Shown here: positions 1 through 64,000 of the stretch, piece by piece
Layout: each line of letters begins with the position of its first letter
Numbering within the stretch: the stretch's first letter is position 1
NCBI RefSeq assembly: GCF_009674605.1
Contig: NZ_WKJO01000001.1
Span: 248,001-312,000 of the forward strand
DNA: 64,000 nt
Source of the DNA: Haloferax litoreum
GTDB taxonomy: Archaea > Halobacteriota > Halobacteria > Halobacteriales > Haloferacaceae
Direction of reading: 5' to 3'
Translations under genes and position numbers: made by a program
Notes under the pieces: model-generated
What the model saw: the letters and a program-made list of their open reading frames with translations, nothing else
Databases searched by the model: none
Told to the model about the DNA's origin: nothing

Positions 1-567
1 CGGTACATCCCGTCGCTGTTCGTCCTCGTCGGCGTGTACGCACTCGTCGCCAGCGGGTTCCGAAACGTTGGGGGACCACTCGTCCTCATCACCTTCGCCG
101 GCGCGTGGCAAGCGGTTGCCCTCGACCTCGTGACGGGGTCGCAAGTCCTGTCGTTCTGGCCGGTCCTCCTCGTCATCCTCGGCCTGTCGGTCGCTCTCGG
201 TCGGGTGCGCTCGTCCGTCGAACCGATAACCGGTGACCGCGTGGACATCGTCGCCATCTTCGGCGGGCGTAACGCACGGGCCACGACTGCTCGCTTCACC
301 GGCGGGGCTATCACGACCCTGTTCGGGGCCGCCGAGGTAGACCTCCGCGACGTGGTGGACCTCGAAGAGACCGCTCGAATCAACGTCACGTCGATGTTCG
401 GTGGCGTCGAAATTACCGTTCCGCGCGAGTGGAACGTCCGGATAGACGTGCTCCCGGTCTTCGGTGGCGCTGAAGACGAACGCCCGCGCCGCGAACTCGA
501 ACACGAGACGGTTGACCTCGTCGTCTCCGGGTTCTGCGCCTTCGGTGGCGTCAGCATCAAGGACTGA
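1..567 (+). CDS. LiaF/YvqF-like membrane protein, 5' end cut off by the window
   Basis: The reading frame is open back to base 1, so the gene starts outside the window; the GTG at 34 is only the first in-frame start inside it. The visible part has hydrophobic segments (about residues 1-65) and then a soluble beta-rich tail. The tail repeats FGG / FGAAEVDL-type units (IFGG, MFGG, VFGG, AFGG), as in the C-terminal domain of the LiaF/YvqF family, which modulates envelope-stress sensing in bacteria. Its role in archaea is not established. It is probably a cytoplasmic-membrane protein with an exposed domain. Family assignment is fairly safe; function is not. Confidence 0.7.
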   Translation, partial: RYIPSLFVLVGVYALVASGFRNVGGPLVLITFAGAWQAVALDLVTGSQVLSFWPVLLVILGLSVALGRVRSSVEPITGDRVDIVAIFGGRNARATTARFTGGAITTLFGAAEVDLRDVVDLEETARINVTSMFGGVEITVPREWNVRIDVLPVFGGAEDERPRRELEHETVDLVVSGFCAFGGVSIKD

Positions 568-775
568 ACCCCTCCGAGGAGGCGCGTCTTTTATATTTCT
601 CCTCGCTCTTGTCTGCGATGTGATTGCGACGGGTCTCCCCGACAACATGCGCATGCGCCTCCTCTTTTAGCCACGGGTGGACCCGTTCTCGGTTTTCGCC
701 GCGGTAACGCGCGGCGACGCCGAACCCGGTGAACCCCGGGCTGTTTCCGCATTGACCGACAGACGCATCCGTACC

Positions 776-793
776 GGCGGGCTTTAGGCCCGC
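776..793 (+). promoter_or_regulatory. metG promoter (TATA-like box inside a small palindrome)
   Basis: A CTTTAGG element at 782-788 lies about 29 bases before the metG ATG, the usual distance for a leaderless haloarchaeal transcript. It sits in a short perfect palindrome: GCGGGC at 777-782 and GCCCGC at 788-793. Confidence 0.5.
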
Positions 794-813
794 ATCCGAG
801 ATACACGACACAT

Positions 814-2886
814 ATGAGTCACGAGGAATTCCCCACAGAGAACCCAGCGGTGGTGACGTGCGGGTTGCCCTACGCGAACGGTGACCTGCACATCGGCCAC
901 CTCAGAACGTACGTCGGCGGCGACATCTACAGTCGCTCGCTGCGAAAACTCGGCCAAGAGACGGCCTTCGTCAGCGGGTCGGACATGCACGGCACGCCAG
1001 TCGCCGTCAACGCCGAGAAAGAAGGAGTCACGCCCGAGGAGTTCGCGCTCCGCCACCACGAGAAGTACGAAGCGACGTTCCCCCGCTTCGACATCGACTT
1101 CGACAACTACGGCCACACCCACGACGAGACGAACACGGAACTCACGCAGGAAATCGTCCGAACCCTCGAATCTGAGGGCTACGTCTACGAGAAAGAGATT
1201 CCCGTCGCATACGACCCCGACGCGGACCAGTGGCTTCCCGACCGATTCGTCGAGGGTGCGTGTCCGTACTGCGGCGCACACGCCCGCGGTGACGAGTGTG
1301 ACGAAGGCTGTGGTCGCCACCTCGAACCCGGCGAGATAGAAGACCCAACCTCGACGCTCACCGGCAACCCCGCCGAGTACCGCGAACGTGAACACAAGTT
1401 CTTCGCCGTCTCCGACCTACAGGAGTACCTCCAAGAGTTCATCAATCGGGTGGAGGGCACCTCGAACGCGCAGAACCAGCCTCGAGAGTGGATAGAAGGA
1501 GAACTCCAAGACTGGTGTATCACCCGCGACATGGACTGGGGTATCGACTACCCCGGCGACGAAGCCGACGACTTGGTCCTCTACGTCTGGGTCGACGCAC
1601 CAATCGAGTACATCTCCTCCACCAAACAGTACACAGAACGCGTCGGCGCCGACGTGTTCGACTGGGAGGACGCGTGGAAAGAGTCGGGCGACATCGTCCA
1701 CATCATCGGCCGCGACATCATCCAACACCACACCGTCTTCTGGCCGGCGATGCTCAAGGGAGCGGGCTACATCGAACCCCGTGCCGTCATGGCATCCGGC
1801 TTCATCACGCTCAACGGAAAGGGCTTCTCCACGTCGCGTAACCGCGCCGTCTGGGCCGACGAGTACCTCGACGAAGGCTTCCACCCCGACTTGCTCCGGT
1901 ACTACCTCGCCACGAACGGCGGGTTCCAGCAGGACGTGGACTTCTCGTGGTCGAAGTTCCGCGAACGCGTGAACAGCGAACTCGTCGGAACCGTCGGGAA
2001 CTTCCTGTACCGCTCGATGCTCTTCGCGTACCGCAACTTCGAGGGCACTCCAGCGGCCGACGTGTCCGAGGAAGTCCGCGACCGGATTCAGGAGGCGATC
2101 GACGAGTTCGGTGCGGCTATCAACGACTACTCGATTCGGAAGTCCGGCAACGCCGCCGTCCGCCTCGCCCAGTTCGGCAACGAGTACATCCAGCGGAACG
2201 AACCGTGGAAACTCACCGACGAGGACCCAGAGGCGGCGGCGCAGGTCATCCGTGACTGCGTCCAGATTGCGAAGGCAATCGCCGTCATCTTCCACCCCGT
2301 CGCGCCCGCCAAGATGCAGGCGCTCTGGGAGCAACTCGGTGAAGACGGTGCCGTCGCCGACACGCACATCGAAGACGCACTGGAGACGCCGCCCGCGTCG
2401 TTCGGCGAACCCGAAGCGCTGTTCGAGAAGATAGAAGACGAACGCGTCGAGGAACTCAACGAGAAACTCGCCGAACGCGTCGCCGCGACGGAATCCGAAA
2501 GCGACGAGTCCGAGGAGGACGCCGACGAGAGTATGGCAGACGAATCCGACCTCGAACCAATCGCAGACGACCGCATCTCCTTCGACGAGTTCCAGGAACT
2601 CGACCTCCGCGTGGGCGAGATTCTGGACGCCGAAGGCATCGATGGTGCGGACAAACTCGCCAAACTGACCGTCGACATCGGCGTCGAAGAGCGCCAAATA
2701 GTCGCCGGTATCAAGCAACTCCACGACCTGTCGGACCTCCCCGGCAAGAAGGTCATCATCGTGGCCAACCTCGAAAAGGCCGAACTGTTCGGCACGGAGT
2801 CCAACGGGATGCTCCTCGCCGCCGGCGACCAGGCCGACCTGCTGACGACCTACGACGACGCGACGCCCGGCACGAAGGTCCAGTAA
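814..2886 (+). CDS. metG: methionyl-tRNA synthetase
   Basis: Charges tRNA-Met with methionine in the cytoplasm. The class I signature HIGH is at residues 26-29 (DLHIGH), and the KMSKS loop appears as KGFSTS at 336-341. A zinc knuckle is formed by Cys150, Cys153, Cys162 and Cys166. After an acidic linker (about 560-585, rich in Glu, Asp and Ser), residues about 590-690 form an EMAP/Trbp111-like OB-fold tRNA-binding domain (DLRVGEILDAE, VANLEKAELFG). The 690-residue length fits an archaeal MetRS with this domain fused. The ATG is preceded by a TATA-like box at normal distance. It stands alone as a single gene. Confidence 0.97.
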   Translation: MSHEEFPTENPAVVTCGLPYANGDLHIGHLRTYVGGDIYSRSLRKLGQETAFVSGSDMHGTPVAVNAEKEGVTPEEFALRHHEKYEATFPRFDIDFDNYGHTHDETNTELTQEIVRTLESEGYVYEKEIPVAYDPDADQWLPDRFVEGACPYCGAHARGDECDEGCGRHLEPGEIEDPTSTLTGNPAEYREREHKFFAVSDLQEYLQEFINRVEGTSNAQNQPREWIEGELQDWCITRDMDWGIDYPGDEADDLVLYVWVDAPIEYISSTKQYTERVGADVFDWEDAWKESGDIVHIIGRDIIQHHTVFWPAMLKGAGYIEPRAVMASGFITLNGKGFSTSRNRAVWADEYLDEGFHPDLLRYYLATNGGFQQDVDFSWSKFRERVNSELVGTVGNFLYRSMLFAYRNFEGTPAADVSEEVRDRIQEAIDEFGAAINDYSIRKSGNAAVRLAQFGNEYIQRNEPWKLTDEDPEAAAQVIRDCVQIAKAIAVIFHPVAPAKMQALWEQLGEDGAVADTHIEDALETPPASFGEPEALFEKIEDERVEELNEKLAERVAATESESDESEEDADESMADESDLEPIADDRISFDEFQELDLRVGEILDAEGIDGADKLAKLTVDIGVEERQIVAGIKQLHDLSDLPGKKVIIVANLEKAELFGTESNGMLLAAGDQADLLTTYDDATPGTKVQ

Positions 2887-2969
2887 GGCTCCCCGAACTC
2901 CTCGATTTTTGCGTCGAATCCCGGTACGGTATCGCAGAGGCTATCCGTCCCGCTTGCCCAGCGTCAGCT

Positions 2970-3275
2970 ATGGAACTCGGTGGACGAACCGTGGTTGGAA
3001 TCGTCGTCGCACTCGTCGCCATCGTCGGTGTCGTCGCTGCCGTCACCGGTGGTGGGGCCGGAACCCTGACTGTCGAGCGTGTGGATGAACTCCCCGAAGG
3101 CCAAGGTGCCGTCGCGTTCGCGAACCTCGACCCGGACCAGCGAGCAGTCTTCGAAGAAGCGGTCGAGACCGGAGGGACAGTCCAGATACCGACCGAGTCC
3201 GCACGGAACGAGTTCGTCGAACCCGGGTACGTCCGGTACGACGGCGGTATCTACCGGACGACCGTCACCCCGTAG
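2970..3275 (+). CDS. small membrane-anchored protein, paralogue of the next gene
   Basis: A 101-residue protein I cannot assign. Residues 7-25 are a hydrophobic N-terminal anchor or signal (VVGIVVALVAIVGVVAAV) with no cysteine, so it is probably anchored rather than lipidated. The remainder is an acidic extracellular domain of about 75 residues. Its end, NEFVEPGYVRYDGGIYR, nearly repeats the end of the gene at 3341-3661 (NEFIDPGYVRYDGGIYR), and TVERVDELPEGQGAV also has a counterpart there. The two genes are therefore a tandem duplication 65 bases apart. Confidence 0.75.
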   Translation: MELGGRTVVGIVVALVAIVGVVAAVTGGGAGTLTVERVDELPEGQGAVAFANLDPDQRAVFEEAVETGGTVQIPTESARNEFVEPGYVRYDGGIYRTTVTP

Positions 3276-3340
3276 TCCGTTCGAGAGGGCCTCAGGACGC
3301 TCGTTCTCTTCTCGAAAGCCAGCGACGTATCGGAGTCACT

Positions 3341-3661
3341 ATGGGTGATGACAGACGACCCGCGTCTATGCGACTGGGCGTGTCACTCGCCGTCGTCCTC
3401 CTCGTCCTCAGTGCAGGCTGTCTCGGCGGGAGCAACGGGACTGGTTACCTGACCGTCGAGCACGTCGAGGAACTCCCACAAGGGGAAGGTGCAGTCTCCT
3501 ACGACAACCTCTCGCCGGAACAGAAAAGCGCGTTCCAGCGGGCACTTGACGACGATGGGAGCGTGACAATCCACAAAGGGACCGACCGAAACGAGTTCAT
3601 CGACCCCGGGTACGTCCGATACGACGGCGGCATCTACCGGACGACTGTCTCGGTCCCCTGA
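3341..3661 (+). CDS. small lipoprotein, paralogue of the preceding gene
   Basis: A 106-residue protein if started at 3341, or 97 if started at the internal ATG at 3368, which gives a more typical signal peptide. A hydrophobic stretch ends in LSAGC, a haloarchaeal lipobox, so the mature protein would be lipid-anchored on the outer face of the membrane. The mature domain matches the preceding gene (TVEHVEELPQGEGAV, then NEFIDPGYVRYDGG). Function unknown. The pair differs mainly in anchoring: one by a transmembrane helix, the other by lipid. Confidence 0.75.
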   Translation: MGDDRRPASMRLGVSLAVVLLVLSAGCLGGSNGTGYLTVEHVEELPQGEGAVSYDNLSPEQKSAFQRALDDDGSVTIHKGTDRNEFIDPGYVRYDGGIYRTTVSVP

Positions 3662-3738
3662 CACCGTCGCGCGACTGTTCCCTGTGTGGCGACATCGTTC
3701 ACTGTCTGGGGATAGGTCACCCCAACCGTGAGCACGAA

Positions 3739-4032
3739 CTACACCGCTTCTGTCTCTCTATCCCGGACCCAGACGACGCCTCGGAGGAGAATTCCGAGTG
3801 AGACGACCACGAGCGCACCGAGTACGAGTGGGTGCTCGTCATCGAGGCCTGCGACGTTGCTCCCGACGGAGACGACTGACCCGGTCACGAGAAGAAGCAC
3901 GGACGTCAACGACAGTGTGTCAGTCCCGCCTCGGAGTTCGTCGTAGACGGACTTCGTGGCCGCGACGACGACAGCCACGACGGCGATACTAAGGACGATA
4001 GGGACCATAGCGGCCGGGTCGAGTGAGACCAT
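3739..4032 (-). CDS. small integral membrane protein, function unknown
   Basis: Started at the ATG at 4032 (MVSLDPAAMVP), giving 97 residues; the frame runs 26 codons further upstream but those codons look non-coding. Three hydrophobic segments are visible: about 10-30 (IVLSIAVVAVVVAAT), 45-62 (SVLLLVTGSVVSVGSNV) and 70-88 (LVLGALVVVSLGILLRGVVW), ending in an Arg-rich tail. No known motif. It lies just downstream of the cytochrome b-type gene on the same strand (86-base gap), but nothing shows that it belongs to that complex. Confidence 0.6.
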   Translation of the reverse strand: MVSLDPAAMVPIVLSIAVVAVVVAATKSVYDELRGGTDTLSLTSVLLLVTGSVVSVGSNVAGLDDEHPLVLGALVVVSLGILLRGVVWVRDRETEAV

Positions 4033-4118
4033 ACACGGCGAGTCTCCACCTCGGATGATGTATGTGTCGGTGAAAACGGATATTTCGACGAGGGTGGTAC
4101 CTCGTGCCACTCAGCGGA

Positions 4119-4946
4119 CTACACCTTCTTCGGTGGCCTGAGCCGGTAGTAGCGGCGGTTGAGGTTGTACATGTAGCCCTCACGCATGGTCTTGAGCACC
4201 GCGTAGGTGATGGTCCCGAAGACGAGGGGCAAGAGGAACGTCAGGTCGAACAGCAAGCGGACGCTTATCGGGACGAGATTCTGGATAGCGAGGATACTGA
4301 TTGTCATCGCGAAGACGACGCCCGCGACACCGACTGCTGCCCAGAACGGTTCCTCTACTGGCCGACGCGCGGACCCCTTGTTGAGGAAGGGAACGATGGC
4401 GATGAAGCCGACGACCACACCGTTGGCCAGCACACCATAGGTTCGGTCGGCCATTAGCTTCTGGCCGCCGAGGATGGCGAGTTCGGGGTTCAGTGGGTCG
4501 AGTTTGAGCAGGCCGAACGACCAGTAGAGGTACCAATCGGGTAGGATAATCGCCGGGGTCTGACTCGGATTCGCCGGCGGGCCGATGTGCGGCGGCATCG
4601 TCGCCGAGAGGAACAGAATCATCCCGACGAAGAACGACGCGATAGAGAGGTTCCGAACGGTCTCGTGCGGCCACGTCGGGAACGCGAGTACGTCGCGTTC
4701 GACGTAGTCAGACGATTGACGAACCGTCTGGTCTTCGTACCGTGCACGCTCGAAGTATTCGTAGGTCAGACGCGCCAGACCGGTCGTCCGGGCTTTCCGG
4801 TCGTAGAACGTCGGTGTCTCGTTGTCCGGCGGGACTGGTCCCGTCGGAAGACCACCGTCTGCGGCCGGTTCCGTCTCCGACGTCGCGTCACCACCGCCAC
4901 CGGTCCCACCATCTGTCCGAAGCGGACCCTCGTCGCTCGAAGGCAT
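4119..4946 (-). CDS. cytochrome b C-terminal domain (PetD/subunit IV-like) protein
   Basis: Resembles the C-terminal half of cytochrome b (subunit IV of b6f), which helps form the quinol-oxidation site of bc-type complexes in the membrane. The PEWY-equivalent motif is PDWY in LPDWYLYWSFGLLKL, followed by three transmembrane segments (LANGVVVGFIAIVPFL, WAAVGVAGVVFAMTI, LLFDLTFLLPLVFGTITYAVL) and a basic C-terminus. The N-terminus is a long Gly/Pro/Asp-rich linker. I start it at the ATG at 4946 (MPSSDEGPLR), giving 275 residues, because a TATA-like box lies about 27 bases upstream. No Rieske protein, haem-binding cytochrome b half or halocyanin is nearby, which is unusual. Confidence 0.75.
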   Translation of the reverse strand: MPSSDEGPLRTDGGTGGGGDATSETEPAADGGLPTGPVPPDNETPTFYDRKARTTGLARLTYEYFERARYEDQTVRQSSDYVERDVLAFPTWPHETVRNLSIASFFVGMILFLSATMPPHIGPPANPSQTPAIILPDWYLYWSFGLLKLDPLNPELAILGGQKLMADRTYGVLANGVVVGFIAIVPFLNKGSARRPVEEPFWAAVGVAGVVFAMTISILAIQNLVPISVRLLFDLTFLLPLVFGTITYAVLKTMREGYMYNLNRRYYRLRPPKKV

Positions 4947-4968
4947 AGTAGTAGATAGGTCCGAGAAG

Positions 4969-4978
4969 ACAAAAAGAG
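4969..4978 (-). promoter_or_regulatory. TATA-like box for the cytochrome b C-terminal gene
   Basis: Read on the minus strand the box is T-rich (CTCTTTTTGT). It lies about 27 bases before the ATG at 4946, which supports that start over the longer open frame. Confidence 0.4.
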
Positions 4979-5106
4979 CGCGACAGCACCCATACCGACC
5001 AAATTCGAGACTCTCAGTAACTTCTGTGGATGCCGCGTCGGGGCTATCCCAAGCTACATAGACTATATGTGTGAACGAGTTACTCGCACCCGAGTTCATC
5101 ATCGGG

Positions 5107-5116
5107 CTTTTTTATT
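5107..5116 (+). promoter_or_regulatory. TATA box for pyruvate kinase
   Basis: CTTTTTTATT ends about 20 bases before the ATG at 5137 and is centred about 25 bases away. This fits a leaderless transcript and rules out the longer in-frame start at 5071. Confidence 0.6.
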
Positions 5117-5136
5117 CTTCGCTCGTAGGGCGCGCT

Positions 5137-6894
5137 ATGCGAAACGCAAAGATCGTCTGTACACTCGGTCCCGCCTCGTTCGACCGAGAGACGATTCGTG
5201 GACTCGCGGACGCCGGGATGAGCGTCGCCCGGATGAACGCGAGTCACGGAACCGTCGAACACCGGTCGGATGTCATCGACAACATCCGGGCAGTCGACGA
5301 GGCGACCGACGAACCGCTCGCGGCCATGCTCGACCTGCAAGGCCCCGAAGTACGGACCGCCCCCATCGACGAGGACATCTACCTCGAGACGGGGAGCGAG
5401 GTCCGATTCTACGAAGGTGACGAGGCCACGCCAGAGGCCGTCGGGCTCTCGTACTCTATCTCTGCTGCGGAGTCGGGCGACACCGTCTTGCTCGACGATG
5501 GCCGTATCGAGGCGACCGTCGACCGAGTCGAAGACGACTCTGTCTTCACTCGTATCAAGTCCGGTGGGCAACTCGGCGCTCGGAAGGGCGTGAACGTCCC
5601 CGGTGTCGACCTCGATATCGACCTCATCACCGACTCGGACTACGAGAACCTCAAACTCGCCGCCGAGAAGGAAGTCGACTTCGTCGCCGCCTCGTTCATC
5701 CGCGACGCCGCCGACGTGTACACCATCAGTGACACCCTCGAATCGTTCGGCGCCGACATCCCCATCATCGCCAAAATCGAGCGTGCCGGCGCGGTTGCGA
5801 ACCTCGACGAGATTATCGAGGCCGCACACGGCGTGATGGTCGCGCGCGGTGACCTCGGGGTCGAATGTCCCCTCGAAGAGGTCCCTATCATCCAGAAGCG
5901 CACCATCCGAAAGGCACAGGCCGCGGGCGTCCCGGTCATCACCGCCACCGAGATGCTCGACTCGATGGTTCGCTCCCGCCGTCCGACCCGTGCCGAGGCC
6001 TCCGACGTCGCGAACGCCGTCCTCGACGGCACCGACGCCGTGATGCTCTCAGGTGAGACGGCCGTCGGCGACCACCCCATCCGTGTCGTCGAGACGATGT
6101 CCCGCATCGTCGAAGAGATAGAGTCGAGTCCCGAGTACCACGAGAGCCAAGAACAGCGCGTTCCGACCGCTATCGACGGATCCCGGACCGAAGCGCTGGC
6201 ACGCTCTGCTCGGTACCTCGCCCGCGACGTGAACGCCGCGGCCATCGTCGCCGTCTCCGAATCCGGGTACACCGCCCGAAAGACGGCCAAGTTCCGCCCC
6301 GGCGTCCCCGTCGTCGCGGTGACGCCGAACGACCGGACCCGTCGCCAACTCGCGCTCCTGTGGGGGTCGTCGGCCGAATACTCCGACTACAGCACGAGCG
6401 TCGAGTCCGTGATGGACGACGCCGTCACCGCCGCACTCGACGCCGGTGCCGCAGAGTCCGGTGACACCATCGTCGTCCTCTCTGGGATGATGACCGAACT
6501 CGAAGGCACGAACACGACGAACATGCTCAAGGTCCACGTCGCCGCCGAATCCGTCGCAACTGGTCGCAAAATCGTCGGCGGGCGGGTCGCAGGACCGCTC
6601 TACCGCACGGCAGACGGTGACCTCTCCGACGTACCTGAAGGGGCCATTCTCTCGCTCTCTGCCGACTTCGATGGCGAGTTCGACGGCGACGCGGCCAAAC
6701 TGGCGGGTATCATCGATGCCCGTGCTGGCATGACCGGGTATCCGGCACTCGTCGCACGCGAACTCGACATCCCGATGGTATCGGGTGCACCACTCCCCCC
6801 CACCGTCGAAGAAGGGTCGACGATTACCCTCCACGCGGAACGCGGCATCGTCTACGAAGGCGACGTCATCAGCCACGAACGCGACGGCCGGTAA
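5137..6894 (+). CDS. pyk: pyruvate kinase with C-terminal PEP-utiliser-type domain
   Basis: Converts phosphoenolpyruvate and ADP to pyruvate and ATP in glycolysis. Core motifs are present: RNAKIVCTLGPAS at the N-terminus, MNASHG, the catalytic lysine in IIAKIER (Lys213), VARGDLG (235-241) and ATEMLDSM with the following Arg-rich loop. About residues 480-585 add a domain like the mobile PEP-utiliser domain of Bacillus-type pyruvate kinases (AGMTGYPALVARELDIP), without the phosphoryl-histidine motif. The start MRNAKIV gives 585 residues and lies just after a TATA box. It is monocistronic and divergent from the cytochrome b gene. Confidence 0.97.
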   Translation: MRNAKIVCTLGPASFDRETIRGLADAGMSVARMNASHGTVEHRSDVIDNIRAVDEATDEPLAAMLDLQGPEVRTAPIDEDIYLETGSEVRFYEGDEATPEAVGLSYSISAAESGDTVLLDDGRIEATVDRVEDDSVFTRIKSGGQLGARKGVNVPGVDLDIDLITDSDYENLKLAAEKEVDFVAASFIRDAADVYTISDTLESFGADIPIIAKIERAGAVANLDEIIEAAHGVMVARGDLGVECPLEEVPIIQKRTIRKAQAAGVPVITATEMLDSMVRSRRPTRAEASDVANAVLDGTDAVMLSGETAVGDHPIRVVETMSRIVEEIESSPEYHESQEQRVPTAIDGSRTEALARSARYLARDVNAAAIVAVSESGYTARKTAKFRPGVPVVAVTPNDRTRRQLALLWGSSAEYSDYSTSVESVMDDAVTAALDAGAAESGDTIVVLSGMMTELEGTNTTNMLKVHVAAESVATGRKIVGGRVAGPLYRTADGDLSDVPEGAILSLSADFDGEFDGDAAKLAGIIDARAGMTGYPALVARELDIPMVSGAPLPPTVEEGSTITLHAERGIVYEGDVISHERDGR

Positions 6895-6936
6895 CGTTCG
6901 GTAGCCCTTTCCCGCCTCGTCGCGTACCCGAACGTA

Positions 6937-7152
6937 ATGTCTCGCTCTCCAGAACCCAAGACTGAGGACGAAGGCGAGTGGCGGTTCGGTATCGACGACG
7001 TCGGCCCCGACGGCATCGTCGAGGACACGCCCGCCGAGGCGGAACCCATCGAACCGGGAAAGCCGCAGGCGGAGAACGTCGTCTTCGTCCTTCTCGGCGT
7101 GCTTCTCGCGGTTGGTCTCGTCCTCGTCACTATCTTCCCTAACGCTGCCTGA
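6937..7152 (+). CDS. small acidic single-pass membrane protein
   Basis: A 71-residue protein: an acidic N-terminal 45 residues with the pattern EWRFGIDDVGPDGI, then one C-terminal membrane helix (VVFVLLGVLLAVGLVLVTIF). It resembles a small haloarchaeal family of unknown function (DUF7312, from memory). It starts 42 bases after pyk and could be read from the same transcript. The anchor at the C-terminus suggests a tail-anchored protein facing the cytoplasm. Confidence 0.7.
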   Translation: MSRSPEPKTEDEGEWRFGIDDVGPDGIVEDTPAEAEPIEPGKPQAENVVFVLLGVLLAVGLVLVTIFPNAA

Positions 7153-7266
7153 GCGTCGCTGCTTTCGCGCCACTGCTTCGTTCGGAACCGACCTCGAAGG
7201 CCGTTCGACGCCATTCACCCAACCTCGTCGGCGGAGTGAGTTTCCGTTTTGATAATCGGGCCTCTT

Positions 7267-7274
7267 GATTTATG
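7267..7274 (+). promoter_or_regulatory. TATA box for the surface protein gene
   Basis: GATTTATG at 7267-7274 would place transcription start near 7297, leaving a leader of about 20 bases before the ATG at 7320. Confidence 0.4.
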
Positions 7275-7319
7275 TGACCCCGATGGTAATCGCCGTCAAC
7301 CCCAACCGGGACACACGAC

Positions 7320-9029
7320 ATGAGTTACGTAGCCCGCGCCCCCTCCGCTTTGCTTGCCGTGTTGATTTGTACTGCGGCACTCTGGGTCCCAGCGCCCACC
7401 GCCGCGGCCGACGAGCCAACCGCTTCGTTCGACCAGGACGTCACGACAGTCACACGTGGTGACGTCGTCGAGATACGGGTGCAACACTCCGAACCCGGCG
7501 TCCTCAACGTCGGTGGTGACGACTACGGCTACCACCTGACGGTCGAACTCACCGGGTCTGGCGTGACGACGGTCGAAATCGACACGTACAATTCGACCAT
7601 GGAACCGGAAGACTACGTGTCCGGTGGCGGGAACGCGACGCTGCGCACCGCCGACCTCCGGCGACCCATCGAACCGAGTACGTACCTGATGAACGTGACC
7701 ATCGACGGCGTCGAACGCGCCATCGGCCAACTCGAAGTCGAACCCCGCGGCAACACGTCTGCGTCGACGCTCGTCGCGCCGGCGAGTCTGAACGACTCCG
7801 ACTCGTCGCTGTCGCCGTCGGACATCCAGTCGTCTTCGACGGAGCGAATCGACGTCGCCCGCGGTGACCTCGCTGTCATCCGCATCAACGAGAGCGGTCT
7901 GGAGACGGCACTCACGCCCGAAAACGTGGCTGGAGGGGCAGACGCGAACGGTATCGAGATTTCGATGAACCAACTCGAAGTGCGTCCGAACCAGGAACAG
8001 CAGTCGTTCCTCGCCACACCCGACAACGGCACAACTGTCGTCCCTGACTTCGAAAACGACGTGGTCTACGTCGTCTGGGACACCTCGGACCTCCCGATAG
8101 AAGGCGAGTCCGAAGACTACGAAGTCACGGTGACGTTGCAGGGCGACCACAGCGACTTCGTCGACGAAGACACGATTACGGCGCGGACGCGGGTCAATCT
8201 CGTCCGGCCAACCGTGTCTATGACCGTCAACAACGAGACCACCTACCCGTGGGAAGCCCCGACGGTCAACGTGACCGGCGAGTCGACGTTGGCACCCGGG
8301 AGTGTCGTGGAACTCAGGGCGCGTGCCCCCGGCCAACCGTTCTTGAAACTCGTCCCGATGACCGTCTCCGAGAACAGGACGATACGGACGAACCTCACGT
8401 TCGCGCCCGAAGACCGTGGCCTCGTCTTCCCGATGTGGGTTCGCGACTACCGCGACAACACCGAGACGACGATGCGACTCCTCGAATCCGACGCGAGTCT
8501 CCGGTTCGTCGACCAGGAAACTGACGGGACGTTCGTCACTATCAGTGAGGTGAACCTCTCTGTCGGTGGATTCGTCCGGGTCGAAACGGCAGACGAAGAA
8601 ATCCTGGGGACGAGCACGTACCTCCCGCCGGGAGAACACGGGAACGTCATCGTCGAATTCGACCGTCGGCAACTGACCGACACCGAACTACTCGCAATCG
8701 CCCACGCGGACCGTGACGACGACCAGAACTTCTCGTCTCAGGTAGACCTCCCGTACCGGACGAACGGCAGTGTCAACGGGTCACTCGTCGCCGACGACGC
8801 GATGGTCCGACTGGAACCCGACGCGAAGACACCGACGCCGACCAGCACTCCGACGACGGACGAACCAACACCGACGGCGACGACGACGTCGACTGCCACA
8901 CCCTATCCGGTCGTCGAACGGACACCCATCGAACCAGCAGTCGCTGGGACGAACACGGGGATTCCGTTCTCGCCCGGACTCGTGGTTATCGCGCTCATCG
9001 TCACCGGATTCCTCGCACGACGACGATGA
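7320..9029 (+). CDS. large secreted cell-surface protein with C-terminal anchor
   Basis: A 569-residue exported protein. A Sec signal peptide (residues 1-30, ending PTAAADE) is followed by about 450 acidic, beta-rich residues with many N-x-S/T sites (NST, NAT, NVT, NET, NLT). Then comes a Thr/Pro-rich linker of the type used for O-glycosylation (about 500-525), and finally one membrane helix with an ARRR end. The end resembles the PGF-CTERM sorting signal handled by archaeosortase ArtA, but reads SPGLVVI instead of PGF. The body resembles haloarchaeal BGTF/DUF7827-type surface proteins. Role unknown; probably part of the envelope. Confidence 0.75.
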   Translation: MSYVARAPSALLAVLICTAALWVPAPTAAADEPTASFDQDVTTVTRGDVVEIRVQHSEPGVLNVGGDDYGYHLTVELTGSGVTTVEIDTYNSTMEPEDYVSGGGNATLRTADLRRPIEPSTYLMNVTIDGVERAIGQLEVEPRGNTSASTLVAPASLNDSDSSLSPSDIQSSSTERIDVARGDLAVIRINESGLETALTPENVAGGADANGIEISMNQLEVRPNQEQQSFLATPDNGTTVVPDFENDVVYVVWDTSDLPIEGESEDYEVTVTLQGDHSDFVDEDTITARTRVNLVRPTVSMTVNNETTYPWEAPTVNVTGESTLAPGSVVELRARAPGQPFLKLVPMTVSENRTIRTNLTFAPEDRGLVFPMWVRDYRDNTETTMRLLESDASLRFVDQETDGTFVTISEVNLSVGGFVRVETADEEILGTSTYLPPGEHGNVIVEFDRRQLTDTELLAIAHADRDDDQNFSSQVDLPYRTNGSVNGSLVADDAMVRLEPDAKTPTPTSTPTTDEPTPTATTTSTATPYPVVERTPIEPAVAGTNTGIPFSPGLVVIALIVTGFLARRR

Positions 9030-9136
9030 TTCGCACCACATCACCGGGTCTGACGACGGCAGTGCTGTCGAGTGGTGACCGCGCCGGTAGGTTTACTCCC
9101 GACGCTACACCTCGATTGTACGAACACGAATCCCAC

Positions 9137-9187
9137 ATGACCGGAGACGACGGACGAACGAACTGGAACGAGACGGAGGTGGCCTGA
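9137..9187 (+). CDS. possible 16-codon upstream ORF
   Basis: ATG at 9137 opens a 16-codon frame (MTGDDGRTNWNETEVA) ending at TGA 9185-9187, two bases before the ATG of the next gene. A TATA-like GGTTTACT near 9092 would put transcription start just upstream of it. A GGAGG-like ribosome site (9174-9181) inside it would serve the downstream gene. It may be a leader peptide or chance. Confidence 0.2.
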   Translation: MTGDDGRTNWNETEVA

Positions 9188-9189
9188 CG

Positions 9190-10302
9190 ATGGCGAGACT
9201 CGTCGAACTCGAACCGGCGAACTTCGTCCGGTTCCTCTCGGACCTCTGGACGCAACGGAACTGGCAGACGAACGTCCAACCGCGTGGTGAAGGACGCTAC
9301 CTCGTACAGGGGCAACGCGGCGACGGGACGAAAGGGATGATGCTCGTCTTACCCACCGTCGACACGGCCGTCGAGTTCGACCACGTCAGAGGCTTCGTCG
9401 CCCACGCGAAGAAACGACAGATAGACGTCATCGCCATCGCGACGCAAGGCGAGTTCACAGACAAGGTCCGAGGCTTCACCACGAAACACGACGTGACCCT
9501 CCTCGACCTGGACTCACTCGGTGAGACAGTCGAAGAAGAGGACCTCGAAGAGACCGTCAAGCAGTACACCGACGGCGAGGTGTACGAGACGGCGGAAGTG
9601 GAGTTCGGACTCCCGTTCGACCTTCCCGAACCGGTCGCAAACGCACTGTCGTCGCTCCCACTCGATTCGGTCCGCGAGCGTCTCTCGGGATTCGCGGGTG
9701 ACAGCGACGTCTCGCTTCGGGACCGCCTTCCCTCCTCGGTCGACGACCTCAAATCCGGGTCGCCGCCGAGCGTCCGCGTCGTCGTCGTGGCAGTCTTGCT
9801 CCTCGTGCTCGCACTGGGGTCCGTCGCGGTCCTCGGCCCGATGGTCGATGGCCTCGGCACGCAGGGCGGGCAAGGCGGCGTCGCCGTCTCTGCCCTGTCG
9901 TCCGCGCCACAGTCGTCGTCGGACATGGCCGCGCGGTGGAACGCGAAGACGACCGATTCCATCACCGTCGGGAACAACTCGTACACCGCCCCCGACGGCA
10001 AGCAGTTCGTGGTCGTCGCCCTCAACGTGACCGTGTCGGAGTCGTCACCGGGGACACTCTCGCAATCTGCGCTGGTCCTCGAATCTGACGGCGTTCGCTA
10101 CGGCCATCAACCGCTCACCAACACCACAGGGTTCGCAACCGGTTCGTTGTTCGCACCCAACGAGTCGACGCGCGTGTGGACCGTCTACTCCGTTCCCGCA
10201 AACACGACGACGGGAACGCTCCTCGTCCGCAGTTCGAACGAAGACACAGTCACGTTCGTCCACGACGAGACCATGTCCGCCGAACCGACCGACGCCTCGT
10301 GA
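9190..10302 (+). CDS. Mrr-like restriction-fold domain fused to membrane helix and extracellular domain
   Basis: 370 residues. The first about 115 look like the Mrr/PD-(D/E)xK restriction-endonuclease-like fold (FVRFLSDLWTQRNW, then VDTAVEFDHVRGFVAHAKK and IDVIAIATQGEFTDKVRGF). The usual (Q/E)xK strand reads MMLVLP, so the active-site lysine appears lost. A linker follows, then one membrane helix at about 200-222 (VRVVVVAVLLLVLALGSVAVL) and an outer beta-sandwich of about 130 residues like DUF4352 (QFVVVALNVTVSE). The nuclease-like part would face the cytoplasm and the sandwich the outside. Function unknown; it may be a sensor rather than an enzyme. Confidence 0.65.
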   Translation: MARLVELEPANFVRFLSDLWTQRNWQTNVQPRGEGRYLVQGQRGDGTKGMMLVLPTVDTAVEFDHVRGFVAHAKKRQIDVIAIATQGEFTDKVRGFTTKHDVTLLDLDSLGETVEEEDLEETVKQYTDGEVYETAEVEFGLPFDLPEPVANALSSLPLDSVRERLSGFAGDSDVSLRDRLPSSVDDLKSGSPPSVRVVVVAVLLLVLALGSVAVLGPMVDGLGTQGGQGGVAVSALSSAPQSSSDMAARWNAKTTDSITVGNNSYTAPDGKQFVVVALNVTVSESSPGTLSQSALVLESDGVRYGHQPLTNTTGFATGSLFAPNESTRVWTVYSVPANTTTGTLLVRSSNEDTVTFVHDETMSAEPTDAS

Positions 10303-10373
10303 GGTCAGACCGACGAACCGACGCCACGCGACGGACATCGAACTGGCCGCCACGTGGTGACATACCCTCAACC

Positions 10374-10380
10374 CTTAATC
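10374..10380 (+). promoter_or_regulatory. TATA-like box for the NfeD gene
   Basis: CTTAATC, about 26 bases before the ATG at 10403. A CTAG tetranucleotide (10392-10395), the target of the Zim-type methyltransferase, lies between this box and the start codon. Confidence 0.4.
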
Positions 10381-10402
10381 GGACGACGACCCTAGAGCCT
10401 CT

Positions 10403-10996
10403 ATGGCATACCCGCCGTTCCCGTTGCAGTTCGACCTCATCGGTCCCGAGACACTTCCATTGCTCTTGGTCCTCGCCGGACTCGGTCTCTCTCTCGCCGA
10501 AGCGATGGCGCCCGGTGCGCACTTCGTGGTCCTCGGCGTCGCCCTCCTCGCCGCGGGTCTCATCGGACTCCTCATCGGACCGTTTGCGACACCGCTCGTC
10601 CTCGGTGTCCTCGTCTTCGTCTTCGGTGCCCTCGCGCTGTACGGGTACCGAGAATTCGACCTGTACGGGGGCAAAGGAGAGGGGAAGACGAGCGATTCGT
10701 CGGCGCTGAAAGGAAAGACTGGTCGCGTCACAGAACGCGTCACGCCCACCGACGGCGAGGTAAAACTCGACGAGGGCGGGTTCAACCCCTACTACGCCGC
10801 CCGGTCGGTCCATGGCGAACTCGAAGTCGGAAGTGAGGTGGTCGTCGTCGACCCCGGCGGTGGTAACGTCGTCACCGTCGAAGGAATCGGTCCCGGTGAG
10901 GACGAAATCGACCGCGAACTCGCCAGAGAACGGGCGCGTCGCCGACGAGAGCAGGCAGAACGCGAGCGCGAAGCAGAAGACGTCGAAAAGGCGTAG
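10403..10996 (+). CDS. NfeD family membrane protein
   Basis: 197 residues. Three to four hydrophobic helices cover about residues 13-85 (LPLLLVLAGLGLSLAEA, FVVLGVALLAAGLIGLLIG, PLVLGVLVFVFGALALYGY). A C-terminal OB-fold-like domain follows (LKGKTGRVTERV ... GELEVGSEVVVVDPGGGNVVTVEGI), and then a charged Arg/Glu tail predicted as coiled coil. NfeD proteins work with SPFH/stomatin proteins in membrane microdomain organisation and quality control. Two SPFH genes follow directly, which supports the call. Confidence 0.85.
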   Translation: MAYPPFPLQFDLIGPETLPLLLVLAGLGLSLAEAMAPGAHFVVLGVALLAAGLIGLLIGPFATPLVLGVLVFVFGALALYGYREFDLYGGKGEGKTSDSSALKGKTGRVTERVTPTDGEVKLDEGGFNPYYAARSVHGELEVGSEVVVVDPGGGNVVTVEGIGPGEDEIDRELARERARRRREQAEREREAEDVEKA

Positions 10997-11047
10997 TCGG
11001 CGCTCTCTGACCGGACCACACCGTCCACAGTCCGGTGGTGTCGGGAA

Positions 11048-11062
11048 CGAACACTTATCAAA
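11048..11062 (+). promoter_or_regulatory. promoter of the short SPFH gene
   Basis: CGAACACTTATCA (BRE-like CGAAC plus TATA-like CTTATCA), centred about 27 bases before the ATG at 11084. The next SPFH gene has almost the same element (12 of 13 bases), so the promoter appears to have been duplicated together with the gene. Confidence 0.5.
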
Positions 11063-11083
11063 TAGTCTGTAATTTCTGCGGAC

Positions 11084-11632
11084 ATGGACGTCATCGGCCC
11101 GAACTCGGGGGTCACGTTGGATGGGTCAGTCTTCGTCGGTATCGTCGTCTTCGTCGTCGTCGCCGTGGCCATCTCACAGTCGGTCGAGGTGGTCTCAGCG
11201 TACGAAACGCGAGTCCTCACCGTTTTCGGAGAGTATCGACGACTCCTCGAACCGGGTGTCAACTTCGTCCCACCGTTCGTCTCTCGGACCTACGCGTTCG
11301 ACATGCGGGCGCAGACGCTCGACGTACCGCGGGAGACGTATCTCACTCGCGACGACTCTCTCGTGGCCGTCGACGTCGACCTCGACGTTCAGATATCTGA
11401 CACAGAGACGCTGTTTCACGCCACCGACGACTACGAGCGTGTCGTCTCCGAGCGCTGCGAAGAGACCCTCCGCGAGGTCCTCGCTGCTGCATCACTCGAC
11501 GATGCACTCTACGGACAGTGGGTAGAGACGAAAGTTCAGACGGAACTCGGCAGGCAAGTCGACGAGTTCGGCATCCGCATCGACGGCGTCGAAGTGAACG
11601 AAGCCACACCGGTCGGTGACGAAACTCGGTGA
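11084..11632 (+). CDS. short SPFH/stomatin-like protein (truncated paralogue)
   Basis: 182 residues: an N-terminal membrane helix (FVGIVVFVVVAVAISQSVEVV), then an SPFH (band 7) domain that stops near its end. The coiled-coil oligomerisation tail of normal SPFH proteins is missing. Residues about 45-88 are nearly identical to the neighbour (FGEYRRLLEPGVNFVPPFV), while the rest is clearly diverged. It may be a modifier of the full-length protein, or a degenerating copy that still has its own promoter. Confidence 0.75.
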   Translation: MDVIGPNSGVTLDGSVFVGIVVFVVVAVAISQSVEVVSAYETRVLTVFGEYRRLLEPGVNFVPPFVSRTYAFDMRAQTLDVPRETYLTRDDSLVAVDVDLDVQISDTETLFHATDDYERVVSERCEETLREVLAAASLDDALYGQWVETKVQTELGRQVDEFGIRIDGVEVNEATPVGDETR

Positions 11633-11722
11633 TAGCGCCTCGCACTGTCGAAGTTTCTGCAAGAACGTCTCGTTCGGAACGCTGCCGGCGGCCGAATCGT
11701 TAGACGTGACTGTCAGAGTACA

Positions 11723-11736
11723 CGAATACTTATCAT
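11723..11736 (+). promoter_or_regulatory. promoter of the full-length SPFH gene
   Basis: CGAATACTTATCAT, about 27 bases before the ATG at 11759, near-identical to the box before the upstream paralogue. A CTAG site lies between box and start (11747-11750). Confidence 0.5.
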
Positions 11737-11758
11737 ACGGCCAACCCTAGACGGGCTT

Positions 11759-13009
11759 ATGGACCTCATAGCCCTCCAGCTGGGACTCGAACTCGGGGGT
11801 GCCGTTGCGGGCCTCCTCGTGCTCGTCCTCGCTGTCGTCACGGTGTACCAGATGGTGGAAATCGTGGACGCCTACGAGAAGAAGGCACTCACGGTCTTCG
11901 GGGAGTACCGACGACTCCTCGAACCGGGTATCAACTTCATCCCACCGTTCGTCTCTCGGACCTACGCGTTCGACATGCGGACGCAGACGCTGGACGTGCC
12001 GCGACAGGAAGCAATCACGCGCGATAACTCGCCGGTGACCGCAGACGCCGTCGTCTACATCAAGGTCATGGACGCCAAGAAGGCGTTCCTCGAAGTCGAC
12101 GACTACAAGCGGGCCGTCTCCAACCTCGCGCAGACGACGCTCCGCGCAGTGCTCGGTGACATGGAACTCGACGACACGCTCAACAAGCGGCAGGAAATCA
12201 ACGCACGCATCCGCAAGGAACTGGACGAACCCACGGACGAGTGGGGCGTCCGCGTCGAATCCGTCGAAGTCCGCGAAGTCAACCCGAGTGCGGACGTGCA
12301 ACAGGCGATGGAACAACAGACCTCCGCCGAGCGCCGTCGCCGCGCCATGATTCTCGAAGCGCAGGGTGAACGTCGCTCCGCCGTCGAGAAGGCAGAGGGT
12401 GAAAAGCAGTCGAACATCATCCGCGCGCAAGGTGAAAAGCAATCGCAGATTCTGGAAGCGCAGGGTGACGCCATCTCGACTGTTCTGCGTGCGAAATCCG
12501 CCGAGTCGATGGGCGAGCGTGCTATCATCGACAAGGGAATGGAGACGCTCGAACGCATCGGCCAAGGCGAGTCGACGACGTTCGTCCTCCCGCAGGAACT
12601 CACGTCGCTCCTCGGCCGCTACGGCAAGCAACTGACCGGGTCTGACGTCCAAGACACGGAAGGCCTCTCGAGCATGCAGTTCGACGAGGAGACGCGCGAA
12701 CTCATCGGACTCGACGACATCGACGACATCCTCGGCCAGATAGACCAAGCGGCCGAGATGGACGTCGAACAACTCGAGCAGGAAGCAGAGGCAATCAAGG
12801 CCGGTGCGGAAGTCAACAACATCAAATCGCCGGACGAAGTCATCGCCGAAGCAGACGAAGAAGAAGAACCCATCAAGTCTCCCGACGAAGTCGTCTCAGA
12901 GTCCGACGAGTCGGCAGATGAGTCGTCTTCGGGGCCGACGAACGGCCAGCAACGCGACGAAGCAGACGAAGACGAGTCGGAGATGACCTTCGAGAAGGAC
13001 CTCGAATAA
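11759..13009 (+). CDS. SPFH/stomatin-like membrane scaffold protein
   Basis: 416 residues. A membrane helix at about 10-32 (GAVAGLLVLVLAVVTVYQMV) is followed by an SPFH domain (about 35-200; EKKALTVFGEYRRLLEPGINF). A coiled coil at about 175-260 (QQAMEQQTSAERRRRAMIL and three AQGEK/AQGER repeats) would drive oligomerisation. The tail is very acidic and carries two copies of IKSPDEV(I/V). SPFH proteins assemble as rings or scaffolds in the membrane and often partner NfeD, encoded two genes upstream. Partner proteases are likely but none is adjacent here. Confidence 0.9.
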   Translation: MDLIALQLGLELGGAVAGLLVLVLAVVTVYQMVEIVDAYEKKALTVFGEYRRLLEPGINFIPPFVSRTYAFDMRTQTLDVPRQEAITRDNSPVTADAVVYIKVMDAKKAFLEVDDYKRAVSNLAQTTLRAVLGDMELDDTLNKRQEINARIRKELDEPTDEWGVRVESVEVREVNPSADVQQAMEQQTSAERRRRAMILEAQGERRSAVEKAEGEKQSNIIRAQGEKQSQILEAQGDAISTVLRAKSAESMGERAIIDKGMETLERIGQGESTTFVLPQELTSLLGRYGKQLTGSDVQDTEGLSSMQFDEETRELIGLDDIDDILGQIDQAAEMDVEQLEQEAEAIKAGAEVNNIKSPDEVIAEADEEEEPIKSPDEVVSESDESADESSSGPTNGQQRDEADEDESEMTFEKDLE

Positions 13010-13127
13010 GCGACACCGACACTCGCGCAGTCCCCTCCCGGACCCGTCGCATCCGTTGACAGTCGTGGTATCAGACCACATACATCCCGAAGCGCTTTTC
13101 TTAGGGCCATCTCGTATGTGGAGGTAG

Positions 13128-13745
13128 ATGTCGAATCGCCGGATAGACGACGACAAGCGTGCGACCCTTCGTCGGTTCGCCGCACTCGGTGCCGCGACAC
13201 CGCTCGTGGGCCTCGGGAAACGCGACGACGACGACGAATCGGGGTCGAGCGACGCTCGTGACGCGATTGTCGGGTACGTCGCGTCCACGCCGGGTGCGCA
13301 CTTCTCGAAAGTACGCGACGATTTGAAGTTAGGAACTGGTGAGACGCAGTACCACCTGCGAACTCTCGTCGATGCCGGCACGCTGGAAGTCCGTCGTGAC
13401 GGTGACTACAAGCGATTCTTCCCCACCGGGCGATTCTCCGAGTTCGAACAGACCGCACTCGGCTATCTCCGCCGAGACACCCCGCGCGGCATGCTCGTTC
13501 ACCTCCTTCGCGACCCAGACGCCACCGGGAGCGAACTCGCGGACAAACTAGGCGTCTCGCGAGCGACAGTGAGTACCTACGCGAAGGAACTCGACGCTGT
13601 GGGTCTGCTGTCCCGCGACGATGGCTACGCCGTCCGCGAACCAGAGACGGTCATCACGCTCCTGATTCGCTACGCCGACTCCTTCGGTGCCGACGCCGCG
13701 GCGTTCGCGGACGATGCGGCCGGGTTGATTCGGTTCGACCCCTAA
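13128..13745 (+). CDS. two-domain winged-helix regulator with Tat-like N-terminus
   Basis: 205 residues. After a short basic start comes RRFAALGAATPLVGLG, a twin-arginine plus hydrophobic stretch resembling a Tat signal or short anchor, followed by a very acidic linker. Two winged-helix modules follow: about 45-105 (DAIVGYVASTPGAHFSKVRDDL, then YHLRTLVDAGTLEV) and about 120-190 (ATGSELADKLGVSRATVSTYAKEL). The second resembles ArsR/MarR recognition helices. It probably binds DNA, possibly at the membrane. A TATA-like box lies about 30 bases upstream. Target unknown; it follows the SPFH gene on the same strand. Confidence 0.7.
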   Translation: MSNRRIDDDKRATLRRFAALGAATPLVGLGKRDDDDESGSSDARDAIVGYVASTPGAHFSKVRDDLKLGTGETQYHLRTLVDAGTLEVRRDGDYKRFFPTGRFSEFEQTALGYLRRDTPRGMLVHLLRDPDATGSELADKLGVSRATVSTYAKELDAVGLLSRDDGYAVREPETVITLLIRYADSFGADAAAFADDAAGLIRFDP

Positions 13746-13931
13746 AGCGGTCGAGCGGTGAGACGTGGACGTGCGGCCCTCGTTTTCGACGGACAGACAC
13801 CGTGACCATGAGGACGAACGACGTTACTCACGAAGTAGTGCTGTGAGAAGGAGGTGAATGCCAGGGTGGAACGCGTGAGGGGAGACACGGCGTTCCGGGG
13901 CGCGTGAGGGCCGTGTGCCGTCAGCGGGGTC
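13746..13931. other. structured spacer between convergent genes
   Basis: No gene of normal size. The spacer holds a stem of GGAACGC (13868-13874) and GCGTTCC (13890-13896), an alternative CACGGC / GCCGTG pairing, and a perfect anti-16S match GGAGGTGA at 13850-13857 that directly touches an ATG followed by only six codons. It probably serves as a two-way terminator. Confidence 0.3.
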
Positions 13932-14201
13932 TCAGACAGTGACTTTCCACGTCGTGCCCGACGAGTACCCCCACTTCTCGACGGTCACGTCGAACTCGCC
14001 GTCGAGAATCGGCCGCATGTTCGCGCCGACTTCCTTCGCCGAGAGGTCGAGGTCTTCGGCGATGAGGCGCGATTTGAAGTACATCTGCGAGTCCGCGTTG
14101 CGGCGGAGGTATTCGAGGATGCGACGTTGTTTCTCAGAGAGGGAACTGCCGGTGTCGAGGACATCCCCCTCGACGGTGGTCGTGGTTGCGGTCGTGCTCA
14201 T
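13932..14201 (-). CDS. small winged-helix DNA-binding protein
   Basis: Started at the ATG at 14201 (MSTTATTTTVEG), giving 89 residues. A helix-turn-helix module fills residues 25-89 (LSEKQRRILEYLRRNADSQMYF, then IAEDLDLSAKEVGANMRPIL). It resembles a haloarchaeal family, DUF7123 from memory. A TATA-like TGATAGGC lies about 27 bases upstream on the minus strand, supporting this start. Divergent from aglD. Probably a transcriptional regulator; target unknown. Confidence 0.75.
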   Translation of the reverse strand: MSTTATTTTVEGDVLDTGSSLSEKQRRILEYLRRNADSQMYFKSRLIAEDLDLSAKEVGANMRPILDGEFDVTVEKWGYSSGTTWKVTV

Positions 14202-14446
14202 ATCTCCACAAAGTAGTGAGATGCCTATCAGGGGTTTGGTACGGGAGGTTAACACGTCGCTGTCTGTCGATTTTATCGGTGAAACGGGTCTCCGACAGAG
14301 GCCACCGACCCGTCGCAGGTACGGTTAGCTAACACCCACGTAAGTCGAACACTCCCGATTAAGGGACGGTCGAACGCGTCCCGCGAACAGACACTCCACG
14401 ACGCGAGACAGAAAATTCATACGCAGAAAGCGGCCATACCACCACA

Positions 14447-16315
14447 ATGGGTCGCCCGACAGACCGACGCTCGGTCACCGCCTCCTCCGCCGGCGTCGAA
14501 GTGAGCGTCGTCCTCCCCGCCTACAACGAAGAGCGGACCATCGAGAACACGGTCACCGTGACAGTGGAGACGCTCGAATCGTTCCTCCCGAACGACGCCT
14601 TCGAGGTTATCGTCGCCGAAGATGGGTGCGACGACCGCACACCCGAAATCGCCACTCGGATGGCGTCCGAAGACGAGCGGATTCGCCACTACCACAGCGA
14701 CGAACGACTCGGCAGGGGTGGTGCGCTCGAACGCGCGTTCGACGCCGCCCACGGCGAGACGCTCGTCTACTTCGATACGGACCTCGCGACGGACATGCGA
14801 CACCTCGAAGAATTGGTCGAGCGTGTCCGTTCGGGCGAGTACGACGTCGCGACTGGGTCGCGCTGGATGCCAGAACACGTCGCTAATCGCCCGGTCAAAC
14901 GCGGGTTCCCGAGTCAGGTCTACAACGGCCTCGTCCGCTTCTTCCTTCGGTCGAACCTCCGTGACCACCAGTGTGGGTTCAAGGCGTTCAGCAGGACGGC
15001 GTTCGAGACGCTCCGCGACGACGTGGAAGACAACCACTGGTTCTGGGACACCGAGATGCTCGTCCGCGCGCAACGCGCCGGCCTCCGCGTCGCCGAGTTC
15101 CCGGTCGACTGGGAACCGAAGGGCGACACGAAAGTCGACCTGGTCCGCGACATCCTCGGAATGGGGAGTCAGATTATGCGCACGTGGTGGCAACTCTCGG
15201 TTCGCCCCCGCATCACCCAGCGGGTGACTATCGCCGCCGGGTTACTCCTCACAGTCGTCGCCGTGGCGCTGATGACGCTCTACATCGACCCCTCGGAGGT
15301 CCTCTCCGTCCTCGGCGAGGCGAACCCCGCACTCGTCGCGGCGGCGGCAGGTATCTACGTCCTCTCGTGGCCACTTCGGGGCGTTCGCTACCGCGACATC
15401 CTCCGCGAACTGGGGTACTACGAGAAGGCGAGTTTCCTCACCGGCGCTATCTTCATCAGTCAGACCGGGAACCTCGTGTTCCCCGCCCGCGCGGGCGACG
15501 CCGTGCGTGCGTACGTGGTGAAGGCACGACGCGGTATCCCGTATCCGTCAGGCTTCGCCTCACTCGCCGTCGAGCGCGTCTTCGACCTGCTCACGATTGC
15601 CGGCCTCGCAGGGGCCGTTCTCGTCGGCCTCGCCGCGACTGGCGGTCTCGCCGATATCGCAACGGTCCTTGCAACCGGCGTGAGCGGTGGGTCCGTCGAC
15701 GTCTCTGCAGACGACGTGCGAACCGTCGCCTACGTCGCAACCGGTGTCGGCCTCGTCGCCATCGCGGGTGTCATTGGCATCGCACTCTCCGCGCGTGCCG
15801 ACCGCAACTTCGTCCGCGCGTTCGTCGGACGGTTCTCCTCGGACTCGTACGTGGAGTACGTCGTCGACATCATCGAGCAGTTCGTCTCCGACCTGCAGGC
15901 CGTCGCTGGCAACCGCACGGCGTTCAGTCTCGTCGGACTGTCGAGTCTCGCCGTCTGGACTATCGACGTGGTGACCGCTATCGTCGTCCTCTACGCCCTC
16001 GGCGTCGACATCGACCCTGTCGTCCTCGTCGGCGTCTCCTTCTTCGCCGTGAGCGTCGGGAACCTCGCGAAGGTCTTACCCCTCTCACCGGGCGGCGTCG
16101 GCCTCTACGAAATCGCATTTACCGTGTTTATGGCCGCACTCGCACCGGTCGCACCGGCGACTGCACTCGCGGCGGCAGTCCTCGACCACGCGGTGAAGAA
16201 CGCCGTCACGCTCGTCGGCGGCGTCGTGTCGATGCTCTCGCTCAACGTCTCGCTGACGACGGCAGTCGAAGAGAGCGCCGACGTACGCGAACGCGAGTTC
16301 GTCGAGTCAGAATAA
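14447..16315 (+). CDS. aglD: AglD-type dolichol-phosphate mannosyltransferase
   Basis: 622 residues in two parts. Residues about 18-240 are a family 2 glycosyltransferase (VSVVLPAYNEERTIENTV; VYFDTDLAT with Asp110 and Asp112). About 265-600 hold eight or so membrane helices of the UPF0104/lysylphosphatidylglycerol-synthase type. In H. volcanii AglD loads the final mannose of the S-layer N-glycan onto dolichol phosphate, and Asp110 and Asp112 are needed; both are at the same numbers here, which supports orthology. It acts at the cytoplasmic face of the membrane. A TATA-like box (AAAATTCATAC) lies about 30 bases upstream. No other agl genes are nearby. Confidence 0.92.
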   Translation: MGRPTDRRSVTASSAGVEVSVVLPAYNEERTIENTVTVTVETLESFLPNDAFEVIVAEDGCDDRTPEIATRMASEDERIRHYHSDERLGRGGALERAFDAAHGETLVYFDTDLATDMRHLEELVERVRSGEYDVATGSRWMPEHVANRPVKRGFPSQVYNGLVRFFLRSNLRDHQCGFKAFSRTAFETLRDDVEDNHWFWDTEMLVRAQRAGLRVAEFPVDWEPKGDTKVDLVRDILGMGSQIMRTWWQLSVRPRITQRVTIAAGLLLTVVAVALMTLYIDPSEVLSVLGEANPALVAAAAGIYVLSWPLRGVRYRDILRELGYYEKASFLTGAIFISQTGNLVFPARAGDAVRAYVVKARRGIPYPSGFASLAVERVFDLLTIAGLAGAVLVGLAATGGLADIATVLATGVSGGSVDVSADDVRTVAYVATGVGLVAIAGVIGIALSARADRNFVRAFVGRFSSDSYVEYVVDIIEQFVSDLQAVAGNRTAFSLVGLSSLAVWTIDVVTAIVVLYALGVDIDPVVLVGVSFFAVSVGNLAKVLPLSPGGVGLYEIAFTVFMAALAPVAPATALAAAVLDHAVKNAVTLVGGVVSMLSLNVSLTTAVEESADVREREFVESE

Positions 16316-16328
16316 CCGCTGTCTGTCG

Positions 16329-16856
16329 TTACTGGGGTCTGTACAGGTCGCTCCGAATCGGTGAGAGTGCGGCCGTCACCGCCGATTCGAGCGCGTCCGT
16401 TCGAGTGATTCGACCCTCGGAGAACGCACCTGCGGCACCCTCGTTCTTCGCGATATCCTCGGTTCCGAGAACCTCGTCCATGACCGGGCCGAGTTCCTCG
16501 CCAGCGCGAATTCGGTCGGCGATGCGGTCGGGAAGCGGGAACGTCGGGCCAGCACCCCGGCCAATTCGCTCGCCGTCGGTCACGGCGGCCCACATGATGA
16601 GGTAGAGTTCGTCTTCCGAGTCGTCGCTCGACGGGACGGCGGCGACACCACCTTCGATGCCGACGCCGAGGTCGTAGTCGCCCGAGTCGAACGCCCGGCG
16701 CGCGCGAGTGACTGCGCCGGAGAGCGTCTCGTCGTGCCCGACGGGTTGCTCCGAGACGCCCGACTCGACGGCCACTGCCGCCACGCTGGCGTGGGGGACG
16801 GCCCGTTCGACTGCACGCCGCTTCACTGGATTGCCGCTTCCGACCGCGATGTCCAT
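16329..16856 (-). CDS. inosine/xanthosine triphosphatase (YjjX/DUF84 family)
   Basis: 175 residues. The N-terminus MDIAVGSGNPVKRRAVERA and the internal GVGIEGGV are typical of the YjjX/DUF84 family, which hydrolyses ITP and XTP (and shares the ITPase fold) to keep deaminated purines out of nucleic acids. TERIG-like DGERIGRGAGPTFPLP and the EDIAKNEGAAGAFSEGRITR segment match the C-terminal substrate region. Length is normal. It converges with aglD (13-base gap) and lies downstream of the BtuF-like gene on the same strand (21-base gap), so those two are probably co-transcribed. Confidence 0.85.
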   Translation of the reverse strand: MDIAVGSGNPVKRRAVERAVPHASVAAVAVESGVSEQPVGHDETLSGAVTRARRAFDSGDYDLGVGIEGGVAAVPSSDDSEDELYLIMWAAVTDGERIGRGAGPTFPLPDRIADRIRAGEELGPVMDEVLGTEDIAKNEGAAGAFSEGRITRTDALESAVTAALSPIRSDLYRPQ

Positions 16857-16877
16857 GTCGTCAGAGGAAGCGTGCGG

Positions 16878-17663
16878 TCATATCCTTCCATCGGATTCCG
16901 TCCGCGACGGCGACCACGGGCCGGGGAGGTCGACGCCGGGGTAAAAACATCGTGCGAGCCGGTCGATACCGTCCATCAGTGCAGGACTCGGTTGGTTGAG
17001 AAGCGAGTCGTCGACGGCGTGAACGTCGGCGTCGAGGTCCCACTGTCGGGCCTCGAATGCTTCGGAGTCGCCGCGTTCGCCCTTTCCACACGGGTGGAGG
17101 ACGACGTGGTCCGGGTCGGCGGCGACGACGGTGTCAGGAGCGATTTCACGCGACCGTTCGCCGGCGTCGACGAGTGGATACGACCCACCCGCCGCCCGGA
17201 CAACGTCGGGGACCCAATTTCCGGCCGCCATCGGCGGGTCGGCCCACTCTTCGCAGTAGACCGTTGGACGAGGTTCGTCGGCGACTGCCGCCCTAACTGC
17301 GTCAAGGTGGGACCGGCAATCGTCGGCGAGTGCAGTTCCCGCGTCCGCGTCGCCGGCGGCGGCACAGACAGTAGAGAACGTCTCGAACACCTCGTCGAGC
17401 GTCGTCGGCGCAACGTGACACACGTCGAATCCGCGTTCGCGGGCCTCGTCGGCGACGTCCTGCTGGAGGTCGTCACAGGTGTAGAGGACGTCTGCGTCGA
17501 GTGCTTCGATTCGTTCGAAGTCGGGGTTCAACCAGCCGCCGACTGCGGGGCGGTCCAGTGGCGAGTGAACGGTCGTCGCGACGACGTGGGACTCGAGTCC
17601 GGCGGCGTCGAGAATTGCCGTCGAACTCGGGGCGAGTGAGACGACGCGGGGCGAGGCGGCCAT
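16878..17663 (-). CDS. BtuF-like corrinoid/metal-chelate binding protein without signal peptide
   Basis: 261 residues from the ATG at 17663 (MAASPRVVSLAPSSTAILDAAG). The fold is that of class III periplasmic binding proteins, as in BtuF: RVVSLAPSSTAIL, WLNPDFERIEALDADVLYTCDD, a long linking helix, then the C-terminal lobe WVPDVVRAAGGSYP ... DHVVLHPCG. Such proteins normally bind vitamin B12 or siderophores outside the cell for an ABC importer. Here there is no signal peptide or lipobox, so it is predicted cytoplasmic, and no permease or ATPase genes are adjacent. The frame is open far upstream, but that part overlaps tfb and zim antisense and is not coding. Confidence 0.75.
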   Translation of the reverse strand: MAASPRVVSLAPSSTAILDAAGLESHVVATTVHSPLDRPAVGGWLNPDFERIEALDADVLYTCDDLQQDVADEARERGFDVCHVAPTTLDEVFETFSTVCAAAGDADAGTALADDCRSHLDAVRAAVADEPRPTVYCEEWADPPMAAGNWVPDVVRAAGGSYPLVDAGERSREIAPDTVVAADPDHVVLHPCGKGERGDSEAFEARQWDLDADVHAVDDSLLNQPSPALMDGIDRLARCFYPGVDLPGPWSPSRTESDGRI

Positions 17664-17809
17664 GGGTACACGCCACGACGGACCTGCGTGAAAAATATGT
17701 ACCGCGTCGCTTCGTTCGGGAGCAGACTGGAGTTCGGGGCAGAAGTCTATTGGCCCGTGTGCGGGGCGCTCACATGCAAAATTAGCCAAATCTGCGGACG
17801 ATACCAAAC

Positions 17810-17818
17810 CATTTATGC
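17810..17818 (+). promoter_or_regulatory. TATA box for tfb
   Basis: CATTTATGC preceded by CCAAAC. Transcription would start near 17840, leaving a leader of roughly 65 bases, longer than most here; it contains a CTAG at 17860-17863. Confidence 0.5.
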
Positions 17819-17906
17819 AGTCGTCTGCGGTCGTGAGTGTTACGGACAGCATCCGGGTTCTAGCCGCCTCTAACCACCCCTTCCCGGAGCACCCGCCGTC
17901 GTATAC

Positions 17907-18914
17907 ATGAGCGAACGAATCTGGACCCGAAACCCCGGCGCAAAGCAGCGAGAAGACAACCAGCGAAACGGCCGACAGCAGACCGAATCCGAATCCGAGA
18001 CAACGAAGGGAGACTCCCTGCAGTGTCCCGAGTGCGGTGGTCACGTCGTCACCGACGACGAACACGGTGAGACCGTCTGTAACGACTGTGGCCTCGTCGT
18101 CACCGCCGACTCCGTCGACCGCGGCCCGGAGTGGCGCGCGTTCGACGCCCGCGAGAAAGACGAGAAGTCCCGCGTCGGTGCCCCGACGACAAACACGATG
18201 CACGACAAGGGTCTCTCGACCAACATCGACTGGCGTGACCGCGACGCCTACGGGAACTCGCTCGGTGCTCGCCAGCGCCAGAAGATGCAGCGTCTCCGCA
18301 AGTGGAACGAGCGCTTCCGCACCCGCGACTCCAAAGAGCGCAACCTGAAGCAGGCACTCGGCGAAATCGACCGCATGGCCTCGGCGCTCGGCCTCCCCGA
18401 GAACGTCCGCGAGACGGCCTCCGTCATCTACCGCCGTGCGCTCGACGACGACCTGCTCCCCGGCCGGTCCATCGAGGGCGTCGCTACCTCCTGTACGTAC
18501 GCCGCCGCCCGCATGGCCGGCGTCCCGCGCTCCCTCGACGAGATTGCAGAAGTCTCCCGCGTCGAGAAGAGCGAAGTTGCCCGCACGTACCGCTACATCG
18601 CGCGCGAACTCTCGCTCGAAGTCAAGCCCGCCGACCCCGAGCAGTACGTCCCCCGGTTCGCCAGCGAACTCGGCCTCTCGGACGAGTCGAAGATGCGCGC
18701 GCGCAAACTCCTGAAGAACGCGAAGGAAAAGGGCGTCCACTCGGGTAAGTCGCCTGTCGGCCTCGCCGCCGCCGCCGTCTACGCTGCTGCACTCCTCACG
18801 AACGAGAAGACGACGCAGGCCGCGGTCAGCGACGTTGCAGACATCTCCGAAGTCACCATCCGCAACCGCTACCACGAACTCCTCGAAGCAGAGGAGAACC
18901 TCGGACTCGTCTGA
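17907..18914 (+). CDS. tfb: transcription initiation factor TFB
   Basis: 335 residues. It bridges TBP at the TATA box and RNA polymerase. The zinc ribbon uses Cys40, Cys43, Cys58 and Cys61 (CPECGG ... CNDCGLVV), followed by the B-finger/reader region (GPEWRAFDAREKDEKSRVG). Two cyclin-like repeats follow: about 140-230 (EIDRMASALGLPENVRETA) and about 235-330 (ASELGLSDESKMRARKLL; ISEVTIRNRYHELLE). Length and motifs are standard. Haloarchaea carry many tfb copies with partly specialised roles; which one this is cannot be told from sequence here. Confidence 0.96.
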   Translation: MSERIWTRNPGAKQREDNQRNGRQQTESESETTKGDSLQCPECGGHVVTDDEHGETVCNDCGLVVTADSVDRGPEWRAFDAREKDEKSRVGAPTTNTMHDKGLSTNIDWRDRDAYGNSLGARQRQKMQRLRKWNERFRTRDSKERNLKQALGEIDRMASALGLPENVRETASVIYRRALDDDLLPGRSIEGVATSCTYAAARMAGVPRSLDEIAEVSRVEKSEVARTYRYIARELSLEVKPADPEQYVPRFASELGLSDESKMRARKLLKNAKEKGVHSGKSPVGLAAAAVYAAALLTNEKTTQAAVSDVADISEVTIRNRYHELLEAEENLGLV

Positions 18915-19037
18915 ATCGACGACGCTCCCGACGGCGCGTAGAGACGACCGCTGTACTTTTTCCGTTATTCGAACCCCCAGCGACAGCGCCGGGTGATGGA
19001 CCACGCTACGCGCGGCAGGCGAACTGGTCGGCGGGGG

Positions 19038-19046
19038 AAACATTTT
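19038..19046 (+). promoter_or_regulatory. TATA-like box for the zim methyltransferase
   Basis: AAACATTTT, about 28 bases before the ATG at 19072. This makes 19072 the preferred start over an in-frame upstream codon at 19045. Confidence 0.4.
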
Positions 19047-19071
19047 GTCGTCGGGTGAACACCACTCTACG

Positions 19072-20184
19072 ATGCGCACGGAACACGCCCTCCGCGTGGG
19101 CGACGCCGCTGACACTGGACTCGCCGACGGAAGCGTGGACCTCGTCGTCACCTCGCCGCCGTATCCCATGATTGAGATGTGGGACGACCTCTTTTCGGCA
19201 CGTGACGAGGGCGTAGCCCGTGCACTCGCGGCGGGCGACGGCGACGCTGCCTTCGAGTCGATGCACGAGCAACTCGACGCGGTGTGGGACGAAGTCGAAC
19301 GCGTCCTCGCGCCGGGCGGTATCGCGTGCGTGAACGTCGGCGACGCGACGCGGAGTCTCGCCGGGTCGTTCCGACAGTACCCGAACCACGCACGAATCCT
19401 CACGGCGCTCACCGAACGCGGACTCGTTCCGCTCCCCGACGCAATCTGGCGAAAACCGACGAATCGACTGACGAAGTTCATGGGGTCGGGGACGCTCCCT
19501 CCCAACGCCTACGTCACGCTCGAACACGAGTACGTCCTCATCGTGCGAAAAGGAGACTCCCGGTCGTTCCCGCCGGGTGACGAGATGCGCTACGAGAGCG
19601 CCTTCTTCTGGGAGGAACGAAACCGCTGGTTCTCGGACCTCTGGGACTTCACCGGGACAGACCAACACCTCGATTCAGGCGCGCGAGAGCGCTCGGCGGC
19701 CTTCCCGGTCGAACTTCCACTGCGCCTGATTCGGATGTACTCTGTCTACGGTGACACCGTGTTCGACCCATTTACTGGGACGGGGACGACGACGCTGGCG
19801 GCCATGCTCGCGGGGCGAAACTCGGTCGGCTATGACCTCGATGCCGACCTGATTCGGGCGTTCGAAGACCGAGTCGAGGATATCGAAGCGCGCTCGCGAG
19901 AGGAAGTCGAGCGCCGACTCGACGCACATCGGGCGTTCGTCGCCGACAGAGACGACCGACCCGGGTACGATGCCGAACACTACGAGTTCCCCGTCGTGAC
20001 GAAGCAGGAACGCGAGATTCGACTGTACGGGGTCACCTCTGTCACGAAGTCGCAGTCCGACGAGGACCGTGTGTTCACCGTCGAGCACGACCCACTCGAC
20101 GCAACCACAGCGACCGACGTGGGGTCGAGCCCGGTGAATTCGACGCCGGACGCCGTCTCCGAAGACGGGCAGACAACGGATTGA
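19072..20184 (+). CDS. zim: Zim-type DNA methyltransferase, probably CTAG-specific
   Basis: 370 residues. The catalytic motif IV SPPY (28-31) comes before the AdoMet-binding motif DPFTGTGTT (232-240): the permuted beta-class order of N4-cytosine and some N6-adenine methyltransferases, and SPPY favours N4-cytosine. The closest family I know is haloarchaeal Zim; H. volcanii HVO_0794 has been reported to make m4C in CTAG. No restriction endonuclease gene is adjacent, so this is an orphan, presumably regulatory, methyltransferase. Its C-terminal 60 residues are low-complexity and acidic. Specificity is inferred, not visible in the sequence. Confidence 0.85.
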   Translation: MRTEHALRVGDAADTGLADGSVDLVVTSPPYPMIEMWDDLFSARDEGVARALAAGDGDAAFESMHEQLDAVWDEVERVLAPGGIACVNVGDATRSLAGSFRQYPNHARILTALTERGLVPLPDAIWRKPTNRLTKFMGSGTLPPNAYVTLEHEYVLIVRKGDSRSFPPGDEMRYESAFFWEERNRWFSDLWDFTGTDQHLDSGARERSAAFPVELPLRLIRMYSVYGDTVFDPFTGTGTTTLAAMLAGRNSVGYDLDADLIRAFEDRVEDIEARSREEVERRLDAHRAFVADRDDRPGYDAEHYEFPVVTKQEREIRLYGVTSVTKSQSDEDRVFTVEHDPLDATTATDVGSSPVNSTPDAVSEDGQTTD

Positions 20185-20243
20185 TAGCTGAGCAGGACGC
20201 GTCGACCGGCCCCGCGACGGGTCCATTGCGGACACGGACACCC

Positions 20244-20252
20244 CTTTAGTAT
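20244..20252 (+). promoter_or_regulatory. TATA-like box for aroD
   Basis: CTTTAGTAT, centred about 25 bases before the ATG at 20273; leaderless spacing. Confidence 0.45.
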
Positions 20253-20272
20253 CGGCAGACAGAGCAGAAACT

Positions 20273-20968
20273 ATGGACCTGTCGTTCGACTCGTTCGTCC
20301 TCGCGGCGAGTACCGCAGACCTAGCCGACGAACCGGCGGCCCGAGGTGTTGCAGACGCCGTCGAATTCCGATTGGACCTCGCAGACGACCCACTCGACGC
20401 GCTCGACGGGTACGACGGGGAACTCCCGATTCTGGCGACGAACCGTGCCGAGTGGGAAGGCGGTGAAGCCGACACCGCCGACGTCGACCGTCTCGACACC
20501 CTCGTCGCCGCCACCGAGTTCGACGCCGTCGCGGCCGTCGATATCGAACTCGCCTGTCTCCGTGCAGACGTCGGCGCTGATGCCGCCGCCAGAGCACGGG
20601 CCACGGGGGCGACAGTCGTCGCATCCGTCCACGACTTCGACCGGACACCCGCCCGGTCCGAACTGACCAACCTCCTCCACGAGGCAGCGACGCTCGGCGA
20701 CGTTGGAAAACTCGCCGTCACCGCGCACTCGAACGCCGACGCGCTTCGCCTCCTCGACGTCACTCGGGCGGCGACCGAATGGGGTGATACGGTGGCGACG
20801 ATGGCGATGGGCGAAGCAGGGAGGCACACTCGCGCAGTCGCGCCGGTGTACGGGTCGAAGATTGGGTACGCGCCGGTCGACCCTGCCGACGCCACCGCAC
20901 CGGGACAGTACGACGTTCAGACACTTCGGTCGCTCGTGGCCGACCTGTCCAGCAATCCGGACGTTTAA
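20273..20968 (+). CDS. aroD: 3-dehydroquinate dehydratase, type I
   Basis: 231 residues. It dehydrates 3-dehydroquinate to 3-dehydroshikimate in the shikimate pathway by a Schiff-base mechanism. Visible features are the substrate-binding AVEFRLD, the general-base histidine in VASVHDFDRTP, the Schiff-base lysine in VGKLAVTA, and the C-terminal loop YGSKIGYAPV. It is shorter than bacterial enzymes but normal for archaea. The gene for 3-dehydroquinate synthase II, the preceding step, lies nearby at 21425-22600 on the other strand. Confidence 0.92.
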   Translation: MDLSFDSFVLAASTADLADEPAARGVADAVEFRLDLADDPLDALDGYDGELPILATNRAEWEGGEADTADVDRLDTLVAATEFDAVAAVDIELACLRADVGADAAARARATGATVVASVHDFDRTPARSELTNLLHEAATLGDVGKLAVTAHSNADALRLLDVTRAATEWGDTVATMAMGEAGRHTRAVAPVYGSKIGYAPVDPADATAPGQYDVQTLRSLVADLSSNPDV

Positions 20969-20995
20969 ATGGACAGACGTTGAGGCCAACGCACG

Positions 20996-21391
20996 ATGCC
21001 AGACGCTCGTCGCCGCGCCGTTGTCGCCGCCCTCGTCGGCGTGTTAGGCGCCTCTCTCGGAATCGCTGGCGCTGGGCACGTGTACCTCCGGGAGTGGCGA
21101 CGCGCAATCGCGTGGTTCACGTTCGTCCTCGGCGCGGGCCTCGTGTTGGTCTCGACGTTCTCCGACCCGGCGACGGCGTCAGTCGATTCGCTCCCGACAG
21201 AGGTGACGGTGCCCGTCGTAGCACTGTTGTTCTTGAGCGCGCTGGACGCGTATCGCGTCGGGATGCGAATCCCCGGCCAGACCAAAGACGGGAAGCCGAC
21301 CTGTCCGGTCTGTGGGGGCGAACTCGACCAGAGTCTCGACTTCTGTCCGTGGTGTGCGACCGAACTCGAGTGGCACTACGTCGAAGAATAA
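20996..21391 (+). CDS. membrane protein with C-terminal zinc ribbon
   Basis: 131 residues. Two or three membrane helices (about 8-30, AALVGVLGASLGIAGAGHVYL; 38-53; 68-82, VPVVALLFLSALDAY) precede a zinc ribbon with two CxxC pairs (CPVCGGELDQSLDFCPWC). GHVYLREWRRAIAWF resembles TM2-type turns. A TATA-like GTTTAAATGG overlaps the last codons of aroD about 28 bases before this ATG, so it probably has its own promoter. Function unknown (haloarchaeal DUF7575-like, from memory). Confidence 0.75.
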   Translation: MPDARRRAVVAALVGVLGASLGIAGAGHVYLREWRRAIAWFTFVLGAGLVLVSTFSDPATASVDSLPTEVTVPVVALLFLSALDAYRVGMRIPGQTKDGKPTCPVCGGELDQSLDFCPWCATELEWHYVEE

Positions 21392-21424
21392 CCGACCGCG
21401 GGTGTTCGAATCCGTCGGCGAGCG

Positions 21425-22600
21425 CTACTTCTCGATGATACTCTCTTCGACTGCTTCGCCGAAGTGTCGCGCCGTGTCTTCGTAGTAGATGAGTAGTTCG
21501 TCGCCCGCTTCGAGGTCCGTGACCGCAGTCCGACCGTCTCGCGTGTGGACCTTGATGGTCTCGGCGTTCTGGAGGAGCGTCGTGATTCGGTCACCCTCGT
21601 AGTCGGCAGTGATGCGGAACATCGGCCGCTTTTCTATCTTCACGCGCCCGACGATTGCCTCGCGGGTGTGACCGTTCTGGTCCACGATTTGGACCTCGTC
21701 GCCGCTTTCGAGTTCGGAGAGATACGTCGTTCCACCGTCCGGCGTTCGCGCGTAGGCGTGGACTGCACCGGCGTTGACGCGGAACGGGCGGGAAGCGACG
21801 TACGGTGATTCGGCCGTCTCCGCGTGGACGAAGAAGAGACCACGAGACATCGACCCGACGAGCATGCCCTCGTCGTGTTCCATGAGCGACCCGGTATCGA
21901 CGCAGACGCGGTCTGCCATCCCTGTGCGCTCTACTTCTTCGACTTCCGCCCAGACCAAATCGAGTCGCTCGCGTTCGGCCTCGTCGCGAACCTCGCAGGT
22001 TCGGCGGATTTCGTCGGGGTTGTCGCTGTCGAGGAGGACGCCGTCGGCACCGATTTCGAGCGTCTCGAAGGCGGCTTGCGCCTCGTCTGCGCTCGTCACG
22101 CCCGCGACGAGGTCTGTCTCGTCACCGATGCGCGCGATGAGGTTCTCTAACGGGATGATAGTCCAGTCTTCGCCGACGACGATGGTGTAGTCACCGTCGT
22201 GGGCGGCCTCCTCGGCGAACGCTTCGTAGTCTTTGCTCAGGATGCGGACGTACGACCCATTGGTCCGGTCGTCGCCGCGGCGGAGCGTCGTCAGGTCCGC
22301 AGACCCGGAGAAATCAGACGGAAGGTCGACGGTACCGTCACCCTCGCCGTCTTTCCCGACGATGTACGCGTCGGCGAGTGGTTCGGGTTCGTCGTCTTCC
22401 TCTGCTTCCATCACGTGGACGTCGGCGTCCGTGCGGAACGCGGCGACCTTGACGTCACCGAGTTCGCGAACCTTCTCGACGTCGTCTTGGTCGACGAGGA
22501 CCCAGTCGACGCCCGCTTCGAGGCCTGCCGTGATGCGTCGCTTCCGCGTCTCCCAGTCGCCGACCGTATCGTCGGCTTTGAGCCAGACGCTTCGTGTCAT
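21425..22600 (-). CDS. aroB': 3-dehydroquinate synthase II
   Basis: 391 residues from the ATG at 22600 (MTRSVWLKADDTVGDW). This is the archaeal (non-AroB) enzyme, which oxidatively deaminates and cyclises the ADH synthase product to 3-dehydroquinate using NAD. The N-terminal half holds the conserved EDWTIIPLENLIA and GADGVLLDS segments; the C-terminal half holds VDTGSLM, EGMLVGSMSRGLFFVHAE, RPFRVNAGAVHAY and KIEKRPM. Its partner ADH synthase is about 1.7 kb away at the end of the trpCBA operon. Both are needed for the archaeal entry to the shikimate pathway, so the region is an aromatic-amino-acid cluster. Confidence 0.93.
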   Translation of the reverse strand: MTRSVWLKADDTVGDWETRKRRITAGLEAGVDWVLVDQDDVEKVRELGDVKVAAFRTDADVHVMEAEEDDEPEPLADAYIVGKDGEGDGTVDLPSDFSGSADLTTLRRGDDRTNGSYVRILSKDYEAFAEEAAHDGDYTIVVGEDWTIIPLENLIARIGDETDLVAGVTSADEAQAAFETLEIGADGVLLDSDNPDEIRRTCEVRDEAERERLDLVWAEVEEVERTGMADRVCVDTGSLMEHDEGMLVGSMSRGLFFVHAETAESPYVASRPFRVNAGAVHAYARTPDGGTTYLSELESGDEVQIVDQNGHTREAIVGRVKIEKRPMFRITADYEGDRITTLLQNAETIKVHTRDGRTAVTDLEAGDELLIYYEDTARHFGEAVEESIIEK

Positions 22601-23761
22601 TATCGACCAAACTCGGTCGGCGGGCTTGAACGTGGCGGATGAATCAACCGACAGCACGGTGTTTCGAGGAAACTCGGTAGTTGGTCGAACTCCCAATTTG
22701 GTATCGCATCATATGGTTTACAGCGTCCATTTCGGACACGAACGGCGACTTGGACTGTCCACAGCGTTCGGGTTCGACGGAGAGGTTCGCGTCCGTGCCC
22801 GGAGCCATCGAGTTTCCGGGGTCCAGTCACGCGAAACCAACAGGTCGGGCAGTACGACTCCCGAAAACCGGGCCACAGTGTCCGAAGTGATGCAGGGTTC
22901 TCCTGGCGTCGGGGTGTGTCACTCCGTGTCCCAACCGAGGAGTGAGAGACGACCCGAGACATCACTCGGTGCTTCGAGTAGGTTGCCCCGTTACCCGGAG
23001 CCTGTGTGAGTGTCAGTTACTTCTGGAGCACGTCATTCGATGCTCGACCCCGAGGGTAGACGCACGGAAGAGGCACATCCAGACGTCGCAATTCAGGGGT
23101 GTAGACGAGTTCGGACTGTTTCCTGACCTCACGCCCCATCGGTCGTCGCCCGGTCCGGACGTGATTCGACACCGAACAGCGGTACCGGAGGTGTGTCCAT
23201 CGTTCGTAGCCCCTCGTCTTTCAGGAAAAGCGAAGGGGGAGACTGAGTCACAGTCGTTGCAGTCGAAGCCGAAGGACCTACCGTCGGCGGATATTCGCGA
23301 GTACCAGTCTCGTTGTACAACATCTGTCGTGCACTGAGCCACGACTACCGAAGCGACCTCCACGGGCACAACCGCGATGGCCCTTGTTCCGACGACCTTC
23401 GTCGACGAACACGACGACAGTTCGTGTCGTCACCGCGCGAGTGTCGAGACACCGCCCTGAGAGACGTTCGACTACCGAATCACGACGTCCACTTGAACTG
23501 AGAGCAGGGCACGAGTTCTACGGCCCACCGAAGGATTCCGTGGCGTGAGTGACTAGTCGGCCCGCATGTGCTGGATAGCGGCCCCAACGGTGGTAGTCGT
23601 GGTTCTCCGGGGGCAGGGATAAATCAAATAGTGCGATATGAAATCGGTGTGTCGGCGGGACCCACGGCCTCTCGGCTGGTCGAGAAGAGAGCGCACGTGC
23701 TACTCGCGCCAGTCTCGAGAAAACACAGACTCAGCGACCGAACGGTATCGGGTCGACCAGT
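22601..23761. other. 1.16-kb spacer without a recognisable gene
   Basis: Between aroB' and ogt no frame has a convincing start, composition or recognisable motif on either strand. The longest frames (up to about 130 codons) look random and Arg/Ser/Pro-rich. Base composition is visibly more AT-rich than the flanks, and codon-position bias is absent. It contains a GNRA-type mini-hairpin (CGAG-GAAA-CTCG, 22665-22676) and a CTAG at 23553. It could be a decayed gene, an excised element or an RNA gene; I cannot tell which. Confidence 0.6.
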
Positions 23762-24181
23762 TCAGCAGAAAGCGTCGAGTCCCGTTTGCTCTGGGTCGTC
23801 TGTTGACTCGTGAGTGAGCAACGCCTGCTTCAAATCGACACCACCAGCAGCGGAGAACCCACCGAGTGAGTCTGCCCCGACGACGCGATGACACGGGACG
23901 ACCAGTGGAACCGGATTCCGACCGCACGCCTGTCCAACTGCGACTGGGTGACTGTCGAGTTCGGCCGCAATCTCGCCGTAGGTCCGCGTCTCGCCGTAGG
24001 GAATCGCCAGCATCGCCTTCATGACTTCGCCGGTGAACGTGTCTGGAATCTGGACCTCGGCGTCGAACGTCTGTCGCTCACCCCGTTCGTACTCCGCAAG
24101 TTGCGCCCGTAGGTCGTCTAGTGCGCCCCCGATACGTTCCTCGTCGAGTTCCACGTCGAATCCCCACATCGTGACGTGCAT
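23762..24181 (-). CDS. ogt: methylated-DNA-[protein]-cysteine S-methyltransferase
   Basis: 139 residues. It removes the methyl group from O6-methylguanine by suicide transfer to Cys97 in the motif PCHRV. The DNA-binding part is present (PYGETRTYGEIAAELDSHPVAVGQA, then GRNP) and FSAAGG follows. The N-terminal domain is short, so this is the compact form. A start at the internal ATG (MWGFDV) four codons later is possible. It lies 99 bases downstream of ADH synthase on the same strand and may be transcribed with it. Compare the MGMT-like gene at 28123, which lacks the cysteine. Confidence 0.92.
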   Translation of the reverse strand: MHVTMWGFDVELDEERIGGALDDLRAQLAEYERGERQTFDAEVQIPDTFTGEVMKAMLAIPYGETRTYGEIAAELDSHPVAVGQACGRNPVPLVVPCHRVVGADSLGGFSAAGGVDLKQALLTHESTDDPEQTGLDAFC

Positions 24182-24280
24182 CAGTCGTCCTTCGTGTCCG
24201 ACCCATCTATGTGTAGCGTCTGCTCGAAACGGGTCGCGTCCACGAAATCGTGGCCCGTCGCTGAAGGTCGAAAAGAGAGG

Positions 24281-25081
24281 TTAGGCTTCGATACCGAGGC
24301 CTGCGCGTTCGAGTGCTGTCTCCACGTCGGCGTCGTCGTGGATGACTGCACTCACGGCACGCGTGATTGCTTCGGGGTCGTCGTGCTGGAAGATGGACCG
24401 ACCCATCGAGACGCCGGCAGCACCGGCGTCCATCGTTCCGCGGACCATCTCGACCGTCTCACGGTCGGTGCCGCGACTGCCGCCGGCGATGACGACTGGG
24501 AGGCGCGTCGCCTCGACGACGCGACTGAAGGACTCCGCGTCGCCGCTGTAGGCCGTCTTGACGACGTCTGCACCGACTTCCTCGGCGAGTCGGACGGCGT
24601 GGGCGAGGCTCTCGGGGTCCTTCTCGTCGATACCGGGGCCGCGGGCGTACGCCATTGCGAGAACGGGGACACCGAAGTCGGCGGCGCGAGAACAGAGATT
24701 CGCGAGTTGCGTCATCTGGTCGGGTTCGTACTCCGACCCGACGTTGATGTGGAACGAGACGGCGTCCGCACCGACGCGGAGGGCGTCTTCGACGGTCCCG
24801 GTGAGGCGTTTGTCTTCTTCGTCCGGACCGATGACCGTCGAGCCGTTGACGTGGACGATGTATCCTTTGCCGTTCTTGTTGGGGTGTACGCGGGGTGCTG
24901 TCCCCTTGTGTGTGAGGACGGCGTCCGCGCCGCCGCGTGTGATGCTGTCGATTGTCGATTCGATGTCCACCAGGCCTTTGACCGGGCCGAGTGTGATACC
25001 GTGGTCCATCGGGACGATGAGGTATCGTCCGCCTGTGGAGATGCGTTCGAGTCGTGCCGAGATTCCAACGTCAGTGTTCAT
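24281..25081 (-). CDS. aroA': 2-amino-3,7-dideoxy-D-threo-hept-6-ulosonate (ADH) synthase
   Basis: 266 residues of the DhnA/class I archaeal aldolase family. Active-site residues can be placed against MJ0400: Asp26 in MDHG, Tyr145 in AMAYARG, and the Schiff-base Lys175 in VVKTAYSGD. The family includes fructose-bisphosphate aldolases, and such genes are also labelled fba2. I prefer ADH synthase because it lies 24 bases after trpA in the trp operon and near aroB', whose substrate it makes. It would start the archaeal shikimate route, bypassing DAHP synthase. Confidence 0.85.
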   Translation of the reverse strand: MNTDVGISARLERISTGGRYLIVPMDHGITLGPVKGLVDIESTIDSITRGGADAVLTHKGTAPRVHPNKNGKGYIVHVNGSTVIGPDEEDKRLTGTVEDALRVGADAVSFHINVGSEYEPDQMTQLANLCSRAADFGVPVLAMAYARGPGIDEKDPESLAHAVRLAEEVGADVVKTAYSGDAESFSRVVEATRLPVVIAGGSRGTDRETVEMVRGTMDAGAAGVSMGRSIFQHDDPEAITRAVSAVIHDDADVETALERAGLGIEA

Positions 25082-25105
25082 GTATGAGAAAGGGTGGCAG
25101 AGTAG

Positions 25106-25939
25106 TTATGTGCGTTCCGGATGCGGTGGGCGTTGCGAGGCACCCGCCACTGCTCCGTCTTTGAGTTCGCGGGCGAGCGTTTCGAGGCGGTCTGCGACGG
25201 TTTCGGAGTCGTCACCGGCTTCGTGGCCCTGCGCCACGATGTCGACGAGGGCACTTCCGACGATGATACCGTCGGCACCGCTTCGGACGATTCGCTGTGC
25301 GTGTTCACCGCTACTGATTCCGAACCCGACGGCCTTGGGTACGTCGTATCCGGCCAGTCGGTCGAGGGACGCACCAGTCTGGTCGGACACGTCCGTCTGG
25401 GCACCGGTCGTTCCGAGACGGGCCTGCACGTAGACGTAGCCAGACACTTGCTCCATCATGCGTTCGAGGCGTTCCCCGCGCGTCGTCGGCGCGACGATGA
25501 ACACCAGGTCGAGGCCGAACTCGTCACACGCCTCACGCAGAGGACCGGACTCCTCGGCGGGCAGGTCGGGGACGACAAATCCTTCAATTCCCACGGAGGC
25601 CGCTTTCTCGACGAATGGCCGTGGCCCGTGGTCGTCCCCGTAGCGGTAGATGAGGTTGTAGTAGGTCATACAGACCAGTGGCACCGACACGTCGAGGTCT
25701 TCGACGAACTCGAAGAACCGCGTCGGCGTCATGCCGCCTTCGAGCGACCGAACGACGGCGTTCTGGATGGTCGGCCCCTCCGCGATTGGTTCGGAGAATG
25801 GGAGACCGAGTTCGATGATGTCCGCGCCGCCGCGTTCGAGTGCTTCGACGTATTCGAGCGACGACTCGTAGTCCGGGTCGCCAGCGGCGAGGTACGGGAT
25901 GAACGCGGGGCCGTCGGCGAAAGCGTCTTCCAGCGACAT
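25106..25939 (-). CDS. trpA: tryptophan synthase alpha subunit
   Basis: 277 residues. It cleaves indole-3-glycerol phosphate to indole, which passes to TrpB. The TIM-barrel core is clear ([56 protein letters not shown]). Glu43 matches the catalytic Glu49 of E. coli, but the position of catalytic Asp60 is Glu54 (IAEGPTIQ instead of LADGPTIQ). The ATG at 25939 shares one base with the trpB stop (TGATG), so the two are translationally coupled; a GTG one codon earlier is possible. The rest of the barrel is intact, so it is probably functional. Confidence 0.95.
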
Positions 25940-27201
25940 CACAGGCCCCCCGTGAATTCGTCCATGTTCGGCGCAATGTCGATATCACGCTCGTACGTCT
26001 CTTCGATGGCCGATTCGAGGTCCTTGTCGCCGCGTCCGGAGACGTTGACGACGACGAACTCACCGAGGCCGTCGTGTTCACCCGTCGCGTCCGGGCCTGC
26101 CACGCGTTCGAGGTAGCCGAAGGCGTGTGCCGTCTCCAGCGCAGGGATGATTCCCTCCATCTGTGAGAGGCGATGGAACGCAGTCAAGGCGTCGTCGTCG
26201 CCGACGTTGACCGCCGTGACACGACCGGTATCGACGAGGTAGGCGAGTTCCGGGCCGACACCGGCGTAGTCGAGGCCGGACGAGATGGAGTGCGACTCCA
26301 TAATCTGACCGTCGTGGTCCTGTAAGATGGTGGTACGAGCGCCGTGCAGGATGCCCTCGCTCCCGGTCGTGAGGGACGCGGAGTTGGGGGCGACGCCGGC
26401 GTCTTCGTCGACGTCGAGCGTCGACCCGCCCGCCTCGACGGCGTAGAGCGCAGTCTCGTCGTCGTCGACGAACTCGGCGAACGCACCCATCGTGTTCGAC
26501 CCGCCGCCGGCGCACGCGAGGACCGAGTCAGGGAGTCGACCCATCTTCTCGCGGGCCTGTGTCCGCGCTTCCTCGGAGATGACCGACTGGAAATCACGAA
26601 CCATACTCGGGAACGGGTGGGGGCCGACGACGGACCCGATGACGTAGTGGGTGTCTTCGACGTTCGTCGCCCAGTCGCGCATCGTCTCCGAGATGGCCTC
26701 TTTGAGCGTCCCGCGACCGACGGTCACCGGATTGACCTCCGCGCCGTTGAGCTTCATCCGGAAGACGTTGGGGCGCTGGCGGTTGATGTCGCGTTTGCCC
26801 ATGTAGATTTCACAGGGCATGTCGAGGTGCGCGCACGCCATCGCCGTCGCCGTCCCGTGCTGGCCGGCACCCGTCTCGGCGATGATGCGGTCTTTCCCCA
26901 TGTACTTCGCGAGCAAGACCTGCCCGAGGGCGTTGTTGAGTTTGTGGGCCCCGCCGTGGACGAGGTCCTCGCGCTTGAGGTACACCTCACGGTCGTACCG
27001 GTCAGAGAGACGGTCTGCACGCTGGAGCGGCGTGGGTCGCCCGCCGAACTCCCGCAGTCGCGTGCGGAACTCGTCCATGAACCCGTCTTCGTTGCCCAGG
27101 ACGTACCGTTCGTACGCGTCTTCCAGTTCCTCGATGGCCGGCATCAGTGCCTCGGGAACGTACTGTCCGCCGTAGTCGCCGAATTTTCCGTCTGTACTCA
27201 T
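25939..27201 (-). CDS. trpB: tryptophan synthase beta subunit
   Basis: 420 residues. The pyridoxal-phosphate enzyme that condenses indole with serine to give tryptophan. PLP lysine Lys87 is in GGAHKLNN, the phosphate-binding glycine run is [12 protein letters not shown], and substrate elements [12 protein letters not shown] and [12 protein letters not shown] are present. It is the regular TrpB1 type, matching the adjacent trpA. The first codons overlap the trpC stop by four bases (ATGA) and the stop overlaps trpA, so trpC-trpB-trpA is one tight operon. Confidence 0.97.
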
Positions 27202-27959
27202 GTCGGTGTGGAGAGGGTGTGTGTGTTCTGTCGCACGTCGCCGTCCATGATGGCCGTCCCGACGAGGAGTGCATCGGCTCCCGCCTCGCGCATCCGTCGA
27301 ACGTCGTCTGTCGTCTTCACGCCACTCTCTGCGACGAGGAGTACGTCGTCGGGGACTTCGGGAGCGAGTGCTTCGAACGTTCCGAGGTCGACGTCGAGTC
27401 TGCCGAGGTCACGGTTGTTGATTCCGACGATATCCGCACCCGCCGCGAGGGCCGCGACGAGTTCGTCCCGGGTGTGGACTTCGACGAGGGGTTGGAACCC
27501 GCGTTCGCGGGCCGCTTCGACGAGGTCTGAGAGGTCCTCATCGACGAACCGAGCGATGAGAAGTACGAGGTCAGATTCGACTGTATCGAGTTGTTCCTCG
27601 CGCACGACGAAGTCCTTCCGGAGGACTGGAACGTCCACCGCGTCACGAATACGGCGAAGCGAGTCGGTCGTCCCCCCAAAGTGGTCGGGTTCGGTGAGGA
27701 CAGACAGGGCTGTCGCCCCGCCGGTGACCATCTCGCGGGCCAGTTCGACCGGGTCGTCGTCGCGGACACCCTCGGTCGTCGGACTGGTCGGTTTTACCTC
27801 GGCGATGACCGGGATTCGACCGTCGGCCACCGTCTGCTCGACGGCGTCGGGGAACGACCGCGCATCGACCGAGACGCGCGTGTCGCCGCCTGGTCGCTCC
27901 CGTGCGGCGTCTACGATGGCACGCACTTCGGGAGCTAATTCGTCTCCGCTAGCGTTCAT
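27198..27959 (-). CDS. trpC: indole-3-glycerol-phosphate synthase
   Basis: 253 residues. It closes the indole ring in tryptophan biosynthesis. Conserved elements are [58 protein letters not shown] and the end [30 protein letters not shown]. It is the first gene of the leftward trpCBA-aroA' operon; tryptophan-regulated trpCBA is known in H. volcanii. Two TGTACA boxes lie between its TATA element and start codon. trpD, E, F and G are not in this window, consistent with the split trp loci of haloarchaea. Confidence 0.96.
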
Positions 27960-27962
27960 TGA

Positions 27963-27994
27963 TGTACACTAACGGACGCATCTGTACATAAGAC
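27963..27994 (-). promoter_or_regulatory. trpCBA promoter with two TGTACA operator-like boxes
   Basis: On the minus strand a TATA-like CTTATG (about 27989-27994) lies 30 bases before the trpC ATG. TGTACA, itself a palindrome, occurs at 27983-27988, touching the TATA element, and again at 27963-27968, over the expected transcription start, exactly 20 bases apart. TGTACA is the published TRP-box consensus of TrpY in Methanothermobacter. A repressor bound here would block initiation. Role in this organism is inferred. Confidence 0.55.
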
Positions 27995-28122
27995 TTGCGT
28001 CGGCGGGGACACTCACCGTCTCTCGCGTACGCGCACGTGTGGCGAGAAAATCGGCAGACTGCAGGCCGACAGAACGAGGACTCGCCGGAAGGGTCAAGCG
28101 TCCAGCGTGAACACCCGAATAC

Positions 28123-28578
28123 ATGGACGTCTCTGGAATCTACGCTCGCGAATCGCCGGTGCTGGACCGAGTGGTACAGGTCGGCGTCGTCAGTGGGAAA
28201 CTCATCAGTGTCTCGTTCCCGGACGAAATCCCCGACGACGCCGAACACGACAACGCACATCTGGATGCGGTTCTCGACGCGATAGACGGAGCGGAGGTGG
28301 ACCTCTCCGGGATTCCAATCGGCCTCACTGTCCCCACGGACCAGCGACGGGTGCTCGAAGCAGTCCGAAACGCCCCCCGAGGCGAGACCATCGACCTCGG
28401 ACTCCTCGTTCGGATGGCCGGATTAGACCCCGAAGACGACGAGTCGAAACAGACGGCCCGGCGGGCACTCGCGGCGAATCCGATTCCCGTCGTCATCCCC
28501 GACCACCGCATTCGAGATGGCCCGAGTGCCGCCCCCAACGACGTTGCCGACGCACTCCGCCGCGCAGAAGGACTCTAA
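28123..28578 (+). CDS. MGMT/Ogt-like protein lacking the acceptor cysteine
   Basis: 151 residues. The C-terminal half aligns with the DNA-binding/active domain of O6-alkylguanine transferases: RGET, then a helix, then NPIPVVIPDHRI, matching NPVPLVVPCHRV in the ogt at 23762. The alkyl-accepting Cys is Asp127; His128 and Arg129 remain. The segment before NP reads ALAA, so the arginine found there in relatives is also absent. The N-terminal about 65 residues form a different small beta domain. It cannot do standard Cys-based repair. Alkyltransferase-like (ATL) proteins that flag lesions for excision repair also lack this Cys, though usually with Trp. Likely a lesion- or DNA-binding protein. Confidence 0.75.
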   Translation: MDVSGIYARESPVLDRVVQVGVVSGKLISVSFPDEIPDDAEHDNAHLDAVLDAIDGAEVDLSGIPIGLTVPTDQRRVLEAVRNAPRGETIDLGLLVRMAGLDPEDDESKQTARRALAANPIPVVIPDHRIRDGPSAAPNDVADALRRAEGL

Positions 28579-28637
28579 GCCGAGAGCGTCTCACCCTCCC
28601 CCACACAGATGTCGTCTCAGAGAGCGATAGACAGCAG

Positions 28638-28976
28638 TTAGAACGGTGCCGCGTCGGTCTGCCGCCGAAGTGCGAGGTAGCCAAGCAGGCCGGCGAGGAG
28701 GAACAGCGTACTCGCGAGTGCAATCGACTGGAGGCCCGTCGCCAGTTCCACGAACTGCGCGATACCGGCGAGCAGAAAGCCGCCACCGGCGATGTACTTC
28801 AACTGCCCACTCACCGGAATCTGGAGCGTGACGATGCCGAGGAGGACAGCGACGATACCGAACGCGGCGTCTGCCGCGAACTGTAGCGTCGGGTTCCCCG
28901 TGAGTAGCGATGCGACGACGAGGACGAGATAGCCGATGAGTCCCGCCTGCGTCAACACCCTCGTGTCGATGTCCAT
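28638..28976 (-). CDS. four-helix membrane protein, function unknown
   Basis: 112 residues from the ATG at 28976 (MDIDTRVLTQAG). Four hydrophobic helices: about 9-26 (AGLIGYLVLVVASLL), 35-52 (AADAAFGIVAVLLGIVTL), 58-80 (LKYIAGGGFLLAGIAQFVELA) and 84-103 (SIALASTLFLLAGLLGYLAL). Short loops and few conserved charges. The layout resembles small haloarchaeal membrane proteins of unknown role. It stands alone between the MGMT-like gene and the CPBP protease. Confidence 0.65.
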   Translation of the reverse strand: MDIDTRVLTQAGLIGYLVLVVASLLTGNPTLQFAADAAFGIVAVLLGIVTLQIPVSGQLKYIAGGGFLLAGIAQFVELATGLQSIALASTLFLLAGLLGYLALRRQTDAAPF

Positions 28977-29044
28977 ACTGGATACGTGTGGCCTGCACAC
29001 TTGAACGCATCCCCGCGGAGGGGCCGGGAAAATTCAGTCGATGA

Positions 29045-29893
29045 CTACCAGCCGAAGAGTTCGTTGCCCACGAACTCCAGCGCGTTCACCAGATAGTGAG
29101 CTACGACGACGACGAGAAGGCTCCCCGTAAGGACGAACGCCGCCGCGAGGACGAACCCGAGGAGACCGGTGACGACGATACCGAGTCGGCCCTGTGCACT
29201 GTGTCCGGCACCGAACGCCGCCGACGACACGGCCGCCATCAGCCACGGCGACACGTCGAATCCGACGGCGACTGCACCGACGAGTGCCCCCCGGAACAGC
29301 AGTTCTTCGAACCCGGCGATGAGTGGCAGGGCGACGAAGAGCAACAACGCCCACCCGCCCCTCGTTTCGGGCGTGAGCGACTCCCGGAGTGCTTCGTCGG
29401 GGGTGAAACCGAACTGCCGACTGAGCGACGACCCGACCCGATTCGCCGCGTACAGGCCGACTCCGAGGGCGAGTCCAACACCGATTTTCGTCGGAACGTC
29501 GCCAGCAGCGATGCCGAGGGCCGCCGTCGGGATTTCAGCGTACCACGCACCGAGTGCCAAGAACGTACCCAAGAGGGCCTGCGAGACGGCGACGTTGGCG
29601 ATGAGAAGGTGGGTCGGGAGGTCAGAAGACACGGCCGCCGAGTCGGGTGTCGGGACCACCGGTGCGGACGGTACCCCGTCGACGATGGTCTCGTGAATCG
29701 CTGGCGAGGCCAGTCTATCGTCGTCGGGGGTGCCGTAGTCGGACGCGTCTGGTGACGCCTCTCGAGTAGGTTGGTCGTCGAAAGAAACCGATGCACCGTC
29801 TCCGTGAGGGACGCCTCGTGAGACGTATGCGAAAGAGAGGAGGACGACGAGAACGAGGCCAGCGAAGCCCGTAAACGCCGCCCAGTCGGTCAT
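29045..29893 (-). CDS. CPBP/CAAX-type intramembrane metalloprotease
   Basis: 282 residues. An N-terminal helix and a long acidic loop (about 27-90) precede a multi-helix membrane core with the Abi/CPBP active site: Glu196-Glu197 and Arg201 (FEELLFRG), His231 (FGAGHSAQG), His266 and Asn270 (VAHYLVNALEF). Family members cleave substrates within or next to the membrane. It begins 6 bases after the lonB stop, so the two are surely co-transcribed; a similar lonB-abi pair is known in H. volcanii. Substrate unknown. Confidence 0.88.
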   Translation of the reverse strand: MTDWAAFTGFAGLVLVVLLSFAYVSRGVPHGDGASVSFDDQPTREASPDASDYGTPDDDRLASPAIHETIVDGVPSAPVVPTPDSAAVSSDLPTHLLIANVAVSQALLGTFLALGAWYAEIPTAALGIAAGDVPTKIGVGLALGVGLYAANRVGSSLSRQFGFTPDEALRESLTPETRGGWALLLFVALPLIAGFEELLFRGALVGAVAVGFDVSPWLMAAVSSAAFGAGHSAQGRLGIVVTGLLGFVLAAAFVLTGSLLVVVVAHYLVNALEFVGNELFGW

Positions 29894-29899
29894 CCCGCG

Positions 29900-31981
29900 T
29901 TACTGCGGGCTGGGGCTCGAGGGGCCGACACCCTTGCCCTTGTTGAGGGCCGAGCCAGTGATGCTCTTGAGACGGTCGACGAGCGAATCCTTCTCGGGTT
30001 CGCCTTCGAGGGCGACTTCGAGAACCTCGCTGATGTGCGAGACGGGGATGATTTCGATCATCTCCTTGTACTCGTCTTCGATCATCACGTCCTGCTCGTT
30101 GGCGGCAGGGATGATGACCGTGTCACAGCCAGCCTTCGCGGCGGCTTCGATTTTGTGGGTGACACCGCCGACGGGAAGCACGTCACCGCGCACCGACAGC
30201 GAACCGGTCATGGCGACCGACTGGTCGATGGGGATGTCTTCCAGCGCGGAGATGACGGCGGTCGCGACCGTAATGGACGCAGAGTCACCGTCGACACCTT
30301 GCTGGCCGGTCTGGACGAACTGCACGTGCACGTCCATCTCGGAGAGGTCCTGGTTAGAGAACTTCTTGATGATGGCCGAGACGTTCTGGACGGACTCTTC
30401 GGCCATCTCCTTGAGTTGGCCCGTCGCGATGACGCGACCCGGACCCTGCGACGGCGTGACTTCTGCCATCACGGGGAGCATGATACCGGAGTCCTCGCCC
30501 ATGACGGCGAGACCGTTGACGCGGCCGGTGACGAACCCGTCGTTGACCGAGAGTTCGTAGTCCTTGCGGCGCTGGATGTACTGGTCGGCAATCTGCTGCT
30601 CGATGGAGCGCGCACGGCGCTTGGCCTGCAGCACGTGGTCACGGGTGGTGAACTCCGCGTTCTCGCCGCGGGCGATGTCGCCTGCGACGCGGACCAGTCC
30701 ACCGAGGTTACGGAATTCGAGGGTCAGGTGACCCTTGCGTCCGGCACGCCGACGAGCTTCGAGGATGACCTCCTCGATTGCCTCTTCGGTGAAGTGCGGG
30801 AGACGACCGTCGTTCGAGACTTCCTGCGCCACGAAGCGTGCGTACTTGCGGCGCATCTCGGGGGAGTCCTCGATGGTGTCGTCCATGTACACCTCGTACC
30901 CGTACCCTTTGATACGGGAACGGAGTGCAGGGTGCATGTTCTCCATCGCGTCGAGGTTACCCGCCGCAATCATGATGAAGTCGGTCGGGACGGGTTCGGT
31001 CTGGACCATCGCACCCGAGGAACGCTCGGACTGGCCGGTGATGCCGAACTCGCCTTCCTGAATCGCCGTCATCAGGTGCTGCTGACTGCGCACGTCGAGG
31101 GTGTTTATCTCGTCGATGAACAGGACACCCTTGTTGGCCTTGTGGATGGCACCGGGTTCCACACGGTCGTGGCTCGGCGTCTCCATCCCACCGGACTGGA
31201 AGGGGTCGTGACGCACGTCACCGAGCAGAGCACCCGCGTGGGCACCGGTCGCGTCCTGGAACGGCGCGGCCTTCTGGTCGGCGTTGTTCACGATGAGGTT
31301 CGGAACCATCGCGTCGCTGCCGCGGGAACCATAGCGGAATGCAAGATAGATGATACCCGCAGCGAGGATACCCAGGAGGACCTGCTGAGCGATGATGAGG
31401 GAGTAGCCCAGCACGACTGCGATGATGATCCACATGAGGAACGAGCGCATCTGGTTGCGCTTGCGTGCCTCTTCTTTGTGGGCCTCGACAATCTGGTCAC
31501 CCTTGCCCGCGGGGACAGTGCGGACCTTCGGGGCGTTGCCGTCGTCGGGGTTGTGGTAGACGAGAACGTCCTGTAACTCTTCACGGGGAAGGAGTTCAGA
31601 CATCGCCTTCGCGAGCATGGACTTCCCCGTCCCCGGGGAGCCAATCATCATGACGTGGCGGCGCTGTTTGGCCGCCTTCATGATGACGTCGCGGGCGTGT
31701 TCCTGTCCGATGACCTGGTCAACGAGGCGGTCTGGGACAGAAATCTCTTCGGAGGTATCTATCTGGAGTCCCCCGAGCAGGTCGTCTTCGTCCACGTCGT
31801 CGGCCACGTCGGCCTCGATCTCGACGTCACTCCCGAGGTCGTCGATAGTCTTCTTATCGACCTCTTCGGCCTCCTCGCGCTGGAGACCCGACCCGTCGTC
31901 GATATCCCCGTCAAACGGGGTCTCGGCGGGCGAGTCCTCCTGCTCCGGGAGGCTGTCGTCGGTATTCGTATCGTTACTCAT
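29900..31981 (-). CDS. lonB: archaeal membrane-bound ATP-dependent Lon protease
   Basis: 693 residues from the ATG at 31981 (MSNDTNTDDSLPEQ). A very acidic N-terminus is followed by an AAA+ domain with Walker A GSPGTGKS (114-121). Two membrane helices at about 181-197 and 201-215 (FLMWIIIAVVLGYSLII, VLLGILAAGIIYLAF) are inserted in the AAA domain and anchor the hexamer to the inner face of the membrane; FIDEINTLD is Walker B. The C-terminal protease domain has the Ser-Lys dyad Ser567 (GDSAS) and Lys610 (GGVTHK), 43 residues apart as in other Lon proteins. In H. volcanii LonB is essential and affects carotenoid synthesis. Confidence 0.96.
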   Translation of the reverse strand: MSNDTNTDDSLPEQEDSPAETPFDGDIDDGSGLQREEAEEVDKKTIDDLGSDVEIEADVADDVDEDDLLGGLQIDTSEEISVPDRLVDQVIGQEHARDVIMKAAKQRRHVMMIGSPGTGKSMLAKAMSELLPREELQDVLVYHNPDDGNAPKVRTVPAGKGDQIVEAHKEEARKRNQMRSFLMWIIIAVVLGYSLIIAQQVLLGILAAGIIYLAFRYGSRGSDAMVPNLIVNNADQKAAPFQDATGAHAGALLGDVRHDPFQSGGMETPSHDRVEPGAIHKANKGVLFIDEINTLDVRSQQHLMTAIQEGEFGITGQSERSSGAMVQTEPVPTDFIMIAAGNLDAMENMHPALRSRIKGYGYEVYMDDTIEDSPEMRRKYARFVAQEVSNDGRLPHFTEEAIEEVILEARRRAGRKGHLTLEFRNLGGLVRVAGDIARGENAEFTTRDHVLQAKRRARSIEQQIADQYIQRRKDYELSVNDGFVTGRVNGLAVMGEDSGIMLPVMAEVTPSQGPGRVIATGQLKEMAEESVQNVSAIIKKFSNQDLSEMDVHVQFVQTGQQGVDGDSASITVATAVISALEDIPIDQSVAMTGSLSVRGDVLPVGGVTHKIEAAAKAGCDTVIIPAANEQDVMIEDEYKEMIEIIPVSHISEVLEVALEGEPEKDSLVDRLKSITGSALNKGKGVGPSSPSPQ

Positions 31982-32020
31982 AGAACTGTCGTCGCTACTT
32001 CTAATGTAGGCCCTGCGCCT

Positions 32021-32028
32021 GATATACT
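32021..32028 (-). promoter_or_regulatory. TATA box for lonB
   Basis: Read on the minus strand, AGTATATC preceded by GAGAA. Transcription would start near 31998 with a leader of about 17 bases before the ATG at 31981. Confidence 0.45.
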
Positions 32029-32117
32029 TTCTCCCCGGTTGCATCGTGTGCACCTTGCCGTATCGTCGGGTTTCGACGCCCCTACCACCAGAATACCGGA
32101 TTCACGTCGACTCGGCG

Positions 32118-32127
32118 TATTTATAAG
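32118..32127 (+). promoter_or_regulatory. TATA box for the nadM operon
   Basis: TATTTATAAG, a strong TATA element centred 28 bases before the nadM ATG; leaderless spacing. Divergent from lonB. Confidence 0.6.
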
Positions 32128-32150
32128 TAATCCGACCCAACGCCCGACCG

Positions 32151-32702
32151 ATGCGGGGGTTCTACATCGGCCGTTTCCAACCGTACCACAACGGCCACCA
32201 CAGAATGGTCGAAGAGATTGCCTCCGAGGTCGACGAACTCGTCCTCGGTATCGGGTCCGCCGGCGACTCGCACTCGCCGCGGAACCCGTTCACGGCAGGC
32301 GAGCGAATCATGATGGTCAACAAGGCCGTCTCGGATTTCGACATCACGACGTACGCGGTTCCCATCGAGGACCTCGACCGGAACTCTGTCTGGGTCAGCC
32401 ACGTCCAATCGATGTCGCCGGCGTTCGAAGTCGCCTACTCGAACAACCCACTCGTCATCCAACTGTTCAAAGAGGCGGGCGTCGAAGTTCGACAGTCGCC
32501 CATGTTCAACCGCGACGTGTTGGAGGGAACCGAAGTCCGCCAGCGGATGATAGAAGACCGCGATTGGGAGTCGCTCGTTCCCGACGAAGTCGCCGACGTT
32601 GTCCACGAAATCGGTGGTATCGAACGCATCCAGCACATCACCGACACCGACCGCTCCGAACGTCCGCGAACCGGCGGCCAAGACGACCCGAATCCCTGTT
32701 GA
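32151..32702 (+). CDS. nadM: nicotinamide-nucleotide adenylyltransferase
   Basis: 183 residues. It makes NAD from NMN and ATP. The nucleotidyltransferase signature GRFQPYHNGHH is at 7-17, followed by GSAGDSHSPRNPFTAGERIMM and the C-terminal MFNRDVLEGTEVRQRM (ISGT-like motif). Length matches archaeal NadM (about 170-180) with a short acidic tail. It is the first gene of a three-gene operon; the next start is one base after its stop. Confidence 0.94.
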   Translation: MRGFYIGRFQPYHNGHHRMVEEIASEVDELVLGIGSAGDSHSPRNPFTAGERIMMVNKAVSDFDITTYAVPIEDLDRNSVWVSHVQSMSPAFEVAYSNNPLVIQLFKEAGVEVRQSPMFNRDVLEGTEVRQRMIEDRDWESLVPDEVADVVHEIGGIERIQHITDTDRSERPRTGGQDDPNPC

Positions 32703-32703
32703 G

Positions 32704-33486
32704 ATGATTACCCTCGCGTCTGACTTCGGGTCGGCGTACCCCGCCGCGATGAAGGGCGTCATCCTCTCACGGAGCGACGCTCGACTCGTCGACGTCGCAC
32801 ACGACCTGCCGCGACAGGACGTTCGTGCGGCGGCATTCTGGCTTCGCGAGACGCTTCCGTACTTCCCCCCTGCGGTTCACCTCGTTGTCGTCGACCCCGG
32901 TGTCGGAACCGACCGCCGAGCAGTCGTCGTCCGCGTCGGCGACCACGTCCTCGTCGGCCCCGACAACGGCGTGCTCCGGCCCCCAGCACGACGCATCGCC
33001 GACGAATTCGGTGGAGACCCCCCGATGGATGCCTACGAAATTCGCGTCTCCGACCCCGCGTCCACGACGTTCCACGGCCGCGACGTGTTCGCCCCCGCCG
33101 CAGCAGACGCACACGAGGTCGGTCCCGATTCGCTCGATACCATCGACCGATTCGAGGCAATCCCGACCGGGTCACTCACCGACCTCCAGTTCCCGGTCCC
33201 CGATATCGCCGATGACGGTACGGTGGCAACCGGCGAAGTCCTCGTCGTCGACGACTTCGGCAACTGTATCACAAACCTTCCGGGAACCTTCGTCCGCGAC
33301 CACGACGCCGTCGAAGTGAACGGCGAGACCACACCCGTCGGCCACACGTTCGAGGCAGTCGCGCGCGGTGAGCGACTCGTCACGGTTGGGAGTCACGGGA
33401 ACATCGAGTGTGACGTGAACCACGGCCGCGGGGACGAGGCGTTCGGCCTCGAACCGGGCGACACAGTACGGATTCGGGTCGCGTGA
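32704..33486 (+). CDS. SAM hydroxide adenosyltransferase (DUF62 family)
   Basis: 260 residues from the ATG at 32704 (MITLASDFGSAY). Family members split S-adenosylmethionine into adenosine and methionine using water and are relatives of fluorinase and chlorinase. Visible signatures are ITLASDFG, DLPRQDVRAAAFWL, VVVDPGVGTDRR, VGPDNGVL, TFHGRDVFAPAAA and, in the C-terminal barrel, VVDDFGNCITN. The gene is separated from nadM by one base and its stop overlaps the next start, so all three are translated together. The cellular purpose of SAM hydrolysis is uncertain. Confidence 0.9.
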   Translation: MITLASDFGSAYPAAMKGVILSRSDARLVDVAHDLPRQDVRAAAFWLRETLPYFPPAVHLVVVDPGVGTDRRAVVVRVGDHVLVGPDNGVLRPPARRIADEFGGDPPMDAYEIRVSDPASTTFHGRDVFAPAAADAHEVGPDSLDTIDRFEAIPTGSLTDLQFPVPDIADDGTVATGEVLVVDDFGNCITNLPGTFVRDHDAVEVNGETTPVGHTFEAVARGERLVTVGSHGNIECDVNHGRGDEAFGLEPGDTVRIRVA

Positions 33487-34106
33487 TGGTCGTCGCCGAC
33501 GTCGATCCCTTCGCGGTGATGAACGTCGTGGGATTGCTGGCGTTCGCCATCGCGGGCGCACTCAAAGCCGCAGACGCAGGTCTCGACATCTTCGGCGTCG
33601 CGGTCCTCGGCGTGGTCACTGCCCTCGGCGGCGGGACGACCCGAGACGTACTCGTCGACCGATTGCCGGCGTCGTTGGCCGTGGTCGGAGAGATGAGCGT
33701 CGCACTCGTCGGTGTTGGTCTCGCACTCGTCCTCATCCACTCGCTTCACGGGCAAGTCCGCGACCACCCGGCGTTCTTGACGTCGGACGCCATCGGCCTC
33801 TCGGCGTTCGCCGCGACAGGTGCACTCGTTGGTGTCCAAGCGGGTGTCTCACCGTTCGGCATCGTCATCCTCGCCACAATCACGGCCGTCGGTGGCGGGT
33901 CTATCGCTGACATCCTCATCGGGCGGGTTCCGGTCGTCCTCCGCGACGACTTCTACGCGACGCCGGCAGTCCTCGGTGGAATCGCGTTCCTCGGTGCACG
34001 CGCCGTCGGCGCACCGGCAGGGATTCCGTCAGGGTTGTGCGCCGCACTCGTGTTCACGGTGCGGATGCTCGCACTCAGATACGAGTGGCGATTACCACAG
34101 GTGTGA
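33486..34106 (+). CDS. TRIC-type (UPF0126) cation channel protein
   Basis: 206 residues with seven predicted membrane helices in two inverted repeats. The family hallmark GGG motifs are in TALGGGTTRDVL (first repeat) and TAVGGGSIADIL (second); the second lacks the usual Arg-Asp. Prokaryotic TRIC proteins form trimeric potassium channels. The ATG overlaps the stop of the SAM-hydrolysing enzyme by one base (TGATG). How NAD synthesis, SAM hydrolysis and a cation channel connect is not known. Confidence 0.85.
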   Translation: MVVADVDPFAVMNVVGLLAFAIAGALKAADAGLDIFGVAVLGVVTALGGGTTRDVLVDRLPASLAVVGEMSVALVGVGLALVLIHSLHGQVRDHPAFLTSDAIGLSAFAATGALVGVQAGVSPFGIVILATITAVGGGSIADILIGRVPVVLRDDFYATPAVLGGIAFLGARAVGAPAGIPSGLCAALVFTVRMLALRYEWRLPQV

Positions 34107-34121
34107 ATTGGCTGTCGAGAG

Positions 34122-34265
34122 TCACACGTTCTCTTCGACGCGTCGTTCGACGGCCTTCACTTCGCTCGCAATCGGTTCGCGTTCGAAGTAGAGGAGTTCC
34201 ACCCCGACGACCACGACGGCGAGTGCCATCGAGACGGCTTCTGGGAGTCCGACCTTGTCGGACAT
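34122..34265 (-). CDS. 47-residue single-helix membrane protein
   Basis: ATG at 34265, TGA at 34122-34124. Residues 8-26 form a hydrophobic helix (LPEAVSMALAVVVVGVELL); the remaining half is a charged, probably helical tail (EREPIASEVKAVERRVEEN). A TATA-like ACAATATATT lies about 28-35 bases upstream on the minus strand, and composition matches neighbouring genes, so I take it as a real small gene. It ends 15 bases past the TRIC gene, which converges on it. No family known to me. Confidence 0.6.
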   Translation of the reverse strand: MSDKVGLPEAVSMALAVVVVGVELLYFEREPIASEVKAVERRVEENV

Positions 34266-34289
34266 GGTGCGTCCTGTTCGACGCTCCTG

Positions 34290-34303
34290 CCAGTTGAATA
34301 TAT
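34290..34303 (-). promoter_or_regulatory. TATA-like box for the 47-residue membrane protein
   Basis: AT-rich ACAATATATT on the minus strand, about 28-35 bases before the ATG at 34265; it stands out in otherwise GC-rich DNA. Confidence 0.4.
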
Positions 34304-34382
34304 TGTTCAGATGTCATATTGTCCGCTGCAAGACACAGTCGGATGTGCGTGAATAGAACGCCGAAAAGCGACACGAAGTGGC

Positions 34383-34405
34383 CCGACAGCGTGGGATGCT
34401 GTCGG
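34383..34405 (-). terminator. hairpin downstream of the thermosome gene
   Basis: Perfect 8-base stem CCGACAGC / GCTGTCGG with a 7-base loop, about 30 bases past the stop at 34437 and followed on the minus strand by a short T-run (CGCTTTTCGG). It may terminate or stabilise the message. Confidence 0.35.
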
Positions 34406-34436
34406 TTCGCTGTACTGGGCAGTCGTGTGGGACGAC

Positions 34437-36011
34437 TTACTTGGCAGCGATGACGTCGTCGATGCGGACGATCATCGTCGCGGCTTCCGTCGCGGACTCG
34501 ATGGCTTCGCGCTTGACGGCCACAGGGTCGATGACACCGTGTTCGACGGGGTCACCGATTTCGCCCGCACGGCCGGTCGAGATGATGCCGGCGATGCCTT
34601 CCTTCTCGTAGCGGGCGCGCAGGTCGACGAGTGCGTCGATTGGGTCCATGCCCGTGTTCTCTGCGAGCGTGCGCGGGAGGGCCTCGACGGCGTCGGCGTA
34701 CGCCTCGACGGCGAGTTGCTTGCGGCCCTCGATGCCGGCGGCTTCAGACCGGATACGGTCTGCGATTGCGATTTCTGTCGCACCCGCCCCGGGGACGACA
34801 CCACCCATGTCGATGGCGGCGACGACCACGTCGATAGAGTCGTTGATGGCGCGTTCGAGTTCGTCGACGACGTGCTCGGTGCCGCCGCGGAGGAACAGCG
34901 TCACGGCCTTGGCCGCGGCACCGCCCTCGACGAAGGTGAGTTCGTCGTCGCCGAACTTGCGGATGCTGACAGAGTCGACGTGCCCGAGGTCGGACTCCTC
35001 GATGTCGGTGAGCGACCCGAGACGCTTCGCGCCAGTCGCACGGGCGAGGGCACGAGCGTCGGACTTCTTCACGCTCTTGAACGCGAGGATGCCGGCGTCG
35101 GCGAGGAAGCCAGCGACACGGTCGTCGATGGACTTTGTGCAGAACACGACGTCGACACCGGCGTCCTTCAGGGCCTTCGAGTAGCCGCGGAGTTCGCGGT
35201 CTTCGGCGTCGATGGCGGCGGTGAGTTGGTCGACAGAGGTGATGTTGTACTCGGTGTCGACCTCGCTCTTGCGAACGTCGAGTTTCATATCGAGGACGGC
35301 GACAGTCGCGTCTTCGACGGCGCGGGGCATGTTCTCGTTGACGGGTTCTTTGTCGAGGACGACGCCTTCGACGAGTTCGGTTGCCGAGGAGGACGCACCC
35401 GTGCGAGTCATGACGCGCACGTCTTCGCGGTGGAACTTCTCGTCAGCGTCTTCGTGGACCATCCGGACGCCCTTGACGACGTGCTTCGCGAGGACATCGG
35501 CAGTGATGTCGCCGGTTCCCTTGCCCGTCATCGAAGACTCGGCGACTTTCTGGAGCAGGTCGTCGTCGAGGTCAACGTCGAGGAGCATGTCGTCGACCGC
35601 TTCCTGTGCGATGCGAGCGGCCTCGGTGTATCCTTCGACGATGACCGTCGGGTGGAGGTCGGAGTCGAGGAGGTCCTCGGCGTGGGCGAGCAGTTCGCCC
35701 GTGAGGACGGCGGCGGTGGTCGTTCCGTCACCGACTTCTTCTTCTTGCGTCTGGGACACTTCGACAATCATCTGGGCGGCGGGGTGCTCGATGTCCATCT
35801 TCTCGAGGATGGTCGCCCCGTCGTTCGTGATGACGACGTCGCCCGACGAGTCGACGAGCATCTTGTCCATCCCGCGCGGGCCGAGCGTGGTGCGTACAGC
35901 CTCGGCGACGGCCTTCCCGGCGCGGATGTTCGAGTCCTGTGCGGAACGGCCGCGTGTTCGGCTCGTCCCCTCTGCGAGAATGTATAGTGGTTGCTGCATT
36001 CGTGAAGCCAT
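34437..36011 (-). CDS. thsC: thermosome (group II chaperonin) subunit, CCT3-like
   Basis: 524 residues. Subunit of the double-ring ATP-dependent protein-folding chamber. Equatorial and ATP motifs are present: TLGPRGMDKMLV, VITNDGATIL and VGDGTTTAAVL near the N-terminus, then GGVVPGAGATE and GRKQLAVEAYADAVE. It ends in DDVIAAK and lacks the Gly-Gly-Met repeat tail seen in many haloarchaeal thermosome subunits; in H. volcanii that fits CCT3. The start may be 36011 (MASRMQQ) or 35999 (MQQPLYIL). A very strong BRE/TATA promoter precedes it, as in heat-responsive cct genes. Confidence 0.95.
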   Translation of the reverse strand: MASRMQQPLYILAEGTSRTRGRSAQDSNIRAGKAVAEAVRTTLGPRGMDKMLVDSSGDVVITNDGATILEKMDIEHPAAQMIVEVSQTQEEEVGDGTTTAAVLTGELLAHAEDLLDSDLHPTVIVEGYTEAARIAQEAVDDMLLDVDLDDDLLQKVAESSMTGKGTGDITADVLAKHVVKGVRMVHEDADEKFHREDVRVMTRTGASSSATELVEGVVLDKEPVNENMPRAVEDATVAVLDMKLDVRKSEVDTEYNITSVDQLTAAIDAEDRELRGYSKALKDAGVDVVFCTKSIDDRVAGFLADAGILAFKSVKKSDARALARATGAKRLGSLTDIEESDLGHVDSVSIRKFGDDELTFVEGGAAAKAVTLFLRGGTEHVVDELERAINDSIDVVVAAIDMGGVVPGAGATEIAIADRIRSEAAGIEGRKQLAVEAYADAVEALPRTLAENTGMDPIDALVDLRARYEKEGIAGIISTGRAGEIGDPVEHGVIDPVAVKREAIESATEAATMIVRIDDVIAAK

Positions 36012-36044
36012 GTTGAAACCTCAAGCGCTATCAACGATTGCAGT

Positions 36045-36062
36045 TCTATAAATATCTTTCGT
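36045..36062 (-). promoter_or_regulatory. strong BRE/TATA promoter of the thermosome gene
   Basis: On the minus strand CGAAAG is followed by ATATTTATAG, close to the ideal haloarchaeal BRE-plus-TATA arrangement reported for heat-shock cct promoters. The leader would be about 10-20 bases. A CTAG (36074-36077) lies just upstream of the BRE. Confidence 0.6.
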
Positions 36063-36137
36063 CGGGAGGTGCGCTAGGAAATCGCACGACAGGGCGGCGT
36101 TCGGCGGGGAGGTTATCGGGTGTCGAATCCGGGGGAG

Positions 36138-36419
36138 TCACTCCTCTGTTGGACTCACCGTAATCGTCCCGTCGCCGAACAACGAGACGAGGAGGCCGGC
36201 ATAGGTAAATGTGAGACGTCGAGAGGGGTCGTGGGAGGACTCAAATAATGCGTCGAGGGCCTCAGGGTCCACGCCGATATCTCCAAGCGGAGGGAGTTCG
36301 AGTGGGCTGAGTTCTGATGCCGTCGCGACTGCGGAGGTAATTGCAACGGCTACCTCTTCGTATCGGTCGGCGGAGATGGTTACCACGGACCCAGCATCCT
36401 GATTGCGCTGGTCGTCCAT
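36138..36419 (-). CDS. HalOD1 output-domain protein
   Basis: 93 residues made almost entirely of one HalOD1 domain (YEEVAVAITSAVATASELSPLELPPL, then LGDIGVDPEALDALF and FTYAGLLVSLFGDGTITV). HalOD1 is a small haloarchaea-specific domain, thought to be an output module of signalling systems, and is often found alone. A cytoplasmic role is expected. It lies 60 bases downstream of a Bat-type regulator on the same strand. Confidence 0.85.
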   Translation of the reverse strand: MDDQRNQDAGSVVTISADRYEEVAVAITSAVATASELSPLELPPLGDIGVDPEALDALFESSHDPSRRLTFTYAGLLVSLFGDGTITVSPTEE

Positions 36420-36479
36420 ACTCCCCCGAACGGCAGTCTGGTACGTATGAGTGTGGGTTGATTATGTAACCCGTCGTAT

Positions 36480-37121
36480 TCAGGGCGACTCGTCTCGAAT
36501 TCGCTCTGCGAGCGTCCGATACGCCCGACGGAGACGTGCCGCGACTGCCTGCCGTGAGATGTCGAGTTCCTCACCGAGTTCGTCGAGCGACGTTCGCCGA
36601 TGGTCGTCGAAGTACCCCAGTTCGAGTGCGAGGAGAAGCGCCTCACGCTGACTGTCGGTCAACCCCTCACCTAATGGTGCCTCGTCGGCAGCGAGCGGTG
36701 TAATCTGGTCGAACTCTGCTTCGATACCGTTGTTCGCCCAGTGAATTCGGAGGTCGCTGAGGACGCTGTGAGAGGGGACCCGGAGGCGAAGTCGCCAGTA
36801 CTCCTCTGTGCTCGTACATTCGAGGAGGACCGTCTCGTGGTCGGGCAGTCCCGCGAACAGTCTGCTCGTGCCCGGGTCCCAGTCAGACCCGTAGAGTGCA
36901 CCGTTCGGAACCGTCGCGACGAGTGTGACATCGTGTGTCTCCGATGCTTCGACGACGGGACGAAAGTTCGACGCGTCGGGGCCACGTGCCCAGACGAACG
37001 ATGTCACGCTATCCGTGAGTGGAATGGTCTGTTCCAGTTCGAGTTCGATATCGTATTCTTCGACCGACCGACCGAACGGAAGGGCAGAGAGAGGAACGAG
37101 AACCTCTGCAATCAGACACAC
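36480..37121 (-). CDS. Bat-type helix-turn-helix regulator
   Basis: The frame is open to 37199, but I prefer the GTG at 37121, which gives MCLIAEVLVPLSALPFG, the usual start of this family (213 residues); the extra 26 residues look non-coding. The N-terminal about 150 residues are the sensor-like domain of Bat/HTH-10 proteins. The C-terminal HTH is at about 155-210 (LTDSQREALLLALELGYFDDHR, SLDELGEELDISRQAVAARLRRA). It is probably a ligand- or redox-responsive transcription factor; target unknown. It is divergent from the amidohydrolase at 37263. Confidence 0.8.
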   Translation of the reverse strand: MCLIAEVLVPLSALPFGRSVEEYDIELELEQTIPLTDSVTSFVWARGPDASNFRPVVEASETHDVTLVATVPNGALYGSDWDPGTSRLFAGLPDHETVLLECTSTEEYWRLRLRVPSHSVLSDLRIHWANNGIEAEFDQITPLAADEAPLGEGLTDSQREALLLALELGYFDDHRRTSLDELGEELDISRQAVAARLRRAYRTLAERIRDESP

Positions 37122-37262
37122 ACCGAATGATGGAATGAGAAGGTGAAAAAGTTGCGTCGTTAGGTTCTCTCTCGACAGTATAGAAGAAATGAACGTCACG
37201 TTTCACTGTGACTCGCACGCGATTCTACAACCTATTTGACGGGCACGTGTGACACCTCGACA

Positions 37263-38087
37263 ATGCTGGAGTTGGAACACGGGTTCAGGGTGGTCGACGT
37301 GAACGCGCGACTCGACCCGGACAAGCAGTCGATTGCGACGCGCGGGCGTGAGATTAGCCCCGAGCGATTAGAGCGCGAACTGCATCAGGCGGGCGTCGTC
37401 CGAGCAATCGTCTCTCCGGGGGCACAACCGGGCGACCAGAGTTATCTACGACCGAACAACGCCGTGGCACGGATGAGCGTCGACAGGCCGTTCCTCGCGT
37501 TCGCCCGCGTCAACGGTCCGCGCGACTCGAGTGGGCGAACGTCGGCGCGCCTCCGAAACCTCACGTCGTCGCGGAAGGACTTCCACACCGACCCGGACGA
37601 CGTGGAGCAGTACGCCTACGACGACCGATTCCACGGATTCTGTCTCGCCCCGGCGGTCGATGGTCTGCCCGACGAAGCGACGCTCTCCATGCTGGAAGAC
37701 GTCGGTCTCCCGGTGTTCGTCACTGGTGGCCAGTCGTTCGAACCGACGGCCGTCGCGGAGTCGCTCTTGGGGAGGTTCCCCGTGATTCTCTCGAGTTTCG
37801 GCGGGTATCCACTCGACCAAGACCTGATGCACCAGTCTATCGACTTGCTCGACGACCACGACGACCTGTACCTCGACACGAGTTTCGTCCGCTACCGGAG
37901 CGTCCTCGAACGGGCACTCCTCGAACATCCAGACCGCGTCCTCTTCGGGAGCGGTGCGCCCGAGACGCACCCGAACGTCGGCGTCATGGAGATTCTGACA
38001 CTCGACGTGTCGGAAGACGCACTGGCGCGCGCGTTCTCGAAGAATGCGGCCCGCGTAATCGCAGCGCTCGCCCCGGGAGAGACGTAA
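37263..38087 (+). CDS. amidohydrolase-type TIM-barrel metal-dependent hydrolase
   Basis: 274 residues from the ATG at 37263 (MLELEHGFRVVDVNAR). The barrel pattern fits the amidohydrolase-2 group: RVVDVNARL at strand 1 where a HxH would be expected, FHGFCLAPAVDGLP, FPVILSSFGGYPLDQDLM, DLYLDTSFVRY, DRVLFGSGAPETHP, and SKNAARVIA at the end. Several metal-binding His are replaced (VNAR for H-x-H), so metal binding and catalysis are uncertain. A TATA-like CCTATTTGAC lies about 28 bases upstream. Substrate unknown. Confidence 0.7.
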   Translation: MLELEHGFRVVDVNARLDPDKQSIATRGREISPERLERELHQAGVVRAIVSPGAQPGDQSYLRPNNAVARMSVDRPFLAFARVNGPRDSSGRTSARLRNLTSSRKDFHTDPDDVEQYAYDDRFHGFCLAPAVDGLPDEATLSMLEDVGLPVFVTGGQSFEPTAVAESLLGRFPVILSSFGGYPLDQDLMHQSIDLLDDHDDLYLDTSFVRYRSVLERALLEHPDRVLFGSGAPETHPNVGVMEILTLDVSEDALARAFSKNAARVIAALAPGET

Positions 38088-38122
38088 CCGACGAGTCGCT
38101 GTCGGGACTCAGGACAGACAGG

Positions 38123-39025
38123 TCACCGCCAGTCGTATCGGGCGACTGCGCGGTCTGCGCGGGTAGAACATCCGTGCGGATTCCGGGAGCGAGAGCGGTC
38201 ACGTGCACGGGCGACCATCCCGTCGGACGTACCCGTCGCGATGCCGGTGATGACGTCACGTCCGGTTCCGACCCACCCAGATGGCGTCACGTCGCCTTTG
38301 AGGACGCCGAACGCTGCTTCGACGCCGTCTGAGATGGCGTGCTTCGCGGTCCGTTCGATTGCGGCGGGTCGAAGTCCGTAGTTCTTCACGAGACGATAGG
38401 TCAAAGCCCGATATTTCCACCCCCAATCGCGCTCCGAGATACCGCCATCGGCCTCGAATTCACGGCGGACACACATCTCCGGTGCCCACGCGACAGTTCG
38501 GTCGAGGCTGGCGATTCGATGGGCCGCGTCTCGGGCCCCACCCGTCTGGAGGTACTCGTCGAACCCGTCCAGTGCATCGATGATGGTGCGGCGGAACGCG
38601 ACGTTGCCACCGTTGAAGTAGGTTACCTCGCGTCCAGCAATCGTATTTTCTTCGAGAGATTCGGTCGTCATCCCGTTTCGGAGCGTCTGGTGCAACGGCC
38701 CGGTGACGACGTCCGCGTCGTCGATAGCGTCTTCGAGCGCCGCGAGCCACGACGGTTCGACAGAGAGGTCGTATCTGAGGAGGGCGACAACGTCGCCGCT
38801 CGCGACTTCGATACCTGCGTTGCGTGCGACGTTGAGGTTCCGGTCAGAAATCTCGACCAGAACGTCGACGTCGTCGCGCTCTCTCACCATCCCGGTCGTT
38901 CCGTCGGCCGACGGGCCGTTGACGACGATAACCTCGGCGTCGGGGGCGTACTCGGCCAGCGCGTCGAGGCTGGTGACGAGACGGTCCCGACCGTTGAGGG
39001 TCGGGAGCACAACCGAGAGGTCCAT
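38123..39025 (-). CDS. family 2 glycosyltransferase
   Basis: 300 residues from the ATG at 39025 (MDLSVVLPTLNGRDRL). GT-A fold: VSVVLPTLN-type start, VIVVNGPSADGTTGM, NLNVARNAGIEVASGDVVALLRYDLSVE (the DxD region reads RYDLS), and GGNVAFRRTIIDALDGFDEYLQTGGARDAAHR. The C-terminal 80 residues are basic/acidic mixed, without membrane helices. It probably adds a sugar to a surface glycan or lipid at the cytoplasmic face. It is a single gene, not part of an obvious glycan cluster; acceptor unknown. Confidence 0.85.
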   Translation of the reverse strand: MDLSVVLPTLNGRDRLVTSLDALAEYAPDAEVIVVNGPSADGTTGMVRERDDVDVLVEISDRNLNVARNAGIEVASGDVVALLRYDLSVEPSWLAALEDAIDDADVVTGPLHQTLRNGMTTESLEENTIAGREVTYFNGGNVAFRRTIIDALDGFDEYLQTGGARDAAHRIASLDRTVAWAPEMCVRREFEADGGISERDWGWKYRALTYRLVKNYGLRPAAIERTAKHAISDGVEAAFGVLKGDVTPSGWVGTGRDVITGIATGTSDGMVARARDRSRSRNPHGCSTRADRAVARYDWR

Positions 39026-39105
39026 ACCGAACACTTGCGGTGGACGTACTTAAATGTGAATCGAGAACCGTGGGAAAGTGTATCGTGAGACAGCGACGCG
39101 TGGTC

Positions 39106-39873
39106 TCACTCGGCGTCGCTCGCACGCGTCGTCGCACGGGACTCTGCATCGACAGCGCCGGGGACGTGCGCGTTCCAGTACGAGACAGACGCGATGTCGT
39201 CGCCGACCGGTGAGTTACCCACCGTGAGGTCGAGCGACCGGAACGGTCGTGCGATGCCGTTCGGCACCTTCCGGTAGAACCCGAACGGGACGACGAAGTC
39301 GTGTTTCGCATCCGTGAGTTCGAGTCCCGCGTCGTTGAGCAGTCTGGTGACCTCCGATTCGGAGTAGAGTCGAGACCCCATGGGGAGCAACCAGTTGTAC
39401 GCGACGCGAAGACTCTGGTCGTTGAACGTGTCGAAGAACACCTGTCCCTTCGAGACACGCGCCATCTCTGCGAGGAACTTCGCCGGTGTATCCGCGAGGT
39501 GGAAAAAGCGCATCGCGAACACTGCGTCGAAGTGGTCGTCTGGGAATGGAAGCCGTGCAGCGTCGCCGCGGAGGAACTCGATTCGGTCTGCGACGCCCGC
39601 GCTTCGGGCTTTTTCCCGCCCCTGTACCATCATCGCCCGTGAGATGTCCAGTCCGACGACGTTCGCTCCCTCTCGAGCGAGCATCACGGTGAACCGACCG
39701 GTCCCACAAGCGATTTCGAGGATATTCTTGTCCTCGACAGGGCCGAGTGCCGCGAGGACTGCCTCTTTTTCACGCCGGTCGATGAGCCGACCACCCTTGG
39801 AGAACCGCTTCGAGTCGTACTCCTGGGCGACCTCGTCGGCCTGGTACCACTCCTTTCCTTTCACGCTACGCAT
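39106..39873 (-). CDS. class I SAM-dependent methyltransferase
   Basis: 255 residues from the ATG at 39873 (MRSVKGKEWYQADEVAQEYD). Motif I is LEIACGTGRFTVMLAREGANVVGLD, motif II/III FLRGDAARLPFPDDHFDAVFAMRFFHL, with a post-motif cap (ESEVTRLLNDAGLELT). The pattern is that of the UbiE/methyltransferase-11 group acting on small molecules or lipids. A TATA-like TACCGTTTTACC lies about 20 bases upstream on the minus strand. Substrate unknown. Confidence 0.85.
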   Translation of the reverse strand: MRSVKGKEWYQADEVAQEYDSKRFSKGGRLIDRREKEAVLAALGPVEDKNILEIACGTGRFTVMLAREGANVVGLDISRAMMVQGREKARSAGVADRIEFLRGDAARLPFPDDHFDAVFAMRFFHLADTPAKFLAEMARVSKGQVFFDTFNDQSLRVAYNWLLPMGSRLYSESEVTRLLNDAGLELTDAKHDFVVPFGFYRKVPNGIARPFRSLDLTVGNSPVGDDIASVSYWNAHVPGAVDAESRATTRASDAE

Positions 39874-40121
39874 ACTCGCGGGGGCGATGGTAAAACGGTA
39901 CTGGATATGCGTCGGGTATCGGGTGCGGTACAGGGATATACGTCGGTCTATAGAGCCTGTGTCGTGGTATGTGCCAACATACCGGGGTGTGGGGCGACAT
40001 CTGATGCCGAGAAACTGACGTTTTACACAGACGAAGAGAGATAATATGTGTATAAGGTGTCTGCATTGTTTTGTCACACTTGAAGCTAACTCTTAACACA
40101 GAGGAACCTGCTGTCACAGGT

Positions 40122-40394
40122 ATGAGCACCACTACTGCAGAGCCTGATACTGACGACTTACTCTCGGAGGCCGAGTTCCGAGAGAGACTCCGCGAACTGC
40201 CACCGAGCGCGAAGCTCGTCGCCAAAGTTCTCGAGAGCGATGCACCGCTCTCGCAGGGCCAACTCGCGGAGGAGTCGCTGCTTCCCGACCGGACTGTCCG
40301 CTACGCACTCAACCGTCTCGAAGAGTCGGACCTCGTCGGTTCGCGCTACTCCTTCAAGGACGCGCGCAAACAGGTCTACTTCCTCAACACGTAG
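40122..40394 (+). CDS. winged-helix transcriptional regulator
   Basis: 90 residues from the ATG at 40122 (MSTTTAEPDTDDLLSEAEF). One MarR/TrmB-like winged helix (SAKLVAKVLESDAPLSQGQLAEESLLPDRTV, RYALNRLEESDLVGSR). A TATA-like ACTCTTAACAC sits about 28 bases upstream; an earlier in-frame start at 40071 would lie upstream of that box. Divergent from the methyltransferase. Target not evident. Confidence 0.82.
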   Translation: MSTTTAEPDTDDLLSEAEFRERLRELPPSAKLVAKVLESDAPLSQGQLAEESLLPDRTVRYALNRLEESDLVGSRYSFKDARKQVYFLNT

Positions 40395-40503
40395 ACGCGC
40401 CGACCACGTACCGTAGACGACTACCGCCCGCGGGGGCACACCCCGCAGACCAAGCCACCACTTCTGCCGAACCGCTAAATCACCCGCGAGCCTAGCCGCC
40501 TCC

Positions 40504-41286
40504 ATGCACGTCACGCGCGTCTCGGTTCCCGTCTCGACTCGCGCTCCGAGCGGTGCGACGAACGCGTACCTCGTCGCAGACGAATCGGAATGTCTCCTCG
40601 TAGACCCCGCGGCCCAGACCGCCGAACTCGACTCACTGGTCGAACAACACGACGTTACCCACGTCGCCGTCACCCACACCCATCCCGACCACGTCGGTGC
40701 TGTCGCCGCGTACGCCCGCGAAACCGGGGCAACAGTCTGGTGTCGTCGCGGCCGTGAGGTGGACTTTTCGAACGCCACAGGCATCGAACCGGACCGGACG
40801 TTCACCGAAGGAGCGACAATCCCCGTCGGAACTGGTGTCCGGGTTCTCGACACACCGGGGCACGCCCGCGACCACGTGACGTTCGTCGCCGGCGACGACT
40901 ACCTGTCCGGTGACCTCGCAGTCGCCGAGGGGAGTGTCGTCGTCGGGGCGCCCGAAGGCGACCTGCGCGCGTACCTCGTCGCGCTCAGACGACTCCACGC
41001 GCACGACCCTGCGCGACTCCTCCCCGGACACGGACCCGAAATCGACGACGCGCGGGCGACGCTCGAACGCCTCGTGGCCCACCGCAACGCCCGCGAAGAG
41101 AAGGTGCTCGACGCCATCCGCGCCGGGAACACGACGCCCGACAGCGTGACCGACGCCGCGTACGACAAGGACATCTCTGCCGTCCGTGACCTCGCTCGGG
41201 CGACAGTCGTCGCCCACATCGAGAAACTCGCCGCCGGTGGCCGCGTCCGCTGGGACCCAGTTTCCCAGCGGGTCGAACCGGTCTGA
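40504..41286 (+). CDS. MBL-fold metallo-hydrolase (LACTB2-like)
   Basis: 260 residues. The metallo-beta-lactamase zinc motif is H58-T-H60-P-D62-H63 (THTHPDHVG), followed by LDTPGHARDHVTF, LSGDLAVAEGSVVV and the last histidine in LLPGHGPEI. A C-terminal winged-helix-like region (about 200-260: EEKVLDAIRAGNTTPDSVTDAAY) is shared with LACTB2-type hydrolases and nucleases. It is probably a cytoplasmic esterase- or nuclease-type enzyme. TATA-like GCTAAATC and a CTAG (40492-40495) precede the start. Confidence 0.87.
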   Translation: MHVTRVSVPVSTRAPSGATNAYLVADESECLLVDPAAQTAELDSLVEQHDVTHVAVTHTHPDHVGAVAAYARETGATVWCRRGREVDFSNATGIEPDRTFTEGATIPVGTGVRVLDTPGHARDHVTFVAGDDYLSGDLAVAEGSVVVGAPEGDLRAYLVALRRLHAHDPARLLPGHGPEIDDARATLERLVAHRNAREEKVLDAIRAGNTTPDSVTDAAYDKDISAVRDLARATVVAHIEKLAAGGRVRWDPVSQRVEPV

Positions 41287-41365
41287 GTGCCTTCTGTGGG
41301 GTCGGGCAGGTGCGCCACACAGACCGAACCGCGTGCCTCTTGACGCTCGCGCCCGCACACCGAGT

Positions 41366-42031
41366 ATGGACCTCGAAGCCGAACTCGCACAGGCCCGCGA
41401 CCTCGACGTGTCGGAACTGGCCGACGCCATCGAGTCGATTGGCTTCGAGTGCACACGCTGTGGCGCGTGCTGCAAGGGGTACGACACCGACGATGGCCGA
41501 GAACCGCACACGGCGACTTTCTTCCCGGACGAAGTGCGCACGGTTCAGGAGACAACAGGCTACGACTGGAGAGACGTCGCCAGACCGATGCCCTACGGAC
41601 TCACCGAAGGCGACGACGGTCCCGAAGGAGAGACGTTCGAGTGGGCACTCCAGACGGCTGCCTGCGGCGATTGTCGATTCTACGAAGAAGACGAGACGGG
41701 ACTGGGTGCCTGTCAGGTCCACGACGACCGACCACTCATCTGTGAGACGTACCCCTTCAGCGTCGCCGTCGCGGGCACGAGTCAGCCGATGGGCGACGCC
41801 GTCGACGAAGAAGGCGTCGTCCGCGCACACGAGTGTGAAGGCCTCGGCAGGGACATCTCACGAGCGGATGCAGAGGAATTAGCGCGGGCACTCAAGGAAC
41901 GTGCCGTCCGCGAGATACACGAGGCAATCGCCGTCTCCGACGTCTACGAACCGGTCGAAACCGGGCCGGGTGAAGTCGTCGTCCACGACTCCGAGGGCGC
42001 GAAACGACCAGACGGGACAGAGGCTCCATAG
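41366..42031 (+). CDS. YkgJ-family cysteine-cluster protein
   Basis: 221 residues from the ATG at 41366 (MDLEAELAQARDLDV). The first cysteine group is Cys29, Cys32, Cys35 and Cys36 (CTRCGACCKGY); a second set follows in AACGDCRFYEEDETGLGACQVHDDRPLICETYPF. This matches the YkgJ/CxxCxxCC family, which is predicted to bind zinc or an Fe-S centre. Biochemical function is unsettled. It lies 79 bases after the MBL gene on the same strand. Confidence 0.85.
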   Translation: MDLEAELAQARDLDVSELADAIESIGFECTRCGACCKGYDTDDGREPHTATFFPDEVRTVQETTGYDWRDVARPMPYGLTEGDDGPEGETFEWALQTAACGDCRFYEEDETGLGACQVHDDRPLICETYPFSVAVAGTSQPMGDAVDEEGVVRAHECEGLGRDISRADAEELARALKERAVREIHEAIAVSDVYEPVETGPGEVVVHDSEGAKRPDGTEAP

Positions 42032-42052
42032 CTGAATCTCAGGGACGGCGGT

Positions 42053-42061
42053 ACATCTTTA
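42053..42061 (+). promoter_or_regulatory. TATA-like box and ribosome site before the TRAM gene
   Basis: TCTTTAAC places transcription start near 42080. GGAGGT at 42085-42090 lies 6 bases before the GTG at 42097 and supports that unusual start. Confidence 0.4.
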
Positions 42062-42096
42062 ACAGTTCGGACTGACCACATAGTGGAGGTCTAACG

Positions 42097-42501
42097 GTGG
42101 AAATCTCAGATAAACTCCTGTGTCTGTTCAATGCTGACGTTCGCACCGAGGACGACCGATATATCGTCGAAATTCCTCGCCGCGAAGTCGAGACCGGGGC
42201 CATCGACCCCGGCGAGACGTATCGCGTCGCTCTCATCTCTCGCGAGGCACACGAAGCCGTCGAAACCGAACCGAGCGGCGGTCCCGCCCCGTCCGCCGAA
42301 CCACAACCCCCGGTCGAGACCGGTGAACTTCGCTACGTGGAAATCGAAGACATCGGCAAGCAAGGTGACGGTATCGCTCGCGTCGAACGCGGGTACGTCA
42401 TCATCGTTCCCGGAACTGACGTCGGTGAGCGCGTGAAGGTCGAAATCACCGAGGTCAAGTCCAACTTCGCAGTCGGCGAAGTCGTCGAAGACGACTTCTA
42501 A
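42097..42501 (+). CDS. TRAM-domain RNA-binding protein
   Basis: 134 residues, GTG start chosen because a GGAGGT ribosome site precedes it. The N-terminal half (MEISDKLLCLFNADVRTEDDRYIVEIPRRE) is a small domain seen before TRAM in haloarchaeal proteins, and a Pro-rich linker follows. The C-terminal 60 residues are a TRAM OB-fold (VEIEDIGKQGDGIARVERGYVIIVPGTDVGERVKVEI). TRAM proteins bind RNA and some act as cold-shock-like RNA chaperones in archaea. Followed by a T-run (GATTTTTTCTG near 42510) that probably terminates transcription. Confidence 0.87.
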   Translation: MEISDKLLCLFNADVRTEDDRYIVEIPRREVETGAIDPGETYRVALISREAHEAVETEPSGGPAPSAEPQPPVETGELRYVEIEDIGKQGDGIARVERGYVIIVPGTDVGERVKVEITEVKSNFAVGEVVEDDF

Positions 42502-42508
42502 CGCGGCA

Positions 42509-42520
42509 CGATTTTTTCTG
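42509..42520 (+). terminator. T-rich terminator after the TRAM gene
   Basis: A GATTTTTTCTG run about 10 bases past the stop codon; archaeal RNA polymerase terminates at such U-tracts. Confidence 0.45.
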
Positions 42521-42645
42521 ACCGACGCCGCTCTCTCGTCTCCAAATCACGACGCTCTCTCGCGGTTTAGTCGGATATTGGTTGCTTATTTTACAAAAGA
42601 AGATTACTGGGAATAGTCATTTCACCCCCAGACGAAGATGTTACT

Positions 42646-43860
42646 ATGAGGCGTTCACGGTCTCTCATTTGGCGGTACTACGCCTACCGCATCACTGGTG
42701 CGACAGGGTTCTATCTCCCCGTGAGTATCGTCTACCTCCAGCATCAGGGGTTCGACCTGGCGTTCATCGGCGTCACACAGGCCGCGTTCCTCTTCGGGAT
42801 GGTCGTCGCGGAGATTCCGTCTGGGTATCTCGGGGACAGAATCGGCCGGCGTGCGAGCCTCGCGGTCGGAAACACGCTCCGTGCCTCCGCGATGGTCGGT
42901 CTCGTCGTCGCGTCCTCACCCATCGCCTACCTCGTGGTGAAAGTCGTCTGGGCGTTCGGGTGGGCCTTCCGCTCTGGGACACAGAACGCGTGGCTCTACG
43001 AACTCCTCAAACGGCACTTCGACGAGTCCGAATACGCTCGCATCGAGGGTCGTGGCAGCACGGGTCTCCTCGTCACCTCGGCAGTGACGGCCATCGCCGG
43101 TGGCGTCCTCTACGGTGTCGACCCGTCACTTCCGTTCGTCGTCAACGCTGGCCTCGCCGCGGCCGGCATTCCGATACTCTACACACTTCCGGCAGTCGGT
43201 GGAGACGCCGAGGAGTCGGTGTTCACGGTCCGGGAAGCGATACGGATGCTCCGCGTGCAGGCGAAGCGTCCGGCAGTTCGATGGATGGTCGCGTACGCCG
43301 CACTGTTCAACGGTCTCTTCGGGATGACGCGGACGTTCGAGCAACCGGCGCTCGATACGCTCGGCGTCTCAGTCGCCGGCTTAGGGGTGCTGTACGCCGG
43401 GTTCAAAATCGTCTCCGCGGGTGCCGCATCGACGGTCGGAGTGCTCGAAGAACGACTCGGCGTTCGCGGGACGTTCGCGCTCCTCGTTCCCGTCTTCGCT
43501 GTCGCGTACGCGAGCGTCGCGCTCACCCCACTATTTCTGGTGCCGATGCTCTTTCTCTACCGGAGCACCCGCGTCGTCATCGCGCCACTTCGCAACCAGT
43601 ACCTCAACGACCGACTCGGCGACGTCGGGCGAGCAACCGCCCTCTCGGGCGCGTCGATGGTCCTCTCCACGTCGAGTGGTCTCGCCAACGTCGTCGGCGG
43701 GGAGGTTGCGAACGTCCGTGGCCCCATTCAGTTTCTCCCGTGGGCAGGGCTCTCCGTCGCCGGCGTCGCTGGACTCCTCTGGCTTGCAACGTCACCGGTT
43801 CGACCGATAGGGGAGTCGACGGCCCAGGGCACGCACAGTGGTGCGTCTAACTCGGACTAA
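42646..43860 (+). CDS. MFS transporter
   Basis: 404 residues with about 12 hydrophobic helices. The first cytoplasmic loop carries the MFS signature (AEIPSGYLGDRIGRRASLAVG), and helix 1 starts IWRYYAYRITGATGFYLPVSI. It resembles drug-resistance-type (EmrD/TetA-like) exporters, but the substrate cannot be told. A TATA-like CTTATTTTAC at about 42584-42593 would give a leader of about 35 bases. It converges on the radical SAM gene. Confidence 0.85.
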   Translation: MRRSRSLIWRYYAYRITGATGFYLPVSIVYLQHQGFDLAFIGVTQAAFLFGMVVAEIPSGYLGDRIGRRASLAVGNTLRASAMVGLVVASSPIAYLVVKVVWAFGWAFRSGTQNAWLYELLKRHFDESEYARIEGRGSTGLLVTSAVTAIAGGVLYGVDPSLPFVVNAGLAAAGIPILYTLPAVGGDAEESVFTVREAIRMLRVQAKRPAVRWMVAYAALFNGLFGMTRTFEQPALDTLGVSVAGLGVLYAGFKIVSAGAASTVGVLEERLGVRGTFALLVPVFAVAYASVALTPLFLVPMLFLYRSTRVVIAPLRNQYLNDRLGDVGRATALSGASMVLSTSSGLANVVGGEVANVRGPIQFLPWAGLSVAGVAGLLWLATSPVRPIGESTAQGTHSGASNSD

Positions 43861-43884
43861 GGGGACAGTCCGAGTGTGACAGAC

Positions 43885-43956
43885 CACGATTGCAAGTGAA
43901 CGACCCACCACGGTTTCGAGTGAATGAGAGAGCACGCTTGCACGTGAACACTGCAC
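43885..43956. repeat. three imperfect 24-base tandem units between convergent genes
   Basis: Units start at 43885, 43909 and 43933, exactly 24 bases apart. Each opens with a 16-base core of pattern CACG-N-TT-K-C-R-M-GTGAA and ends in 8 variable bases. Because 24 is divisible by three, one frame reads as the octapeptides LQVNDPPR, FRVNERAR and LHVNTARK, but no convincing gene contains it. Confidence 0.6.
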
Positions 43957-43974
43957 GAAAAACGCCCGAGGCGG

Positions 43975-45672
43975 CTACTGGACGTACTTCAACAGATTCG
44001 CGTCGATACCGACGCTGCCCGGGTCGTCGTACGGGCGATTCACCACGATATCGCCAGCAGTCGACTTTCCGATTCCCGGAATCGCTGTCAGTTCGTCCAT
44101 CGACGCCTCGTTGATGTCGAGCGGGTACGGGACACCGGTGACAGAGCGATAGCCGTGGTCGGTGACGACGATGTCCGTGGTCTGGCCCAGTTCACGTTCG
44201 CCCGGAATTCCGACGAGGAGCGGGTAGGTTCCGAGTTGTCGGCCGAAGGTGCGGCCATCCTGGTGGTACTCCAAGTGGACGTCGGGCAGGACCGTTCCCG
44301 GCGGGGCGACGCGACGGAGCATCGGGCGGTCGATCTCCTCGCGAACCTCCTGTTTGTACTTCTTGAACAACTGCTTGTGGTTCTGTGCGATGGACGCGCC
44401 GGTGTCCGACATGTCGGTGCCGTCGAAGGCCATCACCTGTCGGATGTTGATACGGCGGACCATCAGGCCCTCGTCGTAGACACGCTGGAGGAAGCGCTTG
44501 TTGTGTTCGAACGTCTCCTTGGATTCCCCTTTCAGGCCGTGGAGGAGGTTGATTCCGGGGAGCAGTTTCGGGAGGCGGTTCGACGCCTCGGGGCCGTGAG
44601 TGGGCGCGTCCGCCGGGTCGTCACCGGGACGCCACCCGGCAACCTCGTTGACGATTTTGACCGCCTCGAAACACTCGTCGGCCGAGACGTTGAGGTTGTT
44701 CTCTTCTTGGACTACTGGGTCCGCCGATTCGAGGCCGAACGCCGCGGTGTCGCCCGCCGTGTTGTGCTCCGCGATGATGCGGAGTGCTTCGCGGGACTTC
44801 TCGGGCCACTCGACGATGGTGATGGGATTGACGTTGTCGAGGTGGAGTGTTCCGAGGTCCGGCGCAACCTCGCGGATGCCACCGTAGAGGCGACGGAGTG
44901 CGTCCGGGTTCGGCGCTTCGCCGTCGCCACCGAACGCGAGAATGTCGGCCTGCCGACCGAGACGGAAGTGTCGCGCACCACGTTCGTACAGGTTCCCGAC
45001 TTCCTTCACGACGGAGTCGGCGGTGCGGAACGACGGGTTACCGTATAGCGGTTCGGTACAGAACGAACACCGATACGCGCACCCGCGAGAGGTCTCCATC
45101 TCGCAGATGAGGTGGTCCGGATGGTTCGGGTGCTGTTCGACGACGAACGCGCCCTTCGCGGCCCAGCGGTCGAGTTCCTCGTTGTCGCGCATCCGGTTGC
45201 CGAACCCTTCGAGTGCGCTGTCGACGAGGTCGTAGGCGGCCGCCTCGATGTCGCCTTTGGCGACGAAGTCGTAGTCGAGGTCCTTGCGCTGCATGTCCTG
45301 TCCGCCGGCGTTCTCGTCGCCGACGCCGAAGCGGATGGGGCCGCCCATGAGCGTCGTCCCTTCGGCGACCCACGCGAGTTCGCGGACTTCGTCGGGTTCG
45401 GCGGGCGTCCCGCCCACGTACTTTCCGGGGACGGTCATGCCGCCGATGTAAATCATCAGGTCCGCGTCGGCGACGTCGCGCCACTTCTGTCGGTCGTCGC
45501 GGAGTTCGTCGATGGTGTGGTAGACGACGTTGGACTCGGGGACGCCCGCGTCGACCAGCGCACCTGCGGTGAATCGCGGATACGTCGAGATGTACGGCGG
45601 CACGCCGAAGTGCGCCGGTTCGTCGACGTATCCGTCGACGATAGTCACGGTGAGGTCGGCGGGGTCGGTCAT
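43975..45672 (-). CDS. radical SAM protein with C-terminal helix-hairpin-helix
   Basis: 565 residues. The N-terminal about 170 form a Rossmann-like domain similar to B12-binding modules (TVTIVDGYVDEPAHFGVPP, ADLMIYIGGMTVPG). The 4Fe-4S cluster cysteines are Cys198, Cys202 and Cys205 (CAYRCSFC), followed by a radical SAM barrel. A central insertion (DDPADAPTHGPEASN) precedes LLPGINLLHGLKGES. A beta-rich region and a ComEA-type helix-hairpin-helix end the protein (INEASMDELTAIPGIGKSTAGDIV). Related archaeal proteins are conserved but without known function; the HhH suggests nucleic-acid binding. Monocistronic. Confidence 0.82.
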   Translation of the reverse strand: MTDPADLTVTIVDGYVDEPAHFGVPPYISTYPRFTAGALVDAGVPESNVVYHTIDELRDDRQKWRDVADADLMIYIGGMTVPGKYVGGTPAEPDEVRELAWVAEGTTLMGGPIRFGVGDENAGGQDMQRKDLDYDFVAKGDIEAAAYDLVDSALEGFGNRMRDNEELDRWAAKGAFVVEQHPNHPDHLICEMETSRGCAYRCSFCTEPLYGNPSFRTADSVVKEVGNLYERGARHFRLGRQADILAFGGDGEAPNPDALRRLYGGIREVAPDLGTLHLDNVNPITIVEWPEKSREALRIIAEHNTAGDTAAFGLESADPVVQEENNLNVSADECFEAVKIVNEVAGWRPGDDPADAPTHGPEASNRLPKLLPGINLLHGLKGESKETFEHNKRFLQRVYDEGLMVRRINIRQVMAFDGTDMSDTGASIAQNHKQLFKKYKQEVREEIDRPMLRRVAPPGTVLPDVHLEYHQDGRTFGRQLGTYPLLVGIPGERELGQTTDIVVTDHGYRSVTGVPYPLDINEASMDELTAIPGIGKSTAGDIVVNRPYDDPGSVGIDANLLKYVQ

Positions 45673-45787
45673 CGGTCGCGGTTCGCGTTCGACGCTGAAA
45701 ACGCAACCGGTCGAGACGCGCCGTCGTGGGGGCGTGTGCGTCGCGGGGCGAGCAGGGTGACTCGGCGAACGCGGGTTCCGCCTCCCG

Positions 45788-45796
45788 CGCGTTTAT
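45788..45796 (+). promoter_or_regulatory. TATA box for the zinc-ribbon/Hsp20 pair
   Basis: CGTTTATGA, about 28 bases before the ATG at 45822; supports that start over longer in-frame ones. Confidence 0.5.
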
Positions 45797-45821
45797 GACC
45801 GTGGGAGCGCAAGAAATGGGT

Positions 45822-45980
45822 ATGCCCGCGACCCTCGAAATCAAGTGCACCAACGAGGACTGCGAACTCGACATGTTCGAGTTGCACTACACCTACGACA
45901 TGCCCGACGACGTGACGGTTGCGGACTTCGACTGTCCGTACTGTGGTGAGGGACAATTCTTACAGGAGATTCAGCTATGA
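45822..45980 (+). CDS. small zinc-ribbon protein
   Basis: 52 residues (MPATLEIKCTNEDCELDMF). Two cysteine pairs, CTNEDC and CPYCGEG, form a likely zinc ribbon. The rest is a short acidic beta sheet. The start is set by the TATA box 28 bases upstream; an ATG two codons earlier is also possible. Its stop overlaps the next gene by four bases (ATGA), so the two are co-translated. Function unknown (DUF7559-like, from memory). Confidence 0.8.
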   Translation: MPATLEIKCTNEDCELDMFELHYTYDMPDDVTVADFDCPYCGEGQFLQEIQL

Positions 45981-46462
45981 GCGACCTTCGAAAGTTCGGC
46001 GAGTCCGCCGCCAACGCGGTTCTCGAACGGGTCGGACGCGGCGTCAGCCAGATGCAAGAGCGCAAACCACTCGCACACGACCTGCTCGAGTCCGACGACG
46101 CCTACCTCGTCGTCTTCGACGCGCCTGGTGCCCGTGCCGAAGACGTGCAGGTCCGGTTCCTCGAAGGGGAAGTCGAGATACGCATCGACCGTTTCCGTGA
46201 GTTCCACGAAGGCTACGAGATGCGCTTCCCGGGCCGTGGACTCACCCTCTCCAGTACCGCGACGCTTCCCTCGGACGCCGCCGTCGAAGCGGCCGAAGGG
46301 ACGGCGACGGTCAAGAAGAACGGGACGATTCAGATTCAGATTCCCAAAGACGACCGCGGCAGCGACATCGAAGTCACCGAAGAAAACGGCGAGGAAGGCG
46401 CTGACGAACACGGCGGCGTGTCGTCCGACACCGGCGCACCAGACGACGAGGGCGACGACTGA
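45977..46462 (+). CDS. Hsp20/alpha-crystallin-type small heat-shock protein
   Basis: 161 residues. The alpha-crystallin domain is at about 35-120 (LLESDDAYLVVFDAPGARAEDVQVRFLEGEVEIR, then a conserved end TATVKKNGTIQIQIPK, where most Hsp20s have A-x-x-x-NGVL). An N-terminal helix and a very acidic 40-residue tail flank it. Such proteins hold unfolding proteins in large oligomers. GvpH gas-vesicle proteins are related, but no gvp genes are nearby. Overlaps the upstream zinc-ribbon gene by four bases. Confidence 0.87.
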   Translation: MSDLRKFGESAANAVLERVGRGVSQMQERKPLAHDLLESDDAYLVVFDAPGARAEDVQVRFLEGEVEIRIDRFREFHEGYEMRFPGRGLTLSSTATLPSDAAVEAAEGTATVKKNGTIQIQIPKDDRGSDIEVTEENGEEGADEHGGVSSDTGAPDDEGDD

Positions 46463-46486
46463 GACGCCCGACCCAGAGTTCAGACG

Positions 46487-47635
46487 CTACTTCTCTCTCG
46501 ATTCTCCGTCACCGTCGAGTGTCATCCCGTCGACCACCGCGAACGACTCGTCCCCGTCGAATCGGCGGGGGTCGAACTGCTGTGGGAGCGGTTCGTCTGC
46601 TGTCCCGAGAACCGCGTCTCCGAGGAGTTCGCCAATCGCCGGTGCCCACATGAAGCCGTGGCCGTGCCATCCCGCGGCGACGTAGAGGCCATCGGCGACT
46701 GCACCGACGAGAGGATTTCGGTCAGGCGTGGCCCCGCAAAGGCCGGCCCACGCGCGTTCGACCGTCGGTTCCGTCTTCGTCCGGTGTGAAGTCGCCGTGA
46801 GCGACTCGCGGACGAACCAGTCGTCGGCAGTCGCATCCCAGTCCATCGGGTCTGCTTCGACGGGTTCGACACCATCGCCTGCGAGGACACCCGCCGGGTG
46901 GGGACGGAGGTACGATTCGTTTGTCGCGTCGTAGACGGTTGGGCCGTCGTACTCGCACTCGCCGACGAGCGCCTGCACGCGGTACGGTTTGAGCGCGATT
47001 GGATAGCCGGCGTCGGCGAGGAGACGGCGCGAGTGAACGCCTGCGGCGACGACGACGGCGTCGAAGCGCGCAGTTACCACGTCGTCGATGGCGACGCCCG
47101 GCGGGTCGGCACGAACCGACACCGCGTCGCCGAGGCGGAACTCTACGCCGGCGTCTTCGCACCTCTCGACGAACAGGTCGACGTACGCCCCGGGGTCGGC
47201 CCACCCAGCGTTCTCGGCGACGCCCGCGAGGGTGACGTCGTCGGTCTGGATGGGAAATCGCTCCCCGAGTTCGTCGGCAGTGACCGTCGAAACGTCGCGG
47301 CCGTGGACCTGCATGCGTTCGACTGCCTCCCGGAGTGCGGACGCCGACGCGTCGTCTCCGGTCCGAGCGAGGAAGACGTAGGGAGTCTCGTGGAAGACGA
47401 ACGCTCGGTCTCCCGACAGTGAGCGAAACCGGGCCATCGCGCGGTCGGCGACAGACACGTCGATGTCTTCGGCGTAGGCGTCGTAACAGATGCCCGCCGC
47501 ACGACCCGTCATCCCCGCCCCGGGCGTGTCTCGTTCGAAGAGGGTGACCCGCGCGCCGTTCGCTGCGAGGTCGGCGGCAACGGTCAGACCGACCGCACCC
47601 GCGCCGACGACGGCGACTCGTTCGGGAGACTGCAT
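46487..47635 (-). CDS. FAD-dependent oxidoreductase of the DAO family
   Basis: 382 residues. N-terminal dinucleotide-binding motif VAVVGAGAVGLTVAADLAANGARVTLFERD (GxGxxG). A D-amino-acid-oxidase-like substrate domain follows (SYLRPHPAGVLAGDG, RAWAGLCGATPDRNPLVG), and the C-terminal FAD contact is GLYVAAGWHGHGFMWAPAIG. It resembles glycine/sarcosine oxidase-like enzymes; the amine substrate cannot be fixed from sequence. It lies 65 bases downstream of the TIM-barrel gene at 47701 on the same strand. Confidence 0.85.
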   Translation of the reverse strand: MQSPERVAVVGAGAVGLTVAADLAANGARVTLFERDTPGAGMTGRAAGICYDAYAEDIDVSVADRAMARFRSLSGDRAFVFHETPYVFLARTGDDASASALREAVERMQVHGRDVSTVTADELGERFPIQTDDVTLAGVAENAGWADPGAYVDLFVERCEDAGVEFRLGDAVSVRADPPGVAIDDVVTARFDAVVVAAGVHSRRLLADAGYPIALKPYRVQALVGECEYDGPTVYDATNESYLRPHPAGVLAGDGVEPVEADPMDWDATADDWFVRESLTATSHRTKTEPTVERAWAGLCGATPDRNPLVGAVADGLYVAAGWHGHGFMWAPAIGELLGDAVLGTADEPLPQQFDPRRFDGDESFAVVDGMTLDGDGESREK

Positions 47636-47700
47636 ACCCCGCGCTGGGTCGTGATACTACTTGAAAGAACGGGAAAAACCGAATCGAGGAGGCGTCTCGC

Positions 47701-48483
47701 TTACTCCGCGAACTCGTCGACGCCGCGTGCGGGATAGCCGACGACGAGGTCGACACCGACGTCACGGAGGTCGTCGATACGGTGGCGAACGTCCGTCACC
47801 GACCCGATGAGTGCGTAGTCACGGGCGGCTTTGAGGAGGACCTCTCGCGCGCGACCCTTGGCGGACGAGTCTGTGGGTGCGTCGTCCGGGAGTGCCCGCG
47901 CGACGGGACGTCGCCGGGAGATGTAGGCCCCGACGGCGTCGAGAATCTCGTCGTCGTCGTCAGTCAGTGCGGTCGGCGCGTAGAGTGCGACTTCTCCGTC
48001 GAATCCGGCAGCGCGAAGGGCGCGAACGTCTCGCCGTGTCGACCGAGAGAGCAGTTCGTACTGCGTGCCGCCCGCCGCGAGAGCGATGCGCTCGATTCCT
48101 TCGGTGCCGACCCACGCGTCCGGTGTCCGCTCTCTGGCCGCTTTGAGTCGGGGAGCGACCGGCCGTCTCTTCTCTTCGTCGGTCAGGTAGGCGGGGTGGC
48201 CCGCGACGAGTACCTGCCAAATGCCGTCGGGAAGCCACTCGTACAGTGAGTCGTCGCCGAGCGGGTCGAACCCATCGGCCCGAACCGGCGTCGTCAGTCT
48301 GACTTCCTTCTCGCCCGCGAGTGTTTCGAGAACCTCGCGTTCGGGCATCCGGTGGCGACCCTCGTAGTCGATGGCGACGATATCCAGTGGGATATCGACC
48401 GCTCGACGCACGTCACACTCGGCGGGTTTGAGTGCGACAGCGTCCAATCCGGCTTTCGAGACCGCACGTCCGGCGGTCAGCAT
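47701..48483 (-). CDS. TIM-barrel protein, luciferase-monooxygenase-like
   Basis: 260 residues, start uncertain: the ATG at 48483 has an A/T-rich stretch only about 15 bases upstream, so a later start is possible. It reads as an alpha/beta barrel (AGLDAVALKP, DIVAIDYEG, WVGTEGIERIALAAGGTQYELL, FDGEVALYAPTALTDD). The end LIGSVTDVRHRIDDLRDVGVDLVVGYPARG resembles the last strand of F420-dependent luciferase-like enzymes. Haloarchaeal DUF7388 from memory. Substrate and cofactor are not shown by the sequence. Confidence 0.7.
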   Translation of the reverse strand: MLTAGRAVSKAGLDAVALKPAECDVRRAVDIPLDIVAIDYEGRHRMPEREVLETLAGEKEVRLTTPVRADGFDPLGDDSLYEWLPDGIWQVLVAGHPAYLTDEEKRRPVAPRLKAARERTPDAWVGTEGIERIALAAGGTQYELLSRSTRRDVRALRAAGFDGEVALYAPTALTDDDDEILDAVGAYISRRRPVARALPDDAPTDSSAKGRAREVLLKAARDYALIGSVTDVRHRIDDLRDVGVDLVVGYPARGVDEFAE

Positions 48484-48875
48484 GCTATCACCACAAAAAT
48501 TTCAGTACCGTCGCGGAACGCGATCCATCGTCTGTGCGACCATGTGAGAGCGGATAGCGCGGATGAGGCCAAAACCCTGTCGGTGACGGCGACGTTGACC
48601 ACGCCAGACGGGCGTTATATACGCTCGTCGTGGCGACCCCGCCGAGTGACCCTACTATCACGATTATAGCAGACAGTGCCGCCAGTCGGTGGTTCGCGTC
48701 TCTAACCCACAGGATTGTGTATTTCACACACTTGTTTAACCGAGTGAAATCCCAGATTCTGGGGCGAACAGGGTCTGAGAACCGGTTTCGGTGATTCCCA
48801 GTTCCATGGATTCGAAAACGACTCTCCCTTTATATGTCACGTCGCTCCGACGGTTTAGATGTAAGGTGAACTAAG
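48484..48875. other. 392-base divergent spacer, no gene of normal size
   Basis: AT-rich relative to its flanks. It holds the doxX promoter near its right end and an AT-rich GTTATATAC element near 48612 usable in either direction. A short inverted repeat TGTG-TATTT-CACA near 48716-48728 could be an operator. On the minus strand a 13-codon frame (48543 to 48502) ends about 20 bases before the gene at 48483; its significance is unknown. Confidence 0.5.
48827..48835 (+). promoter_or_regulatory. TATA box and ribosome site for doxX
   Basis: CTTTATATG puts transcription start near 48858. AGGTGA (48864-48869) lies 6 bases before the ATG at 48876, one of the clearer ribosome sites in the window. Confidence 0.55.
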
Positions 48876-49406
48876 ATGGCCGAAACCGGACAAATTCAGA
48901 TGCTGGGGAACCGCATGGACTTCGACTACTCGCAAGGCGTCACGGGCTACGTGCTCGTCCTCGTCCGTGTCCTGACGGGGTACTGGTTCCTCCACGCAGG
49001 CTGGGGGAAGTTGATGGCTGCCGAACCCTTCAACGCGGCGGGCTGGATGGCGAACGCCACCGCGGGTTCGCCCGTCCACGGCTTCCTCGTGTGGGCGGCC
49101 AACACCCCGTGGATGCTGGAGTTCACGAACCTCATGATTCCGGCCGGTGAGTTCCTCATCGGTCTCGGCATCCTCGTGGGTGCCCTCACCCGCCTCGCCG
49201 CCTTCTTCGGCGGCTTCCTGATGGTGTTCTTCTACCTCGGGAACGCGGACTGGGGCCACGGCTACGTCAACGGCGACCTGTTCGGCCTCCTGATGTTCGT
49301 CATCGTCGGCACCCTCGCCGCAGGACGCATCTACGGCCTCGACGCCATCATCGAGAAGATGGAGTTCGTCCAGCAACGCCCCGTCCTCAAGTACCTCCTC
49401 GGCTGA
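48876..49406 (+). CDS. DoxX-family membrane protein
   Basis: 176 residues with four membrane helices (GYVLVLVRVLTGYWFLHAGWGKL, FTNLMIPAGEFLIGLGILVGAL, LAAFFGGFLMVFFYLGNA, LFGLLMFVIVGTLAAG). The DoxX signature RxxxGxxFxxxGxxKL is seen as RVLTGYWFLHAGWGKLM. DoxX proteins are linked to thiosulfate:quinone oxidoreductase in Acidianus and to oxidative stress functions elsewhere; no sulfur genes are adjacent, so the role here is open. Own promoter with a good ribosome site. Confidence 0.88.
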   Translation: MAETGQIQMLGNRMDFDYSQGVTGYVLVLVRVLTGYWFLHAGWGKLMAAEPFNAAGWMANATAGSPVHGFLVWAANTPWMLEFTNLMIPAGEFLIGLGILVGALTRLAAFFGGFLMVFFYLGNADWGHGYVNGDLFGLLMFVIVGTLAAGRIYGLDAIIEKMEFVQQRPVLKYLLG

Positions 49407-49521
49407 ACGGCCGAAGGCGGACGTGGGGGGGTCGTGGCGGACTCATTTTTCGACGTGCTACAGACCGAGAGCGACAGTGTCGTCGTGGCCCGGTCGGGGG
49501 CTAGAGTAGGTACGCGACCGG

Positions 49522-50118
49522 TCAGACAGGATAGTCGGCGTCGGGGTCGACCACACGGTCGACTTCTGGCGGGACGTTCCACTCGGTCGTGAGTTCGAGC
49601 AGTTGGACGAGCATTCGACCGGTCGCACCCCAGACGGTGTAGCCGTCGACGTGGAAGAAATGCAGTCGTATCTCACCGTACTTCGGGTGGTCGCGGAGTT
49701 CCGACTCGTAGTTCGACCGGTCGGTCAAGTCGTCGACTGCCAGCGCCGCAATCTCGGCGACTTCCCGGTGGTCGGGGTCGTACTCCCGGTCCGGGATTGT
49801 CGCGACGAACGGCGTGACACTGTAGTCCGTTATGGTGAGAATGTCGTCGAGTTGGCCGTGGAACGTGACTTCCTCGGAGCGAAGGCCAATCTCTTCGTTC
49901 GACTCGCGGAGCGCAGTCGCTCGGAGGTCCGCGTCGGCGGGTTCGCGCCCGCCGCCGGGGAAACTCATCTGACCGGGATGTTCGCCGAGGTGGTCCGCGC
50001 GCTTCGTGAACAGCACGTGCGGTCGCTCGTCGCGGAACAACACGGGGGCGATGACCGCCGCCCGCCGTCCCGCCTCGACTGTCACCGGTTCGTGTCGGGT
50101 GACGCCCGCGAGGTCCAT
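49522..50118 (-). CDS. Nudix hydrolase
   Basis: 198 residues from the ATG at 50118 (MDLAGVTRHEPVTVEAG). The Nudix box is GGGREPADADLRATALRESNEEIGL, matching GX5EX7REUXEEXGU with a substitution at the first Glu position. The preceding HPGQMSFPGG is typical of CoA pyrophosphatase-type (NudL) Nudix enzymes, so coenzyme A is a plausible substrate. The frame is open far upstream through the neighbouring genes but that part is not coding. Last gene of a three-gene leftward operon (29-base gap). Confidence 0.87.
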   Translation of the reverse strand: MDLAGVTRHEPVTVEAGRRAAVIAPVLFRDERPHVLFTKRADHLGEHPGQMSFPGGGREPADADLRATALRESNEEIGLRSEEVTFHGQLDDILTITDYSVTPFVATIPDREYDPDHREVAEIAALAVDDLTDRSNYESELRDHPKYGEIRLHFFHVDGYTVWGATGRMLVQLLELTTEWNVPPEVDRVVDPDADYPV

Positions 50119-50147
50119 CGTCACGATTCGTAAAGTGATGACACGAC

Positions 50148-50636
50148 TTAGGCCTGCCCCTCTTCGGCCAATGCTGCGTCCAGTCTGTCCCTGATGTCGG
50201 TCACGTCGGCGTCTGCCCACGCTTCGAGGTCGTACGTCACGTCGAGGAGATGAGCAATCTCGTCGCTGTCGCCCGATTCGACCGCCTCGGCCGCCGCCGT
50301 CCGGAGGCGCGATTCGACCTGTTCGACGAGGTCGTTCCGCGGCACGTCGCGGACGGAAACGTCGAGAATGTGCGGCAAGTCCTCCGCCCGCGGTGGGAGT
50401 GTGGGAAACGCCATCGGGCCGACAGTGAGGAGTTCGTCTGCTTCGTCGGGGGTCTCGTAGGCGACGAGATAGTACGCGTCGAGAGCGTCCGAGACGACGT
50501 CCGCGAGTGCGTCGGCGTCTGTCTCGTGGCCCTGTTTGAACGCGAGTTCGTCGAGCGCGTGTTCGAGTTCGTCGCGAGTGAGTGCGCCGAAGAGGTCGAC
50601 GATGCCGGCAAGGTCGTCGTAGGTGGACTCGCTCAT
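50148..50636 (-). CDS. acidic soluble protein of unknown function
   Basis: 162 residues from the ATG at 50636 (MSESTYDDLAGIVDLF). Mostly helical and very acidic (LTRDELEHALDELAFKQGHETD, DALADVVSDALDAYYLVAYE), with a DNA-binding-like helical pattern in the first 40 residues. Resembles haloarchaeal DUF7109 (from memory). Its start overlaps the stop of the glycosyltransferase upstream by four bases (ATGA), so the two are co-translated, which suggests a linked role. Confidence 0.75.
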   Translation of the reverse strand: MSESTYDDLAGIVDLFGALTRDELEHALDELAFKQGHETDADALADVVSDALDAYYLVAYETPDEADELLTVGPMAFPTLPPRAEDLPHILDVSVRDVPRNDLVEQVESRLRTAAAEAVESGDSDEIAHLLDVTYDLEAWADADVTDIRDRLDAALAEEGQA

Positions 50637-51739
50637 CGGCCCACCTCTCCACGAACCGCGTCGATATCGGCCCGCGCCGCGGCCAGCACGTCCGCGGGCG
50701 ATAGTGGTGCATCGTTCCACGCCGGAAGTCGCGTGTCGTCTCCCGGTTCGACCACGGCCTGCGCGTACGTCTCGACCTGTTCACGCTCGCCGGCCCGGTC
50801 GTAGTCGAAGTCGTTGAACGCCGCGTCGGCGGCGTACTGTTCGACGAACTGGAAGCCGGTCTCGCGGTAGCGCTCGGCGAGTGTCTCGAAGTCGGGTGTG
50901 CCGCCGTGTTCGACGACAGTTTGGAGGAGCGTTCGGCCGACAGACTCACTCATGTCCGAGAGTCCCGTTGGGCCACTGACCGCCCGGTGGTCGTGTTCGT
51001 ACGCACCGAGGTCCACCTGTGCGCTGCGCTCGAATCCAGCGTGTGCAAAGGCATCGCCGAGCGTTCCGACCTCCAGTCCCCAGTCCCGAGGGGAACGCAT
51101 CTGCAACGCGAGGTCACCGGTCATGGCGAACTCGCCGGCGAGCGCGTATCGGAACGATTCGAGGTAGTGGACGATTGGCGCATCCGTCTCGTCGGCGAGG
51201 GTGCGGACGAGTGGCGCGTAGAAGAGCCTGAAGAGTCGGCCGTACAGATTCCCGTCTTCGACGCGGGCGTAGTACCCCTTCGAGAAGTCGTGGCCGTGGG
51301 CGAGCGGAAACAGGAGTCGCGAGACGTACCGCTCGTCGTAGGTCTTGGTGTCCGCGTCGTGGACGACGACGTAGTCTTCGTCGGCGGCGACCCCGAGTGC
51401 AAGCCACACGTCGCGGCCCTTGCCTCGCACGCCGTCGATGCCACTCTCTTCGAGTAAGTCCGCGACGCGCGGCCCGTCGCACCACAACACGTCGAGTGGG
51501 AGGTCGAAGTCGGCTAACCAATCGACGAAGGGCACGACACGGTCGGCGGGGGCGCGAAGCGGAACGACGACACGGGCGGGCGAGAGTGACTCCAGCGTCG
51601 AGAGGACGCGCTCTGCCGCGAGGCCGGCGTACTCTCGTTCGGTCATGGGGACGACCACGGCCGCACGGTCCGTGGGGGCGTCGGGGACCGTCCCCGAGAG
51701 GTCGTGGAGCGTCGTGACCCGCTCTTGTACGTACTCCAT
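50633..51739 (-). CDS. GT81-type glycosyltransferase (glucosyl/mannosyl-3-phosphoglycerate synthase-like)
   Basis: 368 residues from the ATG at 51739 (MEYVQERVTTLHDLSG). Retaining GT-A family: AAVVVPMTEREYAG, GVRGKGRDVWLALGVAADEDYVVVHDADTKTY with the metal-binding D-x-D-like HDAD, then FSKGYYARVEDGNLYGRLFRLFY and LTGD-type EFAMTGDLALQMRS. GT81/MpgS-like enzymes join glucose or mannose to 3-phosphoglycerate en route to glucosyl- or mannosylglycerate, a compatible solute. The matching phosphatase is not in this window, so the product remains uncertain. Confidence 0.75.
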   Translation of the reverse strand: MEYVQERVTTLHDLSGTVPDAPTDRAAVVVPMTEREYAGLAAERVLSTLESLSPARVVVPLRAPADRVVPFVDWLADFDLPLDVLWCDGPRVADLLEESGIDGVRGKGRDVWLALGVAADEDYVVVHDADTKTYDERYVSRLLFPLAHGHDFSKGYYARVEDGNLYGRLFRLFYAPLVRTLADETDAPIVHYLESFRYALAGEFAMTGDLALQMRSPRDWGLEVGTLGDAFAHAGFERSAQVDLGAYEHDHRAVSGPTGLSDMSESVGRTLLQTVVEHGGTPDFETLAERYRETGFQFVEQYAADAAFNDFDYDRAGEREQVETYAQAVVEPGDDTRLPAWNDAPLSPADVLAAARADIDAVRGEVGR

Positions 51740-51803
51740 CAGTACGGTGGTTGGACTGGGTGAGCAAAAGTGCGGCGAGAGGCGGGGTGGTCTCCCGCTC
51801 GCC

Positions 51804-53000
51804 TCAGTTCGGCAAGCGGCCCGCACGCTGGAAGACGACGAGTCCGGTGACGACGGCGCTCAGACCGAGGGCGAACCCGACGAACACTTGGTCGAACGTG
51901 TAACCCACGTCGGTCAAGTATCCGACTGTCCCCGACCCACTGGCCTGGAAAATCATCATCCCGAAGGAGTACACCGAGTACGCGCTGCCGCGACTCTCGT
52001 CGGGGAGCGTATCGAGCAGGTAGGCGTCGAGCGCCGGAAACAGACTGTGGATGACGTAGCCCACGATAGCCGTGACGACGAGCAACGCGAAGAGGCCAGT
52101 CGTCTGCGTGAGGACGAACACCGAGAGAACGAAGGCGACGAGGACGCCGAGGATGTAGGGGACGCGCGGCAGTCTGTCGGCGAGGCGGCCAGAGAAGAAG
52201 AACGCCGGCACGCCCGCGCCGAAGACGACGGTGAGCATGTTTCGCGCCGTCGCCGCCGGGAGGCCTTTGGTCACCATGTAGAGTTCGTAGAAGTTGAACA
52301 GGCCCTGCCAGACGAATCCGGTGAACCCGAGAATGACGACGCCGGTGAGGATGATGCGCCACTCCTTACGGACGGCGCCGATGAGGTCACGGTCCGCCGC
52401 GCCCGCGTCGGGGAGTTCGGTAGACCGCGAGGTGAAGAAGAGTGCGAGCGTGACTACGGCGGCGGCGATACCGATGCAGACGAAGACGAGTTGCCACGAC
52501 GCGGAGACGAACCCGAGTTGGGCCGTCACGGAGGGGCCGACGGCGAGGACGAGGGTGACGAACGGGGCGACGCCGACGGCCGCAAGTTGGCTCGCAGTGC
52601 CGTGGATACCCATCGCGCGGCCGACGCGTTCGGGGTAGAGTTCGCTCACCAGTGGGTTGGCGGCGACGAAGTACGCACCCGAGGCGAGGCCCATCGAGGC
52701 GGCACCGACCATCAGCATCTCGATGGACTCTGCGCTCGCTGTCAGTATCGAGGCGGCGACGAGGATGACGCCGGTTCCGAGGACGACGTGGTGGCGAGGA
52801 ACCCGCGTGAGAAGCCATCCCGTGGGAACGCGGAGACTGGCACTGCCAAGCCACACGAGCGTCGCGACGAATCCGACCGTCGCGCGGTTGACGTCGAAGA
52901 AGGTGATAAACTCGCCGAGGAGGGGGGCAAAGACGACACGAGCGAGATTGACGAGCAGCACCATCCCGCAGAGGGTTCCAAAGAGGCGGCCACGTGACAC
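51804..53000 (-). CDS. MFS transporter (NarK/oxalate-formate-like)
   Basis: 398 residues with 12 hydrophobic helices (GTLCGMVLLVNLARVVFAPLL to FVGFALGLSAVVTGLVVF). The loop 2-3 motif reads WLGSASLRVPTGWLLTRVPRHH and the loop 4-5 region RVGRAMGIHGTASQLAAVG, patterns seen in archaeal MFS transporters of anions and sugars. Substrate not predictable. It lies 64 bases upstream of the GT81 operon on the same strand and may be its first gene. Confidence 0.83.
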   Translation of the reverse strand: MSRGRLFGTLCGMVLLVNLARVVFAPLLGEFITFFDVNRATVGFVATLVWLGSASLRVPTGWLLTRVPRHHVVLGTGVILVAASILTASAESIEMLMVGAASMGLASGAYFVAANPLVSELYPERVGRAMGIHGTASQLAAVGVAPFVTLVLAVGPSVTAQLGFVSASWQLVFVCIGIAAAVVTLALFFTSRSTELPDAGAADRDLIGAVRKEWRIILTGVVILGFTGFVWQGLFNFYELYMVTKGLPAATARNMLTVVFGAGVPAFFFSGRLADRLPRVPYILGVLVAFVLSVFVLTQTTGLFALLVVTAIVGYVIHSLFPALDAYLLDTLPDESRGSAYSVYSFGMMIFQASGSGTVGYLTDVGYTFDQVFVGFALGLSAVVTGLVVFQRAGRLPN

Positions 53001-53068
53001 GCTCGAAAGCGCGCACCCCGTAGTGACAACACTTTCGAACCGAGAGACGGTTGCCGGGTCGCCGGCGG

Positions 53069-53077
53069 GTTTTTATG
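53069..53077 (+). promoter_or_regulatory. TATA box for the small zinc-finger gene
   Basis: GTTTTTATG, centred 27 bases before the ATG at 53100; leaderless spacing supports the small gene. Confidence 0.55.
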
Positions 53078-53099
53078 TTCGTTACACAAACGACCGTTT

Positions 53100-53270
53100 A
53101 TGAAGACAACGCGGAAGGGCCTTCGAGACGGCGAATTGGAGAAAGATACGTACGGCCGACTGACGTGTGCGGTGTGCGGCGAGTCACTCAAGAAGAAGAA
53201 CGACCCCGACGAAGTGTTCGCGCTTCGAATCTGCCCGGACTGCGGAACCGAGTGGAAAGAACTCAGATAA
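53100..53270 (+). CDS. 56-residue zinc-finger protein (HVO_0758 family)
   Basis: ATG at 53100 to TAA at 53268-53270. Two CPxCG-like pairs form one zinc site: CAVCGESL and CPDCGTEW. The rest is basic at the N-terminus (MKTTRKGLRDGELEKDTYGR), which could bind RNA or DNA. Small CPxCG proteins of this type are known and abundant in Haloferax, and this one matches the family named after HVO_0758. It is too short to stand out among longer out-of-frame readings, but its TATA box is well placed. Confidence 0.85.
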   Translation: MKTTRKGLRDGELEKDTYGRLTCAVCGESLKKKNDPDEVFALRICPDCGTEWKELR

Positions 53271-53354
53271 CCCTGTAGGCCGCTCCCGCGAACGACCCGA
53301 TTCGACGACAGATTGGTACCTGTCGACGAAAGCCCTCCCGGTCGGCGACCGACC

Positions 53355-54446
53355 TCACTCGAAGACGGAATCGAACGCCCGCGCTCCGAGTGGGTCGAAC
53401 GTGCCGGCAGCGACGTTCTCTGCGACGTGTTCTGACGACGACGCACCGACTAACGCGGCAGTGACACCCGGTGCACTCCGCGAGAAGTTGAGCGCGCGCT
53501 GGGCGAACGTATCTCCCGAGAGGACGTCGTCTATCGACGACGGAATCTGCGCGGCGAGGTCACCCTGTGCGATGCTCGCGCTGGTGAAGACGTGCAAGTC
53601 GTGTTCGTGAGCGTACCACAGCGCACTCGTCGCCTCGCCGTCGTCCGTCTCGTGGGCGTCGACGGAGAACGCGTCGGCCATCACGACGTTGAACGGCAGT
53701 TGAATCGCGTCGAGTGCCGACTCCTCGTTTCCGACCGTCTCGGCCGCGCGTTCGGCCCGGCGGACGACTTCCGGGAGCGAGAGGTACGCCTCGTGGTCGG
53801 GCGCGACGCGGAACGCTTCCCACGTCGCGACGCCGTAGCGGCCGATATCGTCCGCGGCGACTCGCCGTTCGAGCACTTCGAAGGCCGCTTCGATGCGGTC
53901 GTAGACGGTCTCACGGTCGGCGATAGCCAACTGCGTCTCGGGGTTGTGGAGGTAGTAGAGGTCGATGTGGTCGAGGCCAGTCAGGTCGAGCGAGCGGTCG
54001 ACCATCTCGTCGACGAACGTCGGCGCGATGGTGTGACTGCCGTGGGCGAGTTCGTCCGCCTCCGCGAGTTCCGCATCGAGAACCGTCTCGCGGATGTACT
54101 GTCCGGGATTCTCGGGGCGTGAGCGGTCGAAGGGGACGAACCCGGCTTTCGAGGCGACGACGACTGCCTCCCGGTCGATGTCCGCCTCGCGGAGTGCGTC
54201 GCCGACGACGCGTTCCGACCGACCGTGGCGGTAGTTCGATGCCGTGTCGACGAGGTTGATACCGCTCTCCAGTGCGAGGACGAGCGACTCGCGGTATCTG
54301 TCGTCTACCTCGTCGGTCGGGTCACCGAGATACGTCCCGATACCGATGCTCGAAACGACGCCGGGTCCGAATCGGCGGAAGAAGGTCCGACCGAAACTGT
54401 CGCCGAAGCGGTCACGGTAAGCCCATGTGCCCGGTCCAGTAGCCAT
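53355..54446 (-). CDS. aldo/keto reductase
   Basis: 363 residues. The (beta/alpha)8 barrel of AKRs: IGIGTYLGDPTDEVDDRY, the catalytic Asp and Tyr in DTASNYRHGRSERVVGDAL, the Lys in VVASKAG, and His in HIDLYYLHNPE. The NADP-binding end is PGVTAALVGASSSEHVAENV. An about 80-residue insertion compared with short AKRs (RPENPGQYIRETVLDAELAE) resembles the YghZ/galactose-type branch. Substrate unknown. Cytoplasmic, single gene. Confidence 0.87.
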   Translation of the reverse strand: MATGPGTWAYRDRFGDSFGRTFFRRFGPGVVSSIGIGTYLGDPTDEVDDRYRESLVLALESGINLVDTASNYRHGRSERVVGDALREADIDREAVVVASKAGFVPFDRSRPENPGQYIRETVLDAELAEADELAHGSHTIAPTFVDEMVDRSLDLTGLDHIDLYYLHNPETQLAIADRETVYDRIEAAFEVLERRVAADDIGRYGVATWEAFRVAPDHEAYLSLPEVVRRAERAAETVGNEESALDAIQLPFNVVMADAFSVDAHETDDGEATSALWYAHEHDLHVFTSASIAQGDLAAQIPSSIDDVLSGDTFAQRALNFSRSAPGVTAALVGASSSEHVAENVAAGTFDPLGARAFDSVFE

Positions 54447-54521
54447 GTCCGGGGCTAAGACACCCGGCGATTAAGGGCCACCGGTCGCGCGACGCGGAAC
54501 GCGGGTCCAGAAGAGAACTGC

Positions 54522-55706
54522 TCAGATGTCGCCTTGAAGCGCCTCGAAGACGCGTTCGACGAGTTCGTCGCGGACGATGCCACCGCCGTTCCCGCCGTCG
54601 GTGACGGTTTCGGGGCGGAGAATCTGCCCGCCGCCCATACGAGCGTGTCCGCCCGCACTCGACCCACGGTAGTCCGTCAGTGCCGCTTCGAGGGTGCGGC
54701 CCATGTGGACTCTGTCGTCGCGAGAGCGACCCGAGAGGTAGACGTTGCCGTCGCGTTCGCCACAGACGACGGCGGCGGTGACACCTTCGAGTTGGATGAG
54801 TTCGTCCGCCGCTTGCGGAATCGCATCGACGTTCGAGAGCGTCCCGATGTCGGCGACGGCGAACGGGCCGCGCACGTCGCGTCCGGCGATTGCGCGGGCC
54901 TTCGCTTCGAGCACCTCGCGGGAGACTTCGGGGTTCGCGATGCGGTCGAGGTGGTCTTCGTTCACACCGGGGAAGAGATACCCTGCGGCGTCGAAGTCTG
55001 CCGACGAACACCCGGCGGTCAGGTGCTTGGTGTCGGTGAGGATGCCGTAGACGAGACCCGTCGCGACCTGTGAGGGGACGGTGTACGTCGAGTTCACCTC
55101 GCTCGCGTGCATGTCCGGCGGCACGGGGTTCGCCCCGAGGTCACGGAAGTACTCCGCGATGATGCTCGAACAGGCACCGTAGTCGGTTCGCACGTCCGTG
55201 AACGCCTCGCCCGTGCCGTCACCCGGATGGTGGTCGACGACTGCGTACGGGAGGACGCCCTCTGCCCCCGCAAAGCCACGTGGGGTGTTGTGGTCCACGA
55301 GGATGACCGCCTCGGCGGCGAGGTCACTCACGTGGTCGATAGCGTCTAAATCGAGGTCGAGAACGGTTCGAAACGCGCGGTTTTCCTGATGTCGAATCTG
55401 GCCGGCGAACTGAATCGTCGGTTTCGTGCCGACCTGTTCGGCGAGACACGCGACCCCGATTGCGGCGGCCATCGCGTCGGGGTCCGGGTTCGGGTGCATG
55501 AGGATAGCGACTTCGTCGACGTCTTCGAGCGCCTCGGCGAAGCGAGCGCCCATCGGGCGCTTGAACCGAATCGCCGCGTAGAGTGCGAGCGCCACGGTTC
55601 CGATGCCGACGACGATAGCCGCCGCTAATTCCGGGTGTGTGCTGACGAACGACCCCACCGACTCGAACACCTCTCCCGAGTCGAACTGTCCCACCGAACC
55701 GACCAT
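54522..55706 (-). CDS. membrane-anchored DHH/DHHA1 phosphoesterase
   Basis: 394 residues from the ATG at 55706 (MVGSVGQFDSGEVFESV). An N-terminal membrane helix at about 25-46 (LAAAIVVGIGTVALALYAAI) precedes a DHH domain: HPNPDPDA (71-78), VDHNTP and VDHHPG, then a CSS/D region (YGACSSIIAEYF, GILTDTKHL). DHHA1 ends it (SSAGGHARMGGGQI). Relatives are nanoRNases, pApA/c-di-AMP phosphodiesterases and RecJ-like nucleases. The anchor recalls GdpP-type c-di-AMP enzymes, so second-messenger hydrolysis is possible but not shown. Confidence 0.83.
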   Translation of the reverse strand: MVGSVGQFDSGEVFESVGSFVSTHPELAAAIVVGIGTVALALYAAIRFKRPMGARFAEALEDVDEVAILMHPNPDPDAMAAAIGVACLAEQVGTKPTIQFAGQIRHQENRAFRTVLDLDLDAIDHVSDLAAEAVILVDHNTPRGFAGAEGVLPYAVVDHHPGDGTGEAFTDVRTDYGACSSIIAEYFRDLGANPVPPDMHASEVNSTYTVPSQVATGLVYGILTDTKHLTAGCSSADFDAAGYLFPGVNEDHLDRIANPEVSREVLEAKARAIAGRDVRGPFAVADIGTLSNVDAIPQAADELIQLEGVTAAVVCGERDGNVYLSGRSRDDRVHMGRTLEAALTDYRGSSAGGHARMGGGQILRPETVTDGGNGGGIVRDELVERVFEALQGDI

Positions 55707-55807
55707 ACACAAGACGTCCAAGGGGAATGGTATGAATATTCCCCCTAATCGGTCGTTCTCAATTGACAGAACATCCGACCCCTCAATCTGTCTGGTCGAG
55801 GGAACGC

Positions 55808-56704
55808 TCACGAACGGTTCGCTCGAAAGGCATCGATTGCCGCCCGATAGCCCGACTGATACGTCGGGTGAATGAACTCATAGCCGAGTTCGTGAAGGTA
55901 GTCGTTCGAACACCGCTTGCTCGTGAGGATACGACGTCGGGCCGCCTCCGAGAGGTCACCCGCGTCGAGTCGTTCCTGTTTCGTTCGTTTTTCGGGACGC
56001 GGGACGCCGCACTCGTCGGCCAACCAATCGGCGAACTCGTGTTTCGAGACGGGTTCGTCGTCGACGACGAGGACCGTGTCGTCGCGTGCACGGTCGGTTT
56101 CGAGGAGGTACGCGACGGTACCAGCGGCGTCGTCGCGGTGGACCATGTTGAGATACCCCTCCGTGACTGGACCGTCGAGATATCGTTCGAGGCGGTAGCG
56201 GTCAGGTCCGTAGAGACCCGCGAACCGCGCGACTGTGCCGTCGAGCCCCCGTTCGGCGGCGTACTCGCGGGCGACACGTTCCGCTTCGGCCAAGACGCGC
56301 GTCTTGTCCGTGGTCGGGTCAAGCGGCGTCGACTCGTCGACGAAGGCTCCGTCGTGGTCGCCATAGACGCCCGTACTCGACGTGTAGACGAGACGCTCCG
56401 GCGGGTCGTCGCGAGCGGTGAAGTGGTCGATAGCAGTCCGCAGACCGTCGACGAAGATGGTGCGCGCGGCGTCGGCCCCCCGACCACCGGAACTCGCCGC
56501 GAAGACGACGTGGTCGACGTCAGGAATCGCCGCGAGACTCGCTTCGTCGGTCACGTCGGCACGCACCGCTTCAGCACCCGTGTCGGCGACGGCGTCGAGG
56601 CCCGCTTCAGAGCGTCGAACGCCCCACACGTCGTGCCCGTCGACGACAAGTTGCCGTGCGAGTTGGAGGCCGACGTATCCGCACCCGAGGATGGCGACCC
56701 TCAT
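55808..56704 (-). CDS. NAD-dependent epimerase/dehydratase (extended SDR)
   Basis: 298 residues from the ATG at 56704 (MRVAILGCGYVGLQLAR). Dinucleotide motif GCGYVG; the catalytic site reads VYTSSTGVYGDHDG (the usual YxxxK is not seen), as in SDR a5/YeeZ-type proteins. VARFAGLYGPDRYRLERYL and NMVHRDDAAG follow. It probably acts on a nucleotide sugar or related metabolite, but substrate is unknown. Its first codons overlap the stop of the upstream gene by four bases, so they form a two-gene operon. Confidence 0.83.
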   Translation of the reverse strand: MRVAILGCGYVGLQLARQLVVDGHDVWGVRRSEAGLDAVADTGAEAVRADVTDEASLAAIPDVDHVVFAASSGGRGADAARTIFVDGLRTAIDHFTARDDPPERLVYTSSTGVYGDHDGAFVDESTPLDPTTDKTRVLAEAERVAREYAAERGLDGTVARFAGLYGPDRYRLERYLDGPVTEGYLNMVHRDDAAGTVAYLLETDRARDDTVLVVDDEPVSKHEFADWLADECGVPRPEKRTKQERLDAGDLSEAARRRILTSKRCSNDYLHELGYEFIHPTYQSGYRAAIDAFRANRS

Positions 56705-57120
56705 CGCTCGTTTCGGACGGCGATGGCGTGGTGGATGGCGGCGAGTTCGGAGAGCGTCGCCGCAGTTCGGCCCTCGATGGCCTGTTGAATCTCTTGGCCC
56801 GAGAGGTCGAGGTCGACTTCGGCGGCGAGTGTGTCCACGTCGAGGATACCGGTGGTCATGCCCATGAGGAGGTGGTCGCGGAACTCCCACGCGATGGCGT
56901 CGGCGTCCGGGTTGCCGTCGGTGAGTGCGAGAATCGAGGCGGCCTGTTCGAGCGTCAACTCCAACACGCCGTTCGAGAGGATATCTTCGGAGACGTCGGC
57001 AACGTCCGCGGCGGCGTCTACGCCAGCGGCATCGACTGCGGCACGGACTTCGTCCTCGTAGGCGGCCCGAAGTTCGTCGGGCGACACGGTGCCGGGTCGC
57101 GCTACGGCGTCGTACAACAT
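56701..57120 (-). CDS. small acidic helical protein (DUF5791-like)
   Basis: 139 residues from the ATG at 57120 (MLYDAVARPGTVSPDEL). All-helical and acidic (ELRAAYEDEVRAAVDAAGVDAA, VLELTLEQAASILALTDGNPDADAIAWEFRDHLLMGMTTG). Conserved in haloarchaea as DUF5791 (from memory); no catalytic motif is visible. It overlaps the SDR gene by four bases, so the two proteins may work together. Confidence 0.75.
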   Translation of the reverse strand: MLYDAVARPGTVSPDELRAAYEDEVRAAVDAAGVDAAADVADVSEDILSNGVLELTLEQAASILALTDGNPDADAIAWEFRDHLLMGMTTGILDVDTLAAEVDLDLSGQEIQQAIEGRTAATLSELAAIHHAIAVRNER

Positions 57121-57225
57121 ATACCGAGGATTGGGTAGTCGGGCGGCAAAACGGTTGTCACTCGGCACGAGTTCGCCGGTAACGGCGGTGGTGTGCCGTC
57201 ATCGGCTACGGCAGTCGTCGCGTCC

Positions 57226-60200
57226 TCACGACGCCCGACAGTCGGCAGCGACGGTGCATCCCGGTCCGCCGTCCCACCCCGCAGAGCGTTCGTCAGCGTC
57301 ACCGTCTACGTCGCCCACGCCGATTCCCGACGGTGGGACAGCGACGACGATAGCCGTCTCCACGTCGAAGGCGACACGTTCGCCGCGACCGACTGTCTCC
57401 CGCGCCCCGTCTTCGTCCCAATCGAGTGCGACGACGGACCCATCGCGGGCGTAGGTCAGCGACTCGGTTTCGCCGCCGCGGGCGTGGACGCGGAACTGTG
57501 CGAACTCGCCAGCGACTGCGACGTCCCACACGTTGACCGTCGCGTACCAGTATCCGGGGACGGGAGCGACTGGCATCCCGGCCGGGACGCGGCGGAACGA
57601 CCGGTCGAATCGCGCATCCAGCGTGTCGTCGAGACGCTTCTCGACGGCGTCTTCAGTCTCGTTCCTCACCACGTCAGTCGCCGCGGAGGCGATGGCGTCC
57701 TGTCGGACGGTCCGCGTCGATTCGACGGTTCGGTTCGTGAGTCGTTGTGGAACTGTCGTCGACCGACTCCGGCGGACAGACCGGAAGGCGTCGTCGAGAC
57801 GGAGTTCGAGGAGGTCCGCTTCGACAGTTCCCGGTGCAGTTGCCGACACGGCGATAGCACGTGCGGCGGACCCGTTCGTAACCGCTAGCGCTCTGTGTTC
57901 CGGGTCGTCCCATCGGCCGAGCGTCGATTCCAGTACCCGCTGTCGTTCGGTGACGCCGAGGTCGGTGTGCTGGGTGAGCGTGTCGCGGGCCGCTTCTTCG
58001 GCCGGAACCGTCGCCCGGACGACGGCGAGTTCGAGTGTATCGCGGCGTTCACGGAGGGTCTCGTCCGTTCCGTTCGACACCGCCAACGTATCGTCAGCAG
58101 CGAGAAGTGCGTGGGCCGCAACTCGAAGGGAGACGCGACGACGAGCGCCGAAGACGGGTTCGAGAACGGTGTCTGTCGCATCCCCGTAGGGGACGGTGAA
58201 CAGGTTGGTGTTGCGGGCGACGAGGGGGTGGTACGTCCCTGCGCGGTCGACAGTCGGAACGGCGGACCCCGAGAGTCCGCCGAGCGAGAGGTACATCGGG
58301 TCCGCGTCGGGAACGAACCGGACACCATCAGGACGACTGGTCTGCTGTGCCGGTCGCGTCGTCCCCAGAACCTGTCGAGCAGTCCGTTCGGCAGCGACTG
58401 CCGCCGAGAGCGACCCGACGTTCGCATCCTGTGCCGCCTCGTCTGCCGCGCCAGTCGCGGCGGCGGTTTGATTGGCGCGGTGGTCGAGTTCCACCAGCAC
58501 GCGGTCCAGATACGCGGCGCGAACCGCGACGCGTGCCCTGTCGGCGACGCCGTCGTAGGCGGCGGGTGCATCGACGAGTTCGCCCCGGTCGGAACGGAGG
58601 TCCGCGGCGAGTTCCGCCGCGGGGTTCACCTCACCGGCGGCGACGGCGCGGGCCGAGACGGTTCGACTTCGGTTGCGGACTCGCTGGTGGAGACTGACGA
58701 GGTCGGCGCGAATCCACGCGTCGAGACCAGAAGGCCGAGGTGCGCCGACCGACTCGGGTGACGGCACGTCACCCGCGGCCACGTCGCGAGCGAGTCCGTC
58801 GAATCCGCCACGGGTGGAGACGATGTCGTCAGCGACAGTCGTCGCGGCGGCGAAGTTCTCGCCGTCGAGTGGACCACCCGGTGAGAGCAGAGGGTCGATA
58901 GGTCGCGCTGAACCGTGGACAGCGTCGGGTTCGACGACCACCGCGACGTCGACGCGCGTCTTCTTGACCGTCTGTTCCTCCGATTCGACCGTCTCGTTGC
59001 CGAGTCGCCACGTCTTCGTGGTCTGCTCGCGGGTCGTCACCATCCGAGAGGCCGCCGACGCGACGACGGTGTCAGGGGCGACGGCGGGCGTCCGCGTGGG
59101 CAGTGTCGTGACCGACGAAGTCGTCTCAGTCGTCGTGTCTACGAGCGTCCAGTCGGAACCAGCATCGACTGGGGGGTCGCTCGTGTGCTGGACGACGTGA
59201 ACGTCGGATTCGACCGAGACCGTCGCCCGGTGTGCGTCGGCGACCACGTCGTCGAGTGAGTCACCACCGGTTCCATCGAGGAGTGAGACGAGTGCGTGGT
59301 CCGCCGCAGAACCGACGGCCGCCTCGATAGTTTGGTCTGTCGGGATGGTCGACGAGGGCGGGTCGTCTACTTCGTTCGGGGCTGGGAGTGCGTCCGCCAG
59401 TGCAGGTGCACCGTTCGCTCCGGTCTGTGACAGGAGGCTTCGGACACCGGTTCTGACGGCAGCACGGCCGACCGCCGCGCGAGCGTCAGCGTCGGACGTC
59501 CCGAACGTTTGCTGTTCGGTGAGGAGGACCCCAGCGTTCGTCGCCAACGCGGCGTGTTCGTTCGAGACGATGTTCTCGATGGGTGCACCGGCGTACTGAC
59601 TCCATCCACGAGTCCACGCTGCTGCCCAGAGTGCTGTCGTGACCGTCGCGTCCAGTGTGCCGCCGTCCGTCGCGCCCGCGTCGAGGCGACGCTCGAAGGT
59701 CTCCGTCCGGTCGTGGAGCGCGAGGACTGGCGTTCGGACGCCGACAGTCGTCGTGAGTGACTCGTCGGCGACGCGGGTGCCGTCTCGCTGTGCGCTGACT
59801 GCGATATCTTCGACGGTGACGACGAGCATCGTTCCGTTCTCCCGTCCGTCGAGAGAGACGCGGTCCATCGCGCTGCGAAGGGTCGATTCGTTCGTTGGCC
59901 GCGGAATCGAGGCCGTCGCGTGGACGCCGCCACGCCGGGCGGAGATGGCTCGAAGCCGTTCTTCGGTGGCGAGGGCGATTCGGAGACGGAGAGAGTCGCG
60001 GAAGGTCTGGTTCTCCGAGAGAACCCGACCGACCGTCGTGTTCGCCCGCGTCGTCACGGGATTCGCGGCGGCCTCACGCGCCGCGTCGCGGACTGCTGCT
60101 CGAACTGCGGCGTCGGTCTGTGCAGTCGCTCGTTCGACCGCGTCTTCGACTCGTCGGTCCGTGACAGGGTCGTGGGCCGAGAGCGCACCCGAGAACGTCG

Positions 60201-60282
60201 CACTCCCGACGAGGAGGAGCACCCCGAGCAGGGCGAACGGGACCCGTCCCCGGTCGTCTTCGGCGAGTCTCACGGAGACCAC
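57226..60282 (-). CDS. very large prepilin-like exported protein of the pilus cluster
   Basis: 1018 residues. The N-terminus reads DDRG followed by RVPFALLGVLLLVGSATF: a short charged leader ending in Gly before a 20-residue hydrophobic helix, as in type IV prepilins cut by PibD. About 960 mostly polar residues follow, rich in Asp, Thr, Ala and Arg, with many N-x-S/T sites. The C-terminal 130 residues are beta-rich (VPGYWYATVNVWDVAVAGEF) and may be a globular head. Resembles haloarchaeal DUF7286, a family found beside pilB/pilC genes. Its start overlaps the upstream gene by 13 bases. Probably a surface structural or adhesin component. Confidence 0.75.
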   Translation of the reverse strand: MVSVRLAEDDRGRVPFALLGVLLLVGSATFSGALSAHDPVTDRRVEDAVERATAQTDAAVRAAVRDAAREAAANPVTTRANTTVGRVLSENQTFRDSLRLRIALATEERLRAISARRGGVHATASIPRPTNESTLRSAMDRVSLDGRENGTMLVVTVEDIAVSAQRDGTRVADESLTTTVGVRTPVLALHDRTETFERRLDAGATDGGTLDATVTTALWAAAWTRGWSQYAGAPIENIVSNEHAALATNAGVLLTEQQTFGTSDADARAAVGRAAVRTGVRSLLSQTGANGAPALADALPAPNEVDDPPSSTIPTDQTIEAAVGSAADHALVSLLDGTGGDSLDDVVADAHRATVSVESDVHVVQHTSDPPVDAGSDWTLVDTTTETTSSVTTLPTRTPAVAPDTVVASAASRMVTTREQTTKTWRLGNETVESEEQTVKKTRVDVAVVVEPDAVHGSARPIDPLLSPGGPLDGENFAAATTVADDIVSTRGGFDGLARDVAAGDVPSPESVGAPRPSGLDAWIRADLVSLHQRVRNRSRTVSARAVAAGEVNPAAELAADLRSDRGELVDAPAAYDGVADRARVAVRAAYLDRVLVELDHRANQTAAATGAADEAAQDANVGSLSAAVAAERTARQVLGTTRPAQQTSRPDGVRFVPDADPMYLSLGGLSGSAVPTVDRAGTYHPLVARNTNLFTVPYGDATDTVLEPVFGARRRVSLRVAAHALLAADDTLAVSNGTDETLRERRDTLELAVVRATVPAEEAARDTLTQHTDLGVTERQRVLESTLGRWDDPEHRALAVTNGSAARAIAVSATAPGTVEADLLELRLDDAFRSVRRSRSTTVPQRLTNRTVESTRTVRQDAIASAATDVVRNETEDAVEKRLDDTLDARFDRSFRRVPAGMPVAPVPGYWYATVNVWDVAVAGEFAQFRVHARGGETESLTYARDGSVVALDWDEDGARETVGRGERVAFDVETAIVVAVPPSGIGVGDVDGDADERSAGWDGGPGCTVAADCRAS

Positions 60283-61169
60283 GTCCTGACGACGATGGTG
60301 ACGCGCCCGACAGCGACAGCGTCGGCCGCGCTCTGGGGGTCGTCGTATCTGGTTCGCATATCGGCGGCGAGACGCGGCGCGAGCGCCGCCGCGAGGTCAG
60401 CGTTCGCAACGCGAGTCTCCTCGCGGGCGACTTCCGGGGCGACGGATGCACCGACCAGCGACCCTGCACGGTCGTACCGATGGCGCATCAACGTCGAGAC
60501 GGGTTCGTCGCCGCGCAGTGCGAGACGGGCGAGCGCCGGTGGAAACAGTCCAGCGACGGTCCGGTTTGCGACGACGCCCGCAATGGCGTCGAACCCGTCG
60601 TCGCTGGCGGCGATAGCGGCACCCCTCGCAGGTGGAAATCCGCTCGGTATGTCGACGGTGGCGGCATGGACCGTCGCAGACGACGGCGGCGTCGGGCCGA
60701 GCGTATCGGTCGCCCGAATCGGTGCGCCGGGGTACGGCGACCAGTGAACTACAATCTGGACGCCGCGTGCTGGAAGTTCCGACGCGACTCGCGTGGCAAC
60801 CTGTCGACGCAAATCGTCCCGTGCGTGCGTGAGGCGAACACCATCGACGGTGGTCCCCCCGAGCGTCGCCCGGGCGAGCAACCCGGCGAGACTTCCGTGC
60901 GCAGTTCGGCTGAGTTCACGAGAGTCGATACCGTCGGCACCGAGGAGTGATGGGTCGGCGGCGTCGACACCGGGTTCGAGGTCGTACTGAACCGTCGCCG
61001 TACTCGTCGTCAGCGACGGTGCGATGCTATCGGCGTCGGGAGTAGTACGACCGATTCCGACCGCACCTCCGTCGACTGCACCCGCGTCGGCGGTGACGAC
61101 CAGTCCGACGCTCGCACCGACGAGGAGCAGACAGAGCGTCACGTCGAAGACGAGGTCGGTCACGACCAC
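60270..61169 (-). CDS. exported pilus-cluster protein (DUF7284-like)
   Basis: 299 residues, GTG start at 61169 or 61163. An N-terminal membrane helix (TDLVFDVTLCLLLVGASVGLVVT) is followed by an outside domain with no catalytic motif (VATRVASELPARGVQIVVHW, NRTVAGLFPPALARLAL). It overlaps its neighbours on both sides (10 and 13 bases), so it is part of the tight pilus operon. No prepilin cleavage motif is visible. Probably an accessory assembly protein. Confidence 0.7.
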   Translation of the reverse strand: MVVTDLVFDVTLCLLLVGASVGLVVTADAGAVDGGAVGIGRTTPDADSIAPSLTTSTATVQYDLEPGVDAADPSLLGADGIDSRELSRTAHGSLAGLLARATLGGTTVDGVRLTHARDDLRRQVATRVASELPARGVQIVVHWSPYPGAPIRATDTLGPTPPSSATVHAATVDIPSGFPPARGAAIAASDDGFDAIAGVVANRTVAGLFPPALARLALRGDEPVSTLMRHRYDRAGSLVGASVAPEVAREETRVANADLAAALAPRLAADMRTRYDDPQSAADAVAVGRVTIVVRTWSP

Positions 61170-61552
61170 ACCACCACACGGAGTTTTCCGAATCCGACAC
61201 GACCGGGTTCGGTACGGACGCTGACCCGAGTCACAGAACCGTCCGCACCTGTCGGAGAGGGAGGTCCAGCGACTCGCCGAACGTCGTCGACGGCGACGAC
61301 GATACGACAGGAGTATCCGTCGGGACAGGCCGACCGAGCGTCCGAGAGTCGAGAGAGTTCGACGACGCCCATCTCGTCGGTGAGGGCAGACTCGACGGCA
61401 GCGAGTGTTGCCGAATCGAGGTCTCTGTCGGCAGTCGGGTGCGCCCGGTCCAGAACCGTCGCGTACCCCGAAAGCGCGGCGAAGACGACGACCAGCGCAG
61501 TGAGGGCGGCGACTGGAGACGTTTGCCCCCTACGCCGAGACGACGGTGACAT
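61160..61552 (-). CDS. minor pilin-like protein (DUF7285-like)
   Basis: 130 residues from the ATG at 61552 (MSPSSRRRGQTSPVAAL). The leader RRRG followed by QTSPVAALTALVVVFAALS closely resembles archaeal type IV prepilins, whose PibD-cut sites read (K/R)G before a V/Q-S/T-P-V-x-x hydrophobic helix. The rest is a small beta-rich head with a Cys pair (RSACPDGYSCRIVVAVDDV). It overlaps the upstream gene by 23 bases. Probably a minor pilin or pseudopilin of this machine. Confidence 0.75.
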   Translation of the reverse strand: MSPSSRRRGQTSPVAALTALVVVFAALSGYATVLDRAHPTADRDLDSATLAAVESALTDEMGVVELSRLSDARSACPDGYSCRIVVAVDDVRRVAGPPSPTGADGSVTRVSVRTEPGRVGFGKLRVVVWS

Positions 61553-62000
61553 CCGTTCCCTCCCACGAGACGTGTCGGACGACGAGCGATTCGGCGGCGG
61601 GTCGCCACGACGAGTCGGTTCGGTGAGCGTCCGCGACGGCCGCGCGAAACGCCGCAGGCGACTCGAACACGTCGCTCGGTGGCGCACCCACCGCGACAGC
61701 ACCGAGTCGCGTCCCGGGTGTCGTCGGCACGATTGGCCCGAACGCGAACGTCGCGTGTGCGGCACCACCCTCGTTTCTGAGGCCGATGCGTCGAGCGTCG
61801 AGACGGACTGAATCGGCGTTTATCGGGTATTCGGCCGTCGCGTCGTAGTCGGCGACAGCGACGCCATCGACAGTATCGGCGACGCCTGACGCGTCGGGTG
61901 CCGGTGTGGTCGGTATCCCGGCGACGACGCCGAGGAGGACCGTCGCGGCGACGGAGAGTGCAGTCCACGTGTACAGCGATTCGAGCGGTGCGTCGAACAT
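61530..62000 (-). CDS. exported pilus-cluster protein (DUF7283-like)
   Basis: 156 residues. One N-terminal membrane helix (SLYTWTALSVAATVLLGVVAGI) and an outside beta-rich domain (VRLDARRIGLRNEGGAAHATFAFGPIVP, VRHVSWEGTDVTVV). No prepilin motif. It is the first small gene after pilC (42-base gap) and overlaps the pilin-like gene. Role in assembly is inferred from position only. Confidence 0.7.
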   Translation of the reverse strand: MFDAPLESLYTWTALSVAATVLLGVVAGIPTTPAPDASGVADTVDGVAVADYDATAEYPINADSVRLDARRIGLRNEGGAAHATFAFGPIVPTTPGTRLGAVAVGAPPSDVFESPAAFRAAVADAHRTDSSWRPAAESLVVRHVSWEGTDVTVVSA

Positions 62001-62042
62001 AGACCGGGGTGGTCCCGTTCGAGTATTTAAATCTCAGCCCGG

Positions 62043-63764
62043 TCAGAACAACGCGCCTGCGGCGACGAACGCGGTGAGAAACGTCGCCGTCGACGAGACG
62101 AGTGCGCTCCCGACACGCGACGCGACGAGGTGTCTGTCGAGTCCGTCGGCGATACCGACGGCCAGCGTGGTCAAGACGGCGGCCGAGACGAGAACGTACA
62201 CGCCGACGGCGACACCGAGGTCGCTTGTCGCCATCGGCGCGGCGACTGCGGCTTCGTCCAGTGTCCGTGCTGGCGTCATTCCGTCGGCGAGTGCGACGGT
62301 TGCACCTGCGACGAGTGGCCCGAAGAGTGCCGCCGTGTTCGAGAGTGTCTCCGTGACCGAGGCGAGTTCGCGACGTGACTCGGCGTCGAGTCGAGAGAGC
62401 GCAGCGAGTTGGTCGGCCATCGAGACGATTGCTCGCCCCGCGGGACGCCCCTCACTGGCGGCGAGTCCGAGTAAGGTGACGACGCCTTCGACCCGAGGAC
62501 TGGGCACCGAGTCGAGGACGCCGTAGTCGCCGCAAAACGACTCGACGACGCCCACCCGAAGTCGGCGCTGGACGCCAACCGCGTCGCCGAGGAGTGCACC
62601 CGCTTCGCCGGGAACCGACTCGGCGGCACGGGCGAGTGCCGACTCGACTGCTTCGCCTTCGCCGACCGCGCGGCCAACGAGGTAGAGCACGTCTGAGAGA
62701 CTGTCTTCGACCGCTCGCACACGGACACGGAGCGCCATCATCGGCCGGGCGGCGACGTACAGCGCGGTTCCGACGCCAGCACCGACTGCCGCGAGCGGTG
62801 CCGCCCACGGGGCGACGACGGCATCGGCAGCGACGAAGCACCCGACGGCGACGACGAGACCAGCGAGTGCGGCGCGGTAGCGATGGTCGGACACCGCCGG
62901 GTGGGTGGCGTCTATCGAGAGTGGGGCGAACGCGACGGGCCGACGGACGAGCACCCACGCGACTGTCGCGAGGAGACTGACTGGTAGTACGAAGTCGTAC
63001 AGGAAGACGACGTGTCCGGTGGAGATGCCGACACCAGCGACCCGTGCAGCAGGAAGCGCGCCGACGAGTGCAAGCGGGAGCAAGACGCCGAACGCGTAGA
63101 CGGCAGTGACCGGGCCACGAATCTTACCGACGAAGTCGGCGAGGCGGTCACGCGTCCCCTCGCGGACGACTTCGTGCGCTCTGTCGAGTGCACGGTCACG
63201 TTCACCTGCGGGAACGTCGGCGGCAGTCTGGAGCAACGCCGCCGACCGGTCGAGCGCAGGGAACCACGAGCGCCACGCAGTCGCGAACGCGCCGAGGCCA
63301 GACGTCGGCGTTCCCCGAGCGCGTTCTGTGTGTGCGGCGAGCGAGGCAGAGAGCGGTCCATCGTCCGCGTGGGCAGCGAACGCCACCGCGCGTTCGACCG
63401 ATGGTTCGATTCGCATTCGGAGCGCGATTCGACCGACGAGTTCGGGGGCGCTACCGAGCGCGCGGGTTCGCTGAAGTGTCGCCAGCCAGATTGGTACGGC
63501 GTGAACCGCGTGGGCAGACCCGAGCGCTGCGGCGAGTGCAACCACGAGGACCGTCAGCGTCGGCATTCGGGCGACAGTCGCGAGGGTCCACCCGAGAAGC
63601 GCAGCGGGAATCGCGGCCCCGTATCCAGCCTCGACGACCACTTCGGGGTCCGTCTCGGAACCGAGGAACGCGAGCGCACGTCGCAACTCGTCGCTCGGGT
63701 CGGCAGACGTCGGTGCGAGTCGTGCGAGCATCGGCGTCAGCGTGTGGGCGACGGCGGTCAGCAT
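62043..63764 (-). CDS. pilC: PilC/TadC-type pilus inner-membrane platform protein
   Basis: 573 residues with two T2SF domains, the archaeal arrangement. Membrane helices cluster at about 55-95, 215-265, 295-345 and 500-565; the cytoplasmic helical bundles contain the family pattern (ALRMRIEPSVERAVAFAA in the first, LYLVGRAVGEGEAVESALARAAESVPGEAG in the second). It anchors the assembly ATPase and builds the pilus in the membrane. Its start overlaps the ATPase stop by seven bases, the usual pilB-pilC pairing. Which of the several haloarchaeal pil loci this is cannot be told here. Confidence 0.88.
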   Translation of the reverse strand: MLTAVAHTLTPMLARLAPTSADPSDELRRALAFLGSETDPEVVVEAGYGAAIPAALLGWTLATVARMPTLTVLVVALAAALGSAHAVHAVPIWLATLQRTRALGSAPELVGRIALRMRIEPSVERAVAFAAHADDGPLSASLAAHTERARGTPTSGLGAFATAWRSWFPALDRSAALLQTAADVPAGERDRALDRAHEVVREGTRDRLADFVGKIRGPVTAVYAFGVLLPLALVGALPAARVAGVGISTGHVVFLYDFVLPVSLLATVAWVLVRRPVAFAPLSIDATHPAVSDHRYRAALAGLVVAVGCFVAADAVVAPWAAPLAAVGAGVGTALYVAARPMMALRVRVRAVEDSLSDVLYLVGRAVGEGEAVESALARAAESVPGEAGALLGDAVGVQRRLRVGVVESFCGDYGVLDSVPSPRVEGVVTLLGLAASEGRPAGRAIVSMADQLAALSRLDAESRRELASVTETLSNTAALFGPLVAGATVALADGMTPARTLDEAAVAAPMATSDLGVAVGVYVLVSAAVLTTLAVGIADGLDRHLVASRVGSALVSSTATFLTAFVAAGALF

Positions 63765-64000
63765 CCGGAACCCCCCTCCAAACGCGGTTCAGTGCGGTCG
63801 GCAGGGTCCGTCCGACCAGTCTCGGCGAGCGTCGCGAGTCGTCTCGACCGAGTATCGAGCACGGCGAGAACGTCGGCGTACGATTCGCCGGGATTCGAAA
63901 TCGACTCGATTGCGAGACTATCACCTCGTTCGACCGTTCCGGTCGGTGCGAGCGAAGCGCCGTCGTGGGCGAACAACGTCTCGAACGTCGCGTCTCCCGC
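63758..64000 (-). CDS. pilB: C-terminal end of a PilB/TadA-type assembly ATPase (cut by the window)
   Basis: The reading frame is open to base 64000, so only the last 80 residues are seen (ATFETLFAHDGASLAPTG, then NPGESYADVLAVLDTRSRRLATLAE). The FxxLFAHDG pattern is typical of the end of archaeal PilB-type secretion ATPases. Walker motifs lie outside the window. The stop overlaps the pilC start by seven bases. The call rests on this tail and on the pilC neighbour. Confidence 0.75.
   Translation of the reverse strand, partial: AGDATFETLFAHDGASLAPTGTVERGDSLAIESISNPGESYADVLAVLDTRSRRLATLAETGRTDPADRTEPRLEGGSGC

Follow-up and report, generated by a model that had tools for sequence, protein, structure and literature searches.

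The alkyltransferases of the AGT/Ogt type carry their alkyl-acceptor Cys in a PCHR motif, and the archaeal ones (S. solfataricus OGT, 4zye; M. jannaschii AGT, 2g7h; the nadM-linked Ogts of the Halobacteriota) are the described proteins to which the gene studied here can best be compared. Another described group, the ATLs (S. pombe Atl1, 3gva; V. parahaemolyticus ATL, 2kif; E. coli ATL), shares with it the C-terminal fold of the AGTs and the lack of an acceptor Cys. In these proteins, the Tyr and the Arg finger of the AGTs are still there, and the N-terminal domain and the Asn hinge are missing (PMC10779285). In this work, we focus on a gene of Haloferax litoreum in which the acceptor Cys is an Asp, and on its homologues throughout the Halobacteria. 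In the open-licence literature, we found no description of a Cys-less AGT pseudoenzyme spread throughout the haloarchaea, and the words methylguanine, ogt and MGMT do not occur in a review of replication and repair in H. volcanii. The gene seems to have taken up a new role and to be neither a working nor a damage-sensing repair protein: what is novel is the use, made of a known fold with a known ancestry.

The window, by which we mean the whole stretch of 64,000 nucleotides that was analysed, carries this gene at 28123..28578 on the + strand. The open reading frame starts with ATG and encodes a protein of 151 aa that contains ALAANPIPVVIPDHRIRD, in which PDHR (residues 126-129; 28498..28509, + strand) is found where AGT/Ogt proteins have PCHR. 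The codon of Asp127, GAC at 28501-28503, thus replaces that of the acceptor Cys, just as a preliminary description made from the sequence had read it. The MGMT fold proposed at the same time is borne out as well. Indeed, the protein scores 28.2 bits against PF01035 over residues 74-130, for a cut-off of 27 bits for profile matches, and this assignment is not due to chance, since 59 of the 59 aligned homologues match the same profile. The AF2 model (pLDDT 95.1) leads to the same family: its best Foldseek matches in the PDB are 4zyh, 8aes and 4zye, with TM 0.73-0.76 over the full length, and the 38 matches at E<=0.001 are all AGTs or AGT-derived tags, the ATLs of the PDB matching weakly (TM about 0.4). 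The model of a deep-branching Cys form (pLDDT 94.5) is closer still to the AGTs, with TM 0.82 to 4zye. Residues 1-60 (28123..28302, + strand), which are predicted to form three strands and a helix, had been taken for a domain unlike that of Ogt and fused in front. This does not stand: the full-length superposition on AGTs and an hmmsearch profile match to the Sulfolobus OGT (SsOGT) spanning residues 26-151 rule out the fusion with a foreign domain, and on the predicted structure it is settled that the N-terminal domain is that of an ordinary Ogt.

In a protein search, 390 of the 391 Halobacteria genomes and every one of the 86 genera proved to have a homologue; the single genome without one (G339) is 88% complete. 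Loci for the sequence comparison were picked to cover as many genera as possible. At the site of the former Cys, 83 of the 87 distinct crown sequences have Asp, 2 have Ser and 2 have Thr, and none has a Cys. The question of whether Asp is fixed across haloarchaea, raised by the preliminary description, is thus answered positively for the crown, and a family made mostly of Cys forms is not what we see; with its AGT fold kept and its Asp fixed in the crown, the protein is the distinct Cys-less type that had been suspected. Two copies depart from the common pattern in other ways: one (L125, in G316) is split over two frames, by a frameshift or a sequencing error, and in another (L127, in G130) the motif reads GDHR in place of PDHR, the same genome having a canonical Ogt. 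The deep-branching forms differ from the crown. The motif is still PCHR in family f5 (G021) and in one genus of family f11 (G285), and it is PSHR in the other f11 genus (L062 in G382, L063 in G217 and L066 in G391); in all these deep forms, the Tyr of the pocket is retained and the active-site loop is as long as in Ogts. No other PF01035 gene turned up in their genomes; as several assemblies of these families are incomplete, this is secure only for the more complete of them (G021, 98% complete; G217, 92%).

The genome of the window has only two PF01035 matches, the PDHR gene and a Cys-type Ogt at 23762..24181 on the - strand (92 bits), which is the normal ogt already noticed nearby. From it, the preliminary description had concluded that the PDHR protein is not the cell's only repair protein; this holds in the window genome but not throughout the crown. 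Indeed, in a census of 56 crown genomes selected for diversity, the canonical Cys-type Ogt is patchy, with 21 genomes having it and 35 lacking it. In those 35, the PDHR-type protein is the sole PF01035 member, so these archaea appear to be without a Cys-type alkyltransferase of the family. The canonical haloarchaeal Ogt of the window has a Val rather than an Arg at the Arg-finger position, and a short N-terminus.

The residues on which alkyl transfer depends can be followed by comparing the 87 crown sequences with 19 related Cys-type Ogts of the phylum (human numbering). The base-rotating Tyr114 is present in 19/19 Ogts and in none of the crown sequences, which have V, L, I or another residue there. 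The Arg finger, Arg128, is an Arg in 18/19 Ogts and falls at an unconserved position in the crown. The residue before Asn-Pro is K, R or H in 18/19 Ogts and never basic in the 87 crown sequences; it is Ala118 in the window protein, so the Arg reported missing there is missing indeed. The spacing from HR to Glu is 18-19 residues in the crown versus 23 in the deep forms and mostly 23 in the outgroup, which makes the loop 4-5 residues shorter. The G-x-[YF] of the active-site loop is absent, the loop columns being gapped in all crown sequences, and the shortened former loop (residues 131-138; 28513..28536, + strand) has the crown consensus RDGPSAAP. Other residues are kept: Asn137, Pro140, His146, Arg147 and Glu172 are found in 87/87 crown sequences and are also invariant in the Ogts, the Asn, His, Arg and Glu making up the buried core. 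Asn119 of the window protein (28477..28479, + strand) corresponds to Asn137, the AGT Asn hinge, and Glu149 (28567..28569, + strand) to Glu172; His128 and Arg129 of the PDHR motif are invariant.

Variability is also distributed differently. Compared on sets of 19 sequences, whose mean identity is 0.50 for the crown and 0.42 for the Ogts, it reaches 1.71 bits in the recognition helix of the crown versus 1.17 in that of the Ogts, and 1.18 versus 2.21 bits in the N-terminal sheet, with the PDHR segment being about equal (0.66 versus 0.57). The former DNA-recognition helix corresponds to residues 106-117 of the window protein (28438..28473, + strand) and comes after an acidic turn. The mean charge of the recognition segment is -3.8 in the crown, +3.0 in the outgroup Ogts and -0.8 in the canonical haloarchaeal Ogts; it is also -3.8 in the deep Cys/Ser forms, so that acidity alone is no proof of lost DNA binding and is, as a sign of it, suggestive only. 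The crown has fixed residues of its own, among them G5, A8, R9, G21, P33, T69, T72, D102, D127, P138 and R146, which could be structural or halophilic adaptations. Across Haloferax, dN/dS is 0.16-0.26, meaning purifying selection, and together with the class-wide conservation this rules out a fresh mutation or a pseudogene.

The origin of the gene can be read from its tree and from its neighbours. In the tree, crown and deep forms together make one clade (support 100/100), within which the crown sequences group together (100/100) at the end of a long stem (0.86), and the canonical haloarchaeal Ogts form a separate clade (100/98). The state of the former Cys residue changes five times over the whole tree. 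The crown copies lie, in most genomes examined, between trpCBA and a CPBP-lonB-nadM block, or have kept one of these flanks. In the window, the flanking genes are trpC (27198..27959, - strand), the divergent neighbour in most crown loci, lonB, a protease gene with a GTG start in the listed frame (29900..32053, - strand), and nadM (32151..32702, + strand), both of the latter being conserved neighbours. In H. volcanii, where lonB is HVO_0783 and nadM is HVO_0782 (PMC4343526; PMC8305020), the orthologue is expected close to these two genes. The Cys/Ser copies of f11 adjoin nadM, with lonB also present in 3 of 4 contigs. Outside the class, full-length Cys-type Ogts adjoin nadM at six loci (L132-L135, L139 and L146), and others are found with lonB and a SAM-hydrolase-type gene at three (L136, L143 and L144). 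In many other Halobacteriota, a Cys-type ogt is linked to nadM or lonB, which makes this an old gene neighbourhood. Because it forms a clade with the deep Cys/Ser forms and shares the nadM/lonB locus, the window gene is, by tree and gene order, the ancestral archaeal ogt at its own locus, transformed in the stem haloarchaea, and the Cys-type Ogt near it is of a different, patchy lineage. A recent duplication of the latter is ruled out by both tree and locus.

We think it probable, though well short of certain, that this ancestral ogt became a single-copy and near-universally kept pseudoenzyme, which would bind a partner or serve as an adaptor, without catalysis, by means of the remodelled face of its former active site. 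The gene linked to nadM and lonB would have been converted in the haloarchaeal stem, with the presumed loss of both alkyl transfer and the AGT-style flipping of O6-alkylguanine. Asp127 (or the Ser or Thr that can replace it) would probably be of structural use, opening the short helical turn of PDHR next to His128 and Glu149, either as an N-cap or as a charge replacement for the former thiolate. N-capping is suggested by the helical turn predicted at residues 127-129 and by the D/S/T pattern; this restriction fits an N-cap as well as an oxygen nucleophile, and the N-cap is the simpler of the two. Binding may involve the former active-site face and the N-terminal domain, in which the crown has fixed GIYAR, Gly21, PTDQR and RDGPSAAP. 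Indeed, the constraint now bears on the N-terminal domain and the former active site rather than on the recognition helix, and this shift points to a binding function for that face. The partner could be a protein, a small ligand or a nucleic acid; our search for an operon partner or a binding partner of the window gene returned none.

The first alternative, which the preliminary description leaned towards, is that the protein acts like an ATL: it would bind lesions, O6-alkylguanine or others, leave them unrepaired and pass them to excision repair, by means of a recognition surface of a haloarchaeal type. The loss of the Cys with the AGT fold kept goes in this direction, and so does the sole presence of the PDHR protein in 35/56 crown genomes, where an ATL would make sense. 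An Arg located one helical turn past the finger is also fairly conserved (73/87), and the Ser forms of f11 retain the pocket. However, replacement of the Cys is the sole ATL feature that the family presents, and by Asp, Ser or Thr rather than by Trp. The Tyr and the Arg finger are gone, the N-terminal domain and the Asn hinge are there, and the active-site loop has been shortened; the recognition helix is less constrained than in Ogts, and the PDB ATLs are much weaker structural matches than the AGTs. Membership of the ATL class is thus rejected, the family being the opposite of it on the N-terminal domain, the Tyr, the Arg finger and the Asn hinge. This comparison of residues and domains lowers the chance of an ATL-like action too, which we judge unlikely. 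The f11 Ser forms, whose pocket is still present, are better candidates for such an action than the window family.

A second alternative starts from the neighbourhood, and would make of the winged-helix part, freed from repair, a regulator of the divergent trpCBA that binds TGTACA repeats at the trpC promoter. In 56 collected crown loci, of which 15 are from Haloferax, trpC is divergent and adjacent, and TGTACA is found by trpC in 49 of these 56 versus 0.8 expected from shuffles. The window genome contains no exact match to TGTACA-N14-TGTACA other than the site at 27961-27990, and the deep Cys/Ser clades have neither the trpC adjacency nor the motif. However, TGTACA remains by trpC where the gene is elsewhere (L171, L173, L174, L177, L180 and L181), it never occurs in the half nearer the window gene (0/26), and haloarchaea have homologues of TrpY, a known type of trp repressor (PMC6737238). 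Since the motif is found by trpC without the gene and TrpY homologues exist, TGTACA is not specific to the window protein. Furthermore, the recognition helix is poorly conserved, and the adjacency to trpC can also be explained by a general conservation of gene order. The presence of trp genes speaks neither for nor against such a role, trpC being found in 69/70 genomes. A role of the window protein in trp regulation thus seems to us distinctly improbable. The repeat at 27961-27990, which most of the crown haloarchaea examined have conserved next to trpC, is likely a trp operator, possibly that of a TrpY homologue.

Catalysis of a new kind would be the third alternative. A triad of [Asp/Ser/Thr], His and Glu would form an ester by nucleophilic attack and let His and Glu hydrolyse it, allowing turnover dealkylation or some other hydrolysis, in which case a suicide protein would have become a catalyst. 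The 87 crown sequences admit only the oxygen nucleophiles D, S and T, even though the one-step neighbours of GAC encode A, E, G, H, N, V and Y, and neither the His nor the Glu of the AGT network varies. Yet a helix N-cap would show D, S and T just as well, no more than 4 of the 87 sequences depart from Asp, so that the restriction rests on few events (the five changes of the tree), and the base pocket has largely been removed. This makes the triad very unlikely, and we would give even less credit to an AGT-fold turnover enzyme whose substrate would be different from a flipped O6-alkylguanine, or more exposed than it. Finally, a decaying relic retained by chance beside essential genes is hardly credible: several catalytic residues are lost and one copy is split, but the gene is kept in all genomes save one, including in loci whose neighbours have changed, under purifying selection and with new crown-specific residues fixed.

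A near-universal gene of the Halobacteria, assigned to the alkyltransferase family by PF01035 and probably coding for a neofunctionalised pseudoenzyme, lacks what an alkyltransferase requires. With its living intermediates at a conserved locus, from Cys through Ser with an intact pocket to a pocketless Asp, it offers a clean case of a DNA-repair enzyme repurposed. With the archaeal Ogt/AGT proteins, the window family has in common the whole fold including the N-terminal domain, the Asn hinge, PxHR, the C-terminal Glu and the nadM/lonB locus; it differs from them by the change of Cys to Asp (or Ser/Thr), the loss of the Tyr and Arg finger, the shorter loop, and a recognition segment that is acidic and variable. 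From the canonical haloarchaeal Ogt, which is of the same PF01035 family and in the same genome, it is set apart by the tree and by its near-universality, the canonical Ogt being patchy, with a short N-terminus and PCHR, Tyr and loop intact. Compared with the ATLs, which usually have a Trp in place of the Cys, it is the reverse: the Tyr and the Arg finger that they keep it has lost, and the N-terminal domain and Asn hinge that they lack it has kept.
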